This document shows positions 1 to 64,000 of a stretch of DNA of 64,000 nucleotides, one piece after another (the stretch's first letter is position 1; every line of letters starts with the position of its first letter). A model generated the notes under the pieces. That model did no database searches. It saw only the letters and a list, made by a program, of their open reading frames with translations, and had not been told where the DNA came from. This DNA comes from Planctomycetaceae bacterium. GTDB taxonomy: Bacteria; Planctomycetota; Planctomycetia; Pirellulales; Pirellulaceae. Location of the stretch: NCBI GenBank assembly GCA_024642205.1, contig JAHEBQ010000003.1:56409-120408 (forward strand), in the 5' to 3' direction. Made by a program: the position numbers and the translations under genes.

Positions 1-87
1 AGGATAAAGTCCAGGCAATCAATCGAACGGGCTGTCTCGAGTCCTTTTTTATTTCGTGCATATCAACAGGGTGTCACCGGAATTTTC

Positions 88-729
88 ATGACCAAGGATC
101 AACCGTTGCCCGACGACGACGCGATTGTCGAATCACTGAGGTCTCGCCGTGAAGAGGCGCTCGCGGAATACTTTTCGGCCGTCCAGGGGCGTCTGAAGCG
201 GATTGTCAATTTTCGTCTGGATTATCGTCTCAATGGACGAGTTTCCGAGTCGGACGTGATTCAGGAAACGTACGTACGGGCTGCCAAACGAATCGACAGT
301 TTCCTGGAAAAGGACGACATGCCGTTTTTCGTGTGGTTGCGGCTGGAAATCGGTCAGAAACTTCTTGAGATCCACAGGCACCATTTCGGCGCCGAGAAGC
401 GGGATGTTCGTAAAGAGATCAAGTTGGGCCAGAACAACGATTCGGGAAAAACTTCGATGGCACTGGCGGCACATATTGTCGCCAAATTGACTTCGCCCAG
501 TCGTCTCGTTGAGCGCGCCGAACAGATTGAGATTCTGGAAAAAACGCTCGGTGAAATGAATGAATTGGATCGGGAAGTAATTGCCCTTCGTCACTTTGAA
601 GAACTTTCCAATATCGAGACCGCAAGAATCCTTGAAATCGAGCCAGCGGCGGCGAGCAAGCGATACTTGCGGGCGTTAAAACGACTTCGCGAAATCATGG
701 AATCGGCAAGGGGGATTTATGGCGACTAA
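88..729 (+). CDS. ECF-type RNA polymerase sigma factor
   Basis: The 213-residue protein has the two-domain layout of extracytoplasmic-function sigma factors. Region 2 (about residues 20-100) includes an SESDVIQETYVRA segment. Region 4 (about residues 150-205) includes LDREVIALRHFEELSNIETA followed by a helix-turn-helix rich in Arg/Lys. It should direct RNA polymerase to a small set of promoters. Its stop codon lies 11 bases inside the next gene, a Ser/Thr kinase, so the two are translationally coupled. This sigma/kinase pairing is common in planctomycetes, and the kinase probably belongs to the same signalling unit (inference). The ATG at 88 is the first good start. No anti-sigma factor is visible next to it. 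Confidence 0.9.
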   Translation: MTKDQPLPDDDAIVESLRSRREEALAEYFSAVQGRLKRIVNFRLDYRLNGRVSESDVIQETYVRAAKRIDSFLEKDDMPFFVWLRLEIGQKLLEIHRHHFGAEKRDVRKEIKLGQNNDSGKTSMALAAHIVAKLTSPSRLVERAEQIEILEKTLGEMNELDREVIALRHFEELSNIETARILEIEPAAASKRYLRALKRLREIMESARGIYGD

Positions 730-3700
730 AGAGCCGGAAAACCGTCCCCCCTCAAAGTCAGATCCTGAGATTCTGGAATGGATCGTTGATGAATTTACCA
801 ACAGGCTCCGCGCAGGCGAACATCCCGCGATCGCTGAGTACCAGCAGCAACACCCGGAATTCAAAGAAGAAATCGAGGACTTGCTTGCTTCGGTCGCGAT
901 GATTGAGCAACTTAAATCCAATCCAACCAATCCGGGATTCAGGGATCGTCGCTCGCTCAATGAAGTCTCGTCACTTCAACAGATCGGTAACTACCAAGTC
1001 AAACGTGAGATCGGGCGAGGAGGAATGGGTATCGTTTTCGAAGCGGTACACGAATCGCTTGGCCGTCATGTTGCCATCAAGGTCATGCCCACTCCGCTGG
1101 TCAACAGCCAGAAATACGTGGAACGATTCCTGCGGGAGGCCCAGGCCGCAGCGAGGTTGCACCATACGAACATTGTTGGCGTTTTTGGCGTGGGCGAAGG
1201 TGATGGATTCTATTACTACGTGATGGACCTGGTCGATGGACAGTCGCTCAGCGAGGTTATTTCCGGTTTGAAACATCCCGGTCACGGTGACTCGACAAAA
1301 GAGAATTTCCGGACGCTTCCGGAAATGACGAAAAAGCTCGACTCGACCTTGAACGAATCAAACTCAAGCGACCCGCCAAACCTGATTTTGGTTGATTCCG
1401 GGCAATCGCCTGGTTCGGCTTCGACGTTCGAGAGCCAGGTCGCACCACCCAACACCCATTCGCAGCATTTTCGCTGGTCCGCCCGCATTGGTGCCAATAT
1501 CGCGGACGCGCTGGCGTATGCCCATCACGCGCAAATCCTGCATCGCGACATCAAGCCCTCGAATATTATTCTTGATCGAGAGGGGCTGGTTTGGATCACC
1601 GACTTTGGGTTGGCCAAAGACAGTGCCAATGAAATTGACTTGACCAGGACGGGCGATGTGATCGGTACGCCGCAGTATCTCGCACCGGAATCGCTTGAGG
1701 GGAAGTATGACTGTCGCAGCGAAGTCTACTGCCTCGGTTTGACCTTGTATGAACTTGCCACGCTGCAACCCGCCTATCGCAATGGAACGACGGCGGAAGT
1801 CATTCGCGCGATCGCAACAACTTCACCCGTCTCGCCCCGCAGGCTCAACTCGAAAATTCCGATCGATTTAAGCACGATCATCGATAAAGCCATCGCCCGG
1901 GATCCGAACGCGCGCTACCAAACCGCAGAAGAATTGCGACAGGACCTCTTGGCATTTGTGGACGACCGACCGATTTCGGCGCGGCCGCCGTCGCTGATTG
2001 AGAACATCGTCAAATGGGGGCGACGCAATCCGCTGGCCGCGACGTTGTCGGCCATTTCCGCAGTATTGCTCGTACTTGTCGCAGTTTCTGCATCGATCGG
2101 TTATCTCTACACCATGGATGCCTACACCAGGGAAGCCAATAAATCGGCCAAGCTTGAGGTTCAAATCAGGGAAACCGATTATCAAAAGCAGGCAGCGGAT
2201 GCTGCCCGGAAGGACGCCGAAGAATTTGCGAAAAAAATGAAAGTTCAATTCGATCGCGCTGAAGCGAACGTCGAAATTACGATCGCCGCATTCGACGAAA
2301 TGTTCAAACAAGTCGTTGCCCGCGGTGCCTCATCCACGGGGGAATTGGATATCGACGGTTTTGAAGAACTGCAAGGCATCGAGACATCCGTGACCCGGCA
2401 GGATGCCGCATTCCTTGACAAGTTTCTGGTCTTTTACGACAAATTCGCAACCCAAAATGCCGACAACGAGTCGTTGACGATCGAATCAGCGCGGGCCTTT
2501 CGTCGAGTCGCCAATATTTACCAGCTCGTCGGCGAAGTCCAGCGCTCGATTGATGCATACAAGAAGTCAATCGATATTTATGAACAAGCGGTAAAGAAAT
2601 CACCGGACTCAAGAAACGAGTTGATCTCTCTTGTACAAACCAAGAACGAACTGAGTCGGGCATTCCGCCGAAATCAGAACTGGCAGGACGCCATTGTGGA
2701 AAACGAAAGTGCAATTGCCCTCCTGGAAGAGGTACCGGTTGCCCAACTTGACAACGAACTAAAACTGGAATTGGCCAAAACGCTTAATTCCATTGGTTCC
2801 AGCTCCGCTATCATCTCCGTAATGTATACCAGTGCGTTGAATAACCGGGACAAGCCCCCCGGTTTCCTGCCGCCTCAACGCGGTCCGGAAGGTCGACTGT
2901 TACCTGGCTGGATTCAGGCCTATCTCAATCCAATGGGTCGCGGGCCAGGCGGATTCGGAATCCCCGGCCGCGCGCCGGAAGGACGTGGCATCGGTCGACC
3001 CGGACCTGAAATTCGTGACCAGACCAAACAACCACCCGGTCGACGAAACGGTCGAGAATTGGAATCCGTCGTTGGACGACAACTTGGTCGACGGACGAAT
3101 CATTACTCCAAAGAAGCAATCGAGATCCTCGATGGCTTGATTGCCGAGGAACCTGATCATACCGAGTATCGCCTGGTTCGAGCCAACTGTTACTGCAGCC
3201 TGGCTTCAACGCTGATTGAGCCGGATCCCAGGCAGGCCCGCGTCATGCGTGACCGTGCAATCGACGAACTGCAATCCTTGATTGAGCAGGAACCGGAAAA
3301 TCCTGCCTACCGCTATCGGCTGGCCATGGCTTTTTCGCTTGGCGATGTTTACGACTCTTCGGAGGACGAGTTGACCATGTTGGTAAAATCTGTCGAAATC
3401 GCAGGGGAATTGAAGAAACAGTTTCCCAAGGTTCTCGACTATTTCTACCTTTACGGGTCCGTTTGCAACAAGCAAGCGGGGCAGTTGATAAAACGTCGAG
3501 AACTGGCAGCGGCCTTGGAGTCACTACAAGAAGCCAAATCGTCTTTTGAACATGTTACCCAACTTTCTCCGACGGATCGGACCTACAAAACAACCCAATT
3601 CGTACTTGCCATGCAGTTGGGTGCATTGATCGAGGCTTCGGAACAGTCTAACGACACCAGCGTCACGCGAACCGCCAAAGAGATGCTCACTCAACTTCGG

Positions 3701-3733
3701 CGTGGCAGCACCATGCGTCCGCCACGACGGTGA
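719..3733 (+). CDS. Membrane-anchored Ser/Thr protein kinase with TPR-like C-terminal domain
   Basis: This 1004-residue PknB-type kinase phosphorylates proteins on Ser/Thr. An N-terminal helical segment (residues 15-65) precedes the kinase domain. The glycine loop GRGGMG is near residue 100, the ATP lysine is K121 (AIKVM), HRD is at 275-277 and DFG at 295-297. Between the N-lobe and the catalytic loop lies an unusual insertion of about 70 residues rich in Ser, Asn and Thr. A membrane segment (about 440-465) is followed by a coiled-coil stretch and TPR-like helices, presumably extracytoplasmic. The C-terminal half is interrupted by a Gly/Pro/Arg-rich linker (about residues 715-780). The gene overlaps the upstream ECF sigma gene by 11 bases, which suggests joint expression. 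All catalytic residues are present, so activity is likely; the substrate is unknown. Confidence 0.92.
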   Translation: MATKEPENRPPSKSDPEILEWIVDEFTNRLRAGEHPAIAEYQQQHPEFKEEIEDLLASVAMIEQLKSNPTNPGFRDRRSLNEVSSLQQIGNYQVKREIGRGGMGIVFEAVHESLGRHVAIKVMPTPLVNSQKYVERFLREAQAAARLHHTNIVGVFGVGEGDGFYYYVMDLVDGQSLSEVISGLKHPGHGDSTKENFRTLPEMTKKLDSTLNESNSSDPPNLILVDSGQSPGSASTFESQVAPPNTHSQHFRWSARIGANIADALAYAHHAQILHRDIKPSNIILDREGLVWITDFGLAKDSANEIDLTRTGDVIGTPQYLAPESLEGKYDCRSEVYCLGLTLYELATLQPAYRNGTTAEVIRAIATTSPVSPRRLNSKIPIDLSTIIDKAIARDPNARYQTAEELRQDLLAFVDDRPISARPPSLIENIVKWGRRNPLAATLSAISAVLLVLVAVSASIGYLYTMDAYTREANKSAKLEVQIRETDYQKQAADAARKDAEEFAKKMKVQFDRAEANVEITIAAFDEMFKQVVARGASSTGELDIDGFEELQGIETSVTRQDAAFLDKFLVFYDKFATQNADNESLTIESARAFRRVANIYQLVGEVQRSIDAYKKSIDIYEQAVKKSPDSRNELISLVQTKNELSRAFRRNQNWQDAIVENESAIALLEEVPVAQLDNELKLELAKTLNSIGSSSAIISVMYTSALNNRDKPPGFLPPQRGPEGRLLPGWIQAYLNPMGRGPGGFGIPGRAPEGRGIGRPGPEIRDQTKQPPGRRNGRELESVVGRQLGRRTNHYSKEAIEILDGLIAEEPDHTEYRLVRANCYCSLASTLIEPDPRQARVMRDRAIDELQSLIEQEPENPAYRYRLAMAFSLGDVYDSSEDELTMLVKSVEIAGELKKQFPKVLDYFYLYGSVCNKQAGQLIKRRELAAALESLQEAKSSFEHVTQLSPTDRTYKTTQFVLAMQLGALIEASEQSNDTSVTRTAKEMLTQLRRGSTMRPPRR

Positions 3734-3883
3734 CCCATTCACGGGAGCGGAGTGAATTCGTGATCTCGACCGACTGGATTCGCGTCCTGAAAACAGGTGT
3801 CAAATAACTGGCCGAATCGTCCGCGATCGTTAGAATACCGGCTTCCGCCCTCTTAACGCATTCATCCATCGAAGGCATTCCTT

Positions 3884-4666
3884 GTGGAAACAGTCACGGA
3901 AAGCATTTACGATCACCCACGCTACTACGATCTGGTTTTCGGAACGGATTGCGCTTCAGAACTGAATTTCATTTGCGACGTCAAGGAAAAATACCTGGGC
4001 AGCAAATCAATACGAATGTTTGAACCTGCGTGCGGGACCGGACGGCTACTTTTCGGGCTTGCCAAACGGGGATTTGAAGTCGAAGGAATCGACCTGAATG
4101 AAAAAGCGGTCGCGTTCAGTAATCAGCGATTTCAAAGACACGGACTTGAGCCAGTAGCCAGGGTGGCCGATATGACGAGATTCCGCGCCCAGCGCAAATG
4201 GGATCTCGCATTCAATACCATCAACAGCTTTCGGCATTTGACAACCGCCGAATCTGCGGTCGATCATCTGAAATGCATGGCCGACCAGACCAAACGGGGC
4301 GGCCTGTACCTGATTGGCCTGCACCTCACACCCACAACCGGGGAGCCTCTTGACGGCGAATCGTGGTCGGCTCGCCGGGGGCACCTCTCGGTCCTGACCC
4401 AGATGTGGACGGTCGAACGAAATCCCGCCAAGCGACTCGAACGATTCGGAATGAAGTTTGACGTTTACACGCCGACCAAGTTGTTACGTATCGAGGATGA
4501 ACTGACAATGAGGTCCTACACGCCGCAACAATTTTCGTCGCTGCTTGGCAAGGCAGGTGGATGGGAAGTCGTCGAAACGTACGATTTCGCCTACAACATC
4601 AAGCGACCGATTCAGGTCGACTCGTCGACCGAAGACGTGGTATACGTGTTGAGAAAAAAAGGATAG
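3884..4666 (+). CDS. Class I SAM-dependent methyltransferase
   Basis: The 260-residue protein carries the SAM-binding motif I EPACGTGR at residues 47-54. It is followed by the acidic end of strand 2 (EGIDLNEKAV) and an ADMTRF motif, as in class I methyltransferases. The C-terminal half is a mixed sheet typical of small-molecule methyltransferases in this broad family. The start is GTG. The gene stands alone between a kinase and a convergent membrane protein gene, so context gives no substrate. Confidence 0.8.
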   Translation: METVTESIYDHPRYYDLVFGTDCASELNFICDVKEKYLGSKSIRMFEPACGTGRLLFGLAKRGFEVEGIDLNEKAVAFSNQRFQRHGLEPVARVADMTRFRAQRKWDLAFNTINSFRHLTTAESAVDHLKCMADQTKRGGLYLIGLHLTPTTGEPLDGESWSARRGHLSVLTQMWTVERNPAKRLERFGMKFDVYTPTKLLRIEDELTMRSYTPQQFSSLLGKAGGWEVVETYDFAYNIKRPIQVDSSTEDVVYVLRKKG

Positions 4667-4743
4667 ACACTCCATCGCAATCGCTCGGTTCGATGCTCAG
4701 CATCCTCTTGGAAAAAGTACCCTGGTTATATCCGCCCGTTGGG

Positions 4744-5349
4744 TTACCTGATCTGGTTCCGTTGCAGATGCCTATCCAGACTCTTATGGCTGTTCTTGCC
4801 GACGCCAATCCCTTTGTCTCGACGCCGCTGTTTTTGGGCGGCACCCGTTCCCCGTGCGTTCTTTTTCGCGCGGGACGCGTTTGACGATGGATTCGATCGC
4901 GACGGTTGGTACTGAACCGTCGCCATCGCAAACTGCGGATCGAGCTGTCGCCTGCCGTCTGTACCATGGACATAAGACATCAACCCTGCCTGGAACAAAA
5001 CCAGAAACAGCGCCACCGGAATTGCCACAGGCCGCCAATACTTGAACAGACCGATCAGAATCGAGACGACAAACAGCGTCCCAAGCCCCTTGCTCAACAG
5101 GAAAACCGAAACGTATTCAGGTTCCAAACTAATGAGCCAGGCGCAAAACGGGTTCTGTTCATCAATCGATTGCCGAAAATGGTAAACCAGAAATGCGTCG
5201 TAAATCGAAGTTATTGCCACCAGAGTCACGGCGATCGCAAACACCCGGTTTTTCAAGCGAACTCGCGAATCCGGAGCGGCCTCGCCACGCATCCGGATAT
5301 CGTAACGGTCGTTTGATGGTCCGGTTTCAATATTCAAAGAAGAAGACAT
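4744..5349 (-). CDS. Small integral membrane protein, function unknown
   Basis: From the ATG at 5349 the product has 201 residues. A polar N-terminus of about 30 residues is followed by three likely membrane helices (VFAIAVTLVAITSIYDAFLV, VFLLSKGLGTLFVVSILIGL, VAIPVALFLVLFQAGLMSYV). A strongly basic, Gln/Arg/Lys-rich cytoplasmic tail makes up the last 60 residues. The arrangement resembles small DUF5658-like proteins, but I cannot assign a family. An upstream in-frame ATG at 5412 would add 21 residues that look non-coding. The gene converges on the methyltransferase gene. Confidence 0.6.
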   Translation of the reverse strand: MSSSLNIETGPSNDRYDIRMRGEAAPDSRVRLKNRVFAIAVTLVAITSIYDAFLVYHFRQSIDEQNPFCAWLISLEPEYVSVFLLSKGLGTLFVVSILIGLFKYWRPVAIPVALFLVLFQAGLMSYVHGTDGRRQLDPQFAMATVQYQPSRSNPSSNASRAKKNARGTGAAQKQRRRDKGIGVGKNSHKSLDRHLQRNQIR

Positions 5350-6095
5350 GGTGCATCCAATTCCCGATTTTTTGCAACGCTTATGGACAACACATCCATA
5401 GACTGGGGGCATTTAACTCGCACAACTCAAGAAAGTTTCGTTTGGTAGCAAATCGGTGCGACGTCCCCCAAAACGGTGCCACGGTTCACAAACGCCTCGC
5501 CCTGAAATTGCCGGGAAGGGTAACCGCCATATTGAAAACACCGCAAGCGAATCTCCCTCAACGACGATCCATTTCCCGGGCTTATAATCTTCCGCCAGAG
5601 ACGCGGCGTACATAACGACCTCGCCCCACCTCCGCCATAAATTAAAGCTCGTGTTCCGGCCTTTGAACGCAAGGAAATTGTCCCGGGGAAAATTATTTCC
5701 GGAATTGCTTGCCGAATCTACTGATAGCGAACTTGCAACACCTGAGTTCGTGTCTTCGTTTTCATTCCGAATGACCGTTGGTGCCGGGTCCGACATTCTG
5801 GGATTCAAGCCCTGGTTAATGCCACGGAAAATCCTGACATCTTGGCAGCCTCCTTTCGGTGGAGCCGTCGAAACATCGGTAGTCAACCACGGCCTGGCTC
5901 GCGTTACCCAAAACTCACCCAGCAGGCAAAGCCTTGTTTTCATGGACGCCATTTCCAGTTGGTGATCAAGACGTTTGAATCAGTTGGCCCAAGCGACCTC
6001 CAGATTAAACACGTAAATCTGCTGATTAGACGACACCAATAATTGAATTTTCCGTCAAATCGCCGAACCGATGCATGCTCCCATGAAGTCATACG
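5350..6095. other. Intergenic region without a convincing gene
   Basis: About 745 bases lie between the membrane protein gene and the rpoD terminator. Both strands have open frames here, but their translations lack family features and overlap each other antiparallel. The one notable signal is a strong ribosome-binding site on the minus strand (AAAGGAGG, 5849-5856). It sits 8 bases ahead of an ATG at 5840 that opens an 11-codon frame ending at 5805. Confidence 0.5.
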
Positions 6096-6124
6096 AAAAA
6101 AGGGCAGGATAAGCCTGCCCTTTT
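6096..6124 (-). terminator. Rho-independent terminator of rpoD
   Basis: A perfect 7-bp GC-rich stem (GGGCAGG 6102-6108 with CCTGCCC 6114-6120) has a 5-base loop. It is flanked by A and T runs that give a U-tract in the minus-strand transcript. It lies about 50 bases after the rpoD stop codon. The A/T runs would also let it work on the opposite strand. Confidence 0.85.
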
Positions 6125-6159
6125 GGTTTCGAATTTTGGTTTCGAATTTTGGTTTCGAT
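6121..6159. repeat. Three tandem copies of a 13-bp unit
   Basis: The unit TTTTGGTTTCGAA occurs three times in a row (6121-6133, 6134-6146, 6147-6159, the last ending in T). It lies between the rpoD stop codon and its terminator, so it is in the 3' untranslated part of the transcript. It is probably a slippage expansion. Confidence 0.8.
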
Positions 6160-6175
6160 TGCTGTTCGTTTTGGA

Positions 6176-7741
6176 CTAGTCGAGGAAACCGACGAGTTCC
6201 TGAGAGCGACTTGGTTGCTGGAGTTTCCGAACAGCCTTGGCTTCAATCTGTCGAATACGTTCACGGGTCACTTTGAAAATGTGGCCGACTTCTTCGAGCG
6301 TATAGCTATAACCGTCACCAAGTCCATAACGAAGTTTGATGATCTCGCGTTCCCGATAGCTGAGCGTCTTCAACACATCCTGGATTCGCCCACGAAGCAT
6401 CTCTTGCGAGGCTCCGATGGACGGGCTTTCGGCCTCACCATCGGGAAGCAAATCACCAAAATGACTGTCTTCGCTGTTGCCAACGGGTCGATCAAGGCTG
6501 ATCGGATAGCGGCTCATCGCCAAAACGCGGCGAGCTTCATCGATCGTCGTTTCGCTTCGGCGGGCAACTTCTTCCAGCGTTGGCTCACGGCCAAGTTCCT
6601 GCAGCAGTTGCCGGGAAACGGTTCGAACGCGAGACATCGTCTCAACCATATGGACAGGAATTCGAATCGTGCGGCTCTGGTCCGCCACGGCGCGGGTGAT
6701 CGCCTGCCGAATCCACCACGTAGCGTAGGTGCAGAACTTGAACCCACGGCGATATTCAAACTTGTCGACGGCCCGCATCAGACCGGCGTTGCCTTCCTGG
6801 ATCAGATCCAGAAAACTCAAACCACGGTTGCGGTACTTCTTGGCAATCGAAACGACCAGTCGCAAATTACCTTCGGAAAGTTCCCGCTTGGCTTTCTGGT
6901 ACTTGGTATAGATTTTGCGCAGGTATTTGACCCGGTTCCGAAGACTGGTTGGCGTCTCCTGGCAGGCCAGCAGGATTGTACGCATCTCCTGGATCCACGG
7001 CTCTCGCTCGACCGCAGGCTTCTTGGTTTTCTTGTGCTTCTTGATTTTCCCCAACAGTTCATCCACACGGGCGCTGAAGTCTTCGATTGTCCGGATCATC
7101 AATTCAATACGCTGGGTCCGAAGACCAAGTTCTTCGATCAATCGAACGGCACGACGTCGACGGCGACCGAGGTTTTTCCAGGCTTCTTTGCGGCGCGATT
7201 TTGATTGCGTTTTTGAAAACGCCGTCAGGAAATCGTGGCGATTGCGTTTCAGCAAAACCGAAAGAGTATTAAGGTTGTGCGGAATTCGTCCCAGAATCTG
7301 TTCTTTTTCCAGCCGATCGGTGACCGAAACCTGAACGGTTCGGTCGAACGGCAGCTCACCCCGATGAACGCGAACAAGCGTTTTGTAGGCGTACCGAATA
7401 ACGTAGTCGCATTCCAGCAATTTGGTCCGAAACTCACGGCGAGTCTCTTCGATCCGTTTGGCGAGTGTGATCTCTTCCGTACGGGTCAAAAGAGGAATTT
7501 CACCCATTTGCGTCAAGTACATCCGGACCGGGTCATCGGACCATGATTCTGATTCATCGATTCCAGCCGCCAGCTCGTCGCCATCATCACGCTCTTTGTT
7601 CAGCGCCAAATCGACCAGCGGATCATTGGGGGCAACAGGGTTTGATTCAACTACTTCTTCAAATCGCTTGGGTGCAACCCGTGTGCGTGTTGCATCATCA
7701 TCTTCAAGCAGTGCGTCGTACAATTTAGCACTCCTGCGCAA
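6176..7741 (-). CDS. rpoD: Primary RNA polymerase sigma factor (RpoD/SigA)
   Basis: This 521-residue protein is the housekeeping sigma-70. Region 1.2 is at about 72-100 ([20 protein letters not shown]). Region 2 is at 291-365, with [12 protein letters not shown], the core-binding LDLIQEGN and the -10 recognition segment [15 protein letters not shown]. Region 3 is at about 366-445. Region 4 is at 450-515, with [18 protein letters not shown] and the helix-turn-helix [17 protein letters not shown]. Between regions 1.2 and 2 is a non-conserved block (about 110-285) with Arg/Lys-rich stretches ([13 protein letters not shown]). An acidic N-terminus replaces a recognisable region 1.1. The transcript ends at a clear terminator just downstream. 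Confidence 0.97.
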
Positions 7742-8868
7742 AGGTTTAATATTGTTTCCATTGTGAGGCGGAAGCGGTTAGTCTCAAGTGTCCTGACACT
7801 CGCAAGTGCCCGATGCAGATGGGATGGATCCAAAAATGCCTTCACACCGAATTTCGTAAGTTTACCACTCAGTTCACGTAAACCTGCGGCAAAGAACAAT
7901 TTGGAAAAAGATTCCTATTGGCAAACGAATGCATGCATCAACATCGCATGATCAAACCACTCATATGAACCTGCCGTTTCAACTTGTATTTGAATTTGTC
8001 TTGACTCCTTGGAGTTCAAGTTCAATTCCAGCTCAAGTCGGAGTCGTTTGAGCGTCATGCAATCATCTTCGCGACCAACCATGTTCTTCAACCGATATTT
8101 CTTCCTGGTTGAGTGAGTTGATCAAGTCGATTTAACAGCCCTGTCCCGATTGTCGTTTGCGCAGAATCTTTCTCACAGTTCCCGCGTGGGGTTTGGCCAA
8201 ACCAAATTGGCCGCCTGCGTTCAGTTTCACTCAAATATTAAGGATTGCCAGGACCAGTTAGCCGGTGACAAACCTCGGGTGGGCTGTGGATACAGCGAGA
8301 GTCTCGAATCGCAGTAACGTAATTGTAACTGGGGGCAAAGAATCGTCCAGCGAAAAAACGACACTTGACCCGTTTTTTCTCGCCTGAATCGCTCCTGAAG
8401 TTAACCTCTCCCGGTTTCCCGGGCCAACCAGTGAACACCAGGCAGATTCCACAACCTGACCGGACAAAACCAGCGCTTTGAAACGATCCGAAGAATCCCG
8501 ACAGTCCCCTTTCTCACCGACACGCAAACCGCCCGATCAACCGTGCGGCTTCTCACAATCCCGGACGGGTGACACCCGGTTCATCCCTGAATGCTATCAT
8601 GCGCCCTGCAACGGATCGGGCTGCATTGGCTATACTTGTTCGCGATAACAATTGCTTCATCCTGGTTTGATTTTGGAAACCGCGAAAAATATCAGCACCG
8701 GTTTTCCGTTGTCAAACCGCGAATTGCGCCCAACCGGCAAATCTCCCAATCAGGCAATCACGCGACAACAACCGCCTCGATGCGGTCTGGCTCCCGGAGA
8801 TTGTTGGATTCGGACAAATCCGATTTAGGGAAGCAAGTGCCACCCCATTCACCACCTACTGGACACAA
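7742..8868. other. Long intergenic region upstream of rpoD
   Basis: About 1.1 kb separates the divergent rpoD and zinc-ribbon genes. It should contain the rpoD promoter and leader. Short palindromes are visible (for example GTGTCCTGACAC near 7788 and ACTCCTTGGAGT near 8006). The open frames present do not resemble proteins. I see no RNA gene that I can name. Confidence 0.5.
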
Positions 8869-9402
8869 ATGCCACATCAATTCCTGCTTCCGTGTGACAA
8901 TTGCAATCACCAGCTCATCGTCGTCCCCAAACAAGCGGGGCAGAATCTCAAATGCCCCCAATGCCAGCACTCATGTGAGGCTCCGATGCTCGGCAAAATG
9001 AAACAGCTCGAAATGGTGGGTGGTTTCACCCCGATCAAAGGTCCAGATTCATCCACTGGTAGCCTTCGGAATCTTCTCTTTGTCGTCGGTCTGGCGTTGG
9101 CAATTGTCGGTGGCGCGACCGGTTATTTTGTTAATCGCTACGCTGATAATTTGATTCTGGAAGTTGACAACGAGGCCGAAAAAGAAAGCTTCGATCAAGA
9201 AGTCGACCGACTGACCGCTCCCCAGGTTGTCGCATTGTACGAAGCCATGCAAATCGAAAAGGGCTTGGGTGAATGGTATGAGCCGAATTTCATTCGTTAC
9301 AACACACAGGGAGAAATCCTCCGCAAGGCGTCCTACGGACTGATCGGCTTGGCTGGCCTGGGGATGCTTGTGTTGATTGGTTCCTTTTTCACAAAACGCT
9401 GA
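8869..9402 (+). CDS. Zinc-ribbon protein with two membrane helices, function unknown
   Basis: The 177-residue product begins with a four-cysteine zinc ribbon (CDNC at residues 9-12 and CPQC about 19 residues later), of the kind planctomycetes place at the N-terminus of membrane proteins. Two hydrophobic helices follow: LLFVVGLALAIVGGATGYF near 65-85, and a C-terminal one (YGLIGLAGLGMLVLIGSFF). An acidic, helical segment of about 65 residues lies between them. It is a single gene between rpoD and a helicase. Whether the ribbon binds nucleic acid or protein cannot be told. Confidence 0.65.
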   Translation: MPHQFLLPCDNCNHQLIVVPKQAGQNLKCPQCQHSCEAPMLGKMKQLEMVGGFTPIKGPDSSTGSLRNLLFVVGLALAIVGGATGYFVNRYADNLILEVDNEAEKESFDQEVDRLTAPQVVALYEAMQIEKGLGEWYEPNFIRYNTQGEILRKASYGLIGLAGLGMLVLIGSFFTKR

Positions 9403-9602
9403 GACACTTAATGCCTCGCGCCGCCGGGGCGATCGCCCGTCGATCGGCGCTGGATCTTCCCTGGCCGAACCGATTGAATCGCCCAGGACCGATCCTCGTG
9501 ATCCGTTCCATTCGAATGATGGGTCTGCAGTCCGGGGCACTCAAAACAGGTGGAACCCGTTTCCAGGTGAACTCCGGGTCCCACGTGATCTGCCTTCGAT
9601 TC

Positions 9603-11138
9603 CTAGCCTTGCCTTGCCCGTAATCGGGCATTCTTGCCCTGTCGTGGTGGTCGTTTATGTTTCGCACGGCTGGCATCGCCAGAAAATTCTGTCTGATTCA
9701 CCGAACTCCCAGGGTGCGATGCGGCAACCGCTGCGGATCGACGGGCATTAGTGACCGCCACGGCTTTGTCAGTTCGATCACGACGTCGACGTCGTTTACT
9801 CGATCGCTTGCCATCGGATGAGGCTCTGTCGGCAGTTGAACCAGAATCATTGGGACGAGTTCTGGTGGAAGAACCGGGACCGCCGGGACGGCGAGTCGGG
9901 AAAGAACGACCGGAGGCAGGGCGTTCCTTGGCACATTTTCCGTCGCCCGACTCGCGTGGCAGGCGAACCGACAATGTAGAGTCGACCGGTACGCTTTGTC
10001 CAATCAATCTCTCAATTGCAGAAAGATCGGATTGGTCTCCGGGACTGCAAAATGACAGCGCGATTCCCTCAGCTCCCGCTCGACCCGTCCGGCCGATTCG
10101 GTGGACGTAGGCTTCGGGCTCGATTGGCAGGTCAAAATTGATGACGTGCGTGACTCCGTCAATATCGATGCCGCGAGCGGCAACATCGGTCGCAACCAGA
10201 GCCGTTACAAACTGGTTTCGAAACGCATCGAGGGCACGCTGCCGAGCGTTTTGCGATTTGTTGCCATGGATCGCAGCCGCCTTGATTCCATTGCGATTGA
10301 GCCGTTCGGCAACGATATTGGCAGCACGTTTTGTCTTGGTAAATACGATCGCCCGTTGGGCGTTGCTCCCGGAAAGAATGCGCTGGAGTAGATCTTGCTT
10401 GCCGTTTCTCGGCACAAAGATAACCCGCTGCTCAATCTTGTCGACGCTCCGGGATTTCGGGGTCACGTTGACACTCACCGGATTGGTCAGCAGACTTTGC
10501 GTAAGTTCAATAATCGCCGGGGCCATTGTCGCCGAAAAGAACAGCGACTGCCGTTGCTTGGGTAGCTCACGGATAATTCGCCTGATGTCCGGCATGAATC
10601 CCATATCAAGCATTCGGTCGGCTTCGTCCAACACAAAAACTTCCAGCCGATCAAGTTGAATGTGCCCCTGGTTCATCAAATCCAGCAGGCGACCCGGGGT
10701 CGCGACCAGCACGTGGGAACCCCGATTCAGCGTACGAACCTGACTGATCTGGTTAACACCGCCATAGACCAGGGCGTGCCGGATTTTGAGGTGCTTGCCA
10801 TAGGTTGCAAAACTCTCACCGATTTGAATCGCCAACTCACGCGTCGGTGCCAACACCAGCACGAACGGACGATTCGGCAATGCAGCTCGATTTTGGGCAC
10901 CCAGGCGGTTGAGGATCGGAAGCGCAAACGCGGCGGTCTTACCGGTTCCCGTCTGGGCACACCCCAATATGTCGCGGCATTTCAAAGCCGCAGGAATTGT
11001 CTGTGCCTGAATCGGCGTCGGTGTCTCGTAGTTTTCGCCGGCCACAGCACGCTGCAAAGGCTCGATCAGGTCTAGTTCCTTAAATGTCTTCAACGGTTTT
11101 CTTTCTTGTATGATTTCCAGTTTGCCAGTGCATGGCAT
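9603..11138 (-). CDS. DEAD-box RNA helicase, RhlE type
   Basis: All superfamily 2 motifs are present: the Q motif (TPIQAQTIP), AQTGTGKT, PTREL, TPGR, DEAD, SAT, the FTKTKR strand, ATDVAARGID and HRIGRTGRAG. The core spans about 380 residues. It is followed by a basic, disordered tail of about 130 residues rich in Arg, Lys and Ser that probably binds RNA or ribosomal precursors. The enzyme unwinds RNA duplexes with ATP, in RhlE relatives during ribosome maturation and cold growth. I chose the ATG at 11138 because GGAG sits just upstream; a TTG at 11093 is an alternative. Product 511 residues. Confidence 0.93.
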   Translation of the reverse strand: MPCTGKLEIIQERKPLKTFKELDLIEPLQRAVAGENYETPTPIQAQTIPAALKCRDILGCAQTGTGKTAAFALPILNRLGAQNRAALPNRPFVLVLAPTRELAIQIGESFATYGKHLKIRHALVYGGVNQISQVRTLNRGSHVLVATPGRLLDLMNQGHIQLDRLEVFVLDEADRMLDMGFMPDIRRIIRELPKQRQSLFFSATMAPAIIELTQSLLTNPVSVNVTPKSRSVDKIEQRVIFVPRNGKQDLLQRILSGSNAQRAIVFTKTKRAANIVAERLNRNGIKAAAIHGNKSQNARQRALDAFRNQFVTALVATDVAARGIDIDGVTHVINFDLPIEPEAYVHRIGRTGRAGAEGIALSFCSPGDQSDLSAIERLIGQSVPVDSTLSVRLPRESGDGKCAKERPASGRSFPTRRPGGPGSSTRTRPNDSGSTADRASSDGKRSSKRRRRRDRTDKAVAVTNARRSAAVAASHPGSSVNQTEFSGDASRAKHKRPPRQGKNARLRARQG

Positions 11139-11915
11139 TTTGCTCCGCAACATGGCGTCTGCTCACATAGCAAAACGGCTCCAAAATTTGCGCGCAACAC
11201 AGTTGAATGCGTGAGGTCTGATGCGGATGGGCGAACAATTCGCGGGATGAACCAACATCAACCTGGATCAGGCAAACGCCATTTTCATGGCCAACTCTGG
11301 ACAAACAAGAAAGTCGCAAAGTTCAGTGCGTCCATCATGACGCCGGCCGCTCTCCATCCGAATTCGTATTGTTCGAATCAATGGCTCGCTGCAAAAGTGC
11401 GCAGCCACCGGCTGACACGTATCAAAGGGGCGACGGGGAGATCCAGTTCTCAACCGCCCCGCGGGTCGGAAAACGCTTCCGCTCTGGTTGAGCAACGCGT
11501 TTCTCGTTTTCGTCCGACCACATCAACTGCTCCCTCTTGAGAAAGGAACCGTCTTCGCTGATTATCATACACACAATCACCGCGAGGACTAGGCCAAAAG
11601 CCTGAGCGATTGAATATTGGGGTTAACTCTCCGATCTTGCCATTCCAAGTTACCGATTGGGGTATCTGTTGGGCCGTCCCCGTGTGGCCATGAACAGGTT
11701 CTTCGCGTTCGCAACGATAACTGCATGATCCGTTGGCGTGTTATCATGGGATCACCGACCCAACCCGCCACGGGAGGGAAGATACTGGGCAGGTTTCCAG
11801 CTGTTGATTCTCATCGGTTCTCGACAGGCAGGAGTACTCGTCGTACGGTTGAAGACTTGCGCATCTATCGTGTTGAACTTGCCAGATGTCCGTTGGATTT
11901 TTTCCCTTGTTAAGC
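11139..11915. other. Intergenic region without a recognised gene
   Basis: About 780 bases lie between the helicase and the DUF1549/DUF1553 gene, which are divergently transcribed. Open frames exist on both strands, but their translations are low in hydrophobic structure and match nothing I recognise. Promoters for both flanking genes should be here. Confidence 0.5.
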
Positions 11916-14246
11916 ATGCCATCCAAGACCCTTCGCCAAGCCCTGGTACCGCTCCTACTGGTGATGCGGATCCCGTGTTGCGCGATGGCGCAGGCGAACC
12001 AACCCATCGACTTCAGCAACCAGATCCGACCCATCCTTTCGGAAAACTGCTTTTTCTGTCATGGTCCGGATGCAAAACAGCGACAGTCCGACTTGCGGCT
12101 GGACGTCGAGGCCGATGCCAAACGTACGTTTAAAGCGGGCGATGCCGAAGCCAGCGAGCTGTTTGCCCGGATCACATCGGATGACATCGACGAACGGATG
12201 CCTCCTCCAGAGTCGAATCGCCAACTCACGCGACAACAGATCACATTGATTCAGCGTTGGATCAATGAGGGGGGAACATGGGAGCAGCATTGGGCTTACA
12301 CGAGAATCGCCAAGCCAGACGTTGAGGCCACGCATGCGATCGACTTCTTCGTTTCACAGAAACTCAAGCAAAACAACCTGGACTTTTCGCCGGCCGCCGA
12401 TCGGGCCACGCTAATCCGTCGCGTCAGTCTTGATTTGACCGGTCTTCCTCCGACGCTGGATCAACTCGACGAATTCCTTGCCGACCGATCGCCGGAGGCC
12501 TACGAGAATATGGTTGATCGATTCCTGGCTGCGGATGCCTATGGGGAACGCATGGCCTGGATTTGGCTCGATGCCGCCCGCTACGCCGACACCAACGGTT
12601 ACCAGGGCGACAACGAGCGAACCATGTGGCCTTGGCGCGATTGGGTAATTCAAGCTTACAACGACAACCTGCCGTTTGATCAGTTTTCTCAATGGCAGCT
12701 CGCCGGTGACCTGCTGCCCGATGCGACGCAGGCACAAATCCTGGCGACCGGATTCAATCGCAATCATCCGATCAACGGGGAAGGTGGCAGGATCCCGGAA
12801 GAAAACCGGGTCGATTACGTGATGGACATGGCGGAAACAACGGGCACTCTTTGGCTGGGATTGACGTTCAACTGTTGCCGGTGCCACGATCACAAGTACG
12901 ACCAACTGACGCAGGACGATTACTACAGCCTGTTTGCTTTTTTTGACCAGACGCCGATTACGGGTGAAGGCGGAAATGCCCAATCGCCTCCGGTGATCGC
13001 CATTCCGGACCAAACCCAACAGGAACGCAAATCCAACCTCGAAAACTCAATTGCGAAACTAATCGATCAGCGAAATCAACTTGGCGAACCAGACGACAAC
13101 CCGCGTTTCCAGGAACTGGAAGAACAGCTTAAAACGGAACAGGAGAAGCTCAAATCGCTTGACAGGCAGATCCCCAAAGTCATGGTTATGGCGGACATGC
13201 CCGAGCCGCGCAAGAGTTACCGTCTCAATCGTGGCTCTTACCAGCAACCACTCAACGAAGTTTTTGCACGGGTGCCGGAAATGCTTCCCCCGCTACCGGA
13301 AAACGCGAAGGCCAACCGGCTCGCGCTCGCCCAATGGTTATTTGACCCTTCCAATCCACTCACGCCCCGGGTGACTGTCAATCGGCTTTGGGCCCAGTTT
13401 TTTGGAATCGGAATTGTCAAAACGACTGAGAATCTCGGCGTCCAGGGCGAGCCGCCAAGCCACCCGGAATTGCTGGATTGGCTGGCCGCAGAATACCGCG
13501 ACAGTGGCTGGGATACGAAGCACATGATTCGCTTGATCGTAACAAGCCAAACGTACAGGCAGTCTTCGAAAACGAATCAAAGGCTTCAGGAACTCGACCC
13601 GGAAAACCGTCTGCTGGCCCGCGGTTCGAGATTTCGGATGCCGTCGTGGATGATACGCGATCATGCCTTGGCCGCCAGCGGCAGACTGGTTCGTGCGATC
13701 GGAGGGAAACCGGTTAACAGCTACCAGCCCTCCGGCGTCTGGGAGGAATCCAGTTTCGGCAACAAGAAATACCAACTCGGTTCAGGCGACGAGCTTTACC
13801 GCCGCAGTATTTACACTTTCTGGCGGCGGATCGCCGCCCCGACCATCATCTTCGACAACGCCGACCGAATGACGTGTTCGGTCACAACCTATCGGACCAA
13901 CACACCCCTGCACGCACTTTCCACATTCAACGATGTGACGTTTGTGGAAGCCTCACGATTAATGGCGACAGACGTTTTGCGACTGAAATTGAGTGAACCT
14001 GAGTCGTTGGATCTGATTTTCAAGCGAGTCGTCGGTCGTCCGATCCGACCGGACGAAACGCAAATCCTGCTCGCGGCTCTCGTTCGCACCCGCAACCAAT
14101 ATTGCCGTGAACTGGAATCCGCCAAATCGTTTCTGGAAATCGGCGAATCTCCCGCGTCCGGGGAAATCGAAACCGTAACCTTGGCCAGTTGGACCAGTTT
14201 GTGTTTGGCGGTGCTTAATCTGGATGAAGCGCTAACTCGTCAGTGA
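11916..14246 (+). CDS. Planctomycete-type cytochrome c / DUF1549 / DUF1553 exported protein
   Basis: The 776-residue protein starts with a signal peptide (about 30 residues). A PSD1-type heme domain follows, with CFFCHGPDAKQRQSDLRLD containing C-x2-C-H for covalent heme c. Then come DUF1549 (LIRRVSLDLTGLPPTLDQLDEFL) and, after a Gln/Glu-rich coiled-coil linker (about 370-420), DUF1553 (HPELLDWLAAEYRDSGWDTKHMIRLIV through TNTPLHALSTFND). This architecture is nearly confined to Planctomycetota and relatives and is thought to act outside the cytoplasm in polymer breakdown; the chemistry is unknown. It is followed by a DUF1501 gene, its usual partner. The ATG at 11916 gives a proper signal peptide; the frame is open 30 bases further upstream. 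Confidence 0.93.
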   Translation: MPSKTLRQALVPLLLVMRIPCCAMAQANQPIDFSNQIRPILSENCFFCHGPDAKQRQSDLRLDVEADAKRTFKAGDAEASELFARITSDDIDERMPPPESNRQLTRQQITLIQRWINEGGTWEQHWAYTRIAKPDVEATHAIDFFVSQKLKQNNLDFSPAADRATLIRRVSLDLTGLPPTLDQLDEFLADRSPEAYENMVDRFLAADAYGERMAWIWLDAARYADTNGYQGDNERTMWPWRDWVIQAYNDNLPFDQFSQWQLAGDLLPDATQAQILATGFNRNHPINGEGGRIPEENRVDYVMDMAETTGTLWLGLTFNCCRCHDHKYDQLTQDDYYSLFAFFDQTPITGEGGNAQSPPVIAIPDQTQQERKSNLENSIAKLIDQRNQLGEPDDNPRFQELEEQLKTEQEKLKSLDRQIPKVMVMADMPEPRKSYRLNRGSYQQPLNEVFARVPEMLPPLPENAKANRLALAQWLFDPSNPLTPRVTVNRLWAQFFGIGIVKTTENLGVQGEPPSHPELLDWLAAEYRDSGWDTKHMIRLIVTSQTYRQSSKTNQRLQELDPENRLLARGSRFRMPSWMIRDHALAASGRLVRAIGGKPVNSYQPSGVWEESSFGNKKYQLGSGDELYRRSIYTFWRRIAAPTIIFDNADRMTCSVTTYRTNTPLHALSTFNDVTFVEASRLMATDVLRLKLSEPESLDLIFKRVVGRPIRPDETQILLAALVRTRNQYCRELESAKSFLEIGESPASGEIETVTLASWTSLCLAVLNLDEALTRQ

Positions 14247-14352
14247 GGAACCCATTTTAATCCACTTCAAGACGCTAACCATGGCATTCAATGGAACGAC
14301 CGAACCATGTCCAAAGTGAATCCGACTCGGGCGAAACGCGGGGAATCAATCA

Positions 14353-15858
14353 ATGAATCAGCACCCATCAATCCAGCTTCATGCCACACGGCGGGAGTTT
14401 TTCGGGCGTACCGCAAACGGAATTGGGGCGGCTGCTCTGGCGAACATGCTGGCCCAAACGGGTCTTGCACTTGATCCGGGAAACCGACCACATTCGGGCA
14501 ACCCGGGAGCGGATCCAACCCAAGGCGCGCGTCTGGGAGGTTTGCCGGGTCTTCCTCATTTTGCTCCAAAAGCGAGACGCGTGATCGCATTGATTCAAAA
14601 CGGCGCCCCATCGCATGCCGATCTCTTCGATTGGAAACCGGAATTGGCCAAAATGCACGGACAGCCTGTGCCCGAACACTTCATCGCCGGAAAACGATTC
14701 AGCACGATGACCGGCCAGGCGGACGGGAAGCTGATGCTCGCGCCGATCGAGCCATTCAAGCAACGAGGGCGCTCGGGAGCCTGGGTCAGTGACATGCTCC
14801 CCTACACTGCCTCGATCGCGGACGAGTTGACGTTCGTCAAAGGAATGCACACCGATGCGGTCAACCACGCGCCGGCGATCAGTTTTCTGCTTAGTGGTGC
14901 CCAGATCCCGGGCCGGCCGTCCCTTGGATCGTGGATGAACTACGGAATCGGCAGTGAAGTCGAAGATCTGCCGAATTTCATCGTGATGACATCGGTTTCC
15001 AAAAACACGACCTGCGGTCAGATCTTTTACGACTTTTACTGGGGCAACGGGTTTCTGCCCTCGAAACATCAAGGTGTCAAGTTTCGTGGATCCGGAGATC
15101 CAGTACTGTATCTTTCCAATCCTTCCGGGATGAGCCGGCAGATGCGCCGGGACTGGCTCGACGACCTCGCTCAGCTCAATCAAAGACAACTTGATGACTT
15201 TGGCGATCCGGAAATCGCGACCCGAATTGCTCAATACGAGATGGCCTTCAAGATGCAGGCCAGCGTGCCCGCCCTCATCGACCTTTCGGACGAACCACAA
15301 TCGGTCCTCGACATGTATGGACCCGGCGTCGAAGAACCAGGAACGTTTGCCCACAACTGTTTGCTGGCGCGACGGCTTGCCGAGCGAGGAGTTGGCTTCA
15401 CTCAACTGATGCATGCGGGCTGGGATCAGCACAACAGTTTGACGACCGAGTTTTATACGCAGTGCCGTGACACCGATCAGGCAAGTGCTGCATTGGTGAT
15501 GGATCTGAAACAGCGTGGCATGCTCGACGACACACTGGTGATCTGGGGTGGCGAGTTCGGGCGAACCCCGTTTATTCAGGGTGAGTTCAATAACCGCGCC
15601 CGCTGGGGCCGCGACCATCATCCCTACGCCTACACCATGTGGATGGCTGGAGCAGGATTGAAACCAGGACTCAGTTACGGTCAGACCGACGAACTGGCAA
15701 TGAATGTGGTCCATGATCCGGTTCATATTCACGATTTCCAGGCCACGATCTTGCACCTGCTCGGAATCAACCACGAAAAATTGACCTATCGGTTCCAGGG
15801 ACGTCAATTCCGATTGACCGATGTACACGGGCGTGTCGTCCATGAATTGATCGCGTGA
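14353..15858 (+). CDS. DUF1501 family exported protein, TAT substrate
   Basis: This 501-residue protein has a twin-arginine leader (TRREFFGRTANGIGAAALA). The alkaline-phosphatase-like DUF1501 domain follows, recognisable by APKARRVIALIQNGAPSHADLFDWKP near the start, the GAWVSDMLPYTA segment and the GGEFGRTPF and GRDHHPYAYTMWMAGAG motifs near the end. Paired with the preceding DUF1549/DUF1553 gene (106 bases upstream), it forms the standard two-gene unit of planctomycetes. A phosphatase- or sulfatase-like metal site is likely from the fold, but no substrate is known. Confidence 0.93.
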   Translation: MNQHPSIQLHATRREFFGRTANGIGAAALANMLAQTGLALDPGNRPHSGNPGADPTQGARLGGLPGLPHFAPKARRVIALIQNGAPSHADLFDWKPELAKMHGQPVPEHFIAGKRFSTMTGQADGKLMLAPIEPFKQRGRSGAWVSDMLPYTASIADELTFVKGMHTDAVNHAPAISFLLSGAQIPGRPSLGSWMNYGIGSEVEDLPNFIVMTSVSKNTTCGQIFYDFYWGNGFLPSKHQGVKFRGSGDPVLYLSNPSGMSRQMRRDWLDDLAQLNQRQLDDFGDPEIATRIAQYEMAFKMQASVPALIDLSDEPQSVLDMYGPGVEEPGTFAHNCLLARRLAERGVGFTQLMHAGWDQHNSLTTEFYTQCRDTDQASAALVMDLKQRGMLDDTLVIWGGEFGRTPFIQGEFNNRARWGRDHHPYAYTMWMAGAGLKPGLSYGQTDELAMNVVHDPVHIHDFQATILHLLGINHEKLTYRFQGRQFRLTDVHGRVVHELIA

Positions 15859-15890
15859 GTCCGCCAGCATTCATGCAATCGCGGACTTTT
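15858..15890 (+). terminator. Probable terminator of the DUF1549/DUF1501 pair
   Basis: A 7-bp stem (AGTCCGC 15858-15864 with GCGGACT 15881-15887) is followed by a short T run. It starts at the last base of the DUF1501 stop codon. The loop is 16 bases, longer than usual. Confidence 0.55.
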
Positions 15891-16140
15891 CGACTCCAGC
15901 CCTGCTGGACGACGTCCGATTCAACATCGAAATGCAAATATCCGGGAACCGGAGGATTGCTTGATCACAACTTGAAATCGCGATTGACGAGTGACCGGCG
16001 ACTCCAAAACACAGTTGAAATTTCCTGAAATCCGCGCCCGTAATCTGCCTTTCTCCCAAAATTCACAACGTTCGCCGCCATTTCTTTGTTACGATAACCA
16101 TGTCCCCAACATCATTTTTGCGATCCAAAGGTAAATCGAA

Positions 16141-18135
16141 TTGAACCCACCTGACACCTCAACTTCCTCTGAAATTGAACCGTGCGAGCGATTGAAAAAC
16201 CGCCCGCACAATATCGCCGAAAACCTGGCTGCTGATTCCGACTGGACCATCGACGATGCGCGTGAGTTGTACGGAATCCAGCGTTGGGGAATGGGATATT
16301 TTGGTATCTCTGAACAGGGCAATGCGACCGTCGAAGCACCCACGATCAATGGCGTGAAAACGATCGATTTTTCCGAGATCCTCGACGGACTCAAACAGCG
16401 AGGTCTCGACATGCCGGTCATGCTGCGGTTGGAAAACCTGCTGGACGACCGAATCACGCAATTGAATGAAGGATTTGCTTCGGCGATCCGGGAGACAAAC
16501 TACCACGGCGAGTACCGGGCGGTATTTCCAATCAAGGTGAACCAGCAGAACCACGTGATTGCGGAAATTGCACGTTTCGGCGAACGATTCAATCATGGGC
16601 TGGAAGCTGGCAGCAAAGCCGAGTTGTTGATTGCCTTGTCAACCTTACCGTCCAATGACAGTTTGATTGTATGCAATGGCTACAAGGACGAGGAGTTCAT
16701 TGACCTCGGCTTACAGGCACGGCGGATGGGACTGCTGGTCTTCTTCGTCATTGAAACGCCCAAAGAGGTACCGATCATCCTCAGGAGAGCCAAACATTGG
16801 GGCATCGAACCGCTGATCGGTGTGCGTGTGAAACTCTCGACGCAGGTCGACGGACACTGGAGCAACGATGCGGGCGATCGGAGTCTGTTTGGGCTATCCA
16901 CGGTGCAACTGATTGAAATCATCGATCTGCTCCGCGAAGCGGAAATGCTCCATTGCCTGCAGATGCTTCATTTTCATCTTGGCAGCCAAATCCCAAACAT
17001 CCGCAATATCCGCGATGGCGTCACGGAAGCGTGTCGATTCTATCTGGACCTGATCAAAGAGGGTGCCCCCATGGGTTACTTCGATCTGGGCGGTGGACTG
17101 GCAGTGGACTATGACGGATCGGCAAGTATTGATGGTCACAGCCGCAACTACGACCTCGACGAATACTGTGTTGACATCATTGAGTCGATCATGGCGTCGC
17201 TCGATCCCCACAACGTAGCGCATCCAACGATCGTCTCGGAATCCGGTCGCTGGACCGTCGCACCGATGTCAGTTTTATTGTTTGACATTCTGGATGTCAA
17301 CGATTTTCAACCTCTACCTCTCCCCGATCCGCTCCCCGAAGGGATTCACTCCTCGATTGATTTCCTGATCGACATTCTCCGTCACATCAAAGTCCGACGA
17401 CTTCAGGAAAACGTCAACGATGCGATCTATTACCGGGACAAAGCCCGCAGGGCGTTTCAAACGGGCCAAGTGAGCTTGCGCGAACGGGCCCTGGCCGAGA
17501 ACATCTGCCTCACGATCCTGCACCAGGTTGCCCAGCAGGTTCCGGAGATGAGCCGGCCTCCGGAGAGCCTGTTGTCGATCAAGGATTCACTTTCCGATAT
17601 CTACTACGGAAATTTCAGTGTGTTTCAGTCGCTCCCGGACGCGTGGGCAATCCAACAGATCTTTCCGGTAATGCCGGTCCATCGCCTGGATGAAGAACCG
17701 ACGCGCCACGCGATCATCGGCGATTTAACCTGCGACTGCGATGGTCAACTCAATCAGTTCGTGGGCACGGCCGCCAACACCAAAACATTGCGGTTGCATC
17801 AGCTCAGGGATGACGAAGCCTATTGCCTGGGTGTTTTTCTTGTCGGTGCATACCAGGAAACGCTCGGCGATCTGCACAACCTGTTTGGAGACACCAATAT
17901 CGTCAGTGTGCGCGTCACCGAAGCGGGGCAACTGGAGTTCGTCCGTGAACTCAAAGGGGACAGCATCGGTGATGTCTTGAGTTACGTGGAATACGAACCG
18001 CAGTCGATTTATGAACAGTTTCGCGCCCGTGCCGAGAAAGCCGTTCGAGAAGGAAAAATCACGGTGGCCCAGCGACAGGAAATGCTGCAGCTATTCAGCG
18101 AAAGCTTGAGAGGCTATACGTATTTTGAAGGCTGA
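16141..18135 (+). CDS. speA: Biosynthetic arginine decarboxylase
   Basis: The 664-residue length and sequence match SpeA, which converts arginine to agmatine, the first step of the alternative putrescine pathway. The PLP-binding lysine is K132 in AVFPIKVNQQNHV. The barrel continues with LHFHLGSQIPNIRNI and YFDLGGGLAVDYDGS. The second domain has SESGRW and GDLTCDCDG motifs, the cysteine of which lies at the active site. Translation starts at TTG. The gene is monocistronic, with a probable terminator downstream. No agmatinase gene is in the window. Confidence 0.95.
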   Translation: MNPPDTSTSSEIEPCERLKNRPHNIAENLAADSDWTIDDARELYGIQRWGMGYFGISEQGNATVEAPTINGVKTIDFSEILDGLKQRGLDMPVMLRLENLLDDRITQLNEGFASAIRETNYHGEYRAVFPIKVNQQNHVIAEIARFGERFNHGLEAGSKAELLIALSTLPSNDSLIVCNGYKDEEFIDLGLQARRMGLLVFFVIETPKEVPIILRRAKHWGIEPLIGVRVKLSTQVDGHWSNDAGDRSLFGLSTVQLIEIIDLLREAEMLHCLQMLHFHLGSQIPNIRNIRDGVTEACRFYLDLIKEGAPMGYFDLGGGLAVDYDGSASIDGHSRNYDLDEYCVDIIESIMASLDPHNVAHPTIVSESGRWTVAPMSVLLFDILDVNDFQPLPLPDPLPEGIHSSIDFLIDILRHIKVRRLQENVNDAIYYRDKARRAFQTGQVSLRERALAENICLTILHQVAQQVPEMSRPPESLLSIKDSLSDIYYGNFSVFQSLPDAWAIQQIFPVMPVHRLDEEPTRHAIIGDLTCDCDGQLNQFVGTAANTKTLRLHQLRDDEAYCLGVFLVGAYQETLGDLHNLFGDTNIVSVRVTEAGQLEFVRELKGDSIGDVLSYVEYEPQSIYEQFRARAEKAVREGKITVAQRQEMLQLFSESLRGYTYFEG

Positions 18136-18142
18136 TCGACAA

Positions 18143-18182
18143 CCTCCCGTGCTGTCCCCGGGGGTGAGGTCGGGTTTTTTAA
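18143..18182 (+). terminator. Possible terminator of speA
   Basis: An imperfect hairpin (ACCTC with GAGGT around a GC-rich loop) is followed by GGG and six T residues. It lies directly after the speA stop codon. Confidence 0.5.
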
Positions 18183-18302
18183 TGGTTATGGTTCAATCGC
18201 CTGCGCTATCGATCGCCATTCGCGGTTTGGAATTCTGATTGAACGGTCAACCGCCGAAACATCATCTTGATCAAAACCGCCAACCCGTCGAAGGATCCCA
18301 AC

Positions 18303-19970
18303 ATGAAAAGCCCGGCATTGAAGCTGATTATCGCGTTGGCATGTGGTTTGACCTGCGGCATCGCGGTGGTCTCGGCAACGTCGGAATTACCTGTCAGGAA
18401 TTCTGTCACCCTTGATGTTCAAACCGATCCGCGCCCGAATATCGTGATCATCCTGGTCGATGACATGGGGTTTTCGGACATCGGCTGCTATGGCGGTGAA
18501 ATTGAGACACCAAATGTGAACCGGCTGGCAAGTAACGGGCTTCGATTTACTCAATTCTATAACTGCGGCCGATGTTGTCCGACGCGAGCGAGTCTGATGA
18601 CCGGACTTCATCCTCACCAAACGGGAATCGGCCACATGACCGCCCCGCCCAACCAGCCCCTGGGAATTACGGGGCCGTACCAGGGCTACCTCAACGACCA
18701 CTGTGTCACGATCGCTCAGGTATTGAAGTCGTCAGGTTACCATACGTTAATGACCGGCAAATGGCATTTGGGTGCCAACGATCAAAACACCTGGCCTCGT
18801 CAGCGCGGGTTTGATTGCTACTACGGTGGAATTTCTGGGGCGTTCAACTACTTCAAGCCAGGCGGTAACCGAAAGATGACGCGCGGCAATGAACCGGTGA
18901 TGACCGGCGCCGATTTCTATAGCACTGACACGTTTACCGACGAAGCCTGCAAGTACATTTCGGAAGTCACCCAGGCAGACGACGAACCTTTTTTCCTGTA
19001 CCTGGCCTACAACGCCCCTCACTGGCCACTGCAACCGAAGTGGGATGAGTTTCAAAAGTACAAAGGCAAATACTCAAGAGGCTGGGAAGCGTTAATGGAA
19101 TCGCGATTGGCCAGGCAGAAAGAAATCGGCCTGTTCCCCGCCGACCTCACGCCGGCTCCTCACGTCGGTCCGAAATGGGATTCGCTTGACGTCCGGCAAC
19201 GAGACGAACTTGATTCCATTCAGGCTGCCTACGCGGGGTGCATCGACTCGATCGACCAGAACATTGGCAAGCTTACCCGGCACCTGGAATCGCTGGGCAA
19301 ACTAGACAATACATTGATCTTTTTTCTTTCGGACAACGGCGCGTGTCAGGAAGGCGGACAACTCGGCAGATTCGAAGAGGGCTGGGAGAAGAACTCGCCA
19401 TTGGAAACAACGGAAGGTATTCGCCAGGGATTGGCCTGGGCCAATGCCTCCAATACGCCGTTTCGCTTGTACAAACATTTCCTGCACGAAGGCGGTGCGT
19501 GCACGCCAATGATTGCATTTTGGCCAAACGGGATCGCGGCCAAAGATCGTGGATCGTTTGTACGCCAGTTCGGTTACTTGCCTGATTTCATGGCGACCTG
19601 TGTCGAAATCGCTGGGGCAACGTATCCCGATAATGTCCCTCCCTGTGTCGGTGTGTCGTTACTATCCGTACTCAAAGGGAGTTCCGAACCGATTCACGTG
19701 GAGCCGATCTACTGGGAACACGAAGGGAATGCAGCGATGCGGTGGGGCAACTGGAAACTGGTCCGAGAATACAAAAAGCCATGGGAGTTGTACAACATCA
19801 CGGTCGACCGAACCGAATTAAACGATCTGGCGGAATCCAAATCACCCAAGAAAAACGAAATGGTCTCAATGTGGGAAGCCTGGGCAGTCAAAAACCAAGT
19901 CGCGTATCCTGAACGATTTAACATGTATGAGTTCTTGAACAAAAAGAAAAAACAGAACCAGAACCAGTAA
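18303..19970 (+). CDS. Exported arylsulfatase-family sulfatase
   Basis: The 555-residue protein has a signal peptide (LKLIIALACGLTCGIAVVSA) and the sulfatase N-terminal metal site NIVIILVDDMGFSDIGCYGGEIETPN. The catalytic cysteine that is converted to formylglycine is C91 in C-C-P-T-R, followed by the family signature ASLMTGLHPHQTG. GKWHLG and DNGACQEGG motifs complete the active site. It hydrolyses sulfate esters outside the cytoplasm, probably on algal polysaccharides. It is one of four sulfatases within 12 kb and needs a formylglycine-generating enzyme, which is not in the window. The ATG at 18303 is preferred over an upstream TTG at 18267 because it directly precedes the signal peptide. 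Confidence 0.93.
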   Translation: MKSPALKLIIALACGLTCGIAVVSATSELPVRNSVTLDVQTDPRPNIVIILVDDMGFSDIGCYGGEIETPNVNRLASNGLRFTQFYNCGRCCPTRASLMTGLHPHQTGIGHMTAPPNQPLGITGPYQGYLNDHCVTIAQVLKSSGYHTLMTGKWHLGANDQNTWPRQRGFDCYYGGISGAFNYFKPGGNRKMTRGNEPVMTGADFYSTDTFTDEACKYISEVTQADDEPFFLYLAYNAPHWPLQPKWDEFQKYKGKYSRGWEALMESRLARQKEIGLFPADLTPAPHVGPKWDSLDVRQRDELDSIQAAYAGCIDSIDQNIGKLTRHLESLGKLDNTLIFFLSDNGACQEGGQLGRFEEGWEKNSPLETTEGIRQGLAWANASNTPFRLYKHFLHEGGACTPMIAFWPNGIAAKDRGSFVRQFGYLPDFMATCVEIAGATYPDNVPPCVGVSLLSVLKGSSEPIHVEPIYWEHEGNAAMRWGNWKLVREYKKPWELYNITVDRTELNDLAESKSPKKNEMVSMWEAWAVKNQVAYPERFNMYEFLNKKKKQNQNQ

Positions 19971-20314
19971 GAAAAGACAAACAATGTTGGATCACGCCAG
20001 GGTCCCAGACCATTCGTCCGACATCGTACCTGACGACAAACAGGTTTCAGCTGATTTCGGTCGCGGTTCTCGACCGTCGTCGACTCGACCGGGCCCGAAG
20101 ATTCAGGCGATGGAGAGCCCGTTGCGTTGATCGCGACCGGCGGTACCGGCTTGCTGGTGACCGTCTTGACGCGAATTTCGGTTCACCCCAAGGAAGATCA
20201 GATCTTGCAGTGGCGATTGAACTCCGTCCGGCAAAACGACAGGTTTTCATTCCTGCCTGCGTTCCGGCGTCCGAGATGCTGGTATGCAGGCGGCAAACGG
20301 CCAACGCGGTCAAA
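19971..20314. other. Gap between convergent sulfatase genes
   Basis: About 340 bases lie between the two convergent sulfatase genes. Nothing convincing is coded here, and I did not see a clear terminator. Confidence 0.5.
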
Positions 20315-21841
20315 TCATCTTTTCTTTTTTCCCCGTTTGGAAACGGGCGGAGGATAATCCGCCAAAATCGACTTCAATTCGTTCAATACCTCCGGCCGGC
20401 TGGCGGCAATGTTCTGCTTTTCCAGGGAGTCGGATTGATAATCGTATAACTCGTATTCGACCGATTGATCTGTACCGTCAAGCATGGCCCATTCGACCAT
20501 TCGATAGCGCTCGGTGCGAATCGCCCTTCCCAGTTTCTGTTTTGGATACGCGTGATAGGCATGTCCGCGAACGCGAACCGCGGGATCCTTCAACACGGTC
20601 GCCAATGATAGTCCGTCGATCGGCTGAGGGCCCTTCGGAAGGGGCAAACCAGCCAGCTCGCAAAGCGTGGGAAAAATGTCGACCGACTCAACTAGCTGCC
20701 TCGACGATGAATCCTTTTTGACGCCCGGACCCATAAACAGGATCGGGATCCGATTGGCTTGTTCGTAGTTGGTGTGCTTGGTCCAGATTCCCAAATCACC
20801 GAGGTGAAAACCGTGATCTCCCCACAAAACGACGATGGTGTTTTCTGCCAAATCGAGCCGATCCAGCTCCGCGATTACTTTGCCGATCTGTGCGTCGACG
20901 AAACTGGTACTCGCGTAATAGCCGTGAATCAATTTCCGTTTCAAGTCGTCCGTCATCTCGGCGGAAACCGGTACCGGTTGATAGTTGGTGATCTCGCCAC
21001 CCTGTTTATGGCCCACCGCGGGCGAATCGATCGGGAATGTTTCGATCTCGGGCAGCGGCAACTGATGCGGATCATGGATGTCCCAGTATTTCCTGGGTGC
21101 GCTAAACGGCAAATGCGGTCGGGCAAAACCCGCGACGATGAAAAAACGTGTCCCGTCCGAATCGAGTCGCAGTTTCGCTGCCTGCAAGCGTTTCAACGTC
21201 TCGGCGGCAACGCGGCCATCGGCGTATCCATCGTCCGGCGTAACGGGCGACTCGAAAGCCGCGCCCCGCGGGAGCGATTTGATATTTCCAAGTTGCTGGT
21301 TCGTAAAATACGCTTCCTCGCGAGTAAGCCTGCCGCCATCGGTGCTGTCCGGATCAAGATACTCGATGACCTTTTCGTGAAAATGCTCGACATCGAAGGA
21401 GTCGGGATCGCCTTGGTTGCCGTGACCAATATGAAAAACTTTACCCAACGACTCGGTACGATAGCCATACGCGGAAAAATATTGCGGGATCGTCACTGCA
21501 TCAGGCACGATTTGACGCAATTGACTCCCCAGCCCATAAAGTCCGGTCGATGTCGAATGCGAACCGAGCATTAACGTAAACCGCGAAGGTGCACAAACGG
21601 CCTGATTGCAATACGCCAATTCAAATCGCATTCCGCGTTTGGCCAGCGAGTCGATGTTGGGTGTTTTCGCGAATTTATCGCCGTAACAGCCCAGCGCCGG
21701 TTTCAAATCGTCAACCAGGATCATTAACACATTCGGACAGTCGGCGCTGGCAGTCACCAAGCCATCATCCAAGTTGTCAGCGTGAAGGCTTGCCTGAATC
21801 AAACCCGACAAAAGTGCCAGGCAAGCTAAGTTTAGTTTCAT
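20315..21841 (-). CDS. Iduronate-2-sulfatase-like exported sulfatase
   Basis: The 508-residue protein has a signal peptide (ACLALLSGLIQASLHA) and the metal site NVLMILVDDLKPALGCYGD. The formylglycine motif is C-A-P-S-R, followed by FTLMLGSHSTSTGLYG. GFARPHLPFSAPRKYWD and WGDHGFHLGDLGIWTKHTNYE are typical of the iduronate-2-sulfatase branch (SulfAtlas S1_7-like). The C-terminus ends in a short basic tail. It should desulfate uronic-acid-containing glycans; the exact substrate is not predictable. It converges with the preceding sulfatase and lies beside an RND exporter gene. Confidence 0.92.
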   Translation of the reverse strand: MKLNLACLALLSGLIQASLHADNLDDGLVTASADCPNVLMILVDDLKPALGCYGDKFAKTPNIDSLAKRGMRFELAYCNQAVCAPSRFTLMLGSHSTSTGLYGLGSQLRQIVPDAVTIPQYFSAYGYRTESLGKVFHIGHGNQGDPDSFDVEHFHEKVIEYLDPDSTDGGRLTREEAYFTNQQLGNIKSLPRGAAFESPVTPDDGYADGRVAAETLKRLQAAKLRLDSDGTRFFIVAGFARPHLPFSAPRKYWDIHDPHQLPLPEIETFPIDSPAVGHKQGGEITNYQPVPVSAEMTDDLKRKLIHGYYASTSFVDAQIGKVIAELDRLDLAENTIVVLWGDHGFHLGDLGIWTKHTNYEQANRIPILFMGPGVKKDSSSRQLVESVDIFPTLCELAGLPLPKGPQPIDGLSLATVLKDPAVRVRGHAYHAYPKQKLGRAIRTERYRMVEWAMLDGTDQSVEYELYDYQSDSLEKQNIAASRPEVLNELKSILADYPPPVSKRGKKKR

Positions 21842-21938
21842 TCTGCAATTCTACCAGGGTCACAAAAACGTCGTTCATCAATCCGATGGCCGAACCGTCG
21901 ACCATCCTAGCTCCCCGCGCCTCCGGTCGTCATCTTGG

Positions 21939-24236
21939 TCATCCCGGCCCCGAGCCGACTGGTTCATCCACTCCATCCGACTCTGACCGGACCAGCAGGA
22001 ACAGGATGGCGGGCAGCATCAGCACATCGGCCAGCAACGCGATCACCAACAGCGTCGCGATGGCCCAGGCAAAACGGGACACGACCAGCATATCACTGAA
22101 GTAATACACAAACAGCCCGGCCGCGCCGATCAGGGTCGTATGAAGCATCGCCGGTCCACATTGGGACATGGTTGTCCGCACCGGATCGACCACATTCCCA
22201 AATCCACCACCGAAATCGCGAAACCGGATCAGAAAATGGGTCGTATCATCGACGGCGATCCCAAGTGCAACACAAGCCGTCATGGCAATCGCCAGGTCAA
22301 TTGGGAAACCGGCCCAGCCCAATCCGCCGAATACCATGAGGGTTGGAAATACGTTTGGCAACATCGCGATCAGGCCAAGCGAAAAGGATCTTAGAACGAT
22401 GACCAACATCGGGGTAATGATCAAGAACGCGAGGAGAAAATTCTGAAATAGATCGGTCAGCAAATTCAGCTGAGCGTGGTGAAACAAATGGGTCTTGCCG
22501 CTGTAGACCAACTGCGATGGCGCCGGCGCAAGGGTTGGGTTTTCAGCATCGGAAACCTTCGTCGCGCCAGCTTCATTGGCGGACTCAGCGACCTCGATTT
22601 CGGTGGATCCAACGGATGGACCGGCCGGACGCTGCGATTTGACGACTGAACTTGAAACTTCAATCACATCGCGTTTGAGTTTGTCAAAATCCCTTTTCTC
22701 GGTAAAGGGAAACCGCAAGCTCACGCGCCACGTCTCGGAATGACCATCGATGTGCAGCAGGTTTCCATTGGACAAATTCTCCCGCTCCCGTCTCAGCAAA
22801 CTTCGATAGGCTGACCGTTTCATGAAACTGGTCGCCGTGGCTTTCGTGGGTTCGGTGGGCAAGAAATTGACCAGCGAATAGATCACGTTGACTTCGGGAA
22901 GTTTTGACACTGCCAACTGAATTCTACGAACCAGGATCGCGCGATCCGGAAAGGACTCGGGATCAGGCTGGTCGAAAACAACCAACAACTCGGTTTGATC
23001 CATTGGTCCCAACCGGGATTCCAGGTTCGTGATCGAAGTCAGGATTTCCGAATCGGGCCGAAACAGCTTTTCGACTTCGACCTCCGCGTCCAACCACATC
23101 AAACCGACCCCGCCCAAGGCCATGATCAAAACGCAGGAGAGCGCGACAGATTTCCTGTGGCTCCGGACTTGATCGACCAGACTGAACCAGAATGACGATC
23201 GTTCGCTGCGCATGGCGAGCCTGTTCAAACCCACGGCTCCAAACCGACCCAGTAGCCAGGGAACCAATACCAACTGAAACGCCAAAGCGAAGCCGACTCC
23301 CGTGGCACAGAACAACCCAAAATTGCGAATCGCGGGAAAATCGCTCCGCAACAGCGACAACATGCCAACGGAAGTCGTCGCGGCGGAAACGGCACATGGC
23401 CTCCAGCCAATTTTCAACAGCTTGATCGGATCGCCGATCGCTCCCAGACTGTATCGAATCAAGTGAATGCTGCCTGATGTTGCGAGCACAAAAACGAGCG
23501 CCGGAATGATCGACATCAGCCCGCCATATTTCGTATCGCACAACGGAATAAACGCGATACTGGTCGCGGCGGAACCCACCGCCGTCAGGAAAACAATCAT
23601 CGTCAACACGAAATTCCGAAGACAAATCAGCGCGATCAGGGTCGACAATGCAACGGACGGAACCAGGAAATTCCGAAATGAATTGTTGAGTTGCCTGTCG
23701 ATAAAAGTGGCGATATAGGGGTAACCTCCAATCGCAACGTCGTCCCTCCGAAGGTCGGGCTCAGCGTCGATCGCGTCCCAGACCAGCTGCATCGAGCCCC
23801 CTCGATTCGCGGTCCCCCGCCTGGAGAGTTCTATCAAGGCAGACGTCAGCTCAGGGTTCTCAGTCCCAAAAAACACACCCCTCAGTCGCCGGAGAACGTT
23901 GGCCCGCGGCAGCTTCAGATCGTCCGAAAGTCGATGAAAAACTTCCGTTCCGTTGGTGACCGTCTGAATCAGCGCTTCCGAATCGTGATCCCGGATGTGC
24001 TGGGTAAACGACTTCAACCTCGGATCATCTACCGTGCAACCTTCCCACGTCACAATCAGGAAGTCATCGGATCCGAACTTCGATGTAAAGAAATCATACT
24101 TCTCGCGGGCTTCGGATTGGTCCGGAAGCCATTGCAGCACGTCCTCGGTGTTCGACTGAATCCTCGAAAACCCCACATGGCAAAATGCGACACAGACCAG
24201 GGAAAACGTCAAACCAACATAATCAAGCCGATTCAA
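21939..24236 (-). CDS. MMPL/RND-family membrane transporter
   Basis: This 765-residue protein has the duplicated RND layout. One N-terminal helix is followed by a large outer loop, then five helices around residues 190-340 including a sterol-sensing-like stretch. A second single helix (about 365-385), a second outer loop, and five more helices (about 615-755) follow. The second repeat contains AMTACVALGIAVDDTTHFLIRF, the proton-relay region of MMPL proteins. It probably exports lipids or hydrophobic compounds using the proton gradient. The start is TTG with GAGG upstream; no ATG is available in frame. No membrane-fusion partner is adjacent, as is normal for MMPL proteins. Confidence 0.87.
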   Translation of the reverse strand: MNRLDYVGLTFSLVCVAFCHVGFSRIQSNTEDVLQWLPDQSEAREKYDFFTSKFGSDDFLIVTWEGCTVDDPRLKSFTQHIRDHDSEALIQTVTNGTEVFHRLSDDLKLPRANVLRRLRGVFFGTENPELTSALIELSRRGTANRGGSMQLVWDAIDAEPDLRRDDVAIGGYPYIATFIDRQLNNSFRNFLVPSVALSTLIALICLRNFVLTMIVFLTAVGSAATSIAFIPLCDTKYGGLMSIIPALVFVLATSGSIHLIRYSLGAIGDPIKLLKIGWRPCAVSAATTSVGMLSLLRSDFPAIRNFGLFCATGVGFALAFQLVLVPWLLGRFGAVGLNRLAMRSERSSFWFSLVDQVRSHRKSVALSCVLIMALGGVGLMWLDAEVEVEKLFRPDSEILTSITNLESRLGPMDQTELLVVFDQPDPESFPDRAILVRRIQLAVSKLPEVNVIYSLVNFLPTEPTKATATSFMKRSAYRSLLRRERENLSNGNLLHIDGHSETWRVSLRFPFTEKRDFDKLKRDVIEVSSSVVKSQRPAGPSVGSTEIEVAESANEAGATKVSDAENPTLAPAPSQLVYSGKTHLFHHAQLNLLTDLFQNFLLAFLIITPMLVIVLRSFSLGLIAMLPNVFPTLMVFGGLGWAGFPIDLAIAMTACVALGIAVDDTTHFLIRFRDFGGGFGNVVDPVRTTMSQCGPAMLHTTLIGAAGLFVYYFSDMLVVSRFAWAIATLLVIALLADVLMLPAILFLLVRSESDGVDEPVGSGPG

Positions 24237-24393
24237 GATTCATCCTCGCAAAGTCCATTCTCAGGATTCCCGCCGCATGCCACTGCTGGAGTTTCAGCTG
24301 CCGCATTTATATCGGTTTCCCCGTCGATGTGCACCCGCGCGAATAACCAATCGCATCGGCGCGGCCCCGGGCCGGACGTCGCCTGCAACGGAA

Positions 24394-25452
24394 TTATTGC
24401 CGTCGCTTTTGTTTTTCCGAAATAACGGATTTGTAGAATCTCCCCAGTTTTCGATCTTTCTCGCGCCGATCGGCCAGGGAAGCAGAATTGCGAGCCTGCT
24501 CGGACTGGAGCTTCAGGTAGTTCGTCAGCCGCCGTTGCTCAAGTTGCCCCGCATCAACCGCGGCCTCCAAGGCACAACCAACGTCGCCCTGGTGATTGCA
24601 GTTTCGAAACCGACAGTCCCGGGCAATTTTCAGGACGTCGTCGAACAGGTCGGCGACGCCTTGCTCGCAATCAGCCAGTTGCAATTCGCGCATTCCCGGA
24701 TTGTCGATCAGCCAACCGCCTGCGGCCAGACGGTGCATGGACCGTGCGGTCGTCGTGTGCCGACCTTTGGCGTCGTCTTCCCGAATTGAACTGGTCTTGA
24801 TCGAAAGGCCACACATCGCGTTGGCCAGAGTTGACTTGCCGACTCCCGAAGAACCAAGCATTGCAACCGTTTTGCCAACTCCGCACCAGTCATTCAGGCT
24901 GCCGGCCTGGTCGGGGTCTCGCGCATCAAGCGTTTCCACGATCAAGCCCGGGTGAAGCGCCTCGGCAATTTGCCGAAGTGACGCTGGATCGTCATGGAGG
25001 TCGGATTTGGTAAGCACGACGACCGGAACCGATTCCGATTCGAGCACCAAGGCCAGGTATCGCTCCAGTCGAGACGGGTTGAAATCCTGGTTACACGAAC
25101 TGACAATGAAAACGGTATCCACATTGGCGGCGATCAATTGCGGCTTGACGGAATCACCGGCCGCCTTGCGGGCCAGGACCGTTTTTCTTTCCAGCCTCCG
25201 AAGGGCGCGATGGTCGTTCGCGTCCAGCAACAACCAGTCCCCGATCGCGAGCGTCTTCCCCAGTCCTTCGTCTACGTCCGTCTCGACGAGTGGCGAAGGA
25301 ACAGAAATTTCTCCCGTCGGCGTCAAGAACAGAACGTGACTTCCATGATGGGCGCAGACCCGACTGGCAATACAGCGACTGAGTTCGTCAAAATCGATCT
25401 GCTGATCGAAATGTGGCTGCCAACCAAGTTCGTGTAGTTCGTAATGAGTCAC
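24394..25452 (-). CDS. rsgA: Small-ribosomal-subunit biogenesis GTPase RsgA
   Basis: The 352-residue protein has the circularly permuted GTPase order of RsgA: an OB-fold N-terminus (to about 95), then TKSD (148-151, the G4 motif), then the P-loop GSSGVGKS (200-207), and a C-terminal zinc knuckle (CRFRNCNHQGDVGC). It checks late 30S subunit assembly. Translation begins at GTG, which overlaps the stop codon of a possible small upstream frame as GTGA. No ribosome-binding site is obvious, so coupling is plausible. Confidence 0.95.
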   Translation of the reverse strand: MTHYELHELGWQPHFDQQIDFDELSRCIASRVCAHHGSHVLFLTPTGEISVPSPLVETDVDEGLGKTLAIGDWLLLDANDHRALRRLERKTVLARKAAGDSVKPQLIAANVDTVFIVSSCNQDFNPSRLERYLALVLESESVPVVVLTKSDLHDDPASLRQIAEALHPGLIVETLDARDPDQAGSLNDWCGVGKTVAMLGSSGVGKSTLANAMCGLSIKTSSIREDDAKGRHTTTARSMHRLAAGGWLIDNPGMRELQLADCEQGVADLFDDVLKIARDCRFRNCNHQGDVGCALEAAVDAGQLEQRRLTNYLKLQSEQARNSASLADRREKDRKLGRFYKSVISEKQKRRQ

Positions 25453-25643
25453 TTGTTTTCAACCGTTTTTGATTTACCTGCCGCATGGGTTGGCCTCGGG
25501 CCAGCCATGGAAGATTCTGTAGTTTGATGTTCACTCCAGCCCAAGTCCAGCGATAGCTCCGGATAGCCAGTCCATTCCGGCCGAAGCGAGGCTCGATCCT
25601 GATGGCAAATTGCCAGGTCGCAGCTGCCTTTGCGGTACGTCAA
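25449..25643 (-). CDS. Possible small gene upstream of rsgA
   Basis: A 64-residue frame from a TTG start ends with a TGA that overlaps the rsgA GTG start by four bases (GTGA), the classic geometry of coupled genes. The frame stays open for about 45 more codons upstream, to a TGA near 25782, without an ATG or GTG start. The translation has ordinary amino-acid composition with several Cys and Trp residues. It matches no family I know. It may be a real small protein, or the remnant of a longer one. Confidence 0.3.
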   Translation of the reverse strand: MTYRKGSCDLAICHQDRASLRPEWTGYPELSLDLGWSEHQTTESSMAGPRPTHAAGKSKTVENK

Positions 25644-25783
25644 TGTCTGCGGCTCAAGACACGGAAACGGGCATCCGGTTCGCCGAAACCACGATTTTCC
25701 AACTGAATCATCAAGGAATGAATGTCCGACAAGTTCTGGATTGATTAGAATCGACGACCCATTGTAGTTTTCCCGGATACATC
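25644..25783. promoter_or_regulatory. Divergent promoter region of rsgA and a sulfatase
   Basis: This short stretch separates minus-strand rsgA (with its possible leader gene) from the plus-strand sulfatase at 25784, so both promoters must lie here. No clear -35/-10 pair could be assigned by eye. Confidence 0.35.
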
Positions 25784-27367
25784 ATGCCAAATCTCACTAC
25801 CCTTCTCCGATCGGCAATTTTCTCATTCGCGATGATGGTTTCTTCAGTTCAGGTTGATGAAGGCCTGGGCCAGGATCCGATCAAGTCGCCCAACGTCATC
25901 ATCATGATGGCCGATGACATGGGGCTCGGCGATACGAGCGCCTACCAGGACTGGACCGGGAACAGCGACGCCGTTCAGGTCAAAACGCCCGCGATGGAAC
26001 AACTGGCAAACACGGGAATCCGATTCATCGATGCCCATTCTCCCTCCTCGCGCTGCACGGCAACTCGTCAGGCCCTTTTGACGGGACGATACACCTGGCG
26101 AACTCGCTTGAAATACAGCGTACTTTGGGGTCCGCAAGGTGATCCCTTGATTGAACCCGGCCGTCCCACGCTGGGGACATTGTTGCAAAACAGCGGTTAT
26201 CAAACCGGGATGTCGGGGAAATGGCATTGTGGTTTGAAATATCGAAACTTCAACGCCGAGCCGGAATCGGATTATGACAACGTCGACCTGACCAAAGGGA
26301 TCGCAGATGGCCCGCTGAACCACGGTTTTGATTTCTTTCACGGCACGTCGCGGAGCCATCCGACTTCCAAAGCCCAGGGCTGGCTTTATGGCAGTCAGGT
26401 TCTGGCTGCAACCGGTGGTCAACAGGTTGACGGTTCCAAGTACGTTCTGGATCAGACTGGCCCGAAGAATTACGAAATGGCAAAAACGTTTCTGGATGAT
26501 CATTTTGCCAGCCACGAAGACCGGGAGCGGCCCTTCTTTTTGTACTATGCCTGTCACTCCAATCACACTTCCCATGATCCGTGTCGCGAAATTGCTGGCC
26601 ACAAGGTCAGAGGTGGGAGCCATCCTGGCGGCAAACGGAGTGATTTCATTTATGAAAACGATGTTGTGTTGGGACTGCTCGTCGACTATCTCAACCAGCA
26701 CGACGACCCCCGTCGCCCTGGTTCGAAACTGATCGACAACACGCTGATCATTTTCACCAGTGACAATGGCGCGGAAAATCCGAAAAAAACGGCGACCGGA
26801 CCGATTCGCAGCAACAAGGGCTCGGTTTACGAAGGCGGCCACCGCGTTCCCTTCATTGCCGCATGGAAACTGGGAGGGATTGGGGATGCCGATTCAACCA
26901 CTCCCGGCCAAACATCCGTGTTTCCGATTTGCCACGTTGACCTGTTTGCCACGCTCGCTGAAATCGTCGGCTCGCCCCTTCCTCAAGACGGGGCCGAAGA
27001 CAGTTTCAGTATCCTGGCAGCCCTGCAAGGCAACGCTCCGGGCAGACGCCCCGCGATATTTCACAATGATCATAACGAAGGCGCGCAGGCCGCCGGGAAA
27101 AAGGCCAACAGTCCCGAAGCCGCGTGGCTGGCGATCCGTGTCGATGATCCGACGATCGATGGCAAGACGATCCCAGGCCAATGGAAGCTGTTGGTCGATC
27201 ACGAGTTGCTGATGGGCGGCAAGGCCAATCCAAAGGAGCTATACGATTTGAAAACGGACATGCGCGAGCAATCCAATCGAATGGATGATGAGCCCCTGAA
27301 ACCGCTGGTTCGTTTCCTTACCGGGCAAATTCAGAAGGTTCATGACCAGGGTCGAGTTCGGGAATAG
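25784..27367 (+). CDS. Exported arylsulfatase-family sulfatase with C-x-A-x-R motif
   Basis: The 527-residue protein has an N-terminal signal-like helix and the metal site NVIIMMADDMGLGDTSAYQD. The formylglycine motif is C-T-A-T-R, the less common C-x-A-x-R form, followed by QALLTGRYTWRTRLKY. GKWHCG, DNGAENP and the C-terminal ELYDLKTDMREQSNR segment are typical. It removes sulfate from extracellular substrates. It is followed by xylA only 57 bases downstream on the same strand, and then by another sulfatase, so the three may be co-transcribed. Confidence 0.92.
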   Translation: MPNLTTLLRSAIFSFAMMVSSVQVDEGLGQDPIKSPNVIIMMADDMGLGDTSAYQDWTGNSDAVQVKTPAMEQLANTGIRFIDAHSPSSRCTATRQALLTGRYTWRTRLKYSVLWGPQGDPLIEPGRPTLGTLLQNSGYQTGMSGKWHCGLKYRNFNAEPESDYDNVDLTKGIADGPLNHGFDFFHGTSRSHPTSKAQGWLYGSQVLAATGGQQVDGSKYVLDQTGPKNYEMAKTFLDDHFASHEDRERPFFLYYACHSNHTSHDPCREIAGHKVRGGSHPGGKRSDFIYENDVVLGLLVDYLNQHDDPRRPGSKLIDNTLIIFTSDNGAENPKKTATGPIRSNKGSVYEGGHRVPFIAAWKLGGIGDADSTTPGQTSVFPICHVDLFATLAEIVGSPLPQDGAEDSFSILAALQGNAPGRRPAIFHNDHNEGAQAAGKKANSPEAAWLAIRVDDPTIDGKTIPGQWKLLVDHELLMGGKANPKELYDLKTDMREQSNRMDDEPLKPLVRFLTGQIQKVHDQGRVRE

Positions 27368-27424
27368 CGTGCGACCAGCGACCCGTCACCGTTTTGATCC
27401 GATTTTCGAACCGCGACGTGACAA

Positions 27425-28813
27425 ATGGCATCCGATACGAAACAATACGACGATCAACCGTTAAACGAAAAGGTCTGTGAAATGAGCAAACTGGTGACCG
27501 CAGCGTTCCCTGATATCGAAAAAATCTGTTACGAGGGACCCCAATCCGATAACCCGCTGGCGTTTCGCTGGTATGACCCGGAGGAAATGGTCGAAGGCAA
27601 AACGATGAAGGAGCACCTGCGATTCACCGTCTGCTATTGGCACACGTTTCGCGCAACCGGTGCCGACCCGTTTGGCGGCGGGACGATGATTCGGCCCTGG
27701 GACGACGGCACCGAGTCGGTTGAAAATGCCCGCAACCGCGCCCGGGTCGCGTTTGAGTTTTTCGAAAAACTGGATGTTCCGTTCTACGCGTTCCACGATC
27801 GCGATGTTGCCCCCGAGGGAAAATCACTGTCCGAGACCAACGCAAACCTGGACGCCGTCGTGGACGTACTGGAAGAGGAACAAAACCGCAGTGGCGTGAA
27901 ATTGCTGTGGGGAACGGCAAATATGTTTTCCCATCCCCGGTTCATGCATGGCGCCGCGACATCCTGCAATGTCGATGTTTTCACTTATGCGGCAGCTCAA
28001 GTCAAGAAAGCACTCGAAGTTACCCACCGACTGGGTGGCGAGAATTATGTCTTCTGGGGTGGACGCGAAGGTTATCAAAGCATCTACAACACCGACATGA
28101 AGCGTGAGCTTGATCACCTGGCCCAGTTTTTTCACATGGCCGTCGATTACGCCAATGAAATTGGTTTTACCGGTCAGTTTCTGATCGAGCCAAAACCAAA
28201 GGAGCCAACCAAGCACCAGTACGATTCAGACGCCGCGGCGTGCCTGAATTTCCTGCGAGCTTACGATCTGATGGACCATTTCAAGTTGAACATTGAAACC
28301 AATCATGCGACGCTCGCGGGTCACTCGATGATGCATGAACTTGAGTATGCCGGCATGCAAGGCGGACTGGGTTCGATCGATGCCAATACCGGCGACCTGC
28401 TGTTGGGATGGGACACGGATCAATTCCCGACGGACTATTATCTGACGACACAAACGATGCTGGTCTTGTTGAAATACGGACTGGCCCCCGGAGGCGTGAA
28501 TTTCGATGCCAAGGTTCGACGCGAGAGCTTTGAACCGCTTGACCTGTTCTATGCCCACATTGGTGGCATGGATGCGTTTGCACGCGGCCTCAAGATCGCC
28601 GCCGCTATACGGGCGGACCAGGCTATTGAGAATTTGATAACCGACCGCTACAGCAGTTGGGATTCCGCATTGGGGCAAAGGATCGAGAACGGTTCCATGG
28701 GATTGAAAGAACTCGAAGCCACCATGCTGAAGCAAGGCGAATGCTCGGGGAACAAAAGCGGACGCCAGGAGCTGCTGGAGAATATTGTGAACCGTTATAT
28801 GGACAAGGCATAA
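27425..28813 (+). CDS. xylA: Xylose isomerase
   Basis: The 462-residue protein interconverts xylose and xylulose in the cytoplasm. The barrel carries [13 protein letters not shown], the signature [16 protein letters not shown], and the metal-binding [18 protein letters not shown] and [10 protein letters not shown] segments, with the length of class II (group II) xylose isomerases. It lies between two sulfatase genes on the same strand. This suggests a unit for degrading sulfated xylose-containing polysaccharides (inference). No xylulokinase is visible. Confidence 0.97.
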
Positions 28814-28814
28814 A

Positions 28815-28862
28815 ATTCGCGGCAGTTCATTCCGCGGACCAACTCCTATTCATGCCGCGAAT
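28815..28862. repeat. Perfect 10-bp inverted repeat between xylA and a sulfatase
   Basis: ATTCGCGGCA (28815-28824) and TGCCGCGAAT (28853-28862) are perfect reverse complements separated by 28 bases, starting at the xylA stop codon. There is no T-tract, so it is not a standard terminator. It may stabilise the xylA 3' end or bind a regulator. Confidence 0.55.
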
Positions 28863-28887
28863 GTCCCCTGAAAATAAGAAATGACGG

Positions 28888-30369
28888 ATGATGAAACTCA
28901 GACCGGTTATTGGTTGCCCTGTTTTTGCCACGCTGTTTGTCTTGTCGGCGATCTCCTTTTCGGGCCGGGACACGCGGGTTTCGGCAAGCGAAACCGCTGC
29001 CCCCCAACCGAACGTCATCCTGGTTTTTGTCGACGATATGGGGTGGGCCGATTTTTCCTGTTTTGGAAACCAGGCGGTTGAGACTCAAAACATCGATCGA
29101 CTGGCTCGCGAAGGAATTCGATTTGAACAATTCTACGTGAACTCGCCGATTTGTTCACCTTCACGCGTCGCCATTTCGACCGGTCAGTATCCGGCGCGAT
29201 GGCAGATCACTTCCTATCTGGCCAACCGAAAATTGAACACGGACCGCGGGATGGCACAGTGGCTGGACCCCAAGGCACCCATGCTGGCCCGATTCCTGCA
29301 GCAGGCGGGATACGCGACCGGGCATTTTGGCAAATGGCACATGGGCGGACAGCGTGATGTGGGCGACGCGCCGAAAATTTCTGAATATGGTTTTGATCGT
29401 TCATTGACGAACTTCGAAGGACTTGGCCCGCGCGTGCTCGCACTCAAAGATGCCCATGATGGCAAAAAACCGGTTGCCCACACACTCGGATCCGACAAGC
29501 TGGGACGGCCAGAAGAAATAACCTACGTCGACCGTTCCCTGGTTACACAGTCATTCACCGCCGCGGCGATTGACTTCATCAAGCAAGCCGATGCAGAGAA
29601 CCAACCGTTTTATGTCAATGTTTGGCCCGACGATGTACATTCTCCGTTCTTTCCTCCGGCAGCACGGCGCGGCGACGGGTCGAAACGAAAACTGTTTCAT
29701 GGCGTCCTCGACACAATGGATGAACAACTGGGGGTGCTTTTCGACTACGTGAGGAGTAACGCGCGTCTGCGAAATAATACGCTGATTCTGGTTTGCAGCG
29801 ACAATGGACCGGAACAGGGCGCAGGCTCGGCAGGGCCCTTTCGCGGATTCAAAACGCACCTGTTTGAAGGCGGAGTTCGAAGTTCATTGATCGCGTGGGG
29901 ACCCGGATTCGTAAACCCGGAACGTGTCGGCACCACTAATACTACTTCCTGGTTTTCCGCAATCGATTTGGTTCCCTCGATATTGGCGATCACGGATGTC
30001 AAAAGCACCGTTGCATTTGATGGCCAACAGTTAAGCGATGTCGTGTTAGGGAATTCCGATTCATCCCGCGAGCAACCTATTTATTTCCGGCGCCCCCCGG
30101 ACCGTGACGCATTTTATGGAGTCGAGGATTGTCCGGATCTGGCCGTTCGCGACGGAAACTGGAAACTGCTGTGCGAGTACGACGGCTCAAACGCAATGTT
30201 GTATGATCTGAAAAACGACCGCGGTGAAACAACCAACCTGGCCGTCGAGAACCCCGAGGTTGCGGCTCGTTTGACACGCAAGGTCGTCGATTGGCATAAC
30301 TCGATGCCACAGGACAACGGGGCGACTTTCAGGTTGAAACCGCGACCGCTGAACAAAAACAACCGTTGA
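28888..30369 (+). CDS. Exported arylsulfatase-family sulfatase
   Basis: The 493-residue protein has a signal peptide (VIGCPVFATLFVLSAISFS) and the metal site NVILVFVDDMGWADFSCFGN. The formylglycine motif is C-S-P-S-R, followed by VAISTGQYPARWQITSYL. GKWHMGG and DNGPEQGAGSAGPFRG follow, and the substrate-binding C-terminal subdomain ends in LYDLKNDRGETTNLA. It lies 74 bases after xylA. Two ATGs at 28888 and 28891 are both possible starts. Confidence 0.92.
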   Translation: MMKLRPVIGCPVFATLFVLSAISFSGRDTRVSASETAAPQPNVILVFVDDMGWADFSCFGNQAVETQNIDRLAREGIRFEQFYVNSPICSPSRVAISTGQYPARWQITSYLANRKLNTDRGMAQWLDPKAPMLARFLQQAGYATGHFGKWHMGGQRDVGDAPKISEYGFDRSLTNFEGLGPRVLALKDAHDGKKPVAHTLGSDKLGRPEEITYVDRSLVTQSFTAAAIDFIKQADAENQPFYVNVWPDDVHSPFFPPAARRGDGSKRKLFHGVLDTMDEQLGVLFDYVRSNARLRNNTLILVCSDNGPEQGAGSAGPFRGFKTHLFEGGVRSSLIAWGPGFVNPERVGTTNTTSWFSAIDLVPSILAITDVKSTVAFDGQQLSDVVLGNSDSSREQPIYFRRPPDRDAFYGVEDCPDLAVRDGNWKLLCEYDGSNAMLYDLKNDRGETTNLAVENPEVAARLTRKVVDWHNSMPQDNGATFRLKPRPLNKNNR

Positions 30370-30577
30370 TTGGCAGTCGGATCGAACGTCGAAAAAGAAG
30401 TTCACAGAATAAAAAATGCATGCGACGAAGAGGTAGAACAGGTCGTTGCTGGGATTTCCAGGGAGACCAACGGCAAAACGGTCGAGTCGAGTAAATCGCA
30501 AACCCGTCCAAAGCAGTTGACCGTTTCAACAACGGCCTCTAACCTTGGGATATGGAACAATGACCCGAGGAAGAGCA

Positions 30578-31048
30578 ATGAACAACACCAAACCCAGATT
30601 TGAGTTTTCGGTTTCTGCCGTCATCCTGTCCTCACTCTGGGTTTGGGGCCTGGTCATGATGGGATGTGCCGAACCGCAGCCTACGGACTCCGGAATCATC
30701 AACAAAACGACTCAAGAGATCGGTGAGTTTAACGCCGATGGCGACGACCAGGTCGCTGACCTGCAAGTCAAGACTTCGGCGAGTCCTTTCGCGTCGGTGG
30801 GCGCCTATGGATTTGCTGTTGCGCAAACCTCCAAGTTGAAGGTCCAACATGCGTTGCAGTTGTTCCAGGCCGAATTCGGGCGTTTTCCAAAAGATCATGA
30901 GGAGTTCATGAACGAGATCATCAAGAAAAATCAAATCGAGCTACCCGTGTTGCCCGGCAAACGCCGGTACCAATACGATGTCGAAAATCATGAGCTGGTT
31001 GTGATGGAAGCGGAGACGAAAGACGTCGACGGCGTTGATGCAAAATAA
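30578..31048 (+). CDS. Putative lipoprotein, function unknown
   Basis: The 156-residue product has a lipoprotein-type signal (VILSSLWVWGLVMMGC, the Cys as lipid site). The mature part contains AQTSKLKVQHALQLFQAEFGRFPKDHEEFM, which resembles the segment after the pilin-like helix in many planctomycete exported proteins. The C-terminus ends in a short beta-hairpin. The ATG at 30578 is preferred because AGGAAGAG precedes it; an in-frame ATG at 30560 is also possible. It is not obviously linked to its neighbours. Confidence 0.65.
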   Translation: MNNTKPRFEFSVSAVILSSLWVWGLVMMGCAEPQPTDSGIINKTTQEIGEFNADGDDQVADLQVKTSASPFASVGAYGFAVAQTSKLKVQHALQLFQAEFGRFPKDHEEFMNEIIKKNQIELPVLPGKRRYQYDVENHELVVMEAETKDVDGVDAK

Positions 31049-31194
31049 CCTGATGGCAGCTCGCCAAGATTGCATGCCCTCGCATTAGTCTCGAGAAAAA
31101 AGCAGCGTCGATCATTGCAATCCTGGCTTGCAGCCTGAGGCTGACTCCGTCGGCCTCCAGGAAGCACCTGGCTTTCCCATTATTTGAAATTGGA

Positions 31195-33024
31195 ATGGAT
31201 TCTCGTTTGACCCCGCAAGTTCAAGTCTCTCCTGGCCTCAAGTTTCCGCTGGGTGCCTTTCCCGTTTCCGAAACCCAAACTCGGTTCAGCGTCTGGGCTC
31301 CGAATGCCAAAACCGTTTCTGTCGAATTGGTCCGACGCTGGGGCAATACCGAAAAAGTGTTGTCCGAACATCTGCTCGAGCGTTCGAACAACGATGTATT
31401 TTTTAATGTCGTGTCAGACTGTCCCTCGCGAACGCTTTACCGATTCAAACTTGACAAGAAAACGGGTCGCCCGGATCCTCGCTCCAGGTTTCAGCCTTTC
31501 GGCGTACATGGTCCGTCGCAGGTCATCGATCCCTGCTCGTTTCCATGGACCGATCAAGCCTGGGCGGGAGTCTCCAAGCGCGACCTTGTGATCTATGAGT
31601 TGCACGTCGGCTCGTTTTCTCAGGCAGGAACCTATGCCGGCGCGATCGAAAAACTGGACGAGCTCAAACGACTCGGGATTTCCGCGATCGAAGTCCTTCC
31701 GTTGTGCCAATGTCCCGGCAGATGGAATTGGGGCTACGACGGTGTCAATTATTTTTCCCCGAACAACGCTTTCGGAACACCAGACGATCTGAAAGCTTTT
31801 GTGGATGCGTGTCATGAACGCGGGTTGGCCGTGATCAATGATGTCGTTTACAACCACATCGGACCAGAAGGAAATTACCTTTCGGAATTTGGCCCCTACC
31901 GTTCGAAAGCATTCGACACGCCCTGGGGCGATGCTTTCGATTTCAGCCGGAATGAGATCCGTCAGTTCGTGATCGACAACATTCTGTTCTGGATTGACGA
32001 ATACCATTTTGACGGGCTGCGTCTGGACGCGGTTCACTACATGTTTGACGACGGCGACAAACACATATTGTCAGAAATTCACGAACGGTTTCGCTCACAT
32101 GAATCGACCCTCAGTCGCAAGACCTACCTGATTGGCGAGTCCAATATTTACGACCCGGATCTCGTGGGAGACGTTGCCGAGGGCAATCCGCATTACGATG
32201 CGATCTGGTCGGATTGTCTGATGCATTCCATCTACACGTTGGGCAACCCCAATGTTCGTCTGACGGACCGGCATTACCAAGCTACTGATATCGCAGATGC
32301 CCTGGAGCATGCGTACGTTTTCAGCACGCCCCAGGCAGTTCGCGTGACCGACGCCATTCGCAGAAAAAACCATGCCAGGGGTGACCGGAAATACATCGAA
32401 TCGCTGATCATGGCGTTGCAAACGCACGACAGCGTCGGCAATCATCCCCACGGAAAACGACTTCACCAGTTGACATCGGTCGAGTACCAGCGAGCGGCGG
32501 CAGCCCTGATCCTGCTTTATCCCTCCATTCCGATGATTTTCATGGGTGAAGAATGGTCGACGAATGCACCTTTCCCGTTTTTCGCTGACTTCGAAGACCA
32601 CGGATTGAGGCAGGCGGTCGACAAGGGGCGCCGAGCTGAATATCCACATCACGATTGGGCAGGCTCACCGCTTCCCTCGGACCCGGTCGCATTTACCAGT
32701 ACGCGTTCCAAGCCGGACGATTTAGACCACGCGACCCATCGTTGGTATCGTGATTTGCTGCAGTTTCGAAAAAACGCGATCCATGACGGCTGGCTGACCG
32801 TCGCCAACCTGTCCACTCGAGCGGATCTGGAAAATTCCATTTTCAGGCTTGTGTACCAAAATTCGGATGGCGAGATTCATGTTTGCACGAGACTTGGCCC
32901 GATTGACGTCGAACCCATTTCATTTGACTCGCTTGGAGTGGGTCAGATTCTGATGGATTCGAACTGCGAAAACAGGAATTCCACTGAGATGCGCGGAGCT
33001 CATTGTTTGATTTGGACTGCGTGA
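31195..33024 (+). CDS. Malto-oligosyltrehalose trehalohydrolase-like glycosidase (GH13)
   Basis: The 609-residue protein has an N-terminal carbohydrate-binding module (LGAFPVSETQTRFSVWAPNAKTVSVEL) followed by the GH13 barrel. The barrel has VVYNHIGPEGNYL, the nucleophile region FDGLRLDAVHYMFD, the acid/base region YLIGESN and the third acid in LQTHDSVGNHPHGKRL. FMGEEW is a TreZ-like signature. TreZ releases trehalose from maltooligosyltrehalose. Its usual partner TreY is absent from the window, and the third catalytic region differs from the more usual NHDQIGN form, so a related branching or glucan hydrolase role is possible. Confidence 0.8.
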   Translation: MDSRLTPQVQVSPGLKFPLGAFPVSETQTRFSVWAPNAKTVSVELVRRWGNTEKVLSEHLLERSNNDVFFNVVSDCPSRTLYRFKLDKKTGRPDPRSRFQPFGVHGPSQVIDPCSFPWTDQAWAGVSKRDLVIYELHVGSFSQAGTYAGAIEKLDELKRLGISAIEVLPLCQCPGRWNWGYDGVNYFSPNNAFGTPDDLKAFVDACHERGLAVINDVVYNHIGPEGNYLSEFGPYRSKAFDTPWGDAFDFSRNEIRQFVIDNILFWIDEYHFDGLRLDAVHYMFDDGDKHILSEIHERFRSHESTLSRKTYLIGESNIYDPDLVGDVAEGNPHYDAIWSDCLMHSIYTLGNPNVRLTDRHYQATDIADALEHAYVFSTPQAVRVTDAIRRKNHARGDRKYIESLIMALQTHDSVGNHPHGKRLHQLTSVEYQRAAAALILLYPSIPMIFMGEEWSTNAPFPFFADFEDHGLRQAVDKGRRAEYPHHDWAGSPLPSDPVAFTSTRSKPDDLDHATHRWYRDLLQFRKNAIHDGWLTVANLSTRADLENSIFRLVYQNSDGEIHVCTRLGPIDVEPISFDSLGVGQILMDSNCENRNSTEMRGAHCLIWTA

Positions 33025-33174
33025 GCCGATTCAATGATGCAGTAGACGGCGGTCGGTCGAGCCGGTCTCCGCCGCCGGATTTTCCGTATCCTGGACCGGG
33101 GCCGAGGTCGATCATTTCCGATCACAAGACAGAATTCCGGGTCAAGTTACCCACGGTCAAAGCAACCACGCCAT

Positions 33175-33753
33175 TCATCCCGACCGGCCGTTATAAACCG
33201 GTTGGCCACTTTCGCCAAAATCACGAAAGACCTGGCAGGCTTCGTCGACCAGAACATCTTCGATGACTTCGATTCCTCGAGTCTGAAGTTCGGCTTGCCA
33301 ATTCGGATGGATTGGCCCTTCGTCGAATCCGGTAAGCGATTCGACCAGCTCTCCCGAAGCGCCAACGACCAGACTTCTCACACCGGACCATGGAATGGAA
33401 CCATAACACATCGCACAAGGACGACCGTTGACCACAAGTTGATAATCCGTCATGCCGGGTCCGCCCAGATCGAACGTGTTCAAGATTTGTTGAGCCAGCG
33501 AAAGAGCCACGATCTCGGCATGGGCCGATGAAACGTTGGACGGAACCACCCGGTTGACACCAATCACGACGACTCGACCGGTATCCCTTTCAAAGACCCC
33601 TGCTGCGAACGGGCCTCCGGTATCGTGCTCGAAATTCAGCTGGGCGAACCGGATCACGGCTCGCATTCGCGATTCGAGTTCGGGAATGAACTCGGGAAGC
33701 GAGTTGTTTTCGGCGATCGCCCATTGGGGAAGTGTGATTTCGATATTCATCAT
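33175..33753 (-). CDS. Zinc-dependent nucleoside/base deaminase
   Basis: The 192-residue protein has the cytidine/deoxycytidylate deaminase fold with zinc ligands in SSAHAEIVAL (H, and E as the proton shuttle) and GRPCAMCYGSIPWSGV (two Cys). The layout resembles guanine deaminase and tRNA adenosine deaminase relatives. It should deaminate a purine or pyrimidine base or nucleoside; the substrate is unclear. It converges with the TreZ-like gene. Two successive ATGs mark the start. Confidence 0.85.
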   Translation of the reverse strand: MMNIEITLPQWAIAENNSLPEFIPELESRMRAVIRFAQLNFEHDTGGPFAAGVFERDTGRVVVIGVNRVVPSNVSSAHAEIVALSLAQQILNTFDLGGPGMTDYQLVVNGRPCAMCYGSIPWSGVRSLVVGASGELVESLTGFDEGPIHPNWQAELQTRGIEVIEDVLVDEACQVFRDFGESGQPVYNGRSG

Positions 33754-33929
33754 GGGAAATTCTTGCGCGCGACCAGGCAGCAGATTCCGCCCGAATAATC
33801 CTGTCTTAGCAGGGACAACGGAATGTATCGCACGGTGGCTTCGATTTTCTCCTGTTCATTCTTCCCCTGGCGACCCGGTGATACATCATGAAAAGTCACC
33901 AGGAGATACCGGAATGAGAGCCCGGTTTC

Positions 33930-36927
<2,998 letters not shown>

Positions 36928-37532
36928 GGGTTGGTTGAGAAAATTCCTGGGCTGGATTTGGATGCCAGCGATTACTGTCAAGGATCGTATGGCCTGGAAT
37001 CCGGTTGCGACGTCTCATTTCAAATCTTGTTGGGAATTCCGGCCCGCTGGATCGAGGCTGTTTCCTGAACCATTCCATCGACATGGAATCCGGCGAGTTG
37101 GATCGGCGGACGAAAATTCCGGATGTATTTCGATTGTCGGGCATTGTCCAATCTGGCAGATGCATAAACATTGGTTATTGCAAATCTCTTGAATCTCGGT
37201 CAGGGGTGGTTTGAAACAACGTTTTTTTCAGGGATCCGGTGATTCAGACTGTTAAAAATTGATTTGAAATTGAATCCTGTGATGGAAGCAGCAAAAAATT
37301 GCGAATGGGCCGGGCAATTATATTTGTGCTGATCCAAGTGCTCGCATAGAATTAAAGCATCATGTTGGCCGAAATTGGCGATGACGGATCGTCATTAATG
37401 TTCGTACCCAATCACACTTAACAAGCTTCGAATTTGATGCGGTTTATGCTGCTTCCAAGCGTTGGTTTCGTCGGGTTGGCCGAATCGGCATTAACGACCA
37501 ACGCAGTTTGTGTTTTGTTTGGGGGTGGCGGA
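36928..37532. other. Region upstream of the cold-shock gene
   Basis: About 600 bases separate the HAD gene (minus strand) from the cold-shock gene (plus strand). The last 300 bases are AT-rich and probably hold the promoter and a long leader RNA, as is usual for cold-shock genes. I did not identify a named RNA motif. No gene was recognised. Confidence 0.45.
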
Positions 37533-37730
37533 ATGCCGCAAGGTACGATTAAAAAGTTGACGGACAAGGGGTTTGGTTTCATTGAAGGCGAGCGAGGAGA
37601 TATTTTTTTCCATCACTCCGCGTTGGAAGAGACCACGTACGAAAACCTGCGCGAGGGCCAAAAGGTTGAGTATTCAGAAGGTCAAGGTCCTAAGGGGCCG
37701 CGGGCTGAAAGTGTTCGACTTGTAGATTAA
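37533..37730 (+). CDS. Cold-shock-domain protein
   Basis: The 65-residue product is a single cold-shock domain: GTIKKLTDKGFGFIEGERGDIFFHHSAL carries the RNP1 (KGFGFI) and RNP2 (DIFFHHS) motifs that bind single-stranded RNA or DNA. It acts as an RNA chaperone or transcription antiterminator. The ATG at 37533 follows a G-rich ribosome-binding stretch; the in-frame sequence upstream is unlikely to be translated. A near-perfect terminator follows. Confidence 0.95.
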   Translation: MPQGTIKKLTDKGFGFIEGERGDIFFHHSALEETTYENLREGQKVEYSEGQGPKGPRAESVRLVD

Positions 37731-37759
37731 GCGAACGAGACAAACGAATGGATTCAAAA

Positions 37760-37795
37760 CCGTTCAAGGCATTGCCTTGAACGGTATTTTCGTTT
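37760..37795 (+). terminator. Rho-independent terminator of the cold-shock gene
   Basis: A perfect 11-bp stem (CCGTTCAAGGC 37760-37770 with GCCTTGAACGG 37774-37784) has a 3-base loop. It is followed by TATTTTCGTTT. It lies 30 bases after the stop codon. Confidence 0.9.
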
Positions 37796-37953
37796 CGGCG
37801 ATTGCGCGCCAACGACTCGATTCAGGGCATCCCCCAGGGCGTTTTCTGCGCGTCAGGGTCGATTAACCAGCTCAGATCCCAGGTCGGGACTGAACCAGCA
37901 CTGGTGCCATGGCCTCGCCCAAACCTCGAAGCCGGCTCGATCCATTTCTCGAT

Positions 37954-38724
37954 TCAATCGTTGGACTGGAACTTCAGTTGTTCCAGGAGTGCTTTTTGTT
38001 TTTCTGATTCGAATTTCCACGGCGGGACGGGATCAGGTTCACTCCACAGGCCGATTTTTTCTGTTTTGGCTTCGAGTTCGGCTTGTTGATAAAGCTCCGA
38101 GTTTTCAAACTCCGTTCCGTCAAACCAGCCCAACCCCTGCCGAATCAACTCAAGTCCGACATTCAAGTCACCAGCGATGTCGGCGGGGTCAGCATTGATC
38201 ACAAAGACGTCGGCGACCTCGATCATAGATTCCTCCCGGTCAGCGACTTCGATCCGGACATTTTTGTTTCGAGTTGTATTCCTCATCAGAAGCCAAGCCT
38301 GTTTGTAGAAACTCTGGCCAGGTTTGGGGCAATCGACGCCACGAACCATGACATAGTGAAGTTCATTTGAATCACCGAATTCAAAGTGGTCGCCTCCCCA
38401 GACTCGAGGGATCTTACCGGTCATCTGGTATTCAACGGAATCTCGAATTGGAGCGGGTAGCGACCTGTCGGGGACTGCCTCCTTGCATCCCACGATCGCT
38501 GCCAAAAACAACATTCCGACTGCCCACGTGCGATCCTCGGGTCGACTGAACTTCCTTTTGAAATCAGCGCAGATTCCCACAGTACGATTCACCACGTCCA
38601 GGAAACAACGGGAGAAGGAAGCTATCACAATGAATGTCCAAACCAACACAAGCTCGCCATCAGACAATAACCAGTAAATCACCGAAACAACATCCCAAAA
38701 GCAACGCAAATTCCAGCTAGCCAT
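37954..38724 (-). CDS. Staphylococcal-nuclease-like lipoprotein
   Basis: The C-terminal 150 residues resemble the thermonuclease (SNase) OB-fold: GVDCPKPGQSFYKQAWLLMRN, a short basic strand, NVGLELIRQGLGWFDGTEFENSELYQQAELEAKTEKIGLWSEPDPVPPW. Before it is a lipoprotein-like signal (WAVGMLFLAAIVGC). I do not see the full catalytic Arg/Glu/Arg set, so it may be a non-catalytic relative. The frame is open from 38724, but the true start is probably one of the GTG codons near 38580-38592, just ahead of the signal. The gene stands alone. Confidence 0.65.
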   Translation of the reverse strand: MASWNLRCFWDVVSVIYWLLSDGELVLVWTFIVIASFSRCFLDVVNRTVGICADFKRKFSRPEDRTWAVGMLFLAAIVGCKEAVPDRSLPAPIRDSVEYQMTGKIPRVWGGDHFEFGDSNELHYVMVRGVDCPKPGQSFYKQAWLLMRNTTRNKNVRIEVADREESMIEVADVFVINADPADIAGDLNVGLELIRQGLGWFDGTEFENSELYQQAELEAKTEKIGLWSEPDPVPPWKFESEKQKALLEQLKFQSND

Positions 38725-38809
38725 CGACTTTGGATTTGCCGATATATAATACGTCAGTCTGATTCAACATCATGATTGATCCAACCTTGTCCGTGTCGAA
38801 AAATCTGCG

Positions 38810-39793
38810 ATGGTGTATCGAAAACAGGAACTTGAGCCGCTGACCCCAGACGCTTCGCGCGACCGGCTTCGCCTCTGCTCGGTTCCTGTTTTGCTTTCGG
38901 CAAGCATTTACGTGATGGTCGTTTGCTCTTTTGCCATGGGGCAGAAAATGCCGTCACAGCCGCCAAGTCAGGTGCCGCTCAACGGATTCAGCATTCTTGA
39001 ATCCCATGATGTTCCCTCGGAAAAATCCGCGCCGCCCCCTTCCCAGCCAGCTCCCTCCGCGGCCGACGCAGGTCGGGACGTGGACCAACTATTGACGCGA
39101 CTGGTGCTGGAAAACATCCCGCACGACTTCGAGGAAACCAAGGACTGGGGCGGACAAACGGAACGGTGGGATGGCCTCAAAATTCAACGCGACGGGCTGA
39201 AGATCGAAACCCGGCGTCGCAAGAAAATGGTCAATGATGGAACCTGGAACAAGTACTCTGCCCAGCTTCGTAATCCGAGCGAAGAGTTTACCGTTCAAAT
39301 AAAGAACATGCATGAAACCGACGACGAAAAACTCGCCTTTGATGTTCATTTTCTGGCTCACCTGAACCTGGAAGGGCGCCAGGCACAATGGGTGAAAGGA
39401 GTCCAGCTCTACAGCGTCGGCGTCGATGGCCACTCCAAAATCCGGTTGGCCGTTTCAATGGAACTGGAGGTCAGAATGGGTGGTACGAAATTCCCTCCGG
39501 ACCTCGTGTTCGTGCCACGAGCCACCCAAGCACAACTGGTCCTGGACGAATTTCGAATTGATCGAATCGGAAAAGTCGGGGGCGAGTTCGCCCAACAGGT
39601 AACCAAAGGCATTCGTGCCAAACTGGATGAGAAGATAGCGGAAAAGGAAGTCAAACTGCTGGAAAGAATCAATCGTCAACTCGCCGAGAAGCAGGATGAG
39701 TTTCGAATCTCCATCGCCGACGCGGTAAACTCAAAATGGACGAAATCAGCCAGACCATTCCTGCCAGAATCAATCCAGAGGTCGCTGGAATAA
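38810..39793 (+). CDS. Exported protein of unknown function
   Basis: The 327-residue product has a signal peptide (SVPVLLSASIYVMVVCSFAMG) and a Pro/Ser-rich linker (about 45-80). A long alpha/beta domain contains repeated basic motifs (DGLKIQRDGLKIETRRRKKMVND). The C-terminal 80 residues form a charged helix (KGIRAKLDEKIAEKEVKLLERINRQLAEKQDEF), probably a coiled coil. I do not recognise a family. It lies alone, about 200 bases upstream of the predicted selenoprotein gene, on the same strand. Confidence 0.75.
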   Translation: MVYRKQELEPLTPDASRDRLRLCSVPVLLSASIYVMVVCSFAMGQKMPSQPPSQVPLNGFSILESHDVPSEKSAPPPSQPAPSAADAGRDVDQLLTRLVLENIPHDFEETKDWGGQTERWDGLKIQRDGLKIETRRRKKMVNDGTWNKYSAQLRNPSEEFTVQIKNMHETDDEKLAFDVHFLAHLNLEGRQAQWVKGVQLYSVGVDGHSKIRLAVSMELEVRMGGTKFPPDLVFVPRATQAQLVLDEFRIDRIGKVGGEFAQQVTKGIRAKLDEKIAEKEVKLLERINRQLAEKQDEFRISIADAVNSKWTKSARPFLPESIQRSLE

Positions 39794-40003
39794 TTGGATC
39801 CGGATTCCGGCAACCCGGTACGTGAAACTGATTTCCCTCCCCGCTCCACCTGGCTGCAGACTCGGCCTGGTTGGACCAAGAACTCCGACCTGGTTGGTTC
39901 GATCACGCACGAACCAGGAAACTTTTGGCCAATCGGATGGCCTTCGCCCGAGTCATTTGCGTACAATGGATTCACTTTTTCCCCCTTTATCATTGAGGAA
40001 ACC

Positions 40004-40354
40004 ATGAAACCCTTTTCCCGCGCCGTCCTGTTCACATCGTGCTTCATTGGTTGGGGGGTTACGGCCGGCTGTCATTCGCCGACATCGCCACAGGCAACGG
40101 TGAAACCCGATGCTCACGCCGCAAGTTTGCAGACAGTTACCTTCTATGTCGATGGAATGGTCTGAGGGACCGCGTGAACGACGGCTGTAGAAACACAGCT
40201 CAAACAGCTACCGGGTGTAGTTGCCGCAACAACCGACATGGACCAGCAAACGGCAACCGTCCGTTTTGATCCGGCCAAATTCAAACCGTCCGATGCAATC
40301 GACTCCTTCACCGGACGATTCCAACTTTCGATATATGAAGGCGAAATCGAATAA
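40004..40354 (+). CDS. Predicted double-selenocysteine HMA-domain lipoprotein (reads through two in-frame UGA)
   Basis: Read from the ATG at 40004 (GAGGAA four bases upstream), the product has a lipoprotein signal with the lipid Cys in GVTAGCHS, then an HMA (MerP-like) domain. Two UGA codons at 40163-40165 (residue 54) and 40175-40177 (residue 58) interrupt the frame. They stand in the order GMV-U-GTA-U-TTAVETQLKQLPGVV, exactly where planctomycete HMA proteins have GM-x-C-x3-C. The frame stays open and well formed for 58 residues after the second UGA, through TTDMDQQTATVRFDPAKF to a TAA at 40352. The domain normally binds soft metal ions such as Cu or Hg. Two hairpins at suitable spacing follow (separate entries). 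A pseudogene with two independent stops is the main alternative, but both falling on the ligand codons is unlikely. Confidence 0.78.
40183..40200 (+). promoter_or_regulatory. Candidate SECIS hairpin for the first UGA
   Basis: GCTGT (40184-40188) pairs with ACAGC (40195-40199), extended by a G-U pair at 40183/40200. The loop is AGAAAC. The loop begins 23 bases after the first UGA and has G as its second base, as in bacterial SECIS models. Confidence 0.5.
40205..40223 (+). promoter_or_regulatory. Candidate SECIS hairpin for the second UGA
   Basis: CAGCTAC (40205-40211) pairs with GTAGTTG (40217-40223) with one G-U pair; the loop is CGGGT. The loop begins 34 bases after the second UGA, with G as its second base. 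It lies inside the coding sequence, as bacterial SECIS elements do. Confidence 0.5.
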
Positions 40355-40385
40355 CAGCAAGATGTTACACACGGGAAATATCAAC

Positions 40386-40583
40386 TCATGGTTGGACTCG
40401 AAACGGGCTTATCTGAAACGCCTCGACGTTGTCCAACCAGATCGATTGTCGTCCATTCCCGATTCGCACAGGAGCCAACGTCGGTTCTTCAAACTGCAGC
40501 CTCGATTCTTCCAGGTTGGTCGAAACGAACTGGTAACGGCCAATCCGCACCAGGCAATTTACCAGCCCACTGGCTGCGTCCAC
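40386..40583 (-). CDS. Possible small gene overlapping the 3' end of the PHP gene
   Basis: A 65-residue frame with a GTG start overlaps the last 25 bases of the PHP-domain gene in a different frame. Its third codon positions are GC-biased like those of neighbouring genes, and the translation (for example PTLAPVRIGNGRQSIWLDNVEAF) looks like a real beta-rich protein end. It could be a small translationally coupled protein or the remnant of a former C-terminal domain. I do not recognise it. Confidence 0.33.
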   Translation of the reverse strand: MDAASGLVNCLVRIGRYQFVSTNLEESRLQFEEPTLAPVRIGNGRQSIWLDNVEAFQISPFRVQP

Positions 40584-41914
40584 GCCTGTTCTTTCTGATC
40601 CCGAAACGAAGGATTCGGATGTTCGCGGCTGGAAGTCACCACCGCACGAACGAACAGTTCATCCCCGGATAGTTGGTATTTCGGCTCAAGTGCATCGGAA
40701 GTCATGAAGACCTCTCCAACGTCATCAGAATACACGCGTGTTGCCCGGACTGGTTTGCCGGCAGCATCGAGTTGAACCGTTGAACCATGGTCGTAGCCCT
40801 TTCTGGTCCCGATGAACTGAGTCGTGAACGTGATCCCGGCCTGTCGTTTGATCTGCAGGGAAAACAGTCTGGTTTCATGATTAAAATGGACGCCTGACAG
40901 TTCCACGCCGCTGGAACTGTAAAACTCGCCCTGATTCATGGCCTCGATCAACGAAATCGGGGTTAGGTTTTTTGCACGAACCATCACCCAACCTCGACCC
41001 GAAGTGGCCCCTTGGTTTGGCGGGCCGTGATAATTGTGGCTGTCGTCGGTTGCCAACCCGAACATCGGATCCGCGTTCAACTCGCCAATTCGAATCGTAT
41101 TGGCGATGTCCCACATTTTTTCGACTCCGGGTCGTGTCGCGTCGCCAAGATGGTTGATGGACGGGTGCCCGTTATAGACTTCGAAAAATCGCTCATTGGT
41201 GACGGCTGCCAATTCCTCCGCGGTCACCGCCCAGCCGAAATTGGGGTGATTCAAATGAACCATAATCGGCTCACCATTCGCTTTCGCTTGCTGCTCAGCA
41301 GCTCGCAGGTTGTTATTGATCGCTTCGACTACCGTGGACCCACCCAAAGGTGAAATGACTTCCTGCAGGTTCATGGCATTCATGTGAACGGGAACACCCT
41401 GGGCGCGATCGCTGATTTCTTCAGCGGTGATCAATAGAAAGGTGTCAGTCGCTTCATATTTTCCTCGAAATTCATCCAGCCCTCGCAATCGAATCTGTTT
41501 GGCTGATTCAGCAGTCACGGACGGTTCCGTCTGTCTGGCAGGCGTCGGCTTTTCTCGCGACTCAACCCATTGGTCACCAAACTCGGCAATGTACTTCTCC
41601 AGAGCAGTTTTCCCGGCGCGTTGTTCGATCGCCGCCAAGTCCATCCATCGTTCGCCCTGGCTCAGTACATTGTGATCCGTGAGTGCCAAGAAATGATAAC
41701 CATGGTCGACATACCATTTGGTAATCATTTCCGGAAAGTCATTTCCGTCACTCCACAGCGAATGTGTATGCAGATTCCCTCGCCACCAACGAACGCCATG
41801 GTTGTCCTGCCCCCAGCCAATGTTGCCAACACTGCCGAGCGTCAACAAGACAAACAGGCAAAGTACGACTCGGAATTGGTTGGCATCTCCGGCCACCTTT
41901 TGGATTGAATTCAC
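40559..41914 (-). CDS. Exported PHP-domain metal-dependent phosphoesterase-like protein
   Basis: The 451-residue protein has a signal peptide (VVLCLFVLLTLGSVGNIGWG) followed by a PHP domain: WRGNLHTHSLWSDGND with the metal-binding H-x-H, HFLALTDHN, and a later MVHLNHPNFGW and ATDDSHNYHG. The C-terminal 100 residues are a beta domain ending in AWTQPVGW, a usual end for this family in planctomycetes. It probably hydrolyses a phosphoester outside the cytoplasm. The GTG at 41914 is preceded by GGGAGAG and begins just before the signal peptide; the frame is open further upstream. Confidence 0.82.
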   Translation of the reverse strand: MNSIQKVAGDANQFRVVLCLFVLLTLGSVGNIGWGQDNHGVRWWRGNLHTHSLWSDGNDFPEMITKWYVDHGYHFLALTDHNVLSQGERWMDLAAIEQRAGKTALEKYIAEFGDQWVESREKPTPARQTEPSVTAESAKQIRLRGLDEFRGKYEATDTFLLITAEEISDRAQGVPVHMNAMNLQEVISPLGGSTVVEAINNNLRAAEQQAKANGEPIMVHLNHPNFGWAVTAEELAAVTNERFFEVYNGHPSINHLGDATRPGVEKMWDIANTIRIGELNADPMFGLATDDSHNYHGPPNQGATSGRGWVMVRAKNLTPISLIEAMNQGEFYSSSGVELSGVHFNHETRLFSLQIKRQAGITFTTQFIGTRKGYDHGSTVQLDAAGKPVRATRVYSDDVGEVFMTSDALEPKYQLSGDELFVRAVVTSSREHPNPSFRDQKEQAWTQPVGW

Positions 41915-42126
41915 AACAACTCTCCCTGTTGAACATATTTGTGTCGCGCGGGCAATGGCGACACCGGGCGTCGACCAGATCACTTGAATTCTAGCACGTT
42001 TGACTGCCTGATTTAACGCGAAACAAAAGCCGGGGCGGAGCAATTTGCAACTGTCCGACTATGACGATAGACTCGCAACATCCGACTGGCAAGTTATCAA
42101 ACACAATTCGTTGGAGGTACTCTACC

Positions 42127-42612
42127 ATGGCAAACATAAATCCGATTCCCGAGGGCTGCAATTCAGTGAATGTTTACCTGGTCGTCAAGGACGGGCAGGC
42201 AGCGATTGATTTTTACGAAAAAGCGTTTGGTGCTGTCGGCGGTATGTGCATGCCGGGTCCCGACAGCAAAGGCATCATGCATGCCGAGATTCAGATCGGC
42301 AATTCGACCGTCATGCTCAGTGAAGAAAACCCGCAATGGGGCACCCAGTCTCCAGAGTCATTGGGCGGATCGCCTGCGTCGATGCATGTTTATCTTCCTG
42401 ATGTTGATACCGCATTCCAACAAGCCGTCGATGCGGGCTGCACCGTCGTGGCGCCGTTGATGGATACGTTTTGGGGAGATCGTTACGGAAAAGTCGCCGA
42501 TCCGTTTGGCTACCAGTGGGGACTTGCAACTCACGTGGAACACGTCCCCGAAGAGGAAATGGCGAAACGTGCCCAAGAGTGGTTCGCTCAAGCGGACCAG
42601 GAGCAGGGTTGA
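42127..42612 (+). CDS. VOC-family protein (PhnB/glyoxalase-like)
   Basis: The 161-residue product has the duplicated beta-alpha-beta-beta-beta unit of the vicinal oxygen chelate superfamily, with VYLVVKDGQAAIDFYEKAFGA, MHAEIQIGNSTVMLSEENP and FWGDRYGKVADPFGYQWGLATH typical of the PhnB-like branch. Its substrate is unknown. The ATG at 42127 has GGAGG 10 bases upstream. It lies upstream of, and on the same strand as, the S9 peptidase. Confidence 0.87.
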   Translation: MANINPIPEGCNSVNVYLVVKDGQAAIDFYEKAFGAVGGMCMPGPDSKGIMHAEIQIGNSTVMLSEENPQWGTQSPESLGGSPASMHVYLPDVDTAFQQAVDAGCTVVAPLMDTFWGDRYGKVADPFGYQWGLATHVEHVPEEEMAKRAQEWFAQADQEQG

Positions 42613-42748
42613 ACCACTCACCATTTGTTGTCGATTGCGCGGACCAGCCCAACGATCAAGGCAGGATCTTCCGGTCCGGAATCTTCGTGAGGCTCCGGAG
42701 CAACACCGAACCGTTTTCATTTTGCGAACCATCAGCGGAATCAATCGA

Positions 42749-45223
42749 ATGAAACTCAAGTTGATTGGCCTTTTTGCGCTCCTGTTCCTGTCCGCGTCAG
42801 CCTCTGAAAGGATGCTGGCCCAGCAGTCCGGATATCGGCTTCCACCCCAAACCGTGGTCGACATTATTGACGCCGCCCCCGAGCCGTCGATCAGCTTTAG
42901 CCCGGATTGCCAATGGATGATGCTGATTGATCGCGACGCGATGCCGGATATTGAAGATGTCTCGCGTCGAATGCTCCAACTCGCCGGGTTGCGTATCGAT
43001 CCGGTGGCCAACGGAGAGTTTGAAACGAGTTTCAATACCGGGTTGACACTTCGCCGGCGCGACGCGGACCCGGCAGACCAAACTCGTCAAACGAAGATTG
43101 AACTGCCGGGACATGCCAAGATCTCGCGCGTCAGCTGGTCACACAACTCGAGAAATTTCGCTTTTTCCGTAGTTACCGAGGAAGGTCAACAGCTCTGGGC
43201 TGCCTCGGTCGACGCTCCCCACCCCCGCTTGCTGACCGACCGATTGAATACGGTTACCGGTAGTTTTCAATGGATGCCAGACGGGCACCAGATCCTGTGC
43301 ATGCTCGTTCCGGAAAATCGCGGCAAAGAACCTCCCGCCGGTCGTCGACCTGCCGGCCCAAATATTCAGGAATCTTCAGGAAACAAGTCGCCCACCCGGA
43401 CCTTTCAGGATTTGCTGACAAACCCACACGAAGAAGCACAATTCGAATTCTACTCGACCACTCAACTGGCCGTCATCGATGTTGATGGAACCACAAGGAG
43501 GATTGGCCAGCCTCAAATCTTTTCGGAAACCAGCCCTTCGCCAAGCGGCGAGTTCGTATTGGTGACGACGATCGAAAGACCTTTCAGCTACTTGATGACC
43601 TATCGGAGTTTTCCTCGCAGAATCCAGGTCTGGAAAATAAATGGAACAGCCAGTGGCCCGGACGTTCATATCATCGCCGACGTGCCGATGGACGAGAACA
43701 TACCGATCGAAGGTGTTCGGCTGGGGCCACGGAGCGTGGAATGGATATCGAACTTTCCAGCGACTTTGGTTTGGACTGAGGCGCTTGACGGTGGCGACCC
43801 GAACCGGTCAGTTGATTTCCGTGACCGTTTTATGACGCAATCTGCCCCGTTCGTTGATTTGCCTGAAGAACTGCTCAAAGTCCAGCACCGTGCTTTCGGG
43901 TTGACATATTTTTCCGACCCCTCGCTCGTGATCACGACCGAATATGACCGTGACCGTCGTTGGATTCGCGATTTGTTGCACGACCTGAAAATGCCGGGCA
44001 CGACACCGAAAACACTGGTGGACCGAAGTATCCGAGATCGCTACGGAGACCCCGGCCGAATTGTCCGGGTTCCGGATGAGACAGGACACCAGGTTGCCCG
44101 ACAGGATGGGGATTGGATTTATCGCTCCGGTTCCGGGGCCTCGCCCAAAGGTAATCTTCCATTCGTCGACCGACAGAACATCGAAACGCTGGCGACAGAG
44201 CGGCTTTGGCGATGTGCGGAGGGAACGTACGAATCCGTCGTCGCGGTTGTTGCCAGTGGCGAATCGTTTAAACCGACAGTGATCACCCGTAGTGAGACGC
44301 CGATCACTCCTCCTAATTACTTTTTTCGTGATTTGAATGATGATTCAGTTGCTGCACTGACCCGTTTTGAGGATCCGACTCCTCAAATTCGCGGCATCAA
44401 AAAGCAATTGGTAAAATACAATCGTTCCGACGGGGTTCCCCTTTCGGCAACACTCTACCTGCCGGCCGACTACAAGGAGGGCACAAGACTTCCGCTGCTG
44501 GTCTGGGCCTATCCCCGGGAATTCAACGACGCGAAAACGGCGGCTCAGATTTCGGGAAGCCCCTCCCAGTTCACGCGTATGCAAAGCATCACCCATTTGA
44601 CTTTGCTGACGCAGGGCTATGCGATCATGGATGCCGCCACGATGCCGGTCATTGGCGATCCGGAAACGATGAACGACACCTTCATCGAGCAAATCGTTGA
44701 TGCTGCCAAAGCCGCGATCGACAAGGCTGTCGAGATGGGTGTTGCTGATCCGAACCGGGCTTGCGTTGGCGGACATAGCTACGGTGCGTTCATGACCGCA
44801 AATCTGTTGGCGCACAGTGATCTATTCAAGGCAGGGGTCGCCCGCAGCGGCGCTTACAATCGCACGCTGACGCCTTTTGGATTCCAGTCGGAACGCCGAC
44901 CGTACTGGCAGGCCAAGAACATCTACCACGAAATTTCACCGTTCTTGCACGCCGACAGAATCAACGAACCGTTGCTGTTGATCCACGGGGAGAACGACAA
45001 CAACAGCGGAACCTTCCCAATTCAATCGCAGCGAATGTACCAGGCGATCAAGGGCAATGGCGGAACCGTCCGATTGTGCATGTTACCCTACGAATCGCAC
45101 GGCTATCGCGCACGCCAATCGGTATTGCACACGCAGGCGGAAATGATCGATTGGTTTGACAAGTACGTGAAAAGTGCCGAACCGGCGTCGGTCAACGAAT
45201 CAACCAACGATCAAGGGCGATGA
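42749..45223 (+). CDS. Exported prolyl-oligopeptidase-family (S9) peptidase
   Basis: The 824-residue protein has a signal peptide (LIGLFALLFLSASASERMLA) and an N-terminal beta-propeller (about 40-560). The alpha/beta-hydrolase domain follows, with the nucleophile S677 in GGHSYGAFM, the Asp in LLIHGENDNNSGTFP and the His in PYESHGYRAR. It cleaves short peptides after export. Its ATG at 42749 lies 137 bases after the VOC gene. It ends 30 bases before the convergent PEP-CTERM gene. Confidence 0.92.
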   Translation: MKLKLIGLFALLFLSASASERMLAQQSGYRLPPQTVVDIIDAAPEPSISFSPDCQWMMLIDRDAMPDIEDVSRRMLQLAGLRIDPVANGEFETSFNTGLTLRRRDADPADQTRQTKIELPGHAKISRVSWSHNSRNFAFSVVTEEGQQLWAASVDAPHPRLLTDRLNTVTGSFQWMPDGHQILCMLVPENRGKEPPAGRRPAGPNIQESSGNKSPTRTFQDLLTNPHEEAQFEFYSTTQLAVIDVDGTTRRIGQPQIFSETSPSPSGEFVLVTTIERPFSYLMTYRSFPRRIQVWKINGTASGPDVHIIADVPMDENIPIEGVRLGPRSVEWISNFPATLVWTEALDGGDPNRSVDFRDRFMTQSAPFVDLPEELLKVQHRAFGLTYFSDPSLVITTEYDRDRRWIRDLLHDLKMPGTTPKTLVDRSIRDRYGDPGRIVRVPDETGHQVARQDGDWIYRSGSGASPKGNLPFVDRQNIETLATERLWRCAEGTYESVVAVVASGESFKPTVITRSETPITPPNYFFRDLNDDSVAALTRFEDPTPQIRGIKKQLVKYNRSDGVPLSATLYLPADYKEGTRLPLLVWAYPREFNDAKTAAQISGSPSQFTRMQSITHLTLLTQGYAIMDAATMPVIGDPETMNDTFIEQIVDAAKAAIDKAVEMGVADPNRACVGGHSYGAFMTANLLAHSDLFKAGVARSGAYNRTLTPFGFQSERRPYWQAKNIYHEISPFLHADRINEPLLLIHGENDNNSGTFPIQSQRMYQAIKGNGGTVRLCMLPYESHGYRARQSVLHTQAEMIDWFDKYVKSAEPASVNESTNDQGR

Positions 45224-45252
45224 TTGGAAGAATCAAATGGAATTCGGTAAGT

Positions 45253-46602
45253 TCACCTGGTTCCAACCCGGCGACGACGAACGACAAGTGCCAGTGAAGA
45301 CAAACCGAGCACAATCAATGAGCCGGGTTCCGGAACGGCGGTCAAGATAAACAAGCCGTTTTGTCGGTCACTCACCAGGATGGTACCGCTGTCAAAGTAA
45401 GGAAAAACCGACCATGCTCCATTGAATGTCACGTTGTTGTCAGCGTCATAGGTATCAAAATACCCCACCTCTTCCAGATCCAGTGTGGCCGCGTCGTTGA
45501 TTCTCAGCAATCGAAACCCGCTGGTATAGTTCGCCTGGTAAATCAAGTCGCCTTTGACGTAGAGATTGTGATCGATGGTCGACTCGGTCCCTTCGTGGTA
45601 GCCAAGGTAACGCGGGTCGTCCAGATCCGATACATCCCACACTCGCGTCCGGGTGTGAATCAGCGTATCCGAGCGCGACTCGTCCAATTCGTCGTCCATG
45701 AAAAAAAACTTTTGGTCTTCCGACAACCAACCTTGATGCGAATACTCTGACCCACTGTAACCGACGCGCGCGATCTGGGTCATATTCGACTTGTCGGACA
45801 CGTTGACGATCGTCAACGTATCCTCGTTGGAATTGAACGCGATTTCCTTACCGGCATAATCAGCATCGGGGCCGATATAATTCACCACTTGCGTGTCATG
45901 GGTATATCCATCGGCAGAAAAGTTACCGGCGAATGTCGGCATCGCACCATTGACCCCCCCATTGAGATTCAACACATGCAATCCACCATTGGCCACATCC
46001 GGCGATCCCGCAACGTAGGCATATCCCGAATCTTCGTTGACAAATACGTTGTGTGCCTCTCGAAACCCATCGTACACTCCCACCGATGAAAAATAGGTGG
46101 GTGAAGTTGTACTGGACTCAGATGCTGTCAACAACTGCGTCAGATCAAACACCTGCATGCCGTGGGCGCCGTTGTTGTCGGAAACTATGTACGCCTGATT
46201 GTTATAGACTTTCACATCCCGCCAGGTCCGATTGCCGGTCCCGGGAGTGGTTTTGAGGGATCCCAGATAAACCGGTGCCGTCGGATCGGTCACTTCGACA
46301 AACGACGTTCGATTCGTCAAACCCACCAGCGCAAACTCGCGCCCCGATGCGCTGTCCGTCCAACCCCAAAGATCGTTTGCCAGAACATTGGAAGCGCCAA
46401 GGCTACCCATTTCATGCAACCAGACGTGCCCCAGCAAGTTGATGTTATACGAGTTGTAACTGCCCTCGGATAAACCAGGGTTGGCGCCGGCCGAATTATT
46501 CAGTGATTTGCCTCCCCCGCCGCCATCAAATGCCCCGAGCAACGGACAAGCCATGGCCAGAGTCAACAGGAAACAGAAGCTTCGCAACAAACTGACTCGC
46601 AT
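45253..46602 (-). CDS. Choice-of-anchor-B (LVIVD-repeat) protein with PEP-CTERM
   Basis: The 449-residue protein has a signal peptide (RSFCFLLTLAMACPLLGA). LVIVD-type repeats follow (for example LTIVNVSDKSNMTQIARVGYSGSEYSHQGWLSEDQKFFFMDDELDE), known as the choice-of-anchor B family. The C-terminus is VPEPGSLIVLGLSSLALVVRRRR: a Pro-Glu-Pro motif, a hydrophobic helix and a basic tail, the PEP-CTERM sorting signal for exosortase processing. It is probably displayed on the cell surface. The start is the ATG at 46602. It is divergent from another PEP-CTERM gene. Confidence 0.88.
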   Translation of the reverse strand: MRVSLLRSFCFLLTLAMACPLLGAFDGGGGGKSLNNSAGANPGLSEGSYNSYNINLLGHVWLHEMGSLGASNVLANDLWGWTDSASGREFALVGLTNRTSFVEVTDPTAPVYLGSLKTTPGTGNRTWRDVKVYNNQAYIVSDNNGAHGMQVFDLTQLLTASESSTTSPTYFSSVGVYDGFREAHNVFVNEDSGYAYVAGSPDVANGGLHVLNLNGGVNGAMPTFAGNFSADGYTHDTQVVNYIGPDADYAGKEIAFNSNEDTLTIVNVSDKSNMTQIARVGYSGSEYSHQGWLSEDQKFFFMDDELDESRSDTLIHTRTRVWDVSDLDDPRYLGYHEGTESTIDHNLYVKGDLIYQANYTSGFRLLRINDAATLDLEEVGYFDTYDADNNVTFNGAWSVFPYFDSGTILVSDRQNGLFILTAVPEPGSLIVLGLSSLALVVRRRRVGTR

Positions 46603-46614
46603 CGGGCACCCCAA

Positions 46615-46837
46615 TCAATGAATTGTTCCGATTTCAAGTTTATTACGGCATCGCCGGAAAGACAAGAATAATCCTACTTTTTTGGAACCGGGTCGAGCTA
46701 ATCTCCGTCTCAATACTATCATTTTTAACATTCCATTCTCCGCTCAACTAATATCTAGGTTGTCGCGTTGGCAATGCGCGGATCGCATGGGTGGCGTGCA
46801 TCTGATCTCTCAAATGTCGAATTTTCGGAATTGACTT
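46615..46837. promoter_or_regulatory. Shared promoter region of two divergent PEP-CTERM genes
   Basis: About 220 bases separate the two PEP-CTERM genes and should contain both promoters. The stretch is AT-rich near 46660-46760. No specific promoter pair was identified. Confidence 0.4.
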
Positions 46838-47416
46838 ATGAAGTGGCACATCTTGTTTTTTGCGTTGGCTTTAATGGTCTTCGCCAACGAACGGCGTTTG
46901 CCGGCAGATATTGTCAAGTTCATCGCGACCGGGTCAGCAGGTGAAGGACTCTTGGCCGGGAATATTGATCCCGCGACCGGCGAGCCTGGCACCGGCGGCA
47001 TCGGTCTGACGGGAGTTACCCTCGATACCGACCAACAGTTGTTACACGTTGATTTGAAATGGGGATCCGCCAATGGATTTGTTGATCTTAGCGCCGATGT
47101 ATTGAAGCTTCACCTGCACGGACCGACTCTCAGCTCAGGAACTGGAGCGTTCGGAGAAGTGGCACCCCTGCTGATCACACTCAGTGGCAGTAGCGCATTT
47201 GACGCGTCCCGCTCTTCTGGTGGAATCAACGCAGATTTTTTTATTGACGCTGCGGATGTCCCAGCGTTTCTCGACGGCCGCATGTACTTCAACGTCCACC
47301 TTACCGATACCGACACGGGCGTCATTCGAGGCTATCTCCAACCCGTTCCTGAGCCACGTTCGCTCTTGATGTTGGGGGTGATGGTTGGACTCGGTGGACT
47401 TCGCCGCCGACGGTGA
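46838..47416 (+). CDS. CHRD-domain protein with PEP-CTERM
   Basis: The 192-residue protein has a signal peptide (ILFFALALMVFANERRLPA) and a CHRD domain ending in FDGRMYFNVHLTDTDTGVIRGYL-like sequence, the family signature. The C-terminus is VPEPRSLLMLGVMVGLGGLRRRR, a PEP-CTERM signal. It should be exported and processed by an exosortase. The 3' end converges with the large membrane protein; a short hairpin (CAACCGG 47432-47438 with CCGGTTG 47443-47449) lies between them. Confidence 0.87.
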   Translation: MKWHILFFALALMVFANERRLPADIVKFIATGSAGEGLLAGNIDPATGEPGTGGIGLTGVTLDTDQQLLHVDLKWGSANGFVDLSADVLKLHLHGPTLSSGTGAFGEVAPLLITLSGSSAFDASRSSGGINADFFIDAADVPAFLDGRMYFNVHLTDTDTGVIRGYLQPVPEPRSLLMLGVMVGLGGLRRRR

Positions 47417-47461
47417 CCGCGTCGCGAGGAACAACCGGAAAACCGGTTGACAATCAGTCTG

Positions 47462-50400
47462 TCAGGCTTCCCAGTCTTTCAATTGACTTGTGATCGCCTT
47501 CATCTCGTTTTTTCGCTTCTCAAAAAGCCCGAACATGACCAGGATTGCGATTCCCAATCCGATCCCGAAGGCCCACCAGGGCCAGACGTGATCCAATCTC
47601 CGGTGGGCATGGGCCACCATCGTGATCATCGCCATCAATAAAAACAGGCTTCCAAAATACAGGAACGACTTGACGCGAAACATGATGCCCGACATGATCC
47701 CGGCAACCGAAAACATTGCGAGAATGATCGGTGGCCAGAGATTTTCGCCCACGCCGGAAATGAAAACCTCCATCGTCGAACTCACATAAATGACAGTGAT
47801 GCAAATATAACGCAAGCCGGCAAGCTGTTTTGCCGACAATGCCTTGCGACTCAATTGGGATGCGATCAAAGTCGAAATCGCGGGAGGAATCAGCCATAAC
47901 TGCGGATGGGCCATGAACGAAAATTCAGCCCGCTGGAAAAACATCCAGAGCGAGAGATTGCCAAAAACAACTGCTGCAGTCCCGCTCAGAATCGACCTGC
48001 GCGTATAGCTGATCATCAGGTAAGCCATTCCAACAGTTAGCATCACCAGTTCACGATTGGTTTTTGAACTGAATGAGAAAATAGCAAACGCGACGACCAA
48101 TGGCAAAATAGCGGCGGAGTTGAACAAAGGCTGGCCCAACACGGTCAGCTTTCGCTTTTCCAAAATGTGCGCCACGCCGACACCACCAAAGCAAAGTGCC
48201 ATCAGGATGTACGGCCAGTAGTCCTTGATACCAAGTTGAAACAGCCAGGGAATCGAGAAATACAGATGGGCAATCAACGCCAGACCAACAAATTCTGCGG
48301 CATAAACGTATCCCATTCGCCCTTGCAGCGTTAACGCAAACGGATCGTTCTCCGGGCGGATAGAGATGGTAATCAACCCCATGATCATGCCGGCCACCAG
48401 CATCGCGACTGTGATACTTTCACCCAGTGGCAGCCCGCAACCGACATTCTCGACAAACGCACTGGCTTCACTCGCAATCACCAGGACCAGGCAAGCAACT
48501 GCCAGACCACAGGTCACCGCCGCCATTTCGCGAAGTGATCTCAACCATGTGTCTCCCGGGCGGACCCAGCGCGTCACAAGGGTTCCATACACGAACATCG
48601 AACCGGCCAACACAATCAGGCTGCGAACCAGGCACTGTGTCATCGGCAACTCGTTCATTTGGGCGCGCGACAGATCAGCCCAGGCCAACAATAGCACGCC
48701 AATCGTAATCAACAACAATGTCAATAACTGCAGCCACCGCCTCGACGAATGGTTGGACTGGGCGCCCAAACCGATCGCCAATGCAAAAGGAACGAACGCT
48801 GCCAGATACCGGTGTGGTCGCAACTCAAACTGAAAAATGACGATCAGAGCCGCAATCAAGACCAGCCCCCCGAATACAAGGCTATAGATTGGCAACTGAC
48901 GCCGCATCGAGAGTTCCAGAGAATCCAGATTTAATGCTCCCAATTGCTCGACCACCCGGAAGAACTTCGCCCGGCCGAGCCAAACGGTTCCCCATCCTGC
49001 AATGACAAGACCCACGCCCAGCATGACATTGACAAATCGCCAACCGCCCGTCGGCGCGACCACCGAAGCCAGGGTGATAGCGAGCGAAATCGAAATCAGG
49101 CAGAAACTGAAAACGCGAAACCTGGCTTGATCGTTCCAGAGCGAAACAATCGACAGTCCAACGATTGCAAGGAGCGCGGTGATTCCCAACGGATTTGCCA
49201 GCGAACTCGCATTGCCTTGCCCAAAGCTGTCAGTTCCGCATTGCAACATCGATGCCACGAAAATCCAGATCGTTCCGGTCAGCAAAACGATGTTCGGCAG
49301 CAAAACGAATGTACGCGGCAACGGCCTGGACTTTCTCTTGACGAGGTAGTACGTCGACCAACTGAGGGCCAGACAGCACAGCACAACAAGCACCAGGTTA
49401 AACCAATCGGGCTGGTCGTTGTTGAACCAACCGTGTGGGTCATTCCACCACAGAATGGATGTACCCAGGACCGCAGTCGCGGCGGAAACGAGACTCAGCT
49501 TGCCGTCGCGCAGAATCCATCCCAGCAATGTGGCCCACATCGAGGCCAAAACAATGACACCGAGATACAGCCAGAACGATGGAGGATCGAAGCAGGCCCC
49601 TCGGACTGCAAACGTCAACGTAACCGATCCGGTCAACAATACAGGCATCGCCCATGACCGACGCTTCCTTGAACCGGGCACGGCGTTCGTGAATACCATG
49701 GCCGAATCTACTCCGGCATCCTTTTCAGTCCGATCAAACCATCGGATCATTCCGGTCTGAATCCACCCAACCAGTAACATGCCGATCATGACCACCCGAA
49801 ACGGCAGCCAGGCAACAAAGCCATCTACCTGATCGAAATACCGATCCACAACCGCAGAACCGAGTCCCACCAGAATCAGTCCCATCCAACCTGAAAGCCA
49901 AACCCATGTCTCGGTTGAGTAACTCTTCGTCGATGCATCTCGCCAAACACAAAACGCCAGGACGCCGAACGCGGCCCAGGAAATCACCCCGACCAGGCTA
50001 CCCACAGAACTGATCCACGCTCCCGGTTGATCCGGAATCAAAAAGAAACGACCCATCGCCAGCACCGCCAGGCTTGTGATCAGCAAACCGTTAAGCAACG
50101 TATGGACTTCGATTTGACTTACCCAGCCCTGGCGCTTAACCGGCTGGCCCTCCTGAATCGGGTTCCGGATGTCGGCCCCCTGCCCTTCAATCCGGTCGCG
50201 GAACCAGTACCAGGCAAAACCATATCCGGTCATTCCCAGTGAAACGACTTGCAGGATCTTGACGAATCGCTCCGACGCAAGTGAATCGTGAGGGGAAATG
50301 ACCAACAACACAATCGCAAGTACGACAAAGTACTGAAATACCGTCGACCCGATCGTCGCCAGCCAGGACCGTTTTTCAGCGATCGCATACAGCAGGAATG

Positions 50401-53400
50401 TGATCACGATCAGGGCAACAGGTACTCCGTAAGAAATCTCTACCGGTACTCGGCTGAACCAGGATCCGGCATCCGGTCCGCCCAGCGCGCCAGCTCCATT
50501 GAGAAGAAATTGAGAAACGGTTACCGTTGAAATCAGCAACACGATTCCGGAAACGATGCTCAATGAAAAATTGATTAACTGTTGCGTCGCCGATTTGCTC
50601 CAATACGATTTACCCGTCATTCCCAAGGCGTTTCGCATTGCCGCCCAAACCGGCAACATCGATCGGCGATTGGTAATCAATACCGCTCCAATCAAACCAC
50701 CAATCGGTAGCAGCCAACGCAGGGCCGACGCCGAGGAATTGGAGTCACGAAACGGAGTTGCGCCAAACGCCCAGGCGAGAAACCAGATACCGACAATCGC
50801 GGCACCTTTATATGCCGATGGGGTCGAGAACAGCGATACCAGCATGGCCACTGCAACGGACGCCAACGCTGCGATCACCCAACCCGAAGCATCGCCCAGA
50901 CCAAATTGGCTTTCCAGATTCGAGGATTTTGCCAGTTCCCGTACCGTTCCGGCAAACAGAGAATCCAAGACAATGACGCCGATGGAGAACACCAGGGAAA
51001 ACAGGACATACTGATCGATATTCGCCGTGTGGCTCTTCAGCCAATTCCACTGCGGCGACCTTCCAAACACGTTAAACAGACATGTCCAAAGCACCGACCA
51101 GGCGGACAGGCCAACCAACTGAATCAACCAGTGCTGCGGCGATTCCAGAGTTGGACACCACCCGGTGCGCGACACAAGCTCCGCAATGCCAACGCCCACG
51201 GCGAGGGCAGTAATGAAAATAAACGGCGCTGATGAAACCGATTTAAGTTCCGACTCTTCGCGGCTCCACACCCACCCCGCCAGGAACCATCCCCCGCATG
51301 CGATCAACTCGAATCCGGTTGCCCAGCCGGTTTGGCAGGGAACCAGGCACAAAGCCCCGATCGAGAAAATCGCCGCCGAACCAGATCCCCAACGGATCAT
51401 CATGCGACCGACCGTCCCGTGAGTCTCACCGATATCCTGGCGACTCAAAAACCAACCCAACCCAATCAGGATCATTGCATGAACGGCAAGCATGGCGACC
51501 CATGTCGCATTGATCTTGCCGGTCGCTGAATCAATCCAGGCCGCCACACTCGGATTCCATATTGTCATGTGTGCCAAGGCTGCCAACAGCAGGATTGATG
51601 CAATCGGTGGAAGGACCCTGGCTCTGGCAATCTGATTGCGATCAGCGATGACGCAGACTCCAAGCATCGAGATCGCCGCGAGCATCAACAACCCGCTGGC
51701 CACCATCACATCAAATACGTTTTCGCGATTTATCAAGCTGGCAACCAGCGCAATCACGCAGCCGACCAGAACGATCCCCCCCCCGGTAATCCAGCCGCGA
51801 AGAAGGAAATTGCGAGGGTCTTTCAAGTCGGGGATCCAGTTTTTCAAGACCATATTCGCACCTCCCACCACGACACCAACCAGCAACAGGCAAAGCGCAC
51901 TTTTGCCATTGATCAGAGCAGCTTTCAATTCCTCCAGTCGGATGGACCTGTCGAAGCCAAAAGTGCCAATCCCCACGTTGAGGGCAATCAGTGCCCCCCA
52001 GGCAAAAACGCCCCACGCAATTGGAACCAGGTGTTCGTCTTTTTGATGCACAAACATGGCAATCAGACCGACCGTGGAAATCATCGCATTGACTACGAAT
52101 ACCGTCGGATTACTGGCCGAAACCAGCAGCGACAGCGCCAACAAGATCAAACCCAGGACCTTCAAGGTCAGGCTACTAAGCCGCGTGCCCTGTGTTTTTT
52201 GGTCCAGTTGCGTCGGGTCCTGGTCTGAAACCCGCGGCTGCAATGGCTGGCCCAAGGACGCTCGATAGGCAATCGAACCGAGCCAACTGGTAACAATACA
52301 CACAACGGAAACGATGGGTGCGAGCGCCACCAGGGCAGCGAACCTTGTATCAACTCGAATCAGAGCCAGTGAAAGTGCCGCAACGGTCGCGAACACGGAC
52401 ACGCCAAGAAACAAGAACATGCGGCTTTTCGCTCGATGGCTCCAGCGCGCACGAACCCACTGACGAGTGTCGAAGAAGCAGCTTCCAACAAGAAAGCTGC
52501 CGGCCACGGGAAGTGCGAAAAGCAAATAATGAAAACTCGAGCTGGCTGCCTCAACGGAGCGGTTGAGGATCAATGTGCCAATTCCACAACCCATGATCGA
52601 CAACGTCATCGGCAAGTTACCGCGCCGCAACAGGCACTTGCTTGACCACCAGGTCAGTGTCGAAAACCCGGCAATTCCAATCGCGATCGCGACCCATAGC
52701 CAGGGGTCATCAAGCTCACGGCGGTCAGACAACACGCACGCGGCAACAAAGTTCAACGGGACCAGCAGTAAACCGATGATCAATGTGCCCCGACTGGTGT
52801 TCCGCAGCTTCCATTTCTTCAGCGTATAGATTCCAGCCCCGTGAATCGCCGCAGTCATCAACAGGAATAACAACGAGGAAAAATACGGAATCGTGTTTCG
52901 CAACTCCTCGCGAAGGCTAATGACCAGTCCTACGGCGCTCAGCACGATCAAGATACCGCTGGTCAATTCGCCCCAGCGCATGTTTTTCTCTTGCATGAAT
53001 CCTGACATCAACTCGCCCACAGACCGGCGCGGTATCGGTGGAGGAGGATCGGGAATGTCCCAGGGAGCAGGACTGGATGACTTGGCTTTGACGGACTCGG
53101 CTGTTGCGGCTCGACGCCGTGCCGATTGAGCCAATTCCGCTTGAACGACTTCACGTTCAACCAGCGGGACGGGTGTCAGCGGACGACTCGGCTGGATCGG
53201 ACTTTCCGGGATCACGGGAGATGTCGCTGGGACGCGCGGTCGATGCAACTCATCCGCCTCCGGCGGGTTGTTCGGTTGACCGGTTTGGCTGGCCGTTCCG
53301 GCAGATGTTAAACCTGAAATCAGCGAATCGGGAACGGGCGAGGAAGAAGCGATCTCCGGCACGTCCGAAGTACGATGGGGCGGTTGGTTGATTGGGCGGG

Positions 53401-53689
53401 GCGCAGGTCCAAGGGTAGGTTCCGGAAACTTGTCGTGCAGGAATCCGCGGAGTTGACGATAGGCTTTCTCGCTGATTTGGTTTTGGGACCGAAGATGGTC
53501 AATCAGGCGGCGTGTGGCGAGAACATCAGCTGCCAGCGTGGGCTGCGTCGCGGCAGGTCGCGAACTGGTTGGCTGCGGTTGAGTCCTGTCTTTTGAACCA
53601 AAAATCCAACTCAGAAAGCTGACAAATCCAATCAAGGCGAACACGAGGATCAAGACGACAATTACAAGGCCGAACAGAATCTCTGGCAT
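47462..53689 (-). CDS. Giant multi-spanning membrane protein, function unknown
   Basis: The product is about 2075 residues. One N-terminal helix (LFGLVIVVLILVFALIGFVSFL) precedes a Pro/Ser-rich cytoplasmic linker of about 200 residues; the linker includes a short helical segment resembling a SHOCT-like motif (LIDHLRSQNQISEKAYRQLRGFL). The rest is a near-continuous run of hydrophobic helices, perhaps 45-55, in irregular pairs with short polar loops. The pattern recalls DUF2339-type membrane proteins, but this one is much larger. The ATG at 53689 is preferred (GGGTGG upstream); an in-frame GTG at 53698 would add three residues. No enzyme motif was seen. Confidence 0.75.
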   Translation of the reverse strand: MPEILFGLVIVVLILVFALIGFVSFLSWIFGSKDRTQPQPTSSRPAATQPTLAADVLATRRLIDHLRSQNQISEKAYRQLRGFLHDKFPEPTLGPAPRPINQPPHRTSDVPEIASSSPVPDSLISGLTSAGTASQTGQPNNPPEADELHRPRVPATSPVIPESPIQPSRPLTPVPLVEREVVQAELAQSARRRAATAESVKAKSSSPAPWDIPDPPPPIPRRSVGELMSGFMQEKNMRWGELTSGILIVLSAVGLVISLREELRNTIPYFSSLLFLLMTAAIHGAGIYTLKKWKLRNTSRGTLIIGLLLVPLNFVAACVLSDRRELDDPWLWVAIAIGIAGFSTLTWWSSKCLLRRGNLPMTLSIMGCGIGTLILNRSVEAASSSFHYLLFALPVAGSFLVGSCFFDTRQWVRARWSHRAKSRMFLFLGVSVFATVAALSLALIRVDTRFAALVALAPIVSVVCIVTSWLGSIAYRASLGQPLQPRVSDQDPTQLDQKTQGTRLSSLTLKVLGLILLALSLLVSASNPTVFVVNAMISTVGLIAMFVHQKDEHLVPIAWGVFAWGALIALNVGIGTFGFDRSIRLEELKAALINGKSALCLLLVGVVVGGANMVLKNWIPDLKDPRNFLLRGWITGGGIVLVGCVIALVASLINRENVFDVMVASGLLMLAAISMLGVCVIADRNQIARARVLPPIASILLLAALAHMTIWNPSVAAWIDSATGKINATWVAMLAVHAMILIGLGWFLSRQDIGETHGTVGRMMIRWGSGSAAIFSIGALCLVPCQTGWATGFELIACGGWFLAGWVWSREESELKSVSSAPFIFITALAVGVGIAELVSRTGWCPTLESPQHWLIQLVGLSAWSVLWTCLFNVFGRSPQWNWLKSHTANIDQYVLFSLVFSIGVIVLDSLFAGTVRELAKSSNLESQFGLGDASGWVIAALASVAVAMLVSLFSTPSAYKGAAIVGIWFLAWAFGATPFRDSNSSASALRWLLPIGGLIGAVLITNRRSMLPVWAAMRNALGMTGKSYWSKSATQQLINFSLSIVSGIVLLISTVTVSQFLLNGAGALGGPDAGSWFSRVPVEISYGVPVALIVITFLLYAIAEKRSWLATIGSTVFQYFVVLAIVLLVISPHDSLASERFVKILQVVSLGMTGYGFAWYWFRDRIEGQGADIRNPIQEGQPVKRQGWVSQIEVHTLLNGLLITSLAVLAMGRFFLIPDQPGAWISSVGSLVGVISWAAFGVLAFCVWRDASTKSYSTETWVWLSGWMGLILVGLGSAVVDRYFDQVDGFVAWLPFRVVMIGMLLVGWIQTGMIRWFDRTEKDAGVDSAMVFTNAVPGSRKRRSWAMPVLLTGSVTLTFAVRGACFDPPSFWLYLGVIVLASMWATLLGWILRDGKLSLVSAATAVLGTSILWWNDPHGWFNNDQPDWFNLVLVVLCCLALSWSTYYLVKRKSRPLPRTFVLLPNIVLLTGTIWIFVASMLQCGTDSFGQGNASSLANPLGITALLAIVGLSIVSLWNDQARFRVFSFCLISISLAITLASVVAPTGGWRFVNVMLGVGLVIAGWGTVWLGRAKFFRVVEQLGALNLDSLELSMRRQLPIYSLVFGGLVLIAALIVIFQFELRPHRYLAAFVPFALAIGLGAQSNHSSRRWLQLLTLLLITIGVLLLAWADLSRAQMNELPMTQCLVRSLIVLAGSMFVYGTLVTRWVRPGDTWLRSLREMAAVTCGLAVACLVLVIASEASAFVENVGCGLPLGESITVAMLVAGMIMGLITISIRPENDPFALTLQGRMGYVYAAEFVGLALIAHLYFSIPWLFQLGIKDYWPYILMALCFGGVGVAHILEKRKLTVLGQPLFNSAAILPLVVAFAIFSFSSKTNRELVMLTVGMAYLMISYTRRSILSGTAAVVFGNLSLWMFFQRAEFSFMAHPQLWLIPPAISTLIASQLSRKALSAKQLAGLRYICITVIYVSSTMEVFISGVGENLWPPIILAMFSVAGIMSGIMFRVKSFLYFGSLFLLMAMITMVAHAHRRLDHVWPWWAFGIGLGIAILVMFGLFEKRKNEMKAITSQLKDWEA

Positions 53690-53831
53690 GTCATCCACCC
53701 ATAGTCAGTATTTTGTTCTTCGATTCGAGTCAGCAACGAACTGATCTGTCTCTCTCTACCACTATGATGGACGTTCGTTGGCGTTTCCCCTTGATTATGT
53801 GCCAAATCCCAATATTTACGTACAAATGACG

Positions 53832-53856
53832 GCGTTACGTCAGCTTGACGTAACGC
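53832..53856. repeat. Perfect 10-bp inverted repeat
   Basis: GCGTTACGTC (53832-53841) and GACGTAACGC (53847-53856) are perfect reverse complements around a 5-base loop. There is no T-run after it. It could be an operator or the first hairpin of a small RNA that ends at the next hairpin. Confidence 0.65.
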
Positions 53857-53880
53857 TTACGCCCTCCGCAACAGCGCATG

Positions 53881-53937
53881 AAAAAACAACTACCCTGAAG
53901 AACGATAAACCGTGAGGCGGCCGGGTAGTTGTTTTTT
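53881..53937. terminator. Strong bidirectional terminator-like hairpin
   Basis: AAAAAACAACTACCC (53881-53895) pairs perfectly with GGGTAGTTGTTTTTT (53923-53937), a 15-bp stem with a 27-base loop. The A and T runs give a U-tract on both strands. No recognised gene ends here on either strand, so a small RNA may be involved. Confidence 0.75.
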
Positions 53938-54004
53938 TGACGACGAGACTGCTTTAGCAATCTTGACGATTGAGGTGGGATTTCAAGGCGGGACGATCGA
54001 GTTG

Positions 54005-54265
54005 ATGGCAACACGAAAACGAAGTGAGCGAAATATGACAAAAGCTCGGAAGATCAAAGAAGAGAATTCCGCTCACTCCAGCCAAATCAAAGGCAACGCT
54101 TGTGCCAAATCCGAAAAACGCAAAAACTCAATGAAAATTGCGAGTAGCCGAACCTTCGTGGGCCGAAACTCTCTCGAATCAAGACGAAGATCTCAGTTTG
54201 AGACAATATTGACCAAATTCAAGGAAGGAGATCAATTCTTGCTGTCACTTTCGATTCAAGCCTGA
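54005..54265 (+). CDS. Possible small basic protein
   Basis: An 86-residue frame starting at the ATG at 54005 is rich in Lys, Arg and Ser (ATRKRSERNMTKARKIKEE and RRRSQFETILTKFKEGDQFLLSLSIQA). The composition could suit a nucleic-acid-binding protein, but no family or strong ribosome-binding site was seen. The frame is also open upstream to 53912. It lies between a strong hairpin and the cysH leader. Confidence 0.28.
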   Translation: MATRKRSERNMTKARKIKEENSAHSSQIKGNACAKSEKRKNSMKIASSRTFVGRNSLESRRRSQFETILTKFKEGDQFLLSLSIQA

Positions 54266-54777
54266 AAATCCAGTCAATGACACTCCTCCGACCCCAATAC
54301 TGTTTCAACGGATTTGATCCGGACAGTCGCAGGGGGTCGAGTCGTGAGTCAAAGATTCAATTCATCGGAGGACAGTTGACGGGATTTCAAACCAGACAAA
54401 AATGACAACGCTGTTCTGCTACCCCAAACCGGCGTCGTAGACCAGGGAACCCGTCCGAAACCGAGAACTCCGACGATGTACTTTCAGTCAAGCATTTTCT
54501 TCGAGCACAATATTCCGGTCGCATTTCCGGGACAATTGACGGCTTGCCATTGTTTCGAAACGCCGAGTTGTTGTATTAACTCACGTAGCTGAGCCTTAAA
54601 TGGGCCGCCTTTGGCAAGTTTGCTGTTATCTCAAGCACACCAAACCGCAGGGCCGCCTGCGGTTTTTTTTATCCACCATCACAATTCACCAGCTGACAAA
54701 CTCGGGATATATCAAGTCTGTCGATATCTGGATGCTGTCAAATACGAAACCTAGTTCCGCAAGAAATTCTCCATCGC
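54266..54777 (+). promoter_or_regulatory. Leader region of the sulfate assimilation genes
   Basis: About 510 bases precede cysH. No known sulfur riboswitch (for example SAM) was recognised. A Rho-independent terminator occurs at 54642-54670. Before it, a short frame beginning ATG at 54600 carries two consecutive Cys codons (TGC TGT at 54621-54626). This could be an attenuator, but it could also be the terminator of upstream transcription. Confidence 0.4.
54642..54670 (+). terminator. Rho-independent terminator upstream of cysH
   Basis: AAACCGCAGG (54642-54651) pairs with CCTGCGGTTT (54656-54665) around a 4-base loop GCCG, followed by a run of T. It lies about 110 bases before the cysH start on the same strand. 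Confidence 0.85.
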
Positions 54778-55608
54778 ATGAATTACCAAACCTCCAACAC
54801 GAATCAGCCGGAACCCACGTCGCCGATCTTGGACAAAACGGCTTCGCTCGTGACTGTTCCGACCGAGTTGCCCGTCGGACCGCTCCTTCAGATCAAACCT
54901 CCGGCGACCGGCGAACCCGGGATCGGGGCCGCGGCTTCGCCGATGGAACTGATCGATTGGGGACTCGAGAAATTCTCCGATCAACCCATCGTATTGACAA
55001 CTTCGTTCGGGATGGAGGGCTGCGTATTGATGGACATGTGCTCCAAAACGATCGCCGCCAAGCAACTTGGGAAACTGAAAGTTGCCTGCATCGATACCGG
55101 GTTCTTTTTCCCTGAGACGAAACAACTTCGCCAAAAACTGATCGACCGTTATCCCAATCTTGATTTTATTACCTGGGAAACACCGGTCTCCATTGAGCAG
55201 CAGCGTCACACGTACGGTGACATGCTTTGGAAAAACAATCCGAACATGTGCTGTAATATTCGCAAGGTCCAGCCAATGCGTGAAAACATTGTCCATTATC
55301 GGCTTTGGATCACAGCACTGCGGCGCACGCAAACCAAGGAGCGATCGGACATTCCTGTCCTGGGCTGGGATTGGCGGTACGAGCTGCTTAAATTCTGTCC
55401 GCTTGCCACCTGGACGCGCGGCGACGTCTGGGCGTATATCCAGCAGCACAACGTTCCATTCAATCAGCTTCATTTGCAAAACTACCCCAGTGTCAGCTGT
55501 TTCCATTGCACCCGGGCGGTTCCCGGCTCAAGCCCCGATTCGGAAATTCGCAAGGGACGCTGGGCGGGTTCCGATAAAGAGGAATGTGGACTCCATTTCT
55601 CGATTTAG
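54778..55608 (+). CDS. cysH: Assimilatory adenylyl-sulfate reductase (CysH family)
   Basis: The 276-residue protein reduces activated sulfate to sulfite. It has the PP-loop-like fold (VLTTSFGMEGCVLMDM), DTGFFFPET, and the C-terminal catalytic ECGLH with C270. It also carries the paired C158-C159 (MCCNIRKVQPM) and C241-x2-C244 (CFHCTRA), the four ligands of the [4Fe-4S] cluster found in APS-type enzymes. It therefore probably uses APS rather than PAPS. It is the first gene of a cluster with sulfite reductase and siroheme genes. Sulfate adenylyltransferase is not in the window. Confidence 0.92.
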   Translation: MNYQTSNTNQPEPTSPILDKTASLVTVPTELPVGPLLQIKPPATGEPGIGAAASPMELIDWGLEKFSDQPIVLTTSFGMEGCVLMDMCSKTIAAKQLGKLKVACIDTGFFFPETKQLRQKLIDRYPNLDFITWETPVSIEQQRHTYGDMLWKNNPNMCCNIRKVQPMRENIVHYRLWITALRRTQTKERSDIPVLGWDWRYELLKFCPLATWTRGDVWAYIQQHNVPFNQLHLQNYPSVSCFHCTRAVPGSSPDSEIRKGRWAGSDKEECGLHFSI

Positions 55609-55698
55609 TTCCCCAATGAGGGAACGCTTTCGGATCCTCCGGTTGTCGATTTCGTCGATGTTCCTTCCAACACCAACTTCATTCTTTCGAATATCAAA

Positions 55699-57453
55699 AT
55701 GGCCAAAGAAAAAACTGATCCGAACAAAGTCGAAATCGCGAAACAGCAGAGCCGTCTGTTACGCGGCACCATCGATGAAACGCTGAAGAATGCGGAGCTC
55801 GAGTGTTTCGGCGAAGACGACCAGCAGCTCCTCAAGTTTCACGGCTCCTACCAGCAGGACGATCGTGATTTGCGCAAGTTGAGACGTGACGAAGGTTTGG
55901 GCAAAGCCTACAGTTACATGCTGAGAATTGTCCTTCCGGGTGGACAAATCACCAACTCACAGTACATCGACCTGGACCGGATGGCGGATGAATTTGCCAA
56001 CGGTTCCATTCGGCTCACCACCCGACAAGCCGTTCAATTTCACGGGGTGATCAAAGGCGAGTTGCGAGAAACAATTCGGCAGATCAACCAGTCGCTGATG
56101 ACAACGCTGGCGGCCTGTGGGGACGTTTGCCGTAACGTGATGGCGACCGCCGCGCCACTGAAAGATCCAGTTCACACCGCGATTCGGGAGACGGCCAACA
56201 AAGTCGCTGCGGAACTCAAACCCGCCACAAAAGCGTATCACGAGATCTGGGTCGAAGGTGAACGTCAACTTACTTCGCAGGAAGCCATTCCAGAAATCGA
56301 GCCTTTGTATGGCGAAACGTATCTGCCGAGAAAATACAAAGTTGGCGTCACCATCCAGGGCGACAATCAGATCGACATCTATTCCTATGATTGCGGCTTG
56401 ATCGGCATCGTCGAAAACGGTCAGTTGATTGGCTGGAATGTGGTCGCCGGTGGAGGGCTCGGCATGAGCCACGGACGACCGAACACCTATGCTCAAATCG
56501 CGGACAAGATCGGTTTTGTCGCCGTCGAAAACGGAGTCGCCGCGACACGCGTGATCGCCACGATTTATCGCGATTTTGGCAATCGTTTTGACCGCAAACA
56601 GGCGCGGCTGAAATACCTGGTCGACAAAATGGGCATCGACGCGTTTCGTGAGGAATTCAAGCAACGCTGTGAATTCGACGTGCACCCACCCCGCGAGTTG
56701 CCCGACGTCAGCAACGAAGACTGGATGGGCAAACACGATCAGCGCGACGGAAAATTCTTCTACGGCGTGTTTGTGGAAAACGGCAGGATCAAGGACACCG
56801 ATGACGTAAAACTCCGGACCGCGTTTCTGAAAATCATCACGCAGCTCGGATGTTCCGCGACGATAACCGCCCAGCAAAGTATCTTGTTCAATGACTTAAC
56901 CGAGTCGCAAATCGTCGAGTTGGAATCGATCTTGAAGGAGCATCAAGTCCCCCTGCTTCACGAAATCTCCAACTCGCGCCGATACTCGATGGCTTGCCCT
57001 GCCATGCCAACGTGCGGCTTGGCCGTCGCCGAATCGGAACGGGTGATGCCTGATTTAATAACCGAGATCGGGAACTGCCTGGAATCGTTGGGGCTCGATG
57101 ACGCGCAGTTGACCATTCGCATGACCGGCTGCCCAAACGGCTGCGCGCGCCCCTACACGGCCGATATCGCGCTGGTAGGAAGACGGCCCGGCGTTTATCA
57201 CCTGTTCGTCGGTGGTCGACTCGCCGGTGACCGGATGGCAGATCTCTACGCCGCCGATGTCAAAATTGAAGAAACAATCGAAACGCTCATGCCGCTGTTG
57301 ACCAGTTTCGCAGAGACCCGTAACCCCGGTGAAGGCCTGGGTGATTTCTACCAGCGCATCCTTGGACGAACCGAAGCGAGACGACGCCTTACCGGCAAAG
57401 AGACGCCGACCATTAACGAAGTCCTGCCCAAACTAGTCCAGATCGAGGCCTAA
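55699..57453 (+). CDS. Siroheme-dependent assimilatory sulfite reductase (hemoprotein)
   Basis: The 584-residue protein is a nitrite/sulfite reductase hemoprotein. The siroheme-[4Fe-4S] cysteines are C433, C439 (MACPAMPTCG) and C478, C482 (TGCPNGCARP). The N-terminal half includes RLTTRQAVQFHGVIKGEL and CGDVCRNVMATAAP; the siroheme Arg residues are in conserved positions. It reduces sulfite to sulfide with six electrons. No flavoprotein partner gene is adjacent, so ferredoxin or another donor is likely. It follows cysH and precedes siroheme genes by four bases. Confidence 0.93.
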   Translation: MAKEKTDPNKVEIAKQQSRLLRGTIDETLKNAELECFGEDDQQLLKFHGSYQQDDRDLRKLRRDEGLGKAYSYMLRIVLPGGQITNSQYIDLDRMADEFANGSIRLTTRQAVQFHGVIKGELRETIRQINQSLMTTLAACGDVCRNVMATAAPLKDPVHTAIRETANKVAAELKPATKAYHEIWVEGERQLTSQEAIPEIEPLYGETYLPRKYKVGVTIQGDNQIDIYSYDCGLIGIVENGQLIGWNVVAGGGLGMSHGRPNTYAQIADKIGFVAVENGVAATRVIATIYRDFGNRFDRKQARLKYLVDKMGIDAFREEFKQRCEFDVHPPRELPDVSNEDWMGKHDQRDGKFFYGVFVENGRIKDTDDVKLRTAFLKIITQLGCSATITAQQSILFNDLTESQIVELESILKEHQVPLLHEISNSRRYSMACPAMPTCGLAVAESERVMPDLITEIGNCLESLGLDDAQLTIRMTGCPNGCARPYTADIALVGRRPGVYHLFVGGRLAGDRMADLYAADVKIEETIETLMPLLTSFAETRNPGEGLGDFYQRILGRTEARRRLTGKETPTINEVLPKLVQIEA

Positions 57454-57457
57454 CCAA

Positions 57458-58282
57458 ATGCCCGACCGACTTTGCTCACTGGTGCTGGCCGCCCATGGCT
57501 CACTGGACTCCGAAAACTCGAATCAACCACTGCATGATCTGGCGCAATCCATTGCCGACTCGCCGCAATTCGCTGCCGGGAAATTCCAAGCAGTTCGACC
57601 CGCGTTTCTCAACGGACAGCCCCAGATGACCCACGTGTTGGACACGCTTCCTCCAGGGGACGTGGTCATCGTTCCAGTCATGACCAGCGAAGGTTATTAC
57701 CTGAAAAAACTGCCCGCGAAGTTTGCCGAGAATCGCAACGCCGATCAGTTTCGCATTTTCATGACACCTGTTCTGGGAGTGCACCCTTCGATCCCGGAAC
57801 GGGTTTCCCATCGTATCTCGCGGCTGCTGAACAAGTATGAGCTGCCAATTTCAGAAACCACTGTAGTCATCGTTGGCCACGGAACCCGTCGCAATTCGAC
57901 GAGCGGTCAGTCAACGATTGACCTGACCCAGACCCTGACCACCCAGTTTTCAGGTTTGAAATTCGAAACCGCATTCCTCGATCAAGACCCAACCGCAGAT
58001 CAAGTCGCCGCAAATATTCGAACGCGACACACTTTGGTCATCCCGTTCCTGATCAGTCGGGGACCGCATACCACGCAAGACGTACCGCGGGCGTTTGGGT
58101 TACCAGCAGGTCCGGACATTCAGTTTCCGCTGGTCCAGCACAATGAAAACGGGTCTTGCATTTGCGATCTGCCAGTCGGGATGTACCCCGACTGGGCGAC
58201 GATCTGTCTGCAACTTGCACAGAAAACGATTTCCGGGTCCGAACCGATTCGGCTTTCTTCCGTTGGAGAACCCACGACATGA
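57458..58282 (+). CDS. CbiX/SirB-like sirohydrochlorin chelatase
   Basis: The 274-residue protein has two CbiX-like halves. The first begins SLVLAAHGSLDSENSNQPLHDLA and the second VVIVGHGTRRNSTSGQSTIDL, each with the metal-binding His of the family. It inserts iron (or cobalt) into sirohydrochlorin, here probably iron to make the siroheme needed by the neighbouring sulfite reductase. It starts 4 bases after the sulfite reductase and its stop overlaps the next start (ATGA). A precorrin-2 dehydrogenase domain is not seen. Confidence 0.85.
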   Translation: MPDRLCSLVLAAHGSLDSENSNQPLHDLAQSIADSPQFAAGKFQAVRPAFLNGQPQMTHVLDTLPPGDVVIVPVMTSEGYYLKKLPAKFAENRNADQFRIFMTPVLGVHPSIPERVSHRISRLLNKYELPISETTVVIVGHGTRRNSTSGQSTIDLTQTLTTQFSGLKFETAFLDQDPTADQVAANIRTRHTLVIPFLISRGPHTTQDVPRAFGLPAGPDIQFPLVQHNENGSCICDLPVGMYPDWATICLQLAQKTISGSEPIRLSSVGEPTT

Positions 58283-59073
58283 TTTTCCGCCGCGGATCTG
58301 TTTATCTGGTAGGGGCCGGCCCAGGCGATCCGGAGTTGATCACGGTGCGCGGCATGCGTCTGCTGGAACAGGCCGACACGGTCATCCACGACCGCTTGAT
58401 TCCACATGAAGTCCTCAACTGGTGTCGCGACGAAGCAAAACGCATCGACGTCGGCAAGTATCCGGATCACCACCGTGTTTCGCAGGCCGAAATCAACGAC
58501 CTGTTGATCCAACACGCGAGGCAGAACCGGATGGTTGTTCGCCTCAAAGGGGGCGACCCGTTCGTGTTTGGCCGGGGACAGGAAGAGGTCGAGGCCTGCC
58601 GTGCCGCCCACGTTCCCTGTCACGTTGTGCCGGGAGTCAGTAGTGCGATCGCAGGTCCGGCTGCCGCAGGGATCCCGGTCACTACGCGCGGCGTCGCGCG
58701 CACCTTCACCGTCGTGACCGGCCAGACGGCTTCCGAATTCGGCCGACACGATCTCGATTATTACGCGCTGGCTCACACCGATACCGTCGTCCTGATGATG
58801 GCCCGAAAGAACCTTCGGACCCTGATTGGCAAGTTGCTGGAAGCCGGCCGGAGCCCTGAAACACCGGTTGCCTGCATCGAACGGGCAACTTTTGCGGATC
58901 AGCGTGTCACCTGCTCAACGCTCTACGGAATCGCCGACCTAGTCGACGAACTCAAGATGGCGAACCCGATGATCACCGTGATTGGAGAGGTTGCCTTGAT
59001 GGTGAATCCGGCTTTGATCGAATGGCCGGAGGAAGCGTATGAGCATTTTTATGCCAGTGAGTTCGGCGAGTAA
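58279..59073 (+). CDS. cobA: Uroporphyrinogen-III C-methyltransferase
   Basis: The 264-residue SAM-dependent enzyme methylates uroporphyrinogen III twice to make precorrin-2. It has YLVGAGPGDPELITVRGMRLLEQAD, the RLKGGDPFVFGRGQEEVEAC active-site loop and PGVSSAIAGPAAAGIPVTTRG, all typical of SUMT. The ATG at 58279 overlaps the chelatase stop (ATGA), showing coupling. With the chelatase and sulfite reductase it forms the siroheme supply line. Confidence 0.95.
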   Translation: MIFRRGSVYLVGAGPGDPELITVRGMRLLEQADTVIHDRLIPHEVLNWCRDEAKRIDVGKYPDHHRVSQAEINDLLIQHARQNRMVVRLKGGDPFVFGRGQEEVEACRAAHVPCHVVPGVSSAIAGPAAAGIPVTTRGVARTFTVVTGQTASEFGRHDLDYYALAHTDTVVLMMARKNLRTLIGKLLEAGRSPETPVACIERATFADQRVTCSTLYGIADLVDELKMANPMITVIGEVALMVNPALIEWPEEAYEHFYASEFGE

Positions 59074-59274
59074 AACATGTTGTATCCCCGGCCCTTGAAC
59101 CTGGTCCTGAACCATTACCGGCCACCAACAACTTCCAACCTCAGGAATGAAAACCGCTGGCTGTTGATTCCGTGAATGAGCGTAATTTCAGAAATGGAAT
59201 TGTTACCTTCCTGCAATAATCAGCCCCCCGACGTATCCGATCGGCCAAACGGACGACGATTTTAAGGAAAAACG

Positions 59275-60573
59275 ATGAATCTGACCTGCCTTCGTGTCTC
59301 GTTGATTTACTGCGTTGCGACGATCCTGATTTCAAAAACGCTGGCAGATGACTGGCCGCGATTCCGGGGTCTTGATGGCAATGCCAGTTCGGCCAACCTC
59401 GCACCTCTCGAGTGGAGTGATTCAAAAAATATCGTCTGGAAGACCAAAATCCCGGGCAGGGGTTCGTCGAGCCCGATCGTCGCAGGCGGCAAGATCTTTC
59501 TGACTTCGTTTACCGGTTACGGCCAGTCCGACCAGGATCCGGGCGAAAAAACGGAGCTTCGACTCAATACACTGTGCTTCGATCGTGATTCGGGATCGCT
59601 GCTGTGGAACAAGTCCATTGAGGCGAGCGCCAACGAACAGAGCTTGTCGGTTGACAACAACCCAAATGGAAAAAAGAAACAGGTCGCCGGACATGGCTAT
59701 GCGTCGGGAACGCCCTGTTGTGATGGCCAGGCGGTGTTCGCTTTTTTCGGTGCCTCGGGGGCCGTAGCTTATGACCTCGAAGGCAACGAACTCTGGTACA
59801 ACGATGAACTGGGGACCAACACCGCCGGCTTCGGATCCGCTTCCTCGCCGGTCGTGTGTGATGAACTGGTTTTTATCAACGCCAGTATCGAGAGTGATAC
59901 CCTGTATGCCTTGGACAAAAAGACCGGCAAGGTCGTCTGGAAAATGGACGGGATCATGAAGTGCTGGTCGTCTCCCTGCTTGGCGGAAAACGAACGGGGC
60001 GAGACCGAATTGATCATTAATCAGAAATTCAAGGTCTACGGGCTCAATCCCCAAACGGGCCAGCAACTCTGGAGTTGTGACGGAATCGATGACTACGTCG
60101 TTCCAACACCGATCGTTCATGAGGGCATCATCTATTGTCTGGGTGGACGCAGCAACAAGGCGATGGCAATCAAGCTGGGTGGAAAAGGGGACGTGACGAA
60201 GTCGCATCGTTTATGGTTTACCAACGTGGGTGCCAATGTGACCTCTCCTGTCTTGCATGAGGGCCATCTTTACTGGGCCAGTGACAAAGGAATCGCCAAT
60301 TGCATGGACGCCAGGAATGGAAGCTCCGTCTACCGCGAACGAATGCCAACCAAAGAGCGCGTTTATGCGTCGATCGTGCGAGCCGGTGACAGGCTCTACC
60401 TGACGACCCGGGACAGTGGCGTTTGGGTTTTGGCGGCGGAGCCGGCGTTCAAGGTGCTCGCTTTGAACAAAATCGAATCCGACGACAGCCTGGTCAACGC
60501 GAGTCCAGCAATCCACGACAGGCAGATTCTGATGCGAACGGACAGATTCCTGTACTGCCTTGGTGAAAAATAG
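59275..60573 (+). CDS. Exported PQQ-type beta-propeller protein
   Basis: The 432-residue protein has a signal peptide (LRVSLIYCVATILISKTLA) followed by repeats of the PQQ-like beta-propeller, for example WPRFRGLDGNASSANLAPLEWSDSKNIVWKTKIPG and LYALDKKTGKVVWKMDG. Such proteins scaffold or bind outside the cytoplasm; enzyme activity is not implied. AAGGAAAAACG precedes the ATG. It is not linked to its neighbours by an operon. Confidence 0.88.
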   Translation: MNLTCLRVSLIYCVATILISKTLADDWPRFRGLDGNASSANLAPLEWSDSKNIVWKTKIPGRGSSSPIVAGGKIFLTSFTGYGQSDQDPGEKTELRLNTLCFDRDSGSLLWNKSIEASANEQSLSVDNNPNGKKKQVAGHGYASGTPCCDGQAVFAFFGASGAVAYDLEGNELWYNDELGTNTAGFGSASSPVVCDELVFINASIESDTLYALDKKTGKVVWKMDGIMKCWSSPCLAENERGETELIINQKFKVYGLNPQTGQQLWSCDGIDDYVVPTPIVHEGIIYCLGGRSNKAMAIKLGGKGDVTKSHRLWFTNVGANVTSPVLHEGHLYWASDKGIANCMDARNGSSVYRERMPTKERVYASIVRAGDRLYLTTRDSGVWVLAAEPAFKVLALNKIESDDSLVNASPAIHDRQILMRTDRFLYCLGEK

Positions 60574-60800
60574 ACGCCCGATGGATTTGTGTTAGCGGAA
60601 TGTCAAACGGGCTCAGCTTCAAACAGCCAGACGATCTGCTCGCAATCGCGGATCGATCGTGCGAGATTCAACGGCGTTCGTCCGCTCGCCCGTCGATTCC
60701 TGTACAATCCTGTAGTCCGGACTAACGCGCGAGTATTCAATACGTGGTTCGAGCTTGTTTTTATCAAGCTTGCCGAGATCATTAACACAAGGAAATCAAC

Positions 60801-61733
60801 ATGGGATTCCCATTCGCATCGCCAATCGGTAGACGGACGACCGCTTGTATCACCACAATCATTCTGGGCTTACTGTTCCATTCAGACTTGACGGCTCAAC
60901 AGTTTATCGTCGGTCAACCGGTTGGGAAAAACCGGGATGCGGCGTTGTATGAACAATTCATGCAACAACTGCAACTGCAAAAACTGGCGGCCGAAAACCG
61001 AATTGACTTCTGCCTGAACGACATTGACCATGCCTGCCAACTGACCGATGTCCAACGAAGAAAACTCGTCGTCGCAGGCAAAGGGGCGGTTGAATCGTAT
61101 ATGACGACGGAAACCGAGCAAATCAAGAAATCAGCGCAGCAAGTTGGATTCGATTTTGAGCCCGGAAGCCCGCCAGAAAAGGTGAACGAGGAAAAGGAAC
61201 AAGCCAACGCCCTCCCGGCTCAGAATGTTTTTGCCATGAATGTTGTGCAGGGAATGAATCCCGAAGACAACACTGTCGAACAGCAAAAAATCTGGAAGCT
61301 GTCGATCCAGAAAGTACTCACCGAAGAACAGGACAGAAAGCTGCAGTCATGGGTCAGTCAGAGACAGCGACGGCTGGAACAGGCTGCCGTAGACGGCTTT
61401 GTCGCACGGGTTGATCGGGAATTGCTGCTTTCTCCCGAACAGCGCGAGAAGCTCACGGCTTGGATTGGTGAAACCTACGCGACACAGCTCGCCAAAAAAT
61501 CGGAAGATCGACAAATGGGTTTTGTCGTCATGAATATCGGTCAGGGAGAACAGTCTCCTGCGGTCAACGGGATTGTGGCTGCAATCTTGACCGAATCGCA
61601 GCGCAATGTCTGGGCAACGAGTTTTCAAACCGAACTCGACGAACTCAACCAAGTCCAGGGAAATGTGCGTGGCGCAGTTCGCGCTATCCGGATGCTGCCA
61701 GCGGCACGAATCCAAGTCGACGACGACAATTAA
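60801..61733 (+). CDS. Exported protein of unknown function
   Basis: The 310-residue protein has a signal peptide (ACITTIILGLLFHSDLTAQ) and is then largely helical, with segments resembling the helices of LTXXQ/Spy-like chaperone repeats (LTDVQRRKLVVAGKGAVESYM, LTEEQDRKLQSWVSQRQRRLEQ, LSPEQREKLTAWIGETY, LTESQRNVWATSF). The repeated Leu-Thr/Ser-x-x-Gln pattern supports a helical repeat protein. A degraded paralogue lies 400 bases downstream. Function unknown; AAGGAAATC precedes the ATG. Confidence 0.78.
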   Translation: MGFPFASPIGRRTTACITTIILGLLFHSDLTAQQFIVGQPVGKNRDAALYEQFMQQLQLQKLAAENRIDFCLNDIDHACQLTDVQRRKLVVAGKGAVESYMTTETEQIKKSAQQVGFDFEPGSPPEKVNEEKEQANALPAQNVFAMNVVQGMNPEDNTVEQQKIWKLSIQKVLTEEQDRKLQSWVSQRQRRLEQAAVDGFVARVDRELLLSPEQREKLTAWIGETYATQLAKKSEDRQMGFVVMNIGQGEQSPAVNGIVAAILTESQRNVWATSFQTELDELNQVQGNVRGAVRAIRMLPAARIQVDDDN

Positions 61734-61763
61734 GCGTAACGACAAGCCCCAACGAGGCCACGA

Positions 61764-61849
61764 GGAATGTGGCAATCAGGAATGTGGCAATCAGGAATGT
61801 GGCAATCAGGAATGTGGCAATCAGGAATGTGGCAATCAGGAATGTGGCA
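61764..61849. repeat. Five and a partial copy of a 15-bp tandem repeat
   Basis: The unit GGAATGTGGCAATCA occurs five times without variation (61764-61838) and once partially (61839-61849). It lies just after an exported protein gene and leads into a long hairpin. Confidence 0.9.
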
Positions 61850-61850
61850 T

Positions 61851-61886
61851 TTCGCTCCGCGAAATTGCGCTCGTTCGCGGAGCGAA
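61851..61886. repeat. Perfect 13-bp inverted repeat
   Basis: TTCGCTCCGCGAA (61851-61863) and TTCGCGGAGCGAA (61874-61886) are perfect reverse complements around a 10-base loop. Flanking ATGTGG and CCACAT can extend the stem across a small mismatch. Copies of TGCCACA follow, which mirror the preceding tandem repeats. Confidence 0.85.
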
Positions 61887-62116
61887 CGGCCACATATTGC
61901 CACATATTGCCACACACGGCCTCGTTGATCGAACAGAGGAACCCTTCATGAATGCCAAGTACGGATGCCGATCGCGTACTACCGACGGTTCAGGTTTGCA
62001 TAAAACAACGGCAATCTGGATGATTTCTCATTCGGAATTGGTGGCCCAGCCGTTGGCCATTGAAGCGCGGCGGCCCCAAGTGGGAAGCAACATTGTACCA
62101 GCAGTCAACGCAACCA
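61887..62116. other. Region between the repeat and the pseudogene
   Basis: About 230 bases after the hairpin. It contains two copies of a TGCCACATAT-like unit (61897-61915) and then no gene that I can recognise. It may be the unrecognisable front part of the decayed paralogue. Confidence 0.4.
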
Positions 62117-62677
62117 TTGTCTGATGTCAAAGCTGCCAAAAGGGTCGGATTCGATTTCGATCCCGGCAACCCGCCGTAGGAAGAGCAGGAAGCAGAGGAT
62201 AAAGAAATGGATAAAGGACCGCGGATACGAAGTGGACTGTTGGTGCTCGATTTGGATCTTGTCAAGAAAAATGATCGCATTGAACATACGAAGGTTGGGA
62301 TCAATCCGCCCGTGAAAATCTGTTCGCAACAGCAAACCGAGAGATTTGATGCCTGGGTGGATCAACGCAACCGCTCAATTCGTAATTCTGCTGTCGATGC
62401 CTTCATCGCAGAAGTTGATTTGAAACTCTGGCTGGCACCCGATCAAAAGGACATGCTTACGGTTTGGATCGACAAAAAACATGGTCAGCAAGTTGAACGG
62501 CGGCTTGAATCGCCGCAAACCCAGAGACAGGACATCGTCATGCTCGGACGGGAGTCGGTGAAAATCCGACAGGACTCAAACATCCGTCGCGAGGTCGCAG
62601 CGATTTTGCGCGAATCACAACAAAATCAGTGTATTCGAAGTATTGAACCGGAGTTGGATCGCCTTGGCAATCAATGA
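62117..62677 (+). pseudogene. Degraded paralogue of the exported protein at 60801-61733
   Basis: The frame reads SDVKAAKRVGFDFDPGNPP, then an in-frame TAG at 62177-62179, then EEQEAEDKEMDKG and a further 166 codons. The parts SAQQVGFDFEPGSPP and LTEEQDRKLQSWVSQRQRRLEQ of the intact gene align to VGFDFDPGNPP and SQQQTERFDAWVDQRNRSIRN. Similarity runs to the end, IRREVAAILRESQQNQ. It lacks the signal peptide and the first third. It therefore looks like a decayed tandem duplicate. The part from the ATG at 62207 is still open and could be expressed as a short protein. Confidence 0.75.
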
Positions 62678-62678
62678 G

Positions 62679-63428
62679 ATGCAATCCGAAAGGGCGTTGG
62701 GCGTGATTCGATTAAGACGATTGCCATTGTTTACGATTCTGACGGGCGCGAGTCTAACGATTGGCCTGCTGGTGCCGACCGTATTCGAATGGACCAAACA
62801 GGAATCCGCCCGCAGCCGCCACCCCGAAATGGAATTTGCCGCGCTGGTCGCGATGCTGACATCGCTTTCGATTGCCGTCGTTATCTGGATCCGCAACCGC
62901 CCCGACACGTGTCCGCCAGATCGCGATGAACACGGGACCGCGAATCGAATCCAGTTTGGAATCCGTCACGTCCTGATCGCGACGACTTTGGTTGCAATGA
63001 CCTTGGCGGTTGCCCCGATTTTTGACGAACTAACAGCTGTTTTGTACTGGTTCCTGGTTGAGGTGCTGGTGGTCATCTCGGTGTGGACCTGTTTCCAGTC
63101 GGCAGCGGTACGCTCTCGAATGGGGGCGATCTTGGCGAGTCTGTTCCTGCCATTTGCCTGGATCATCCCCTGCAGCAAGCCGTTCGGACACGCTTCCGGC
63201 CTGTTGTCAGCCTTGGCGTTTGGACCCGGTCTGCTTCCTGCCGCCCTTGCTAGACGGGGCAACATTGGTGAGTCGACCTGGATTGCAATGTTGTTTGTGA
63301 TGCTTGAAATGGGCGTTGCGATTTGGCTGGCCCGCCGTGGAGGCAAGCTTGCTTTGATCTACACGTTTCTGGTTCTTTGTCTCTCCACCCTGACCTCATT
63401 TGGTTTGCATGCACTGTATCGCATGTAG
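62679..63428 (+). CDS. Integral membrane protein, function unknown
   Basis: The 249-residue product has about seven to eight hydrophobic helices, for example LFTILTGASLTIGLLVPTVF, ALVAMLTSLSIAVVIWI, LYWFLVEVLVVISVWTCF and LIYTFLVLCLSTLTSFGLHAL. A basic N-terminus and short loops complete it. I recognise no family motif. The ATG at 62679 begins right after the pseudogene's stop. Confidence 0.65.
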   Translation: MQSERALGVIRLRRLPLFTILTGASLTIGLLVPTVFEWTKQESARSRHPEMEFAALVAMLTSLSIAVVIWIRNRPDTCPPDRDEHGTANRIQFGIRHVLIATTLVAMTLAVAPIFDELTAVLYWFLVEVLVVISVWTCFQSAAVRSRMGAILASLFLPFAWIIPCSKPFGHASGLLSALAFGPGLLPAALARRGNIGESTWIAMLFVMLEMGVAIWLARRGGKLALIYTFLVLCLSTLTSFGLHALYRM

Positions 63429-63584
63429 GACCTGGGATCGGCCAAGGAAAGCGGTGGGGTAGTAAGAACCCTCTGCAGGTTGGACATTCCCCTCGATTCT
63501 GCCGATCAACGCCCTGCCCGTGTCAGTTTCTCTCGCGTGAACTACAATGACGTGAAACTCAAGCCGAATTCGAAAGGATCACAC
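63429..63584. other. Short intergenic stretch
   Basis: About 155 bases before the last gene. GAAAGGATC near 63570 is the ribosome-binding site of the next gene. No other feature seen. Confidence 0.4.
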
Positions 63585-64000
63585 GTGTCAAACCAGAGTT
63601 TCTTGTTGATCGCCCTGTTGTCGGTTGGACTACTGGCTCCTGCGAGACATTCCGTGCTGGGGCAGGACGACATTCAGCTACCCACAACAACCCAGCAACG
63701 ACTCGCGGACGAATGCATTACCGAGGCCGCGATACGGGCCGACGTTGAGTTTTTGGCGGATGACCTGCTCGAAGGACGTGGTCCCGGAACGCGCGGTGAT
63801 TTGCTGGCCCAGAAATACATCATCTCGCAATTCAAACTGATCGGCTTGAAACCGGCAGCTGCCGACGGGGGCTGGACGCAAGATGTTCCATTGCTTGGCG
63901 TGACCACGCGGCCACCAAGAACACTGACATTCAGGAAAGCCGACCAGTCACTGGAGCTGAACAACAATGACGACTTCATCGTGACCTGTGGTACCGGAGT
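63585..64000 (+). CDS. Exported M28-family-like peptidase, N-terminal part (runs off the window)
   Basis: A GTG start at 63585 is preceded by AAAGGATC. The 138 visible residues contain a signal peptide (LLIALLSVGLLAPARHSVLG). The motif ADVEFLADDLLEGRGPGTRGDLLAQKYIISQFKLIGLKPA follows, typical of the N-terminus of M28 zinc aminopeptidases. The catalytic domain lies beyond the window end. It is expected to cleave peptides outside the cytoplasm. Confidence 0.72.
   Translation, partial: MSNQSFLLIALLSVGLLAPARHSVLGQDDIQLPTTTQQRLADECITEAAIRADVEFLADDLLEGRGPGTRGDLLAQKYIISQFKLIGLKPAAADGGWTQDVPLLGVTTRPPRTLTFRKADQSLELNNNDDFIVTCGTG

Follow-up and report, generated by a model that had tools for sequence, protein, structure and literature searches.

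A short gene in DNA of a Planctomycetaceae bacterium appears to encode a lipoprotein whose single HMA domain carries selenocysteine (Sec) at both of its metal-ligand positions. The window analyzed here is a stretch of 64,000 nucleotides from contig JAHEBQ010000003.1 (assembly GCA_024642205.1), and the gene is one of a family in which two in-frame UGA codons are retained. The reading that best accommodates the evidence, to which we assign a probability of roughly 0.78, is a double-Sec HMA lipoprotein with one hairpin per UGA, most likely a soft-metal scavenger or chaperone. At each UGA, SelB would deliver Sec-tRNA under the guidance of a downstream hairpin: HP1 would serve the first UGA, and HP2 (loop CGGGU) the second. 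The secreted product, with one MerP/CopZ-like HMA domain and the ligand motif GM-V-U-x3-U, would be lipid-anchored outside the cytoplasm, where a soft metal, i.e., Cu(I), Hg(II) or Ag(I), would most likely be held between the two selenolates.

The reading frame begins with ATG at 40004 and, across two interrupting TGA codons, continues for 58 codons beyond the second TGA to a TAA at 40352-40354 (Table 1), exactly as the first-pass annotation, made from the letters of the window, had placed it. With both TGA codons read as Sec, the product opens with a predicted signal peptide whose last residues are TAGC; a short linker leads on to the HMA domain, whose ligand motif is GMV-U-GTA-U (U-x3-U). 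Compared with the HMA consensus GMxCxxC, the two ligands are in place, but they are Sec and one additional residue separates them. When C was entered in place of Sec, the read-through product matched Pfam HMA (PF00403) with an E value of 1.4e-10 and 41.8 bits, against a gathering cut-off of 24.8. The lipobox, read from the sequence rather than from a predictor, is TAGC at residues 20-23 with threonine at the -3 position, which is usually L, V or I; an [AGS]C pair at residue 17-23 is found in 20 of 21 proteins, the window's included, the exception being L035. The same annotation had described a good ribosome-binding site. The window does have a gagga element upstream of the ATG; nothing comparable is seen in its eight closest relatives (L012-L019), so the element adds little to the case for the gene.

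Table 1. Features of the predicted double-Sec HMA lipoprotein gene (window positions)
Feature	Position	Strand	Basis
Coding sequence, predicted double-Sec HMA lipoprotein, 116 aa	40004..40354	+	read-through translation, Pfam HMA, homologues, dN/dS
gagga, Shine-Dalgarno-like, 4 bases 5' of ATG	39995..39999	+	sequence
Predicted lipoprotein signal peptide ending TAGC (Cys23)	40004..40072	+	sequence
HMA domain, residues 46-98, predicted beta-alpha-beta-beta-alpha-beta	40139..40297	+	Pfam match, structure model, fold search
UGA1, codon of predicted Sec54, the first metal ligand	40163..40165	+	Cys in C-x3-C homologues
UGA2, codon of predicted Sec58, the second metal ligand	40175..40177	+	Cys in C-x3-C and U-x3-C homologues
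HP1, candidate SECIS hairpin of UGA1, with loop agaaac beginning 23 nt past UGA1	40183..40200	+	
HP2, candidate SECIS hairpin of UGA2, with 7 bp and loop cgggt beginning 34 nt past UGA2	40205..40223	+	

A search of 60 related genomes gave some match in 28 of them. Eleven loci besides the window's are U-x3-U with exactly two in-frame TGA codons, both at the ligand columns, and in the resulting alignment (A1) both UGA columns are invariant in all 12 U-x3-U sequences, window included; the 11 further homologues come from the same genus and family as the window. The same search gave five more two-UGA genes that are U-x2-U (L024, L027, L032, L036 and L037). These belong to the window's genus, carry a long C-terminal tail and have HP2 in common. 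In another family of the order, all 14 fetched lipoprotein genes have C-x3-C at both sites and align at both UGAs, providing cysteine homologues such as the first-pass annotation had proposed to look for. Its statement that planctomycete lipoproteins often use C-x3-C holds for these 14 genes of one family, but two more genes of that family (L073 and L080) are C-x2-C. The U-x3-C form is present in other families, and no C-x3-U gene occurs among the 80 genes classed from the matches listed. All homologues that were read have Cys or Sec at both positions; residues of another kind there had been named as evidence against a Sec reading.

A wider, TGA-biased survey gave at least 27 U-x3-U and at least five U-x2-U genes, counts that do not represent frequencies, as the 32 stretches surveyed were mostly picked for their TGA marks and few of the listed Cys rows (largely long proteins) were included. 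The 27 U-x3-U genes read span at least six families of the phylum (codes f1, f9, f10, f11, f27 and f76). Three loci (L105, L107 and L108) are second copies of L030, L044 and L024; they were omitted from the hairpin-register, synonymous-null, larger-set and tree analyses and were kept in the folding-energy z-score set. The C-x2-C genes L073 and L080 do not enter the counts for folding energy, hairpins, synonymous null or tree. The motif pattern gave nothing for L071, L075, L077 and L078, and the genomes of L071 and L075 were re-read as L114 and L121.

A contig search with the window protein alone found no relative; with the alignment it gave 12 loci, ten of them of the Sec family and one a Gammaproteobacteria Cys protein. 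Ten two-UGA loci are also present in named assemblies (three Mariniblastus, five Pirellulaceae, one Planctomycetaceae and one Planctomycetota). Eight of these ten lie in genomes assigned to the window's own genus, to which two further genomes are also assigned, and this kinship suggests that the window DNA comes from near Mariniblastus (Pirellulales).

Under a plain reading with translation table 11 the gene stops at 40165, as would be expected of a broken gene, a sequencing error or ordinary termination, the downstream frame then being untranslated. Such an explanation is very improbable. The same two UGAs occur in the 11 further homologues, and ten such loci recur in the named assemblies. 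The first-pass annotation had allowed that sequencing might show TGC or TGT in place of TGA; both TGAs recur in assemblies of other species, so an error in the window's assembly is no explanation. Over the 58 codons past the second TGA, dN/dS among nine homologues is 0.04-0.29 in 35 of 36 pairs, the one remaining pair being saturated, and by this measure of codon change the downstream part is under purifying selection. On the homologues with the same UGAs, the named assemblies and the purifying selection, a pseudogene or a sequencing error was rejected, and the complete Sec machinery described next argues further for translation of the frame. Comparison across the family indicates read-through of both UGAs, which occupy Cys-equivalent positions.

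Absence of Sec machinery was a further point that the first-pass annotation had set against its own proposal; the window's genome has all four components above cut-off, namely tRNA-Sec (66.7 bits, cut-off 47; ARAGORN anticodon tca), selA (575 bits, cut-off 268), selB (380 bits, cut-off 242) and selD (354 bits, cut-off 125). The selD match (L050, contig C148:34050-34976, genome G000) has one in-frame TGA of its own, and selenophosphate synthetase may itself be a selenoprotein here. In the 60-genome search, tRNA-Sec is above cut-off in 17 of 17 genomes with two-UGA loci and selB in 16 of 17 (the exception is G002); among all 60 genomes, tRNA-Sec is found in 40 and selB above cut-off in 42. Genome G032, which has a U-x3-C gene, gave no tRNA-Sec match at E 1e-9, though selB is present, and in G389, which has a U-x3-U gene, the sole tRNA-Sec match scores 46.5 bits, below cut-off. 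Matches of at least 60 bits to tRNA-Sec were found in 13 of 14 U-x3-U genomes, 10 of 10 one-Sec genomes and 6 of 15 C-x3-C genomes; in a further six Cys genomes the match, at 47.0-50.4 bits, is at or above cut-off but is read as doubtful. A strict equation of the Cys form with lack of Sec machinery fails on the six C-x3-C genomes with at least 60 bits. Reassignment of UGA was rejected, since TGA is an ordinary stop as well: it ends 12 of the 23 mechanical ORFs of at least 300 aa in the window, some of which are perhaps not genes. A tRNA scan of the window found none, and Rfam models at gathering scores had no match there either.

Conservation of the UGA columns, the Cys counterparts and the Sec machinery support the first-pass proposal that both ligands are selenocysteine. 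Sec is very probably inserted at both UGAs, and the existence of a conserved family of predicted double-Sec HMA lipoproteins is strongly supported by these genomic comparisons.

The two hairpins listed in Table 1 are candidate SECIS elements. The bSECIS model quoted in the accessible part of PMC13188914 has a loop of 3-9 nt with a G within its first two positions, a distance of 16-37 nt, and an MFE of -7.5 or lower. HP1 (23 nt) and HP2 (34 nt) of the window satisfy the geometry and the G rule of the model as given there, and their energies (-6.3 and -5.9 kcal/mol) miss its limit. Our own version of the full model is fitted by some hairpin at UGA1 in 16 of 27 and at UGA2 in 13 of 27 U-x3-U genes; at the same sites of C-x3-C genes the counts are 2 of 15 and 1 of 15. 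Folding energy of the whole region did not separate Sec from Cys genes, the mean z-score being -0.77 among the 25 rows with two UGAs, -0.10 among the 12 with one and -0.55 among the 14 Cys rows.

Conservation is highest for HP2, whose loop across genes reads CGGG[U/C/A] or, in a few, CGUGN. In a first set of genes at least six of its seven pairs form in fixed register in all 24 two-UGA genes, in 4 of the 10 with one UGA and in none of the 14 Cys genes. In the larger set the same threshold is reached by every two-UGA gene (27 of 27 U-x3-U and 5 of 5 U-x2-U), by 8 of 28 U-x3-C and 0 of 4 U-x2-C genes, and by no Cys gene (0 of 15 C-x3-C, 0 of 1 C-x2-C). Its covariation score is 0.559 versus 0.199 in shuffles, none of 500 reaching the observed value, and slid controls do not exceed 0.115. 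Among the 24 distinct sequences compared for covariation 98.8% of cells are paired and 32 cells have both sides changed; by weaker measures, both-side-changed pairs are matched by 84 of 500 shuffles and further pair types by 51 of 500. The HP2 stretch encodes L-P-G-V, and its valine codon is GTA in 26 of 26 PGV-bearing U-x3-U genes versus 1 of 12 such C-x3-C genes; of the 959 valine codons in long ORFs of the window, 85 are GTA. Against a null of synonymous codons (p <= 0.05), HP2 is significant in 21 of the 24 genes with two UGAs, 3 of the 10 with one and 1 of the 14 Cys genes, and HP1, whose loop begins 23-25 nt past UGA1 in 19 of 24 two-UGA genes, in 17 of 24, 4 of 10 and 2 of 14, respectively. 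The window's own p values are 0.057 (HP1) and 0.07 (HP2). Comparison among the genes shows that HP1 and HP2, both candidate SECIS elements, are under selection, and it is likely that the window gene has two SECIS elements in tandem.

The distances within the window bear on how hairpins and UGAs would be paired. From UGA2 to the HP1 loop is 11 nt and from UGA1 to the HP2 loop 46 nt, and since both fall outside the 16-37 nt range of the model, one hairpin per UGA is the simplest reading. In the U-x2-U genes L032 and L036, HP1 stands 16 nt from UGA2, just within range. It could instead be that HP2 is the sole true SECIS, acting for both UGAs, with HP1 a spacer or some other RNA feature. HP2 is the better conserved of the two and its loop obeys the G-then-G/U rule of the bSECIS model; moreover, the eight U-x3-C genes that retain HP2 have it 46 nt from their one UGA, and HP2 might also serve UGA1. 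We consider a single SECIS doubtful, as 46 nt exceeds the range of the model and HP1 beats the synonymous null in most two-UGA genes. In addition, on a weak tree (73 columns, 80 rows) the eight HP2-bearing U-x3-C genes are placed among the U-x3-U genes, as expected for a hairpin left over after recent loss of Sec; their HP2 fits such a loss of the second Sec. Four U-x3-C genes of other planctomycetes (L168, L169, L161 and L154) share a hairpin of another kind, whose loop resembles GCRGTCTGC and lies 23 nt past the UGA; this is perhaps a second SECIS class.

Returning to one hairpin per UGA, we lean towards the broader view that U-x3-U metal binders with tandem SECIS elements act outside the cytoplasm throughout Planctomycetota, and that the HP2 module is gained and lost with the second Sec, which would make the family a natural C-C/U-C/U-U switch on one fold. 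With C-x3-C, U-x3-C and U-x3-U forms on one scaffold, the effect of selenium on metal affinity and selectivity would be directly measurable, and one message with two UGAs that start 12 nt from each other, and with a candidate hairpin for either, offers a compact test of consecutive Sec insertions. Gene callers that halt at UGA would presumably overlook such genes. Other seleno-HMA loci were also noted. The window's genome (G000) has a second HMA lipoprotein (L044, contig C74, 1381-1779, minus strand) with one predicted Sec in GMTUGGC (U-x2-C). In genome G011, locus L035 (1426-2349, minus strand) joins a YceI-like domain to an HMA domain that has a single predicted Sec, in HMTUTGC. At L163 (G680) and L159 (G619), two U-x3-C HMA motifs lie in one frame free of TAA and TAG, possibly as tandem seleno-HMA proteins or as adjacent genes.

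The AlphaFold2 model, built from 11 sequences, has a mean pLDDT of 71.5, rising to 81-91 in the 10-residue blocks that cover 41 to 110; its elements run strand-helix-strand-strand-helix-strand. Its best solved matches are the CopA domain 1kqk, oxidized MerP 1osd (TM 0.89 on target length) and ATP7B domains; a profile search of PDB sequences gave the same kinds. The scanned neighbours in the window comprise isocitrate dehydrogenase, a HAD hydrolase, a cold-shock protein, a nuclease homologue, a glyoxalase-like protein, an S9 peptidase and a PEP-CTERM protein, together with two proteins lacking a Pfam match (38810-39793 and 40559-42043). The former of these lies directly upstream, and seven of the ten named loci (L081-L090) have a relative of it. 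No metal system was recognized among the scanned neighbours, which likewise include no mer gene or reductase, and PHROGs gave no match. At the other loci the neighbours were compared for recurrence, and those in common reflect solely synteny within the genus or within the Cys family; of the neighbours that recur in the latter, the four scanned as examples are RecA, ThiC, an MFS transporter and an alpha/beta hydrolase. Since no metal gene was recognized beside the gene, the case for a metal role is made by the fold. Together with the ligand positions and the signal peptide, it points to a soft-metal binder outside the cytoplasm, and the window protein probably does bind metal.

Redox catalysis is the usual explanation for Sec, which in the window protein is predicted to fill both ligand places of a metal-binding fold. 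Both Sec residues could nonetheless be inserted and form a selenol/diselenide couple, like those of thioredoxin-like selenoproteins, rather than a metal site. Most characterized prokaryotic selenoproteins act in redox reactions, according to reviews (PMC9312934, accessible part), and the lack of a recognized metal gene nearby would agree with this. Such a role is quite unlikely for a domain that is HMA, not thioredoxin-like, by both sequence and predicted fold, and that has no reductase among its scanned neighbours. If the protein is a metal binder, it might act chiefly as a mercury sink, with the two Sec binding Hg at high affinity, and not in copper handling. The nearest NCBIfam models include MerTP and MerP, oxidized MerP was second in the fold search, a Sec-containing MerT/CopZ model (NF045683) exists, and MerP is among the selenoproteins of the GOS survey, to judge from the accessible part of PMC2398784. 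Copper domains are equally close, however, and the scanned neighbours lack mer genes; a role chiefly in mercury binding is, in our estimate, unlikely. The preferred reading remains a soft-metal scavenger or chaperone.

Several known systems resemble the window protein in part. Sco-type CxxxC proteins have two thiols spaced by three and handle copper outside the cytoplasm; their ligand spacing is like that of the window protein, but they have a thioredoxin fold and not an HMA domain. CopZ chaperones, cytosolic and CxxC, share the HMA domain and a presumed soft-metal site, but the window protein scores 37.6 and 29.9 bits with their models NF033795 and NF047957 (cut-offs 91 and 85). MerP (TIGR02052; 1osd, 1afi), a Cys-x2-Cys protein located in mer operons, is a single HMA domain outside the cytoplasm, as the window protein is predicted to be; with its model the window protein reaches 36.7 bits, below the cut-off of 92.55, and it has a predicted Sec-x3-Sec site and no mer gene among its scanned neighbours. 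NF045683, a MerT/CopZ fusion-like heavy metal transport selenoprotein, also contains Sec and an HMA part, but it is a fusion of 235 positions of which the window protein matches the HMA part only (31.1 bits, cut-off 375). The best NCBIfam match is NF041115 (UxxU_metal_bind), which similarly has an HMA-like domain with two predicted Sec at ligand positions. Membership in that family was rejected, as the match scores 41.4 bits against a curated cut-off of 95 and the window's genome has no match above cut-off; by its name and a review table NF041115 is Sec-x2-Sec, whereas the window protein is predicted to be Sec-x3-Sec and to have a lipoprotein signal. The table in question, in the accessible part of PMC13188914, gives UxxU, with two Sec, as 'putative mercuric reductase'. 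UxxU metal-binding, MerT and P-type ATPase selenoproteins are listed in the accessible parts of PMC13188914 and PMC9312934, the former of which contains no mention there of HMA, planctomycetes, PF00403 or UxxxC. PMC4807772 treats Sec use in planctomycetes, its main text, as far as accessible, being without the term HMA, and PMC12013277 has none of the terms sought. No paper with UxxxU together with selenocysteine was found in the literature searched, most subscription papers lying outside it. The first-pass annotation was aware of no described U-x3-U HMA form, and within that literature its impression stands, alongside a catalogued U-x2-U HMA family. Double-Sec UxxU HMA selenoproteins are already on record, and what is new here is the variant in which the two predicted selenocysteines are spaced by three.
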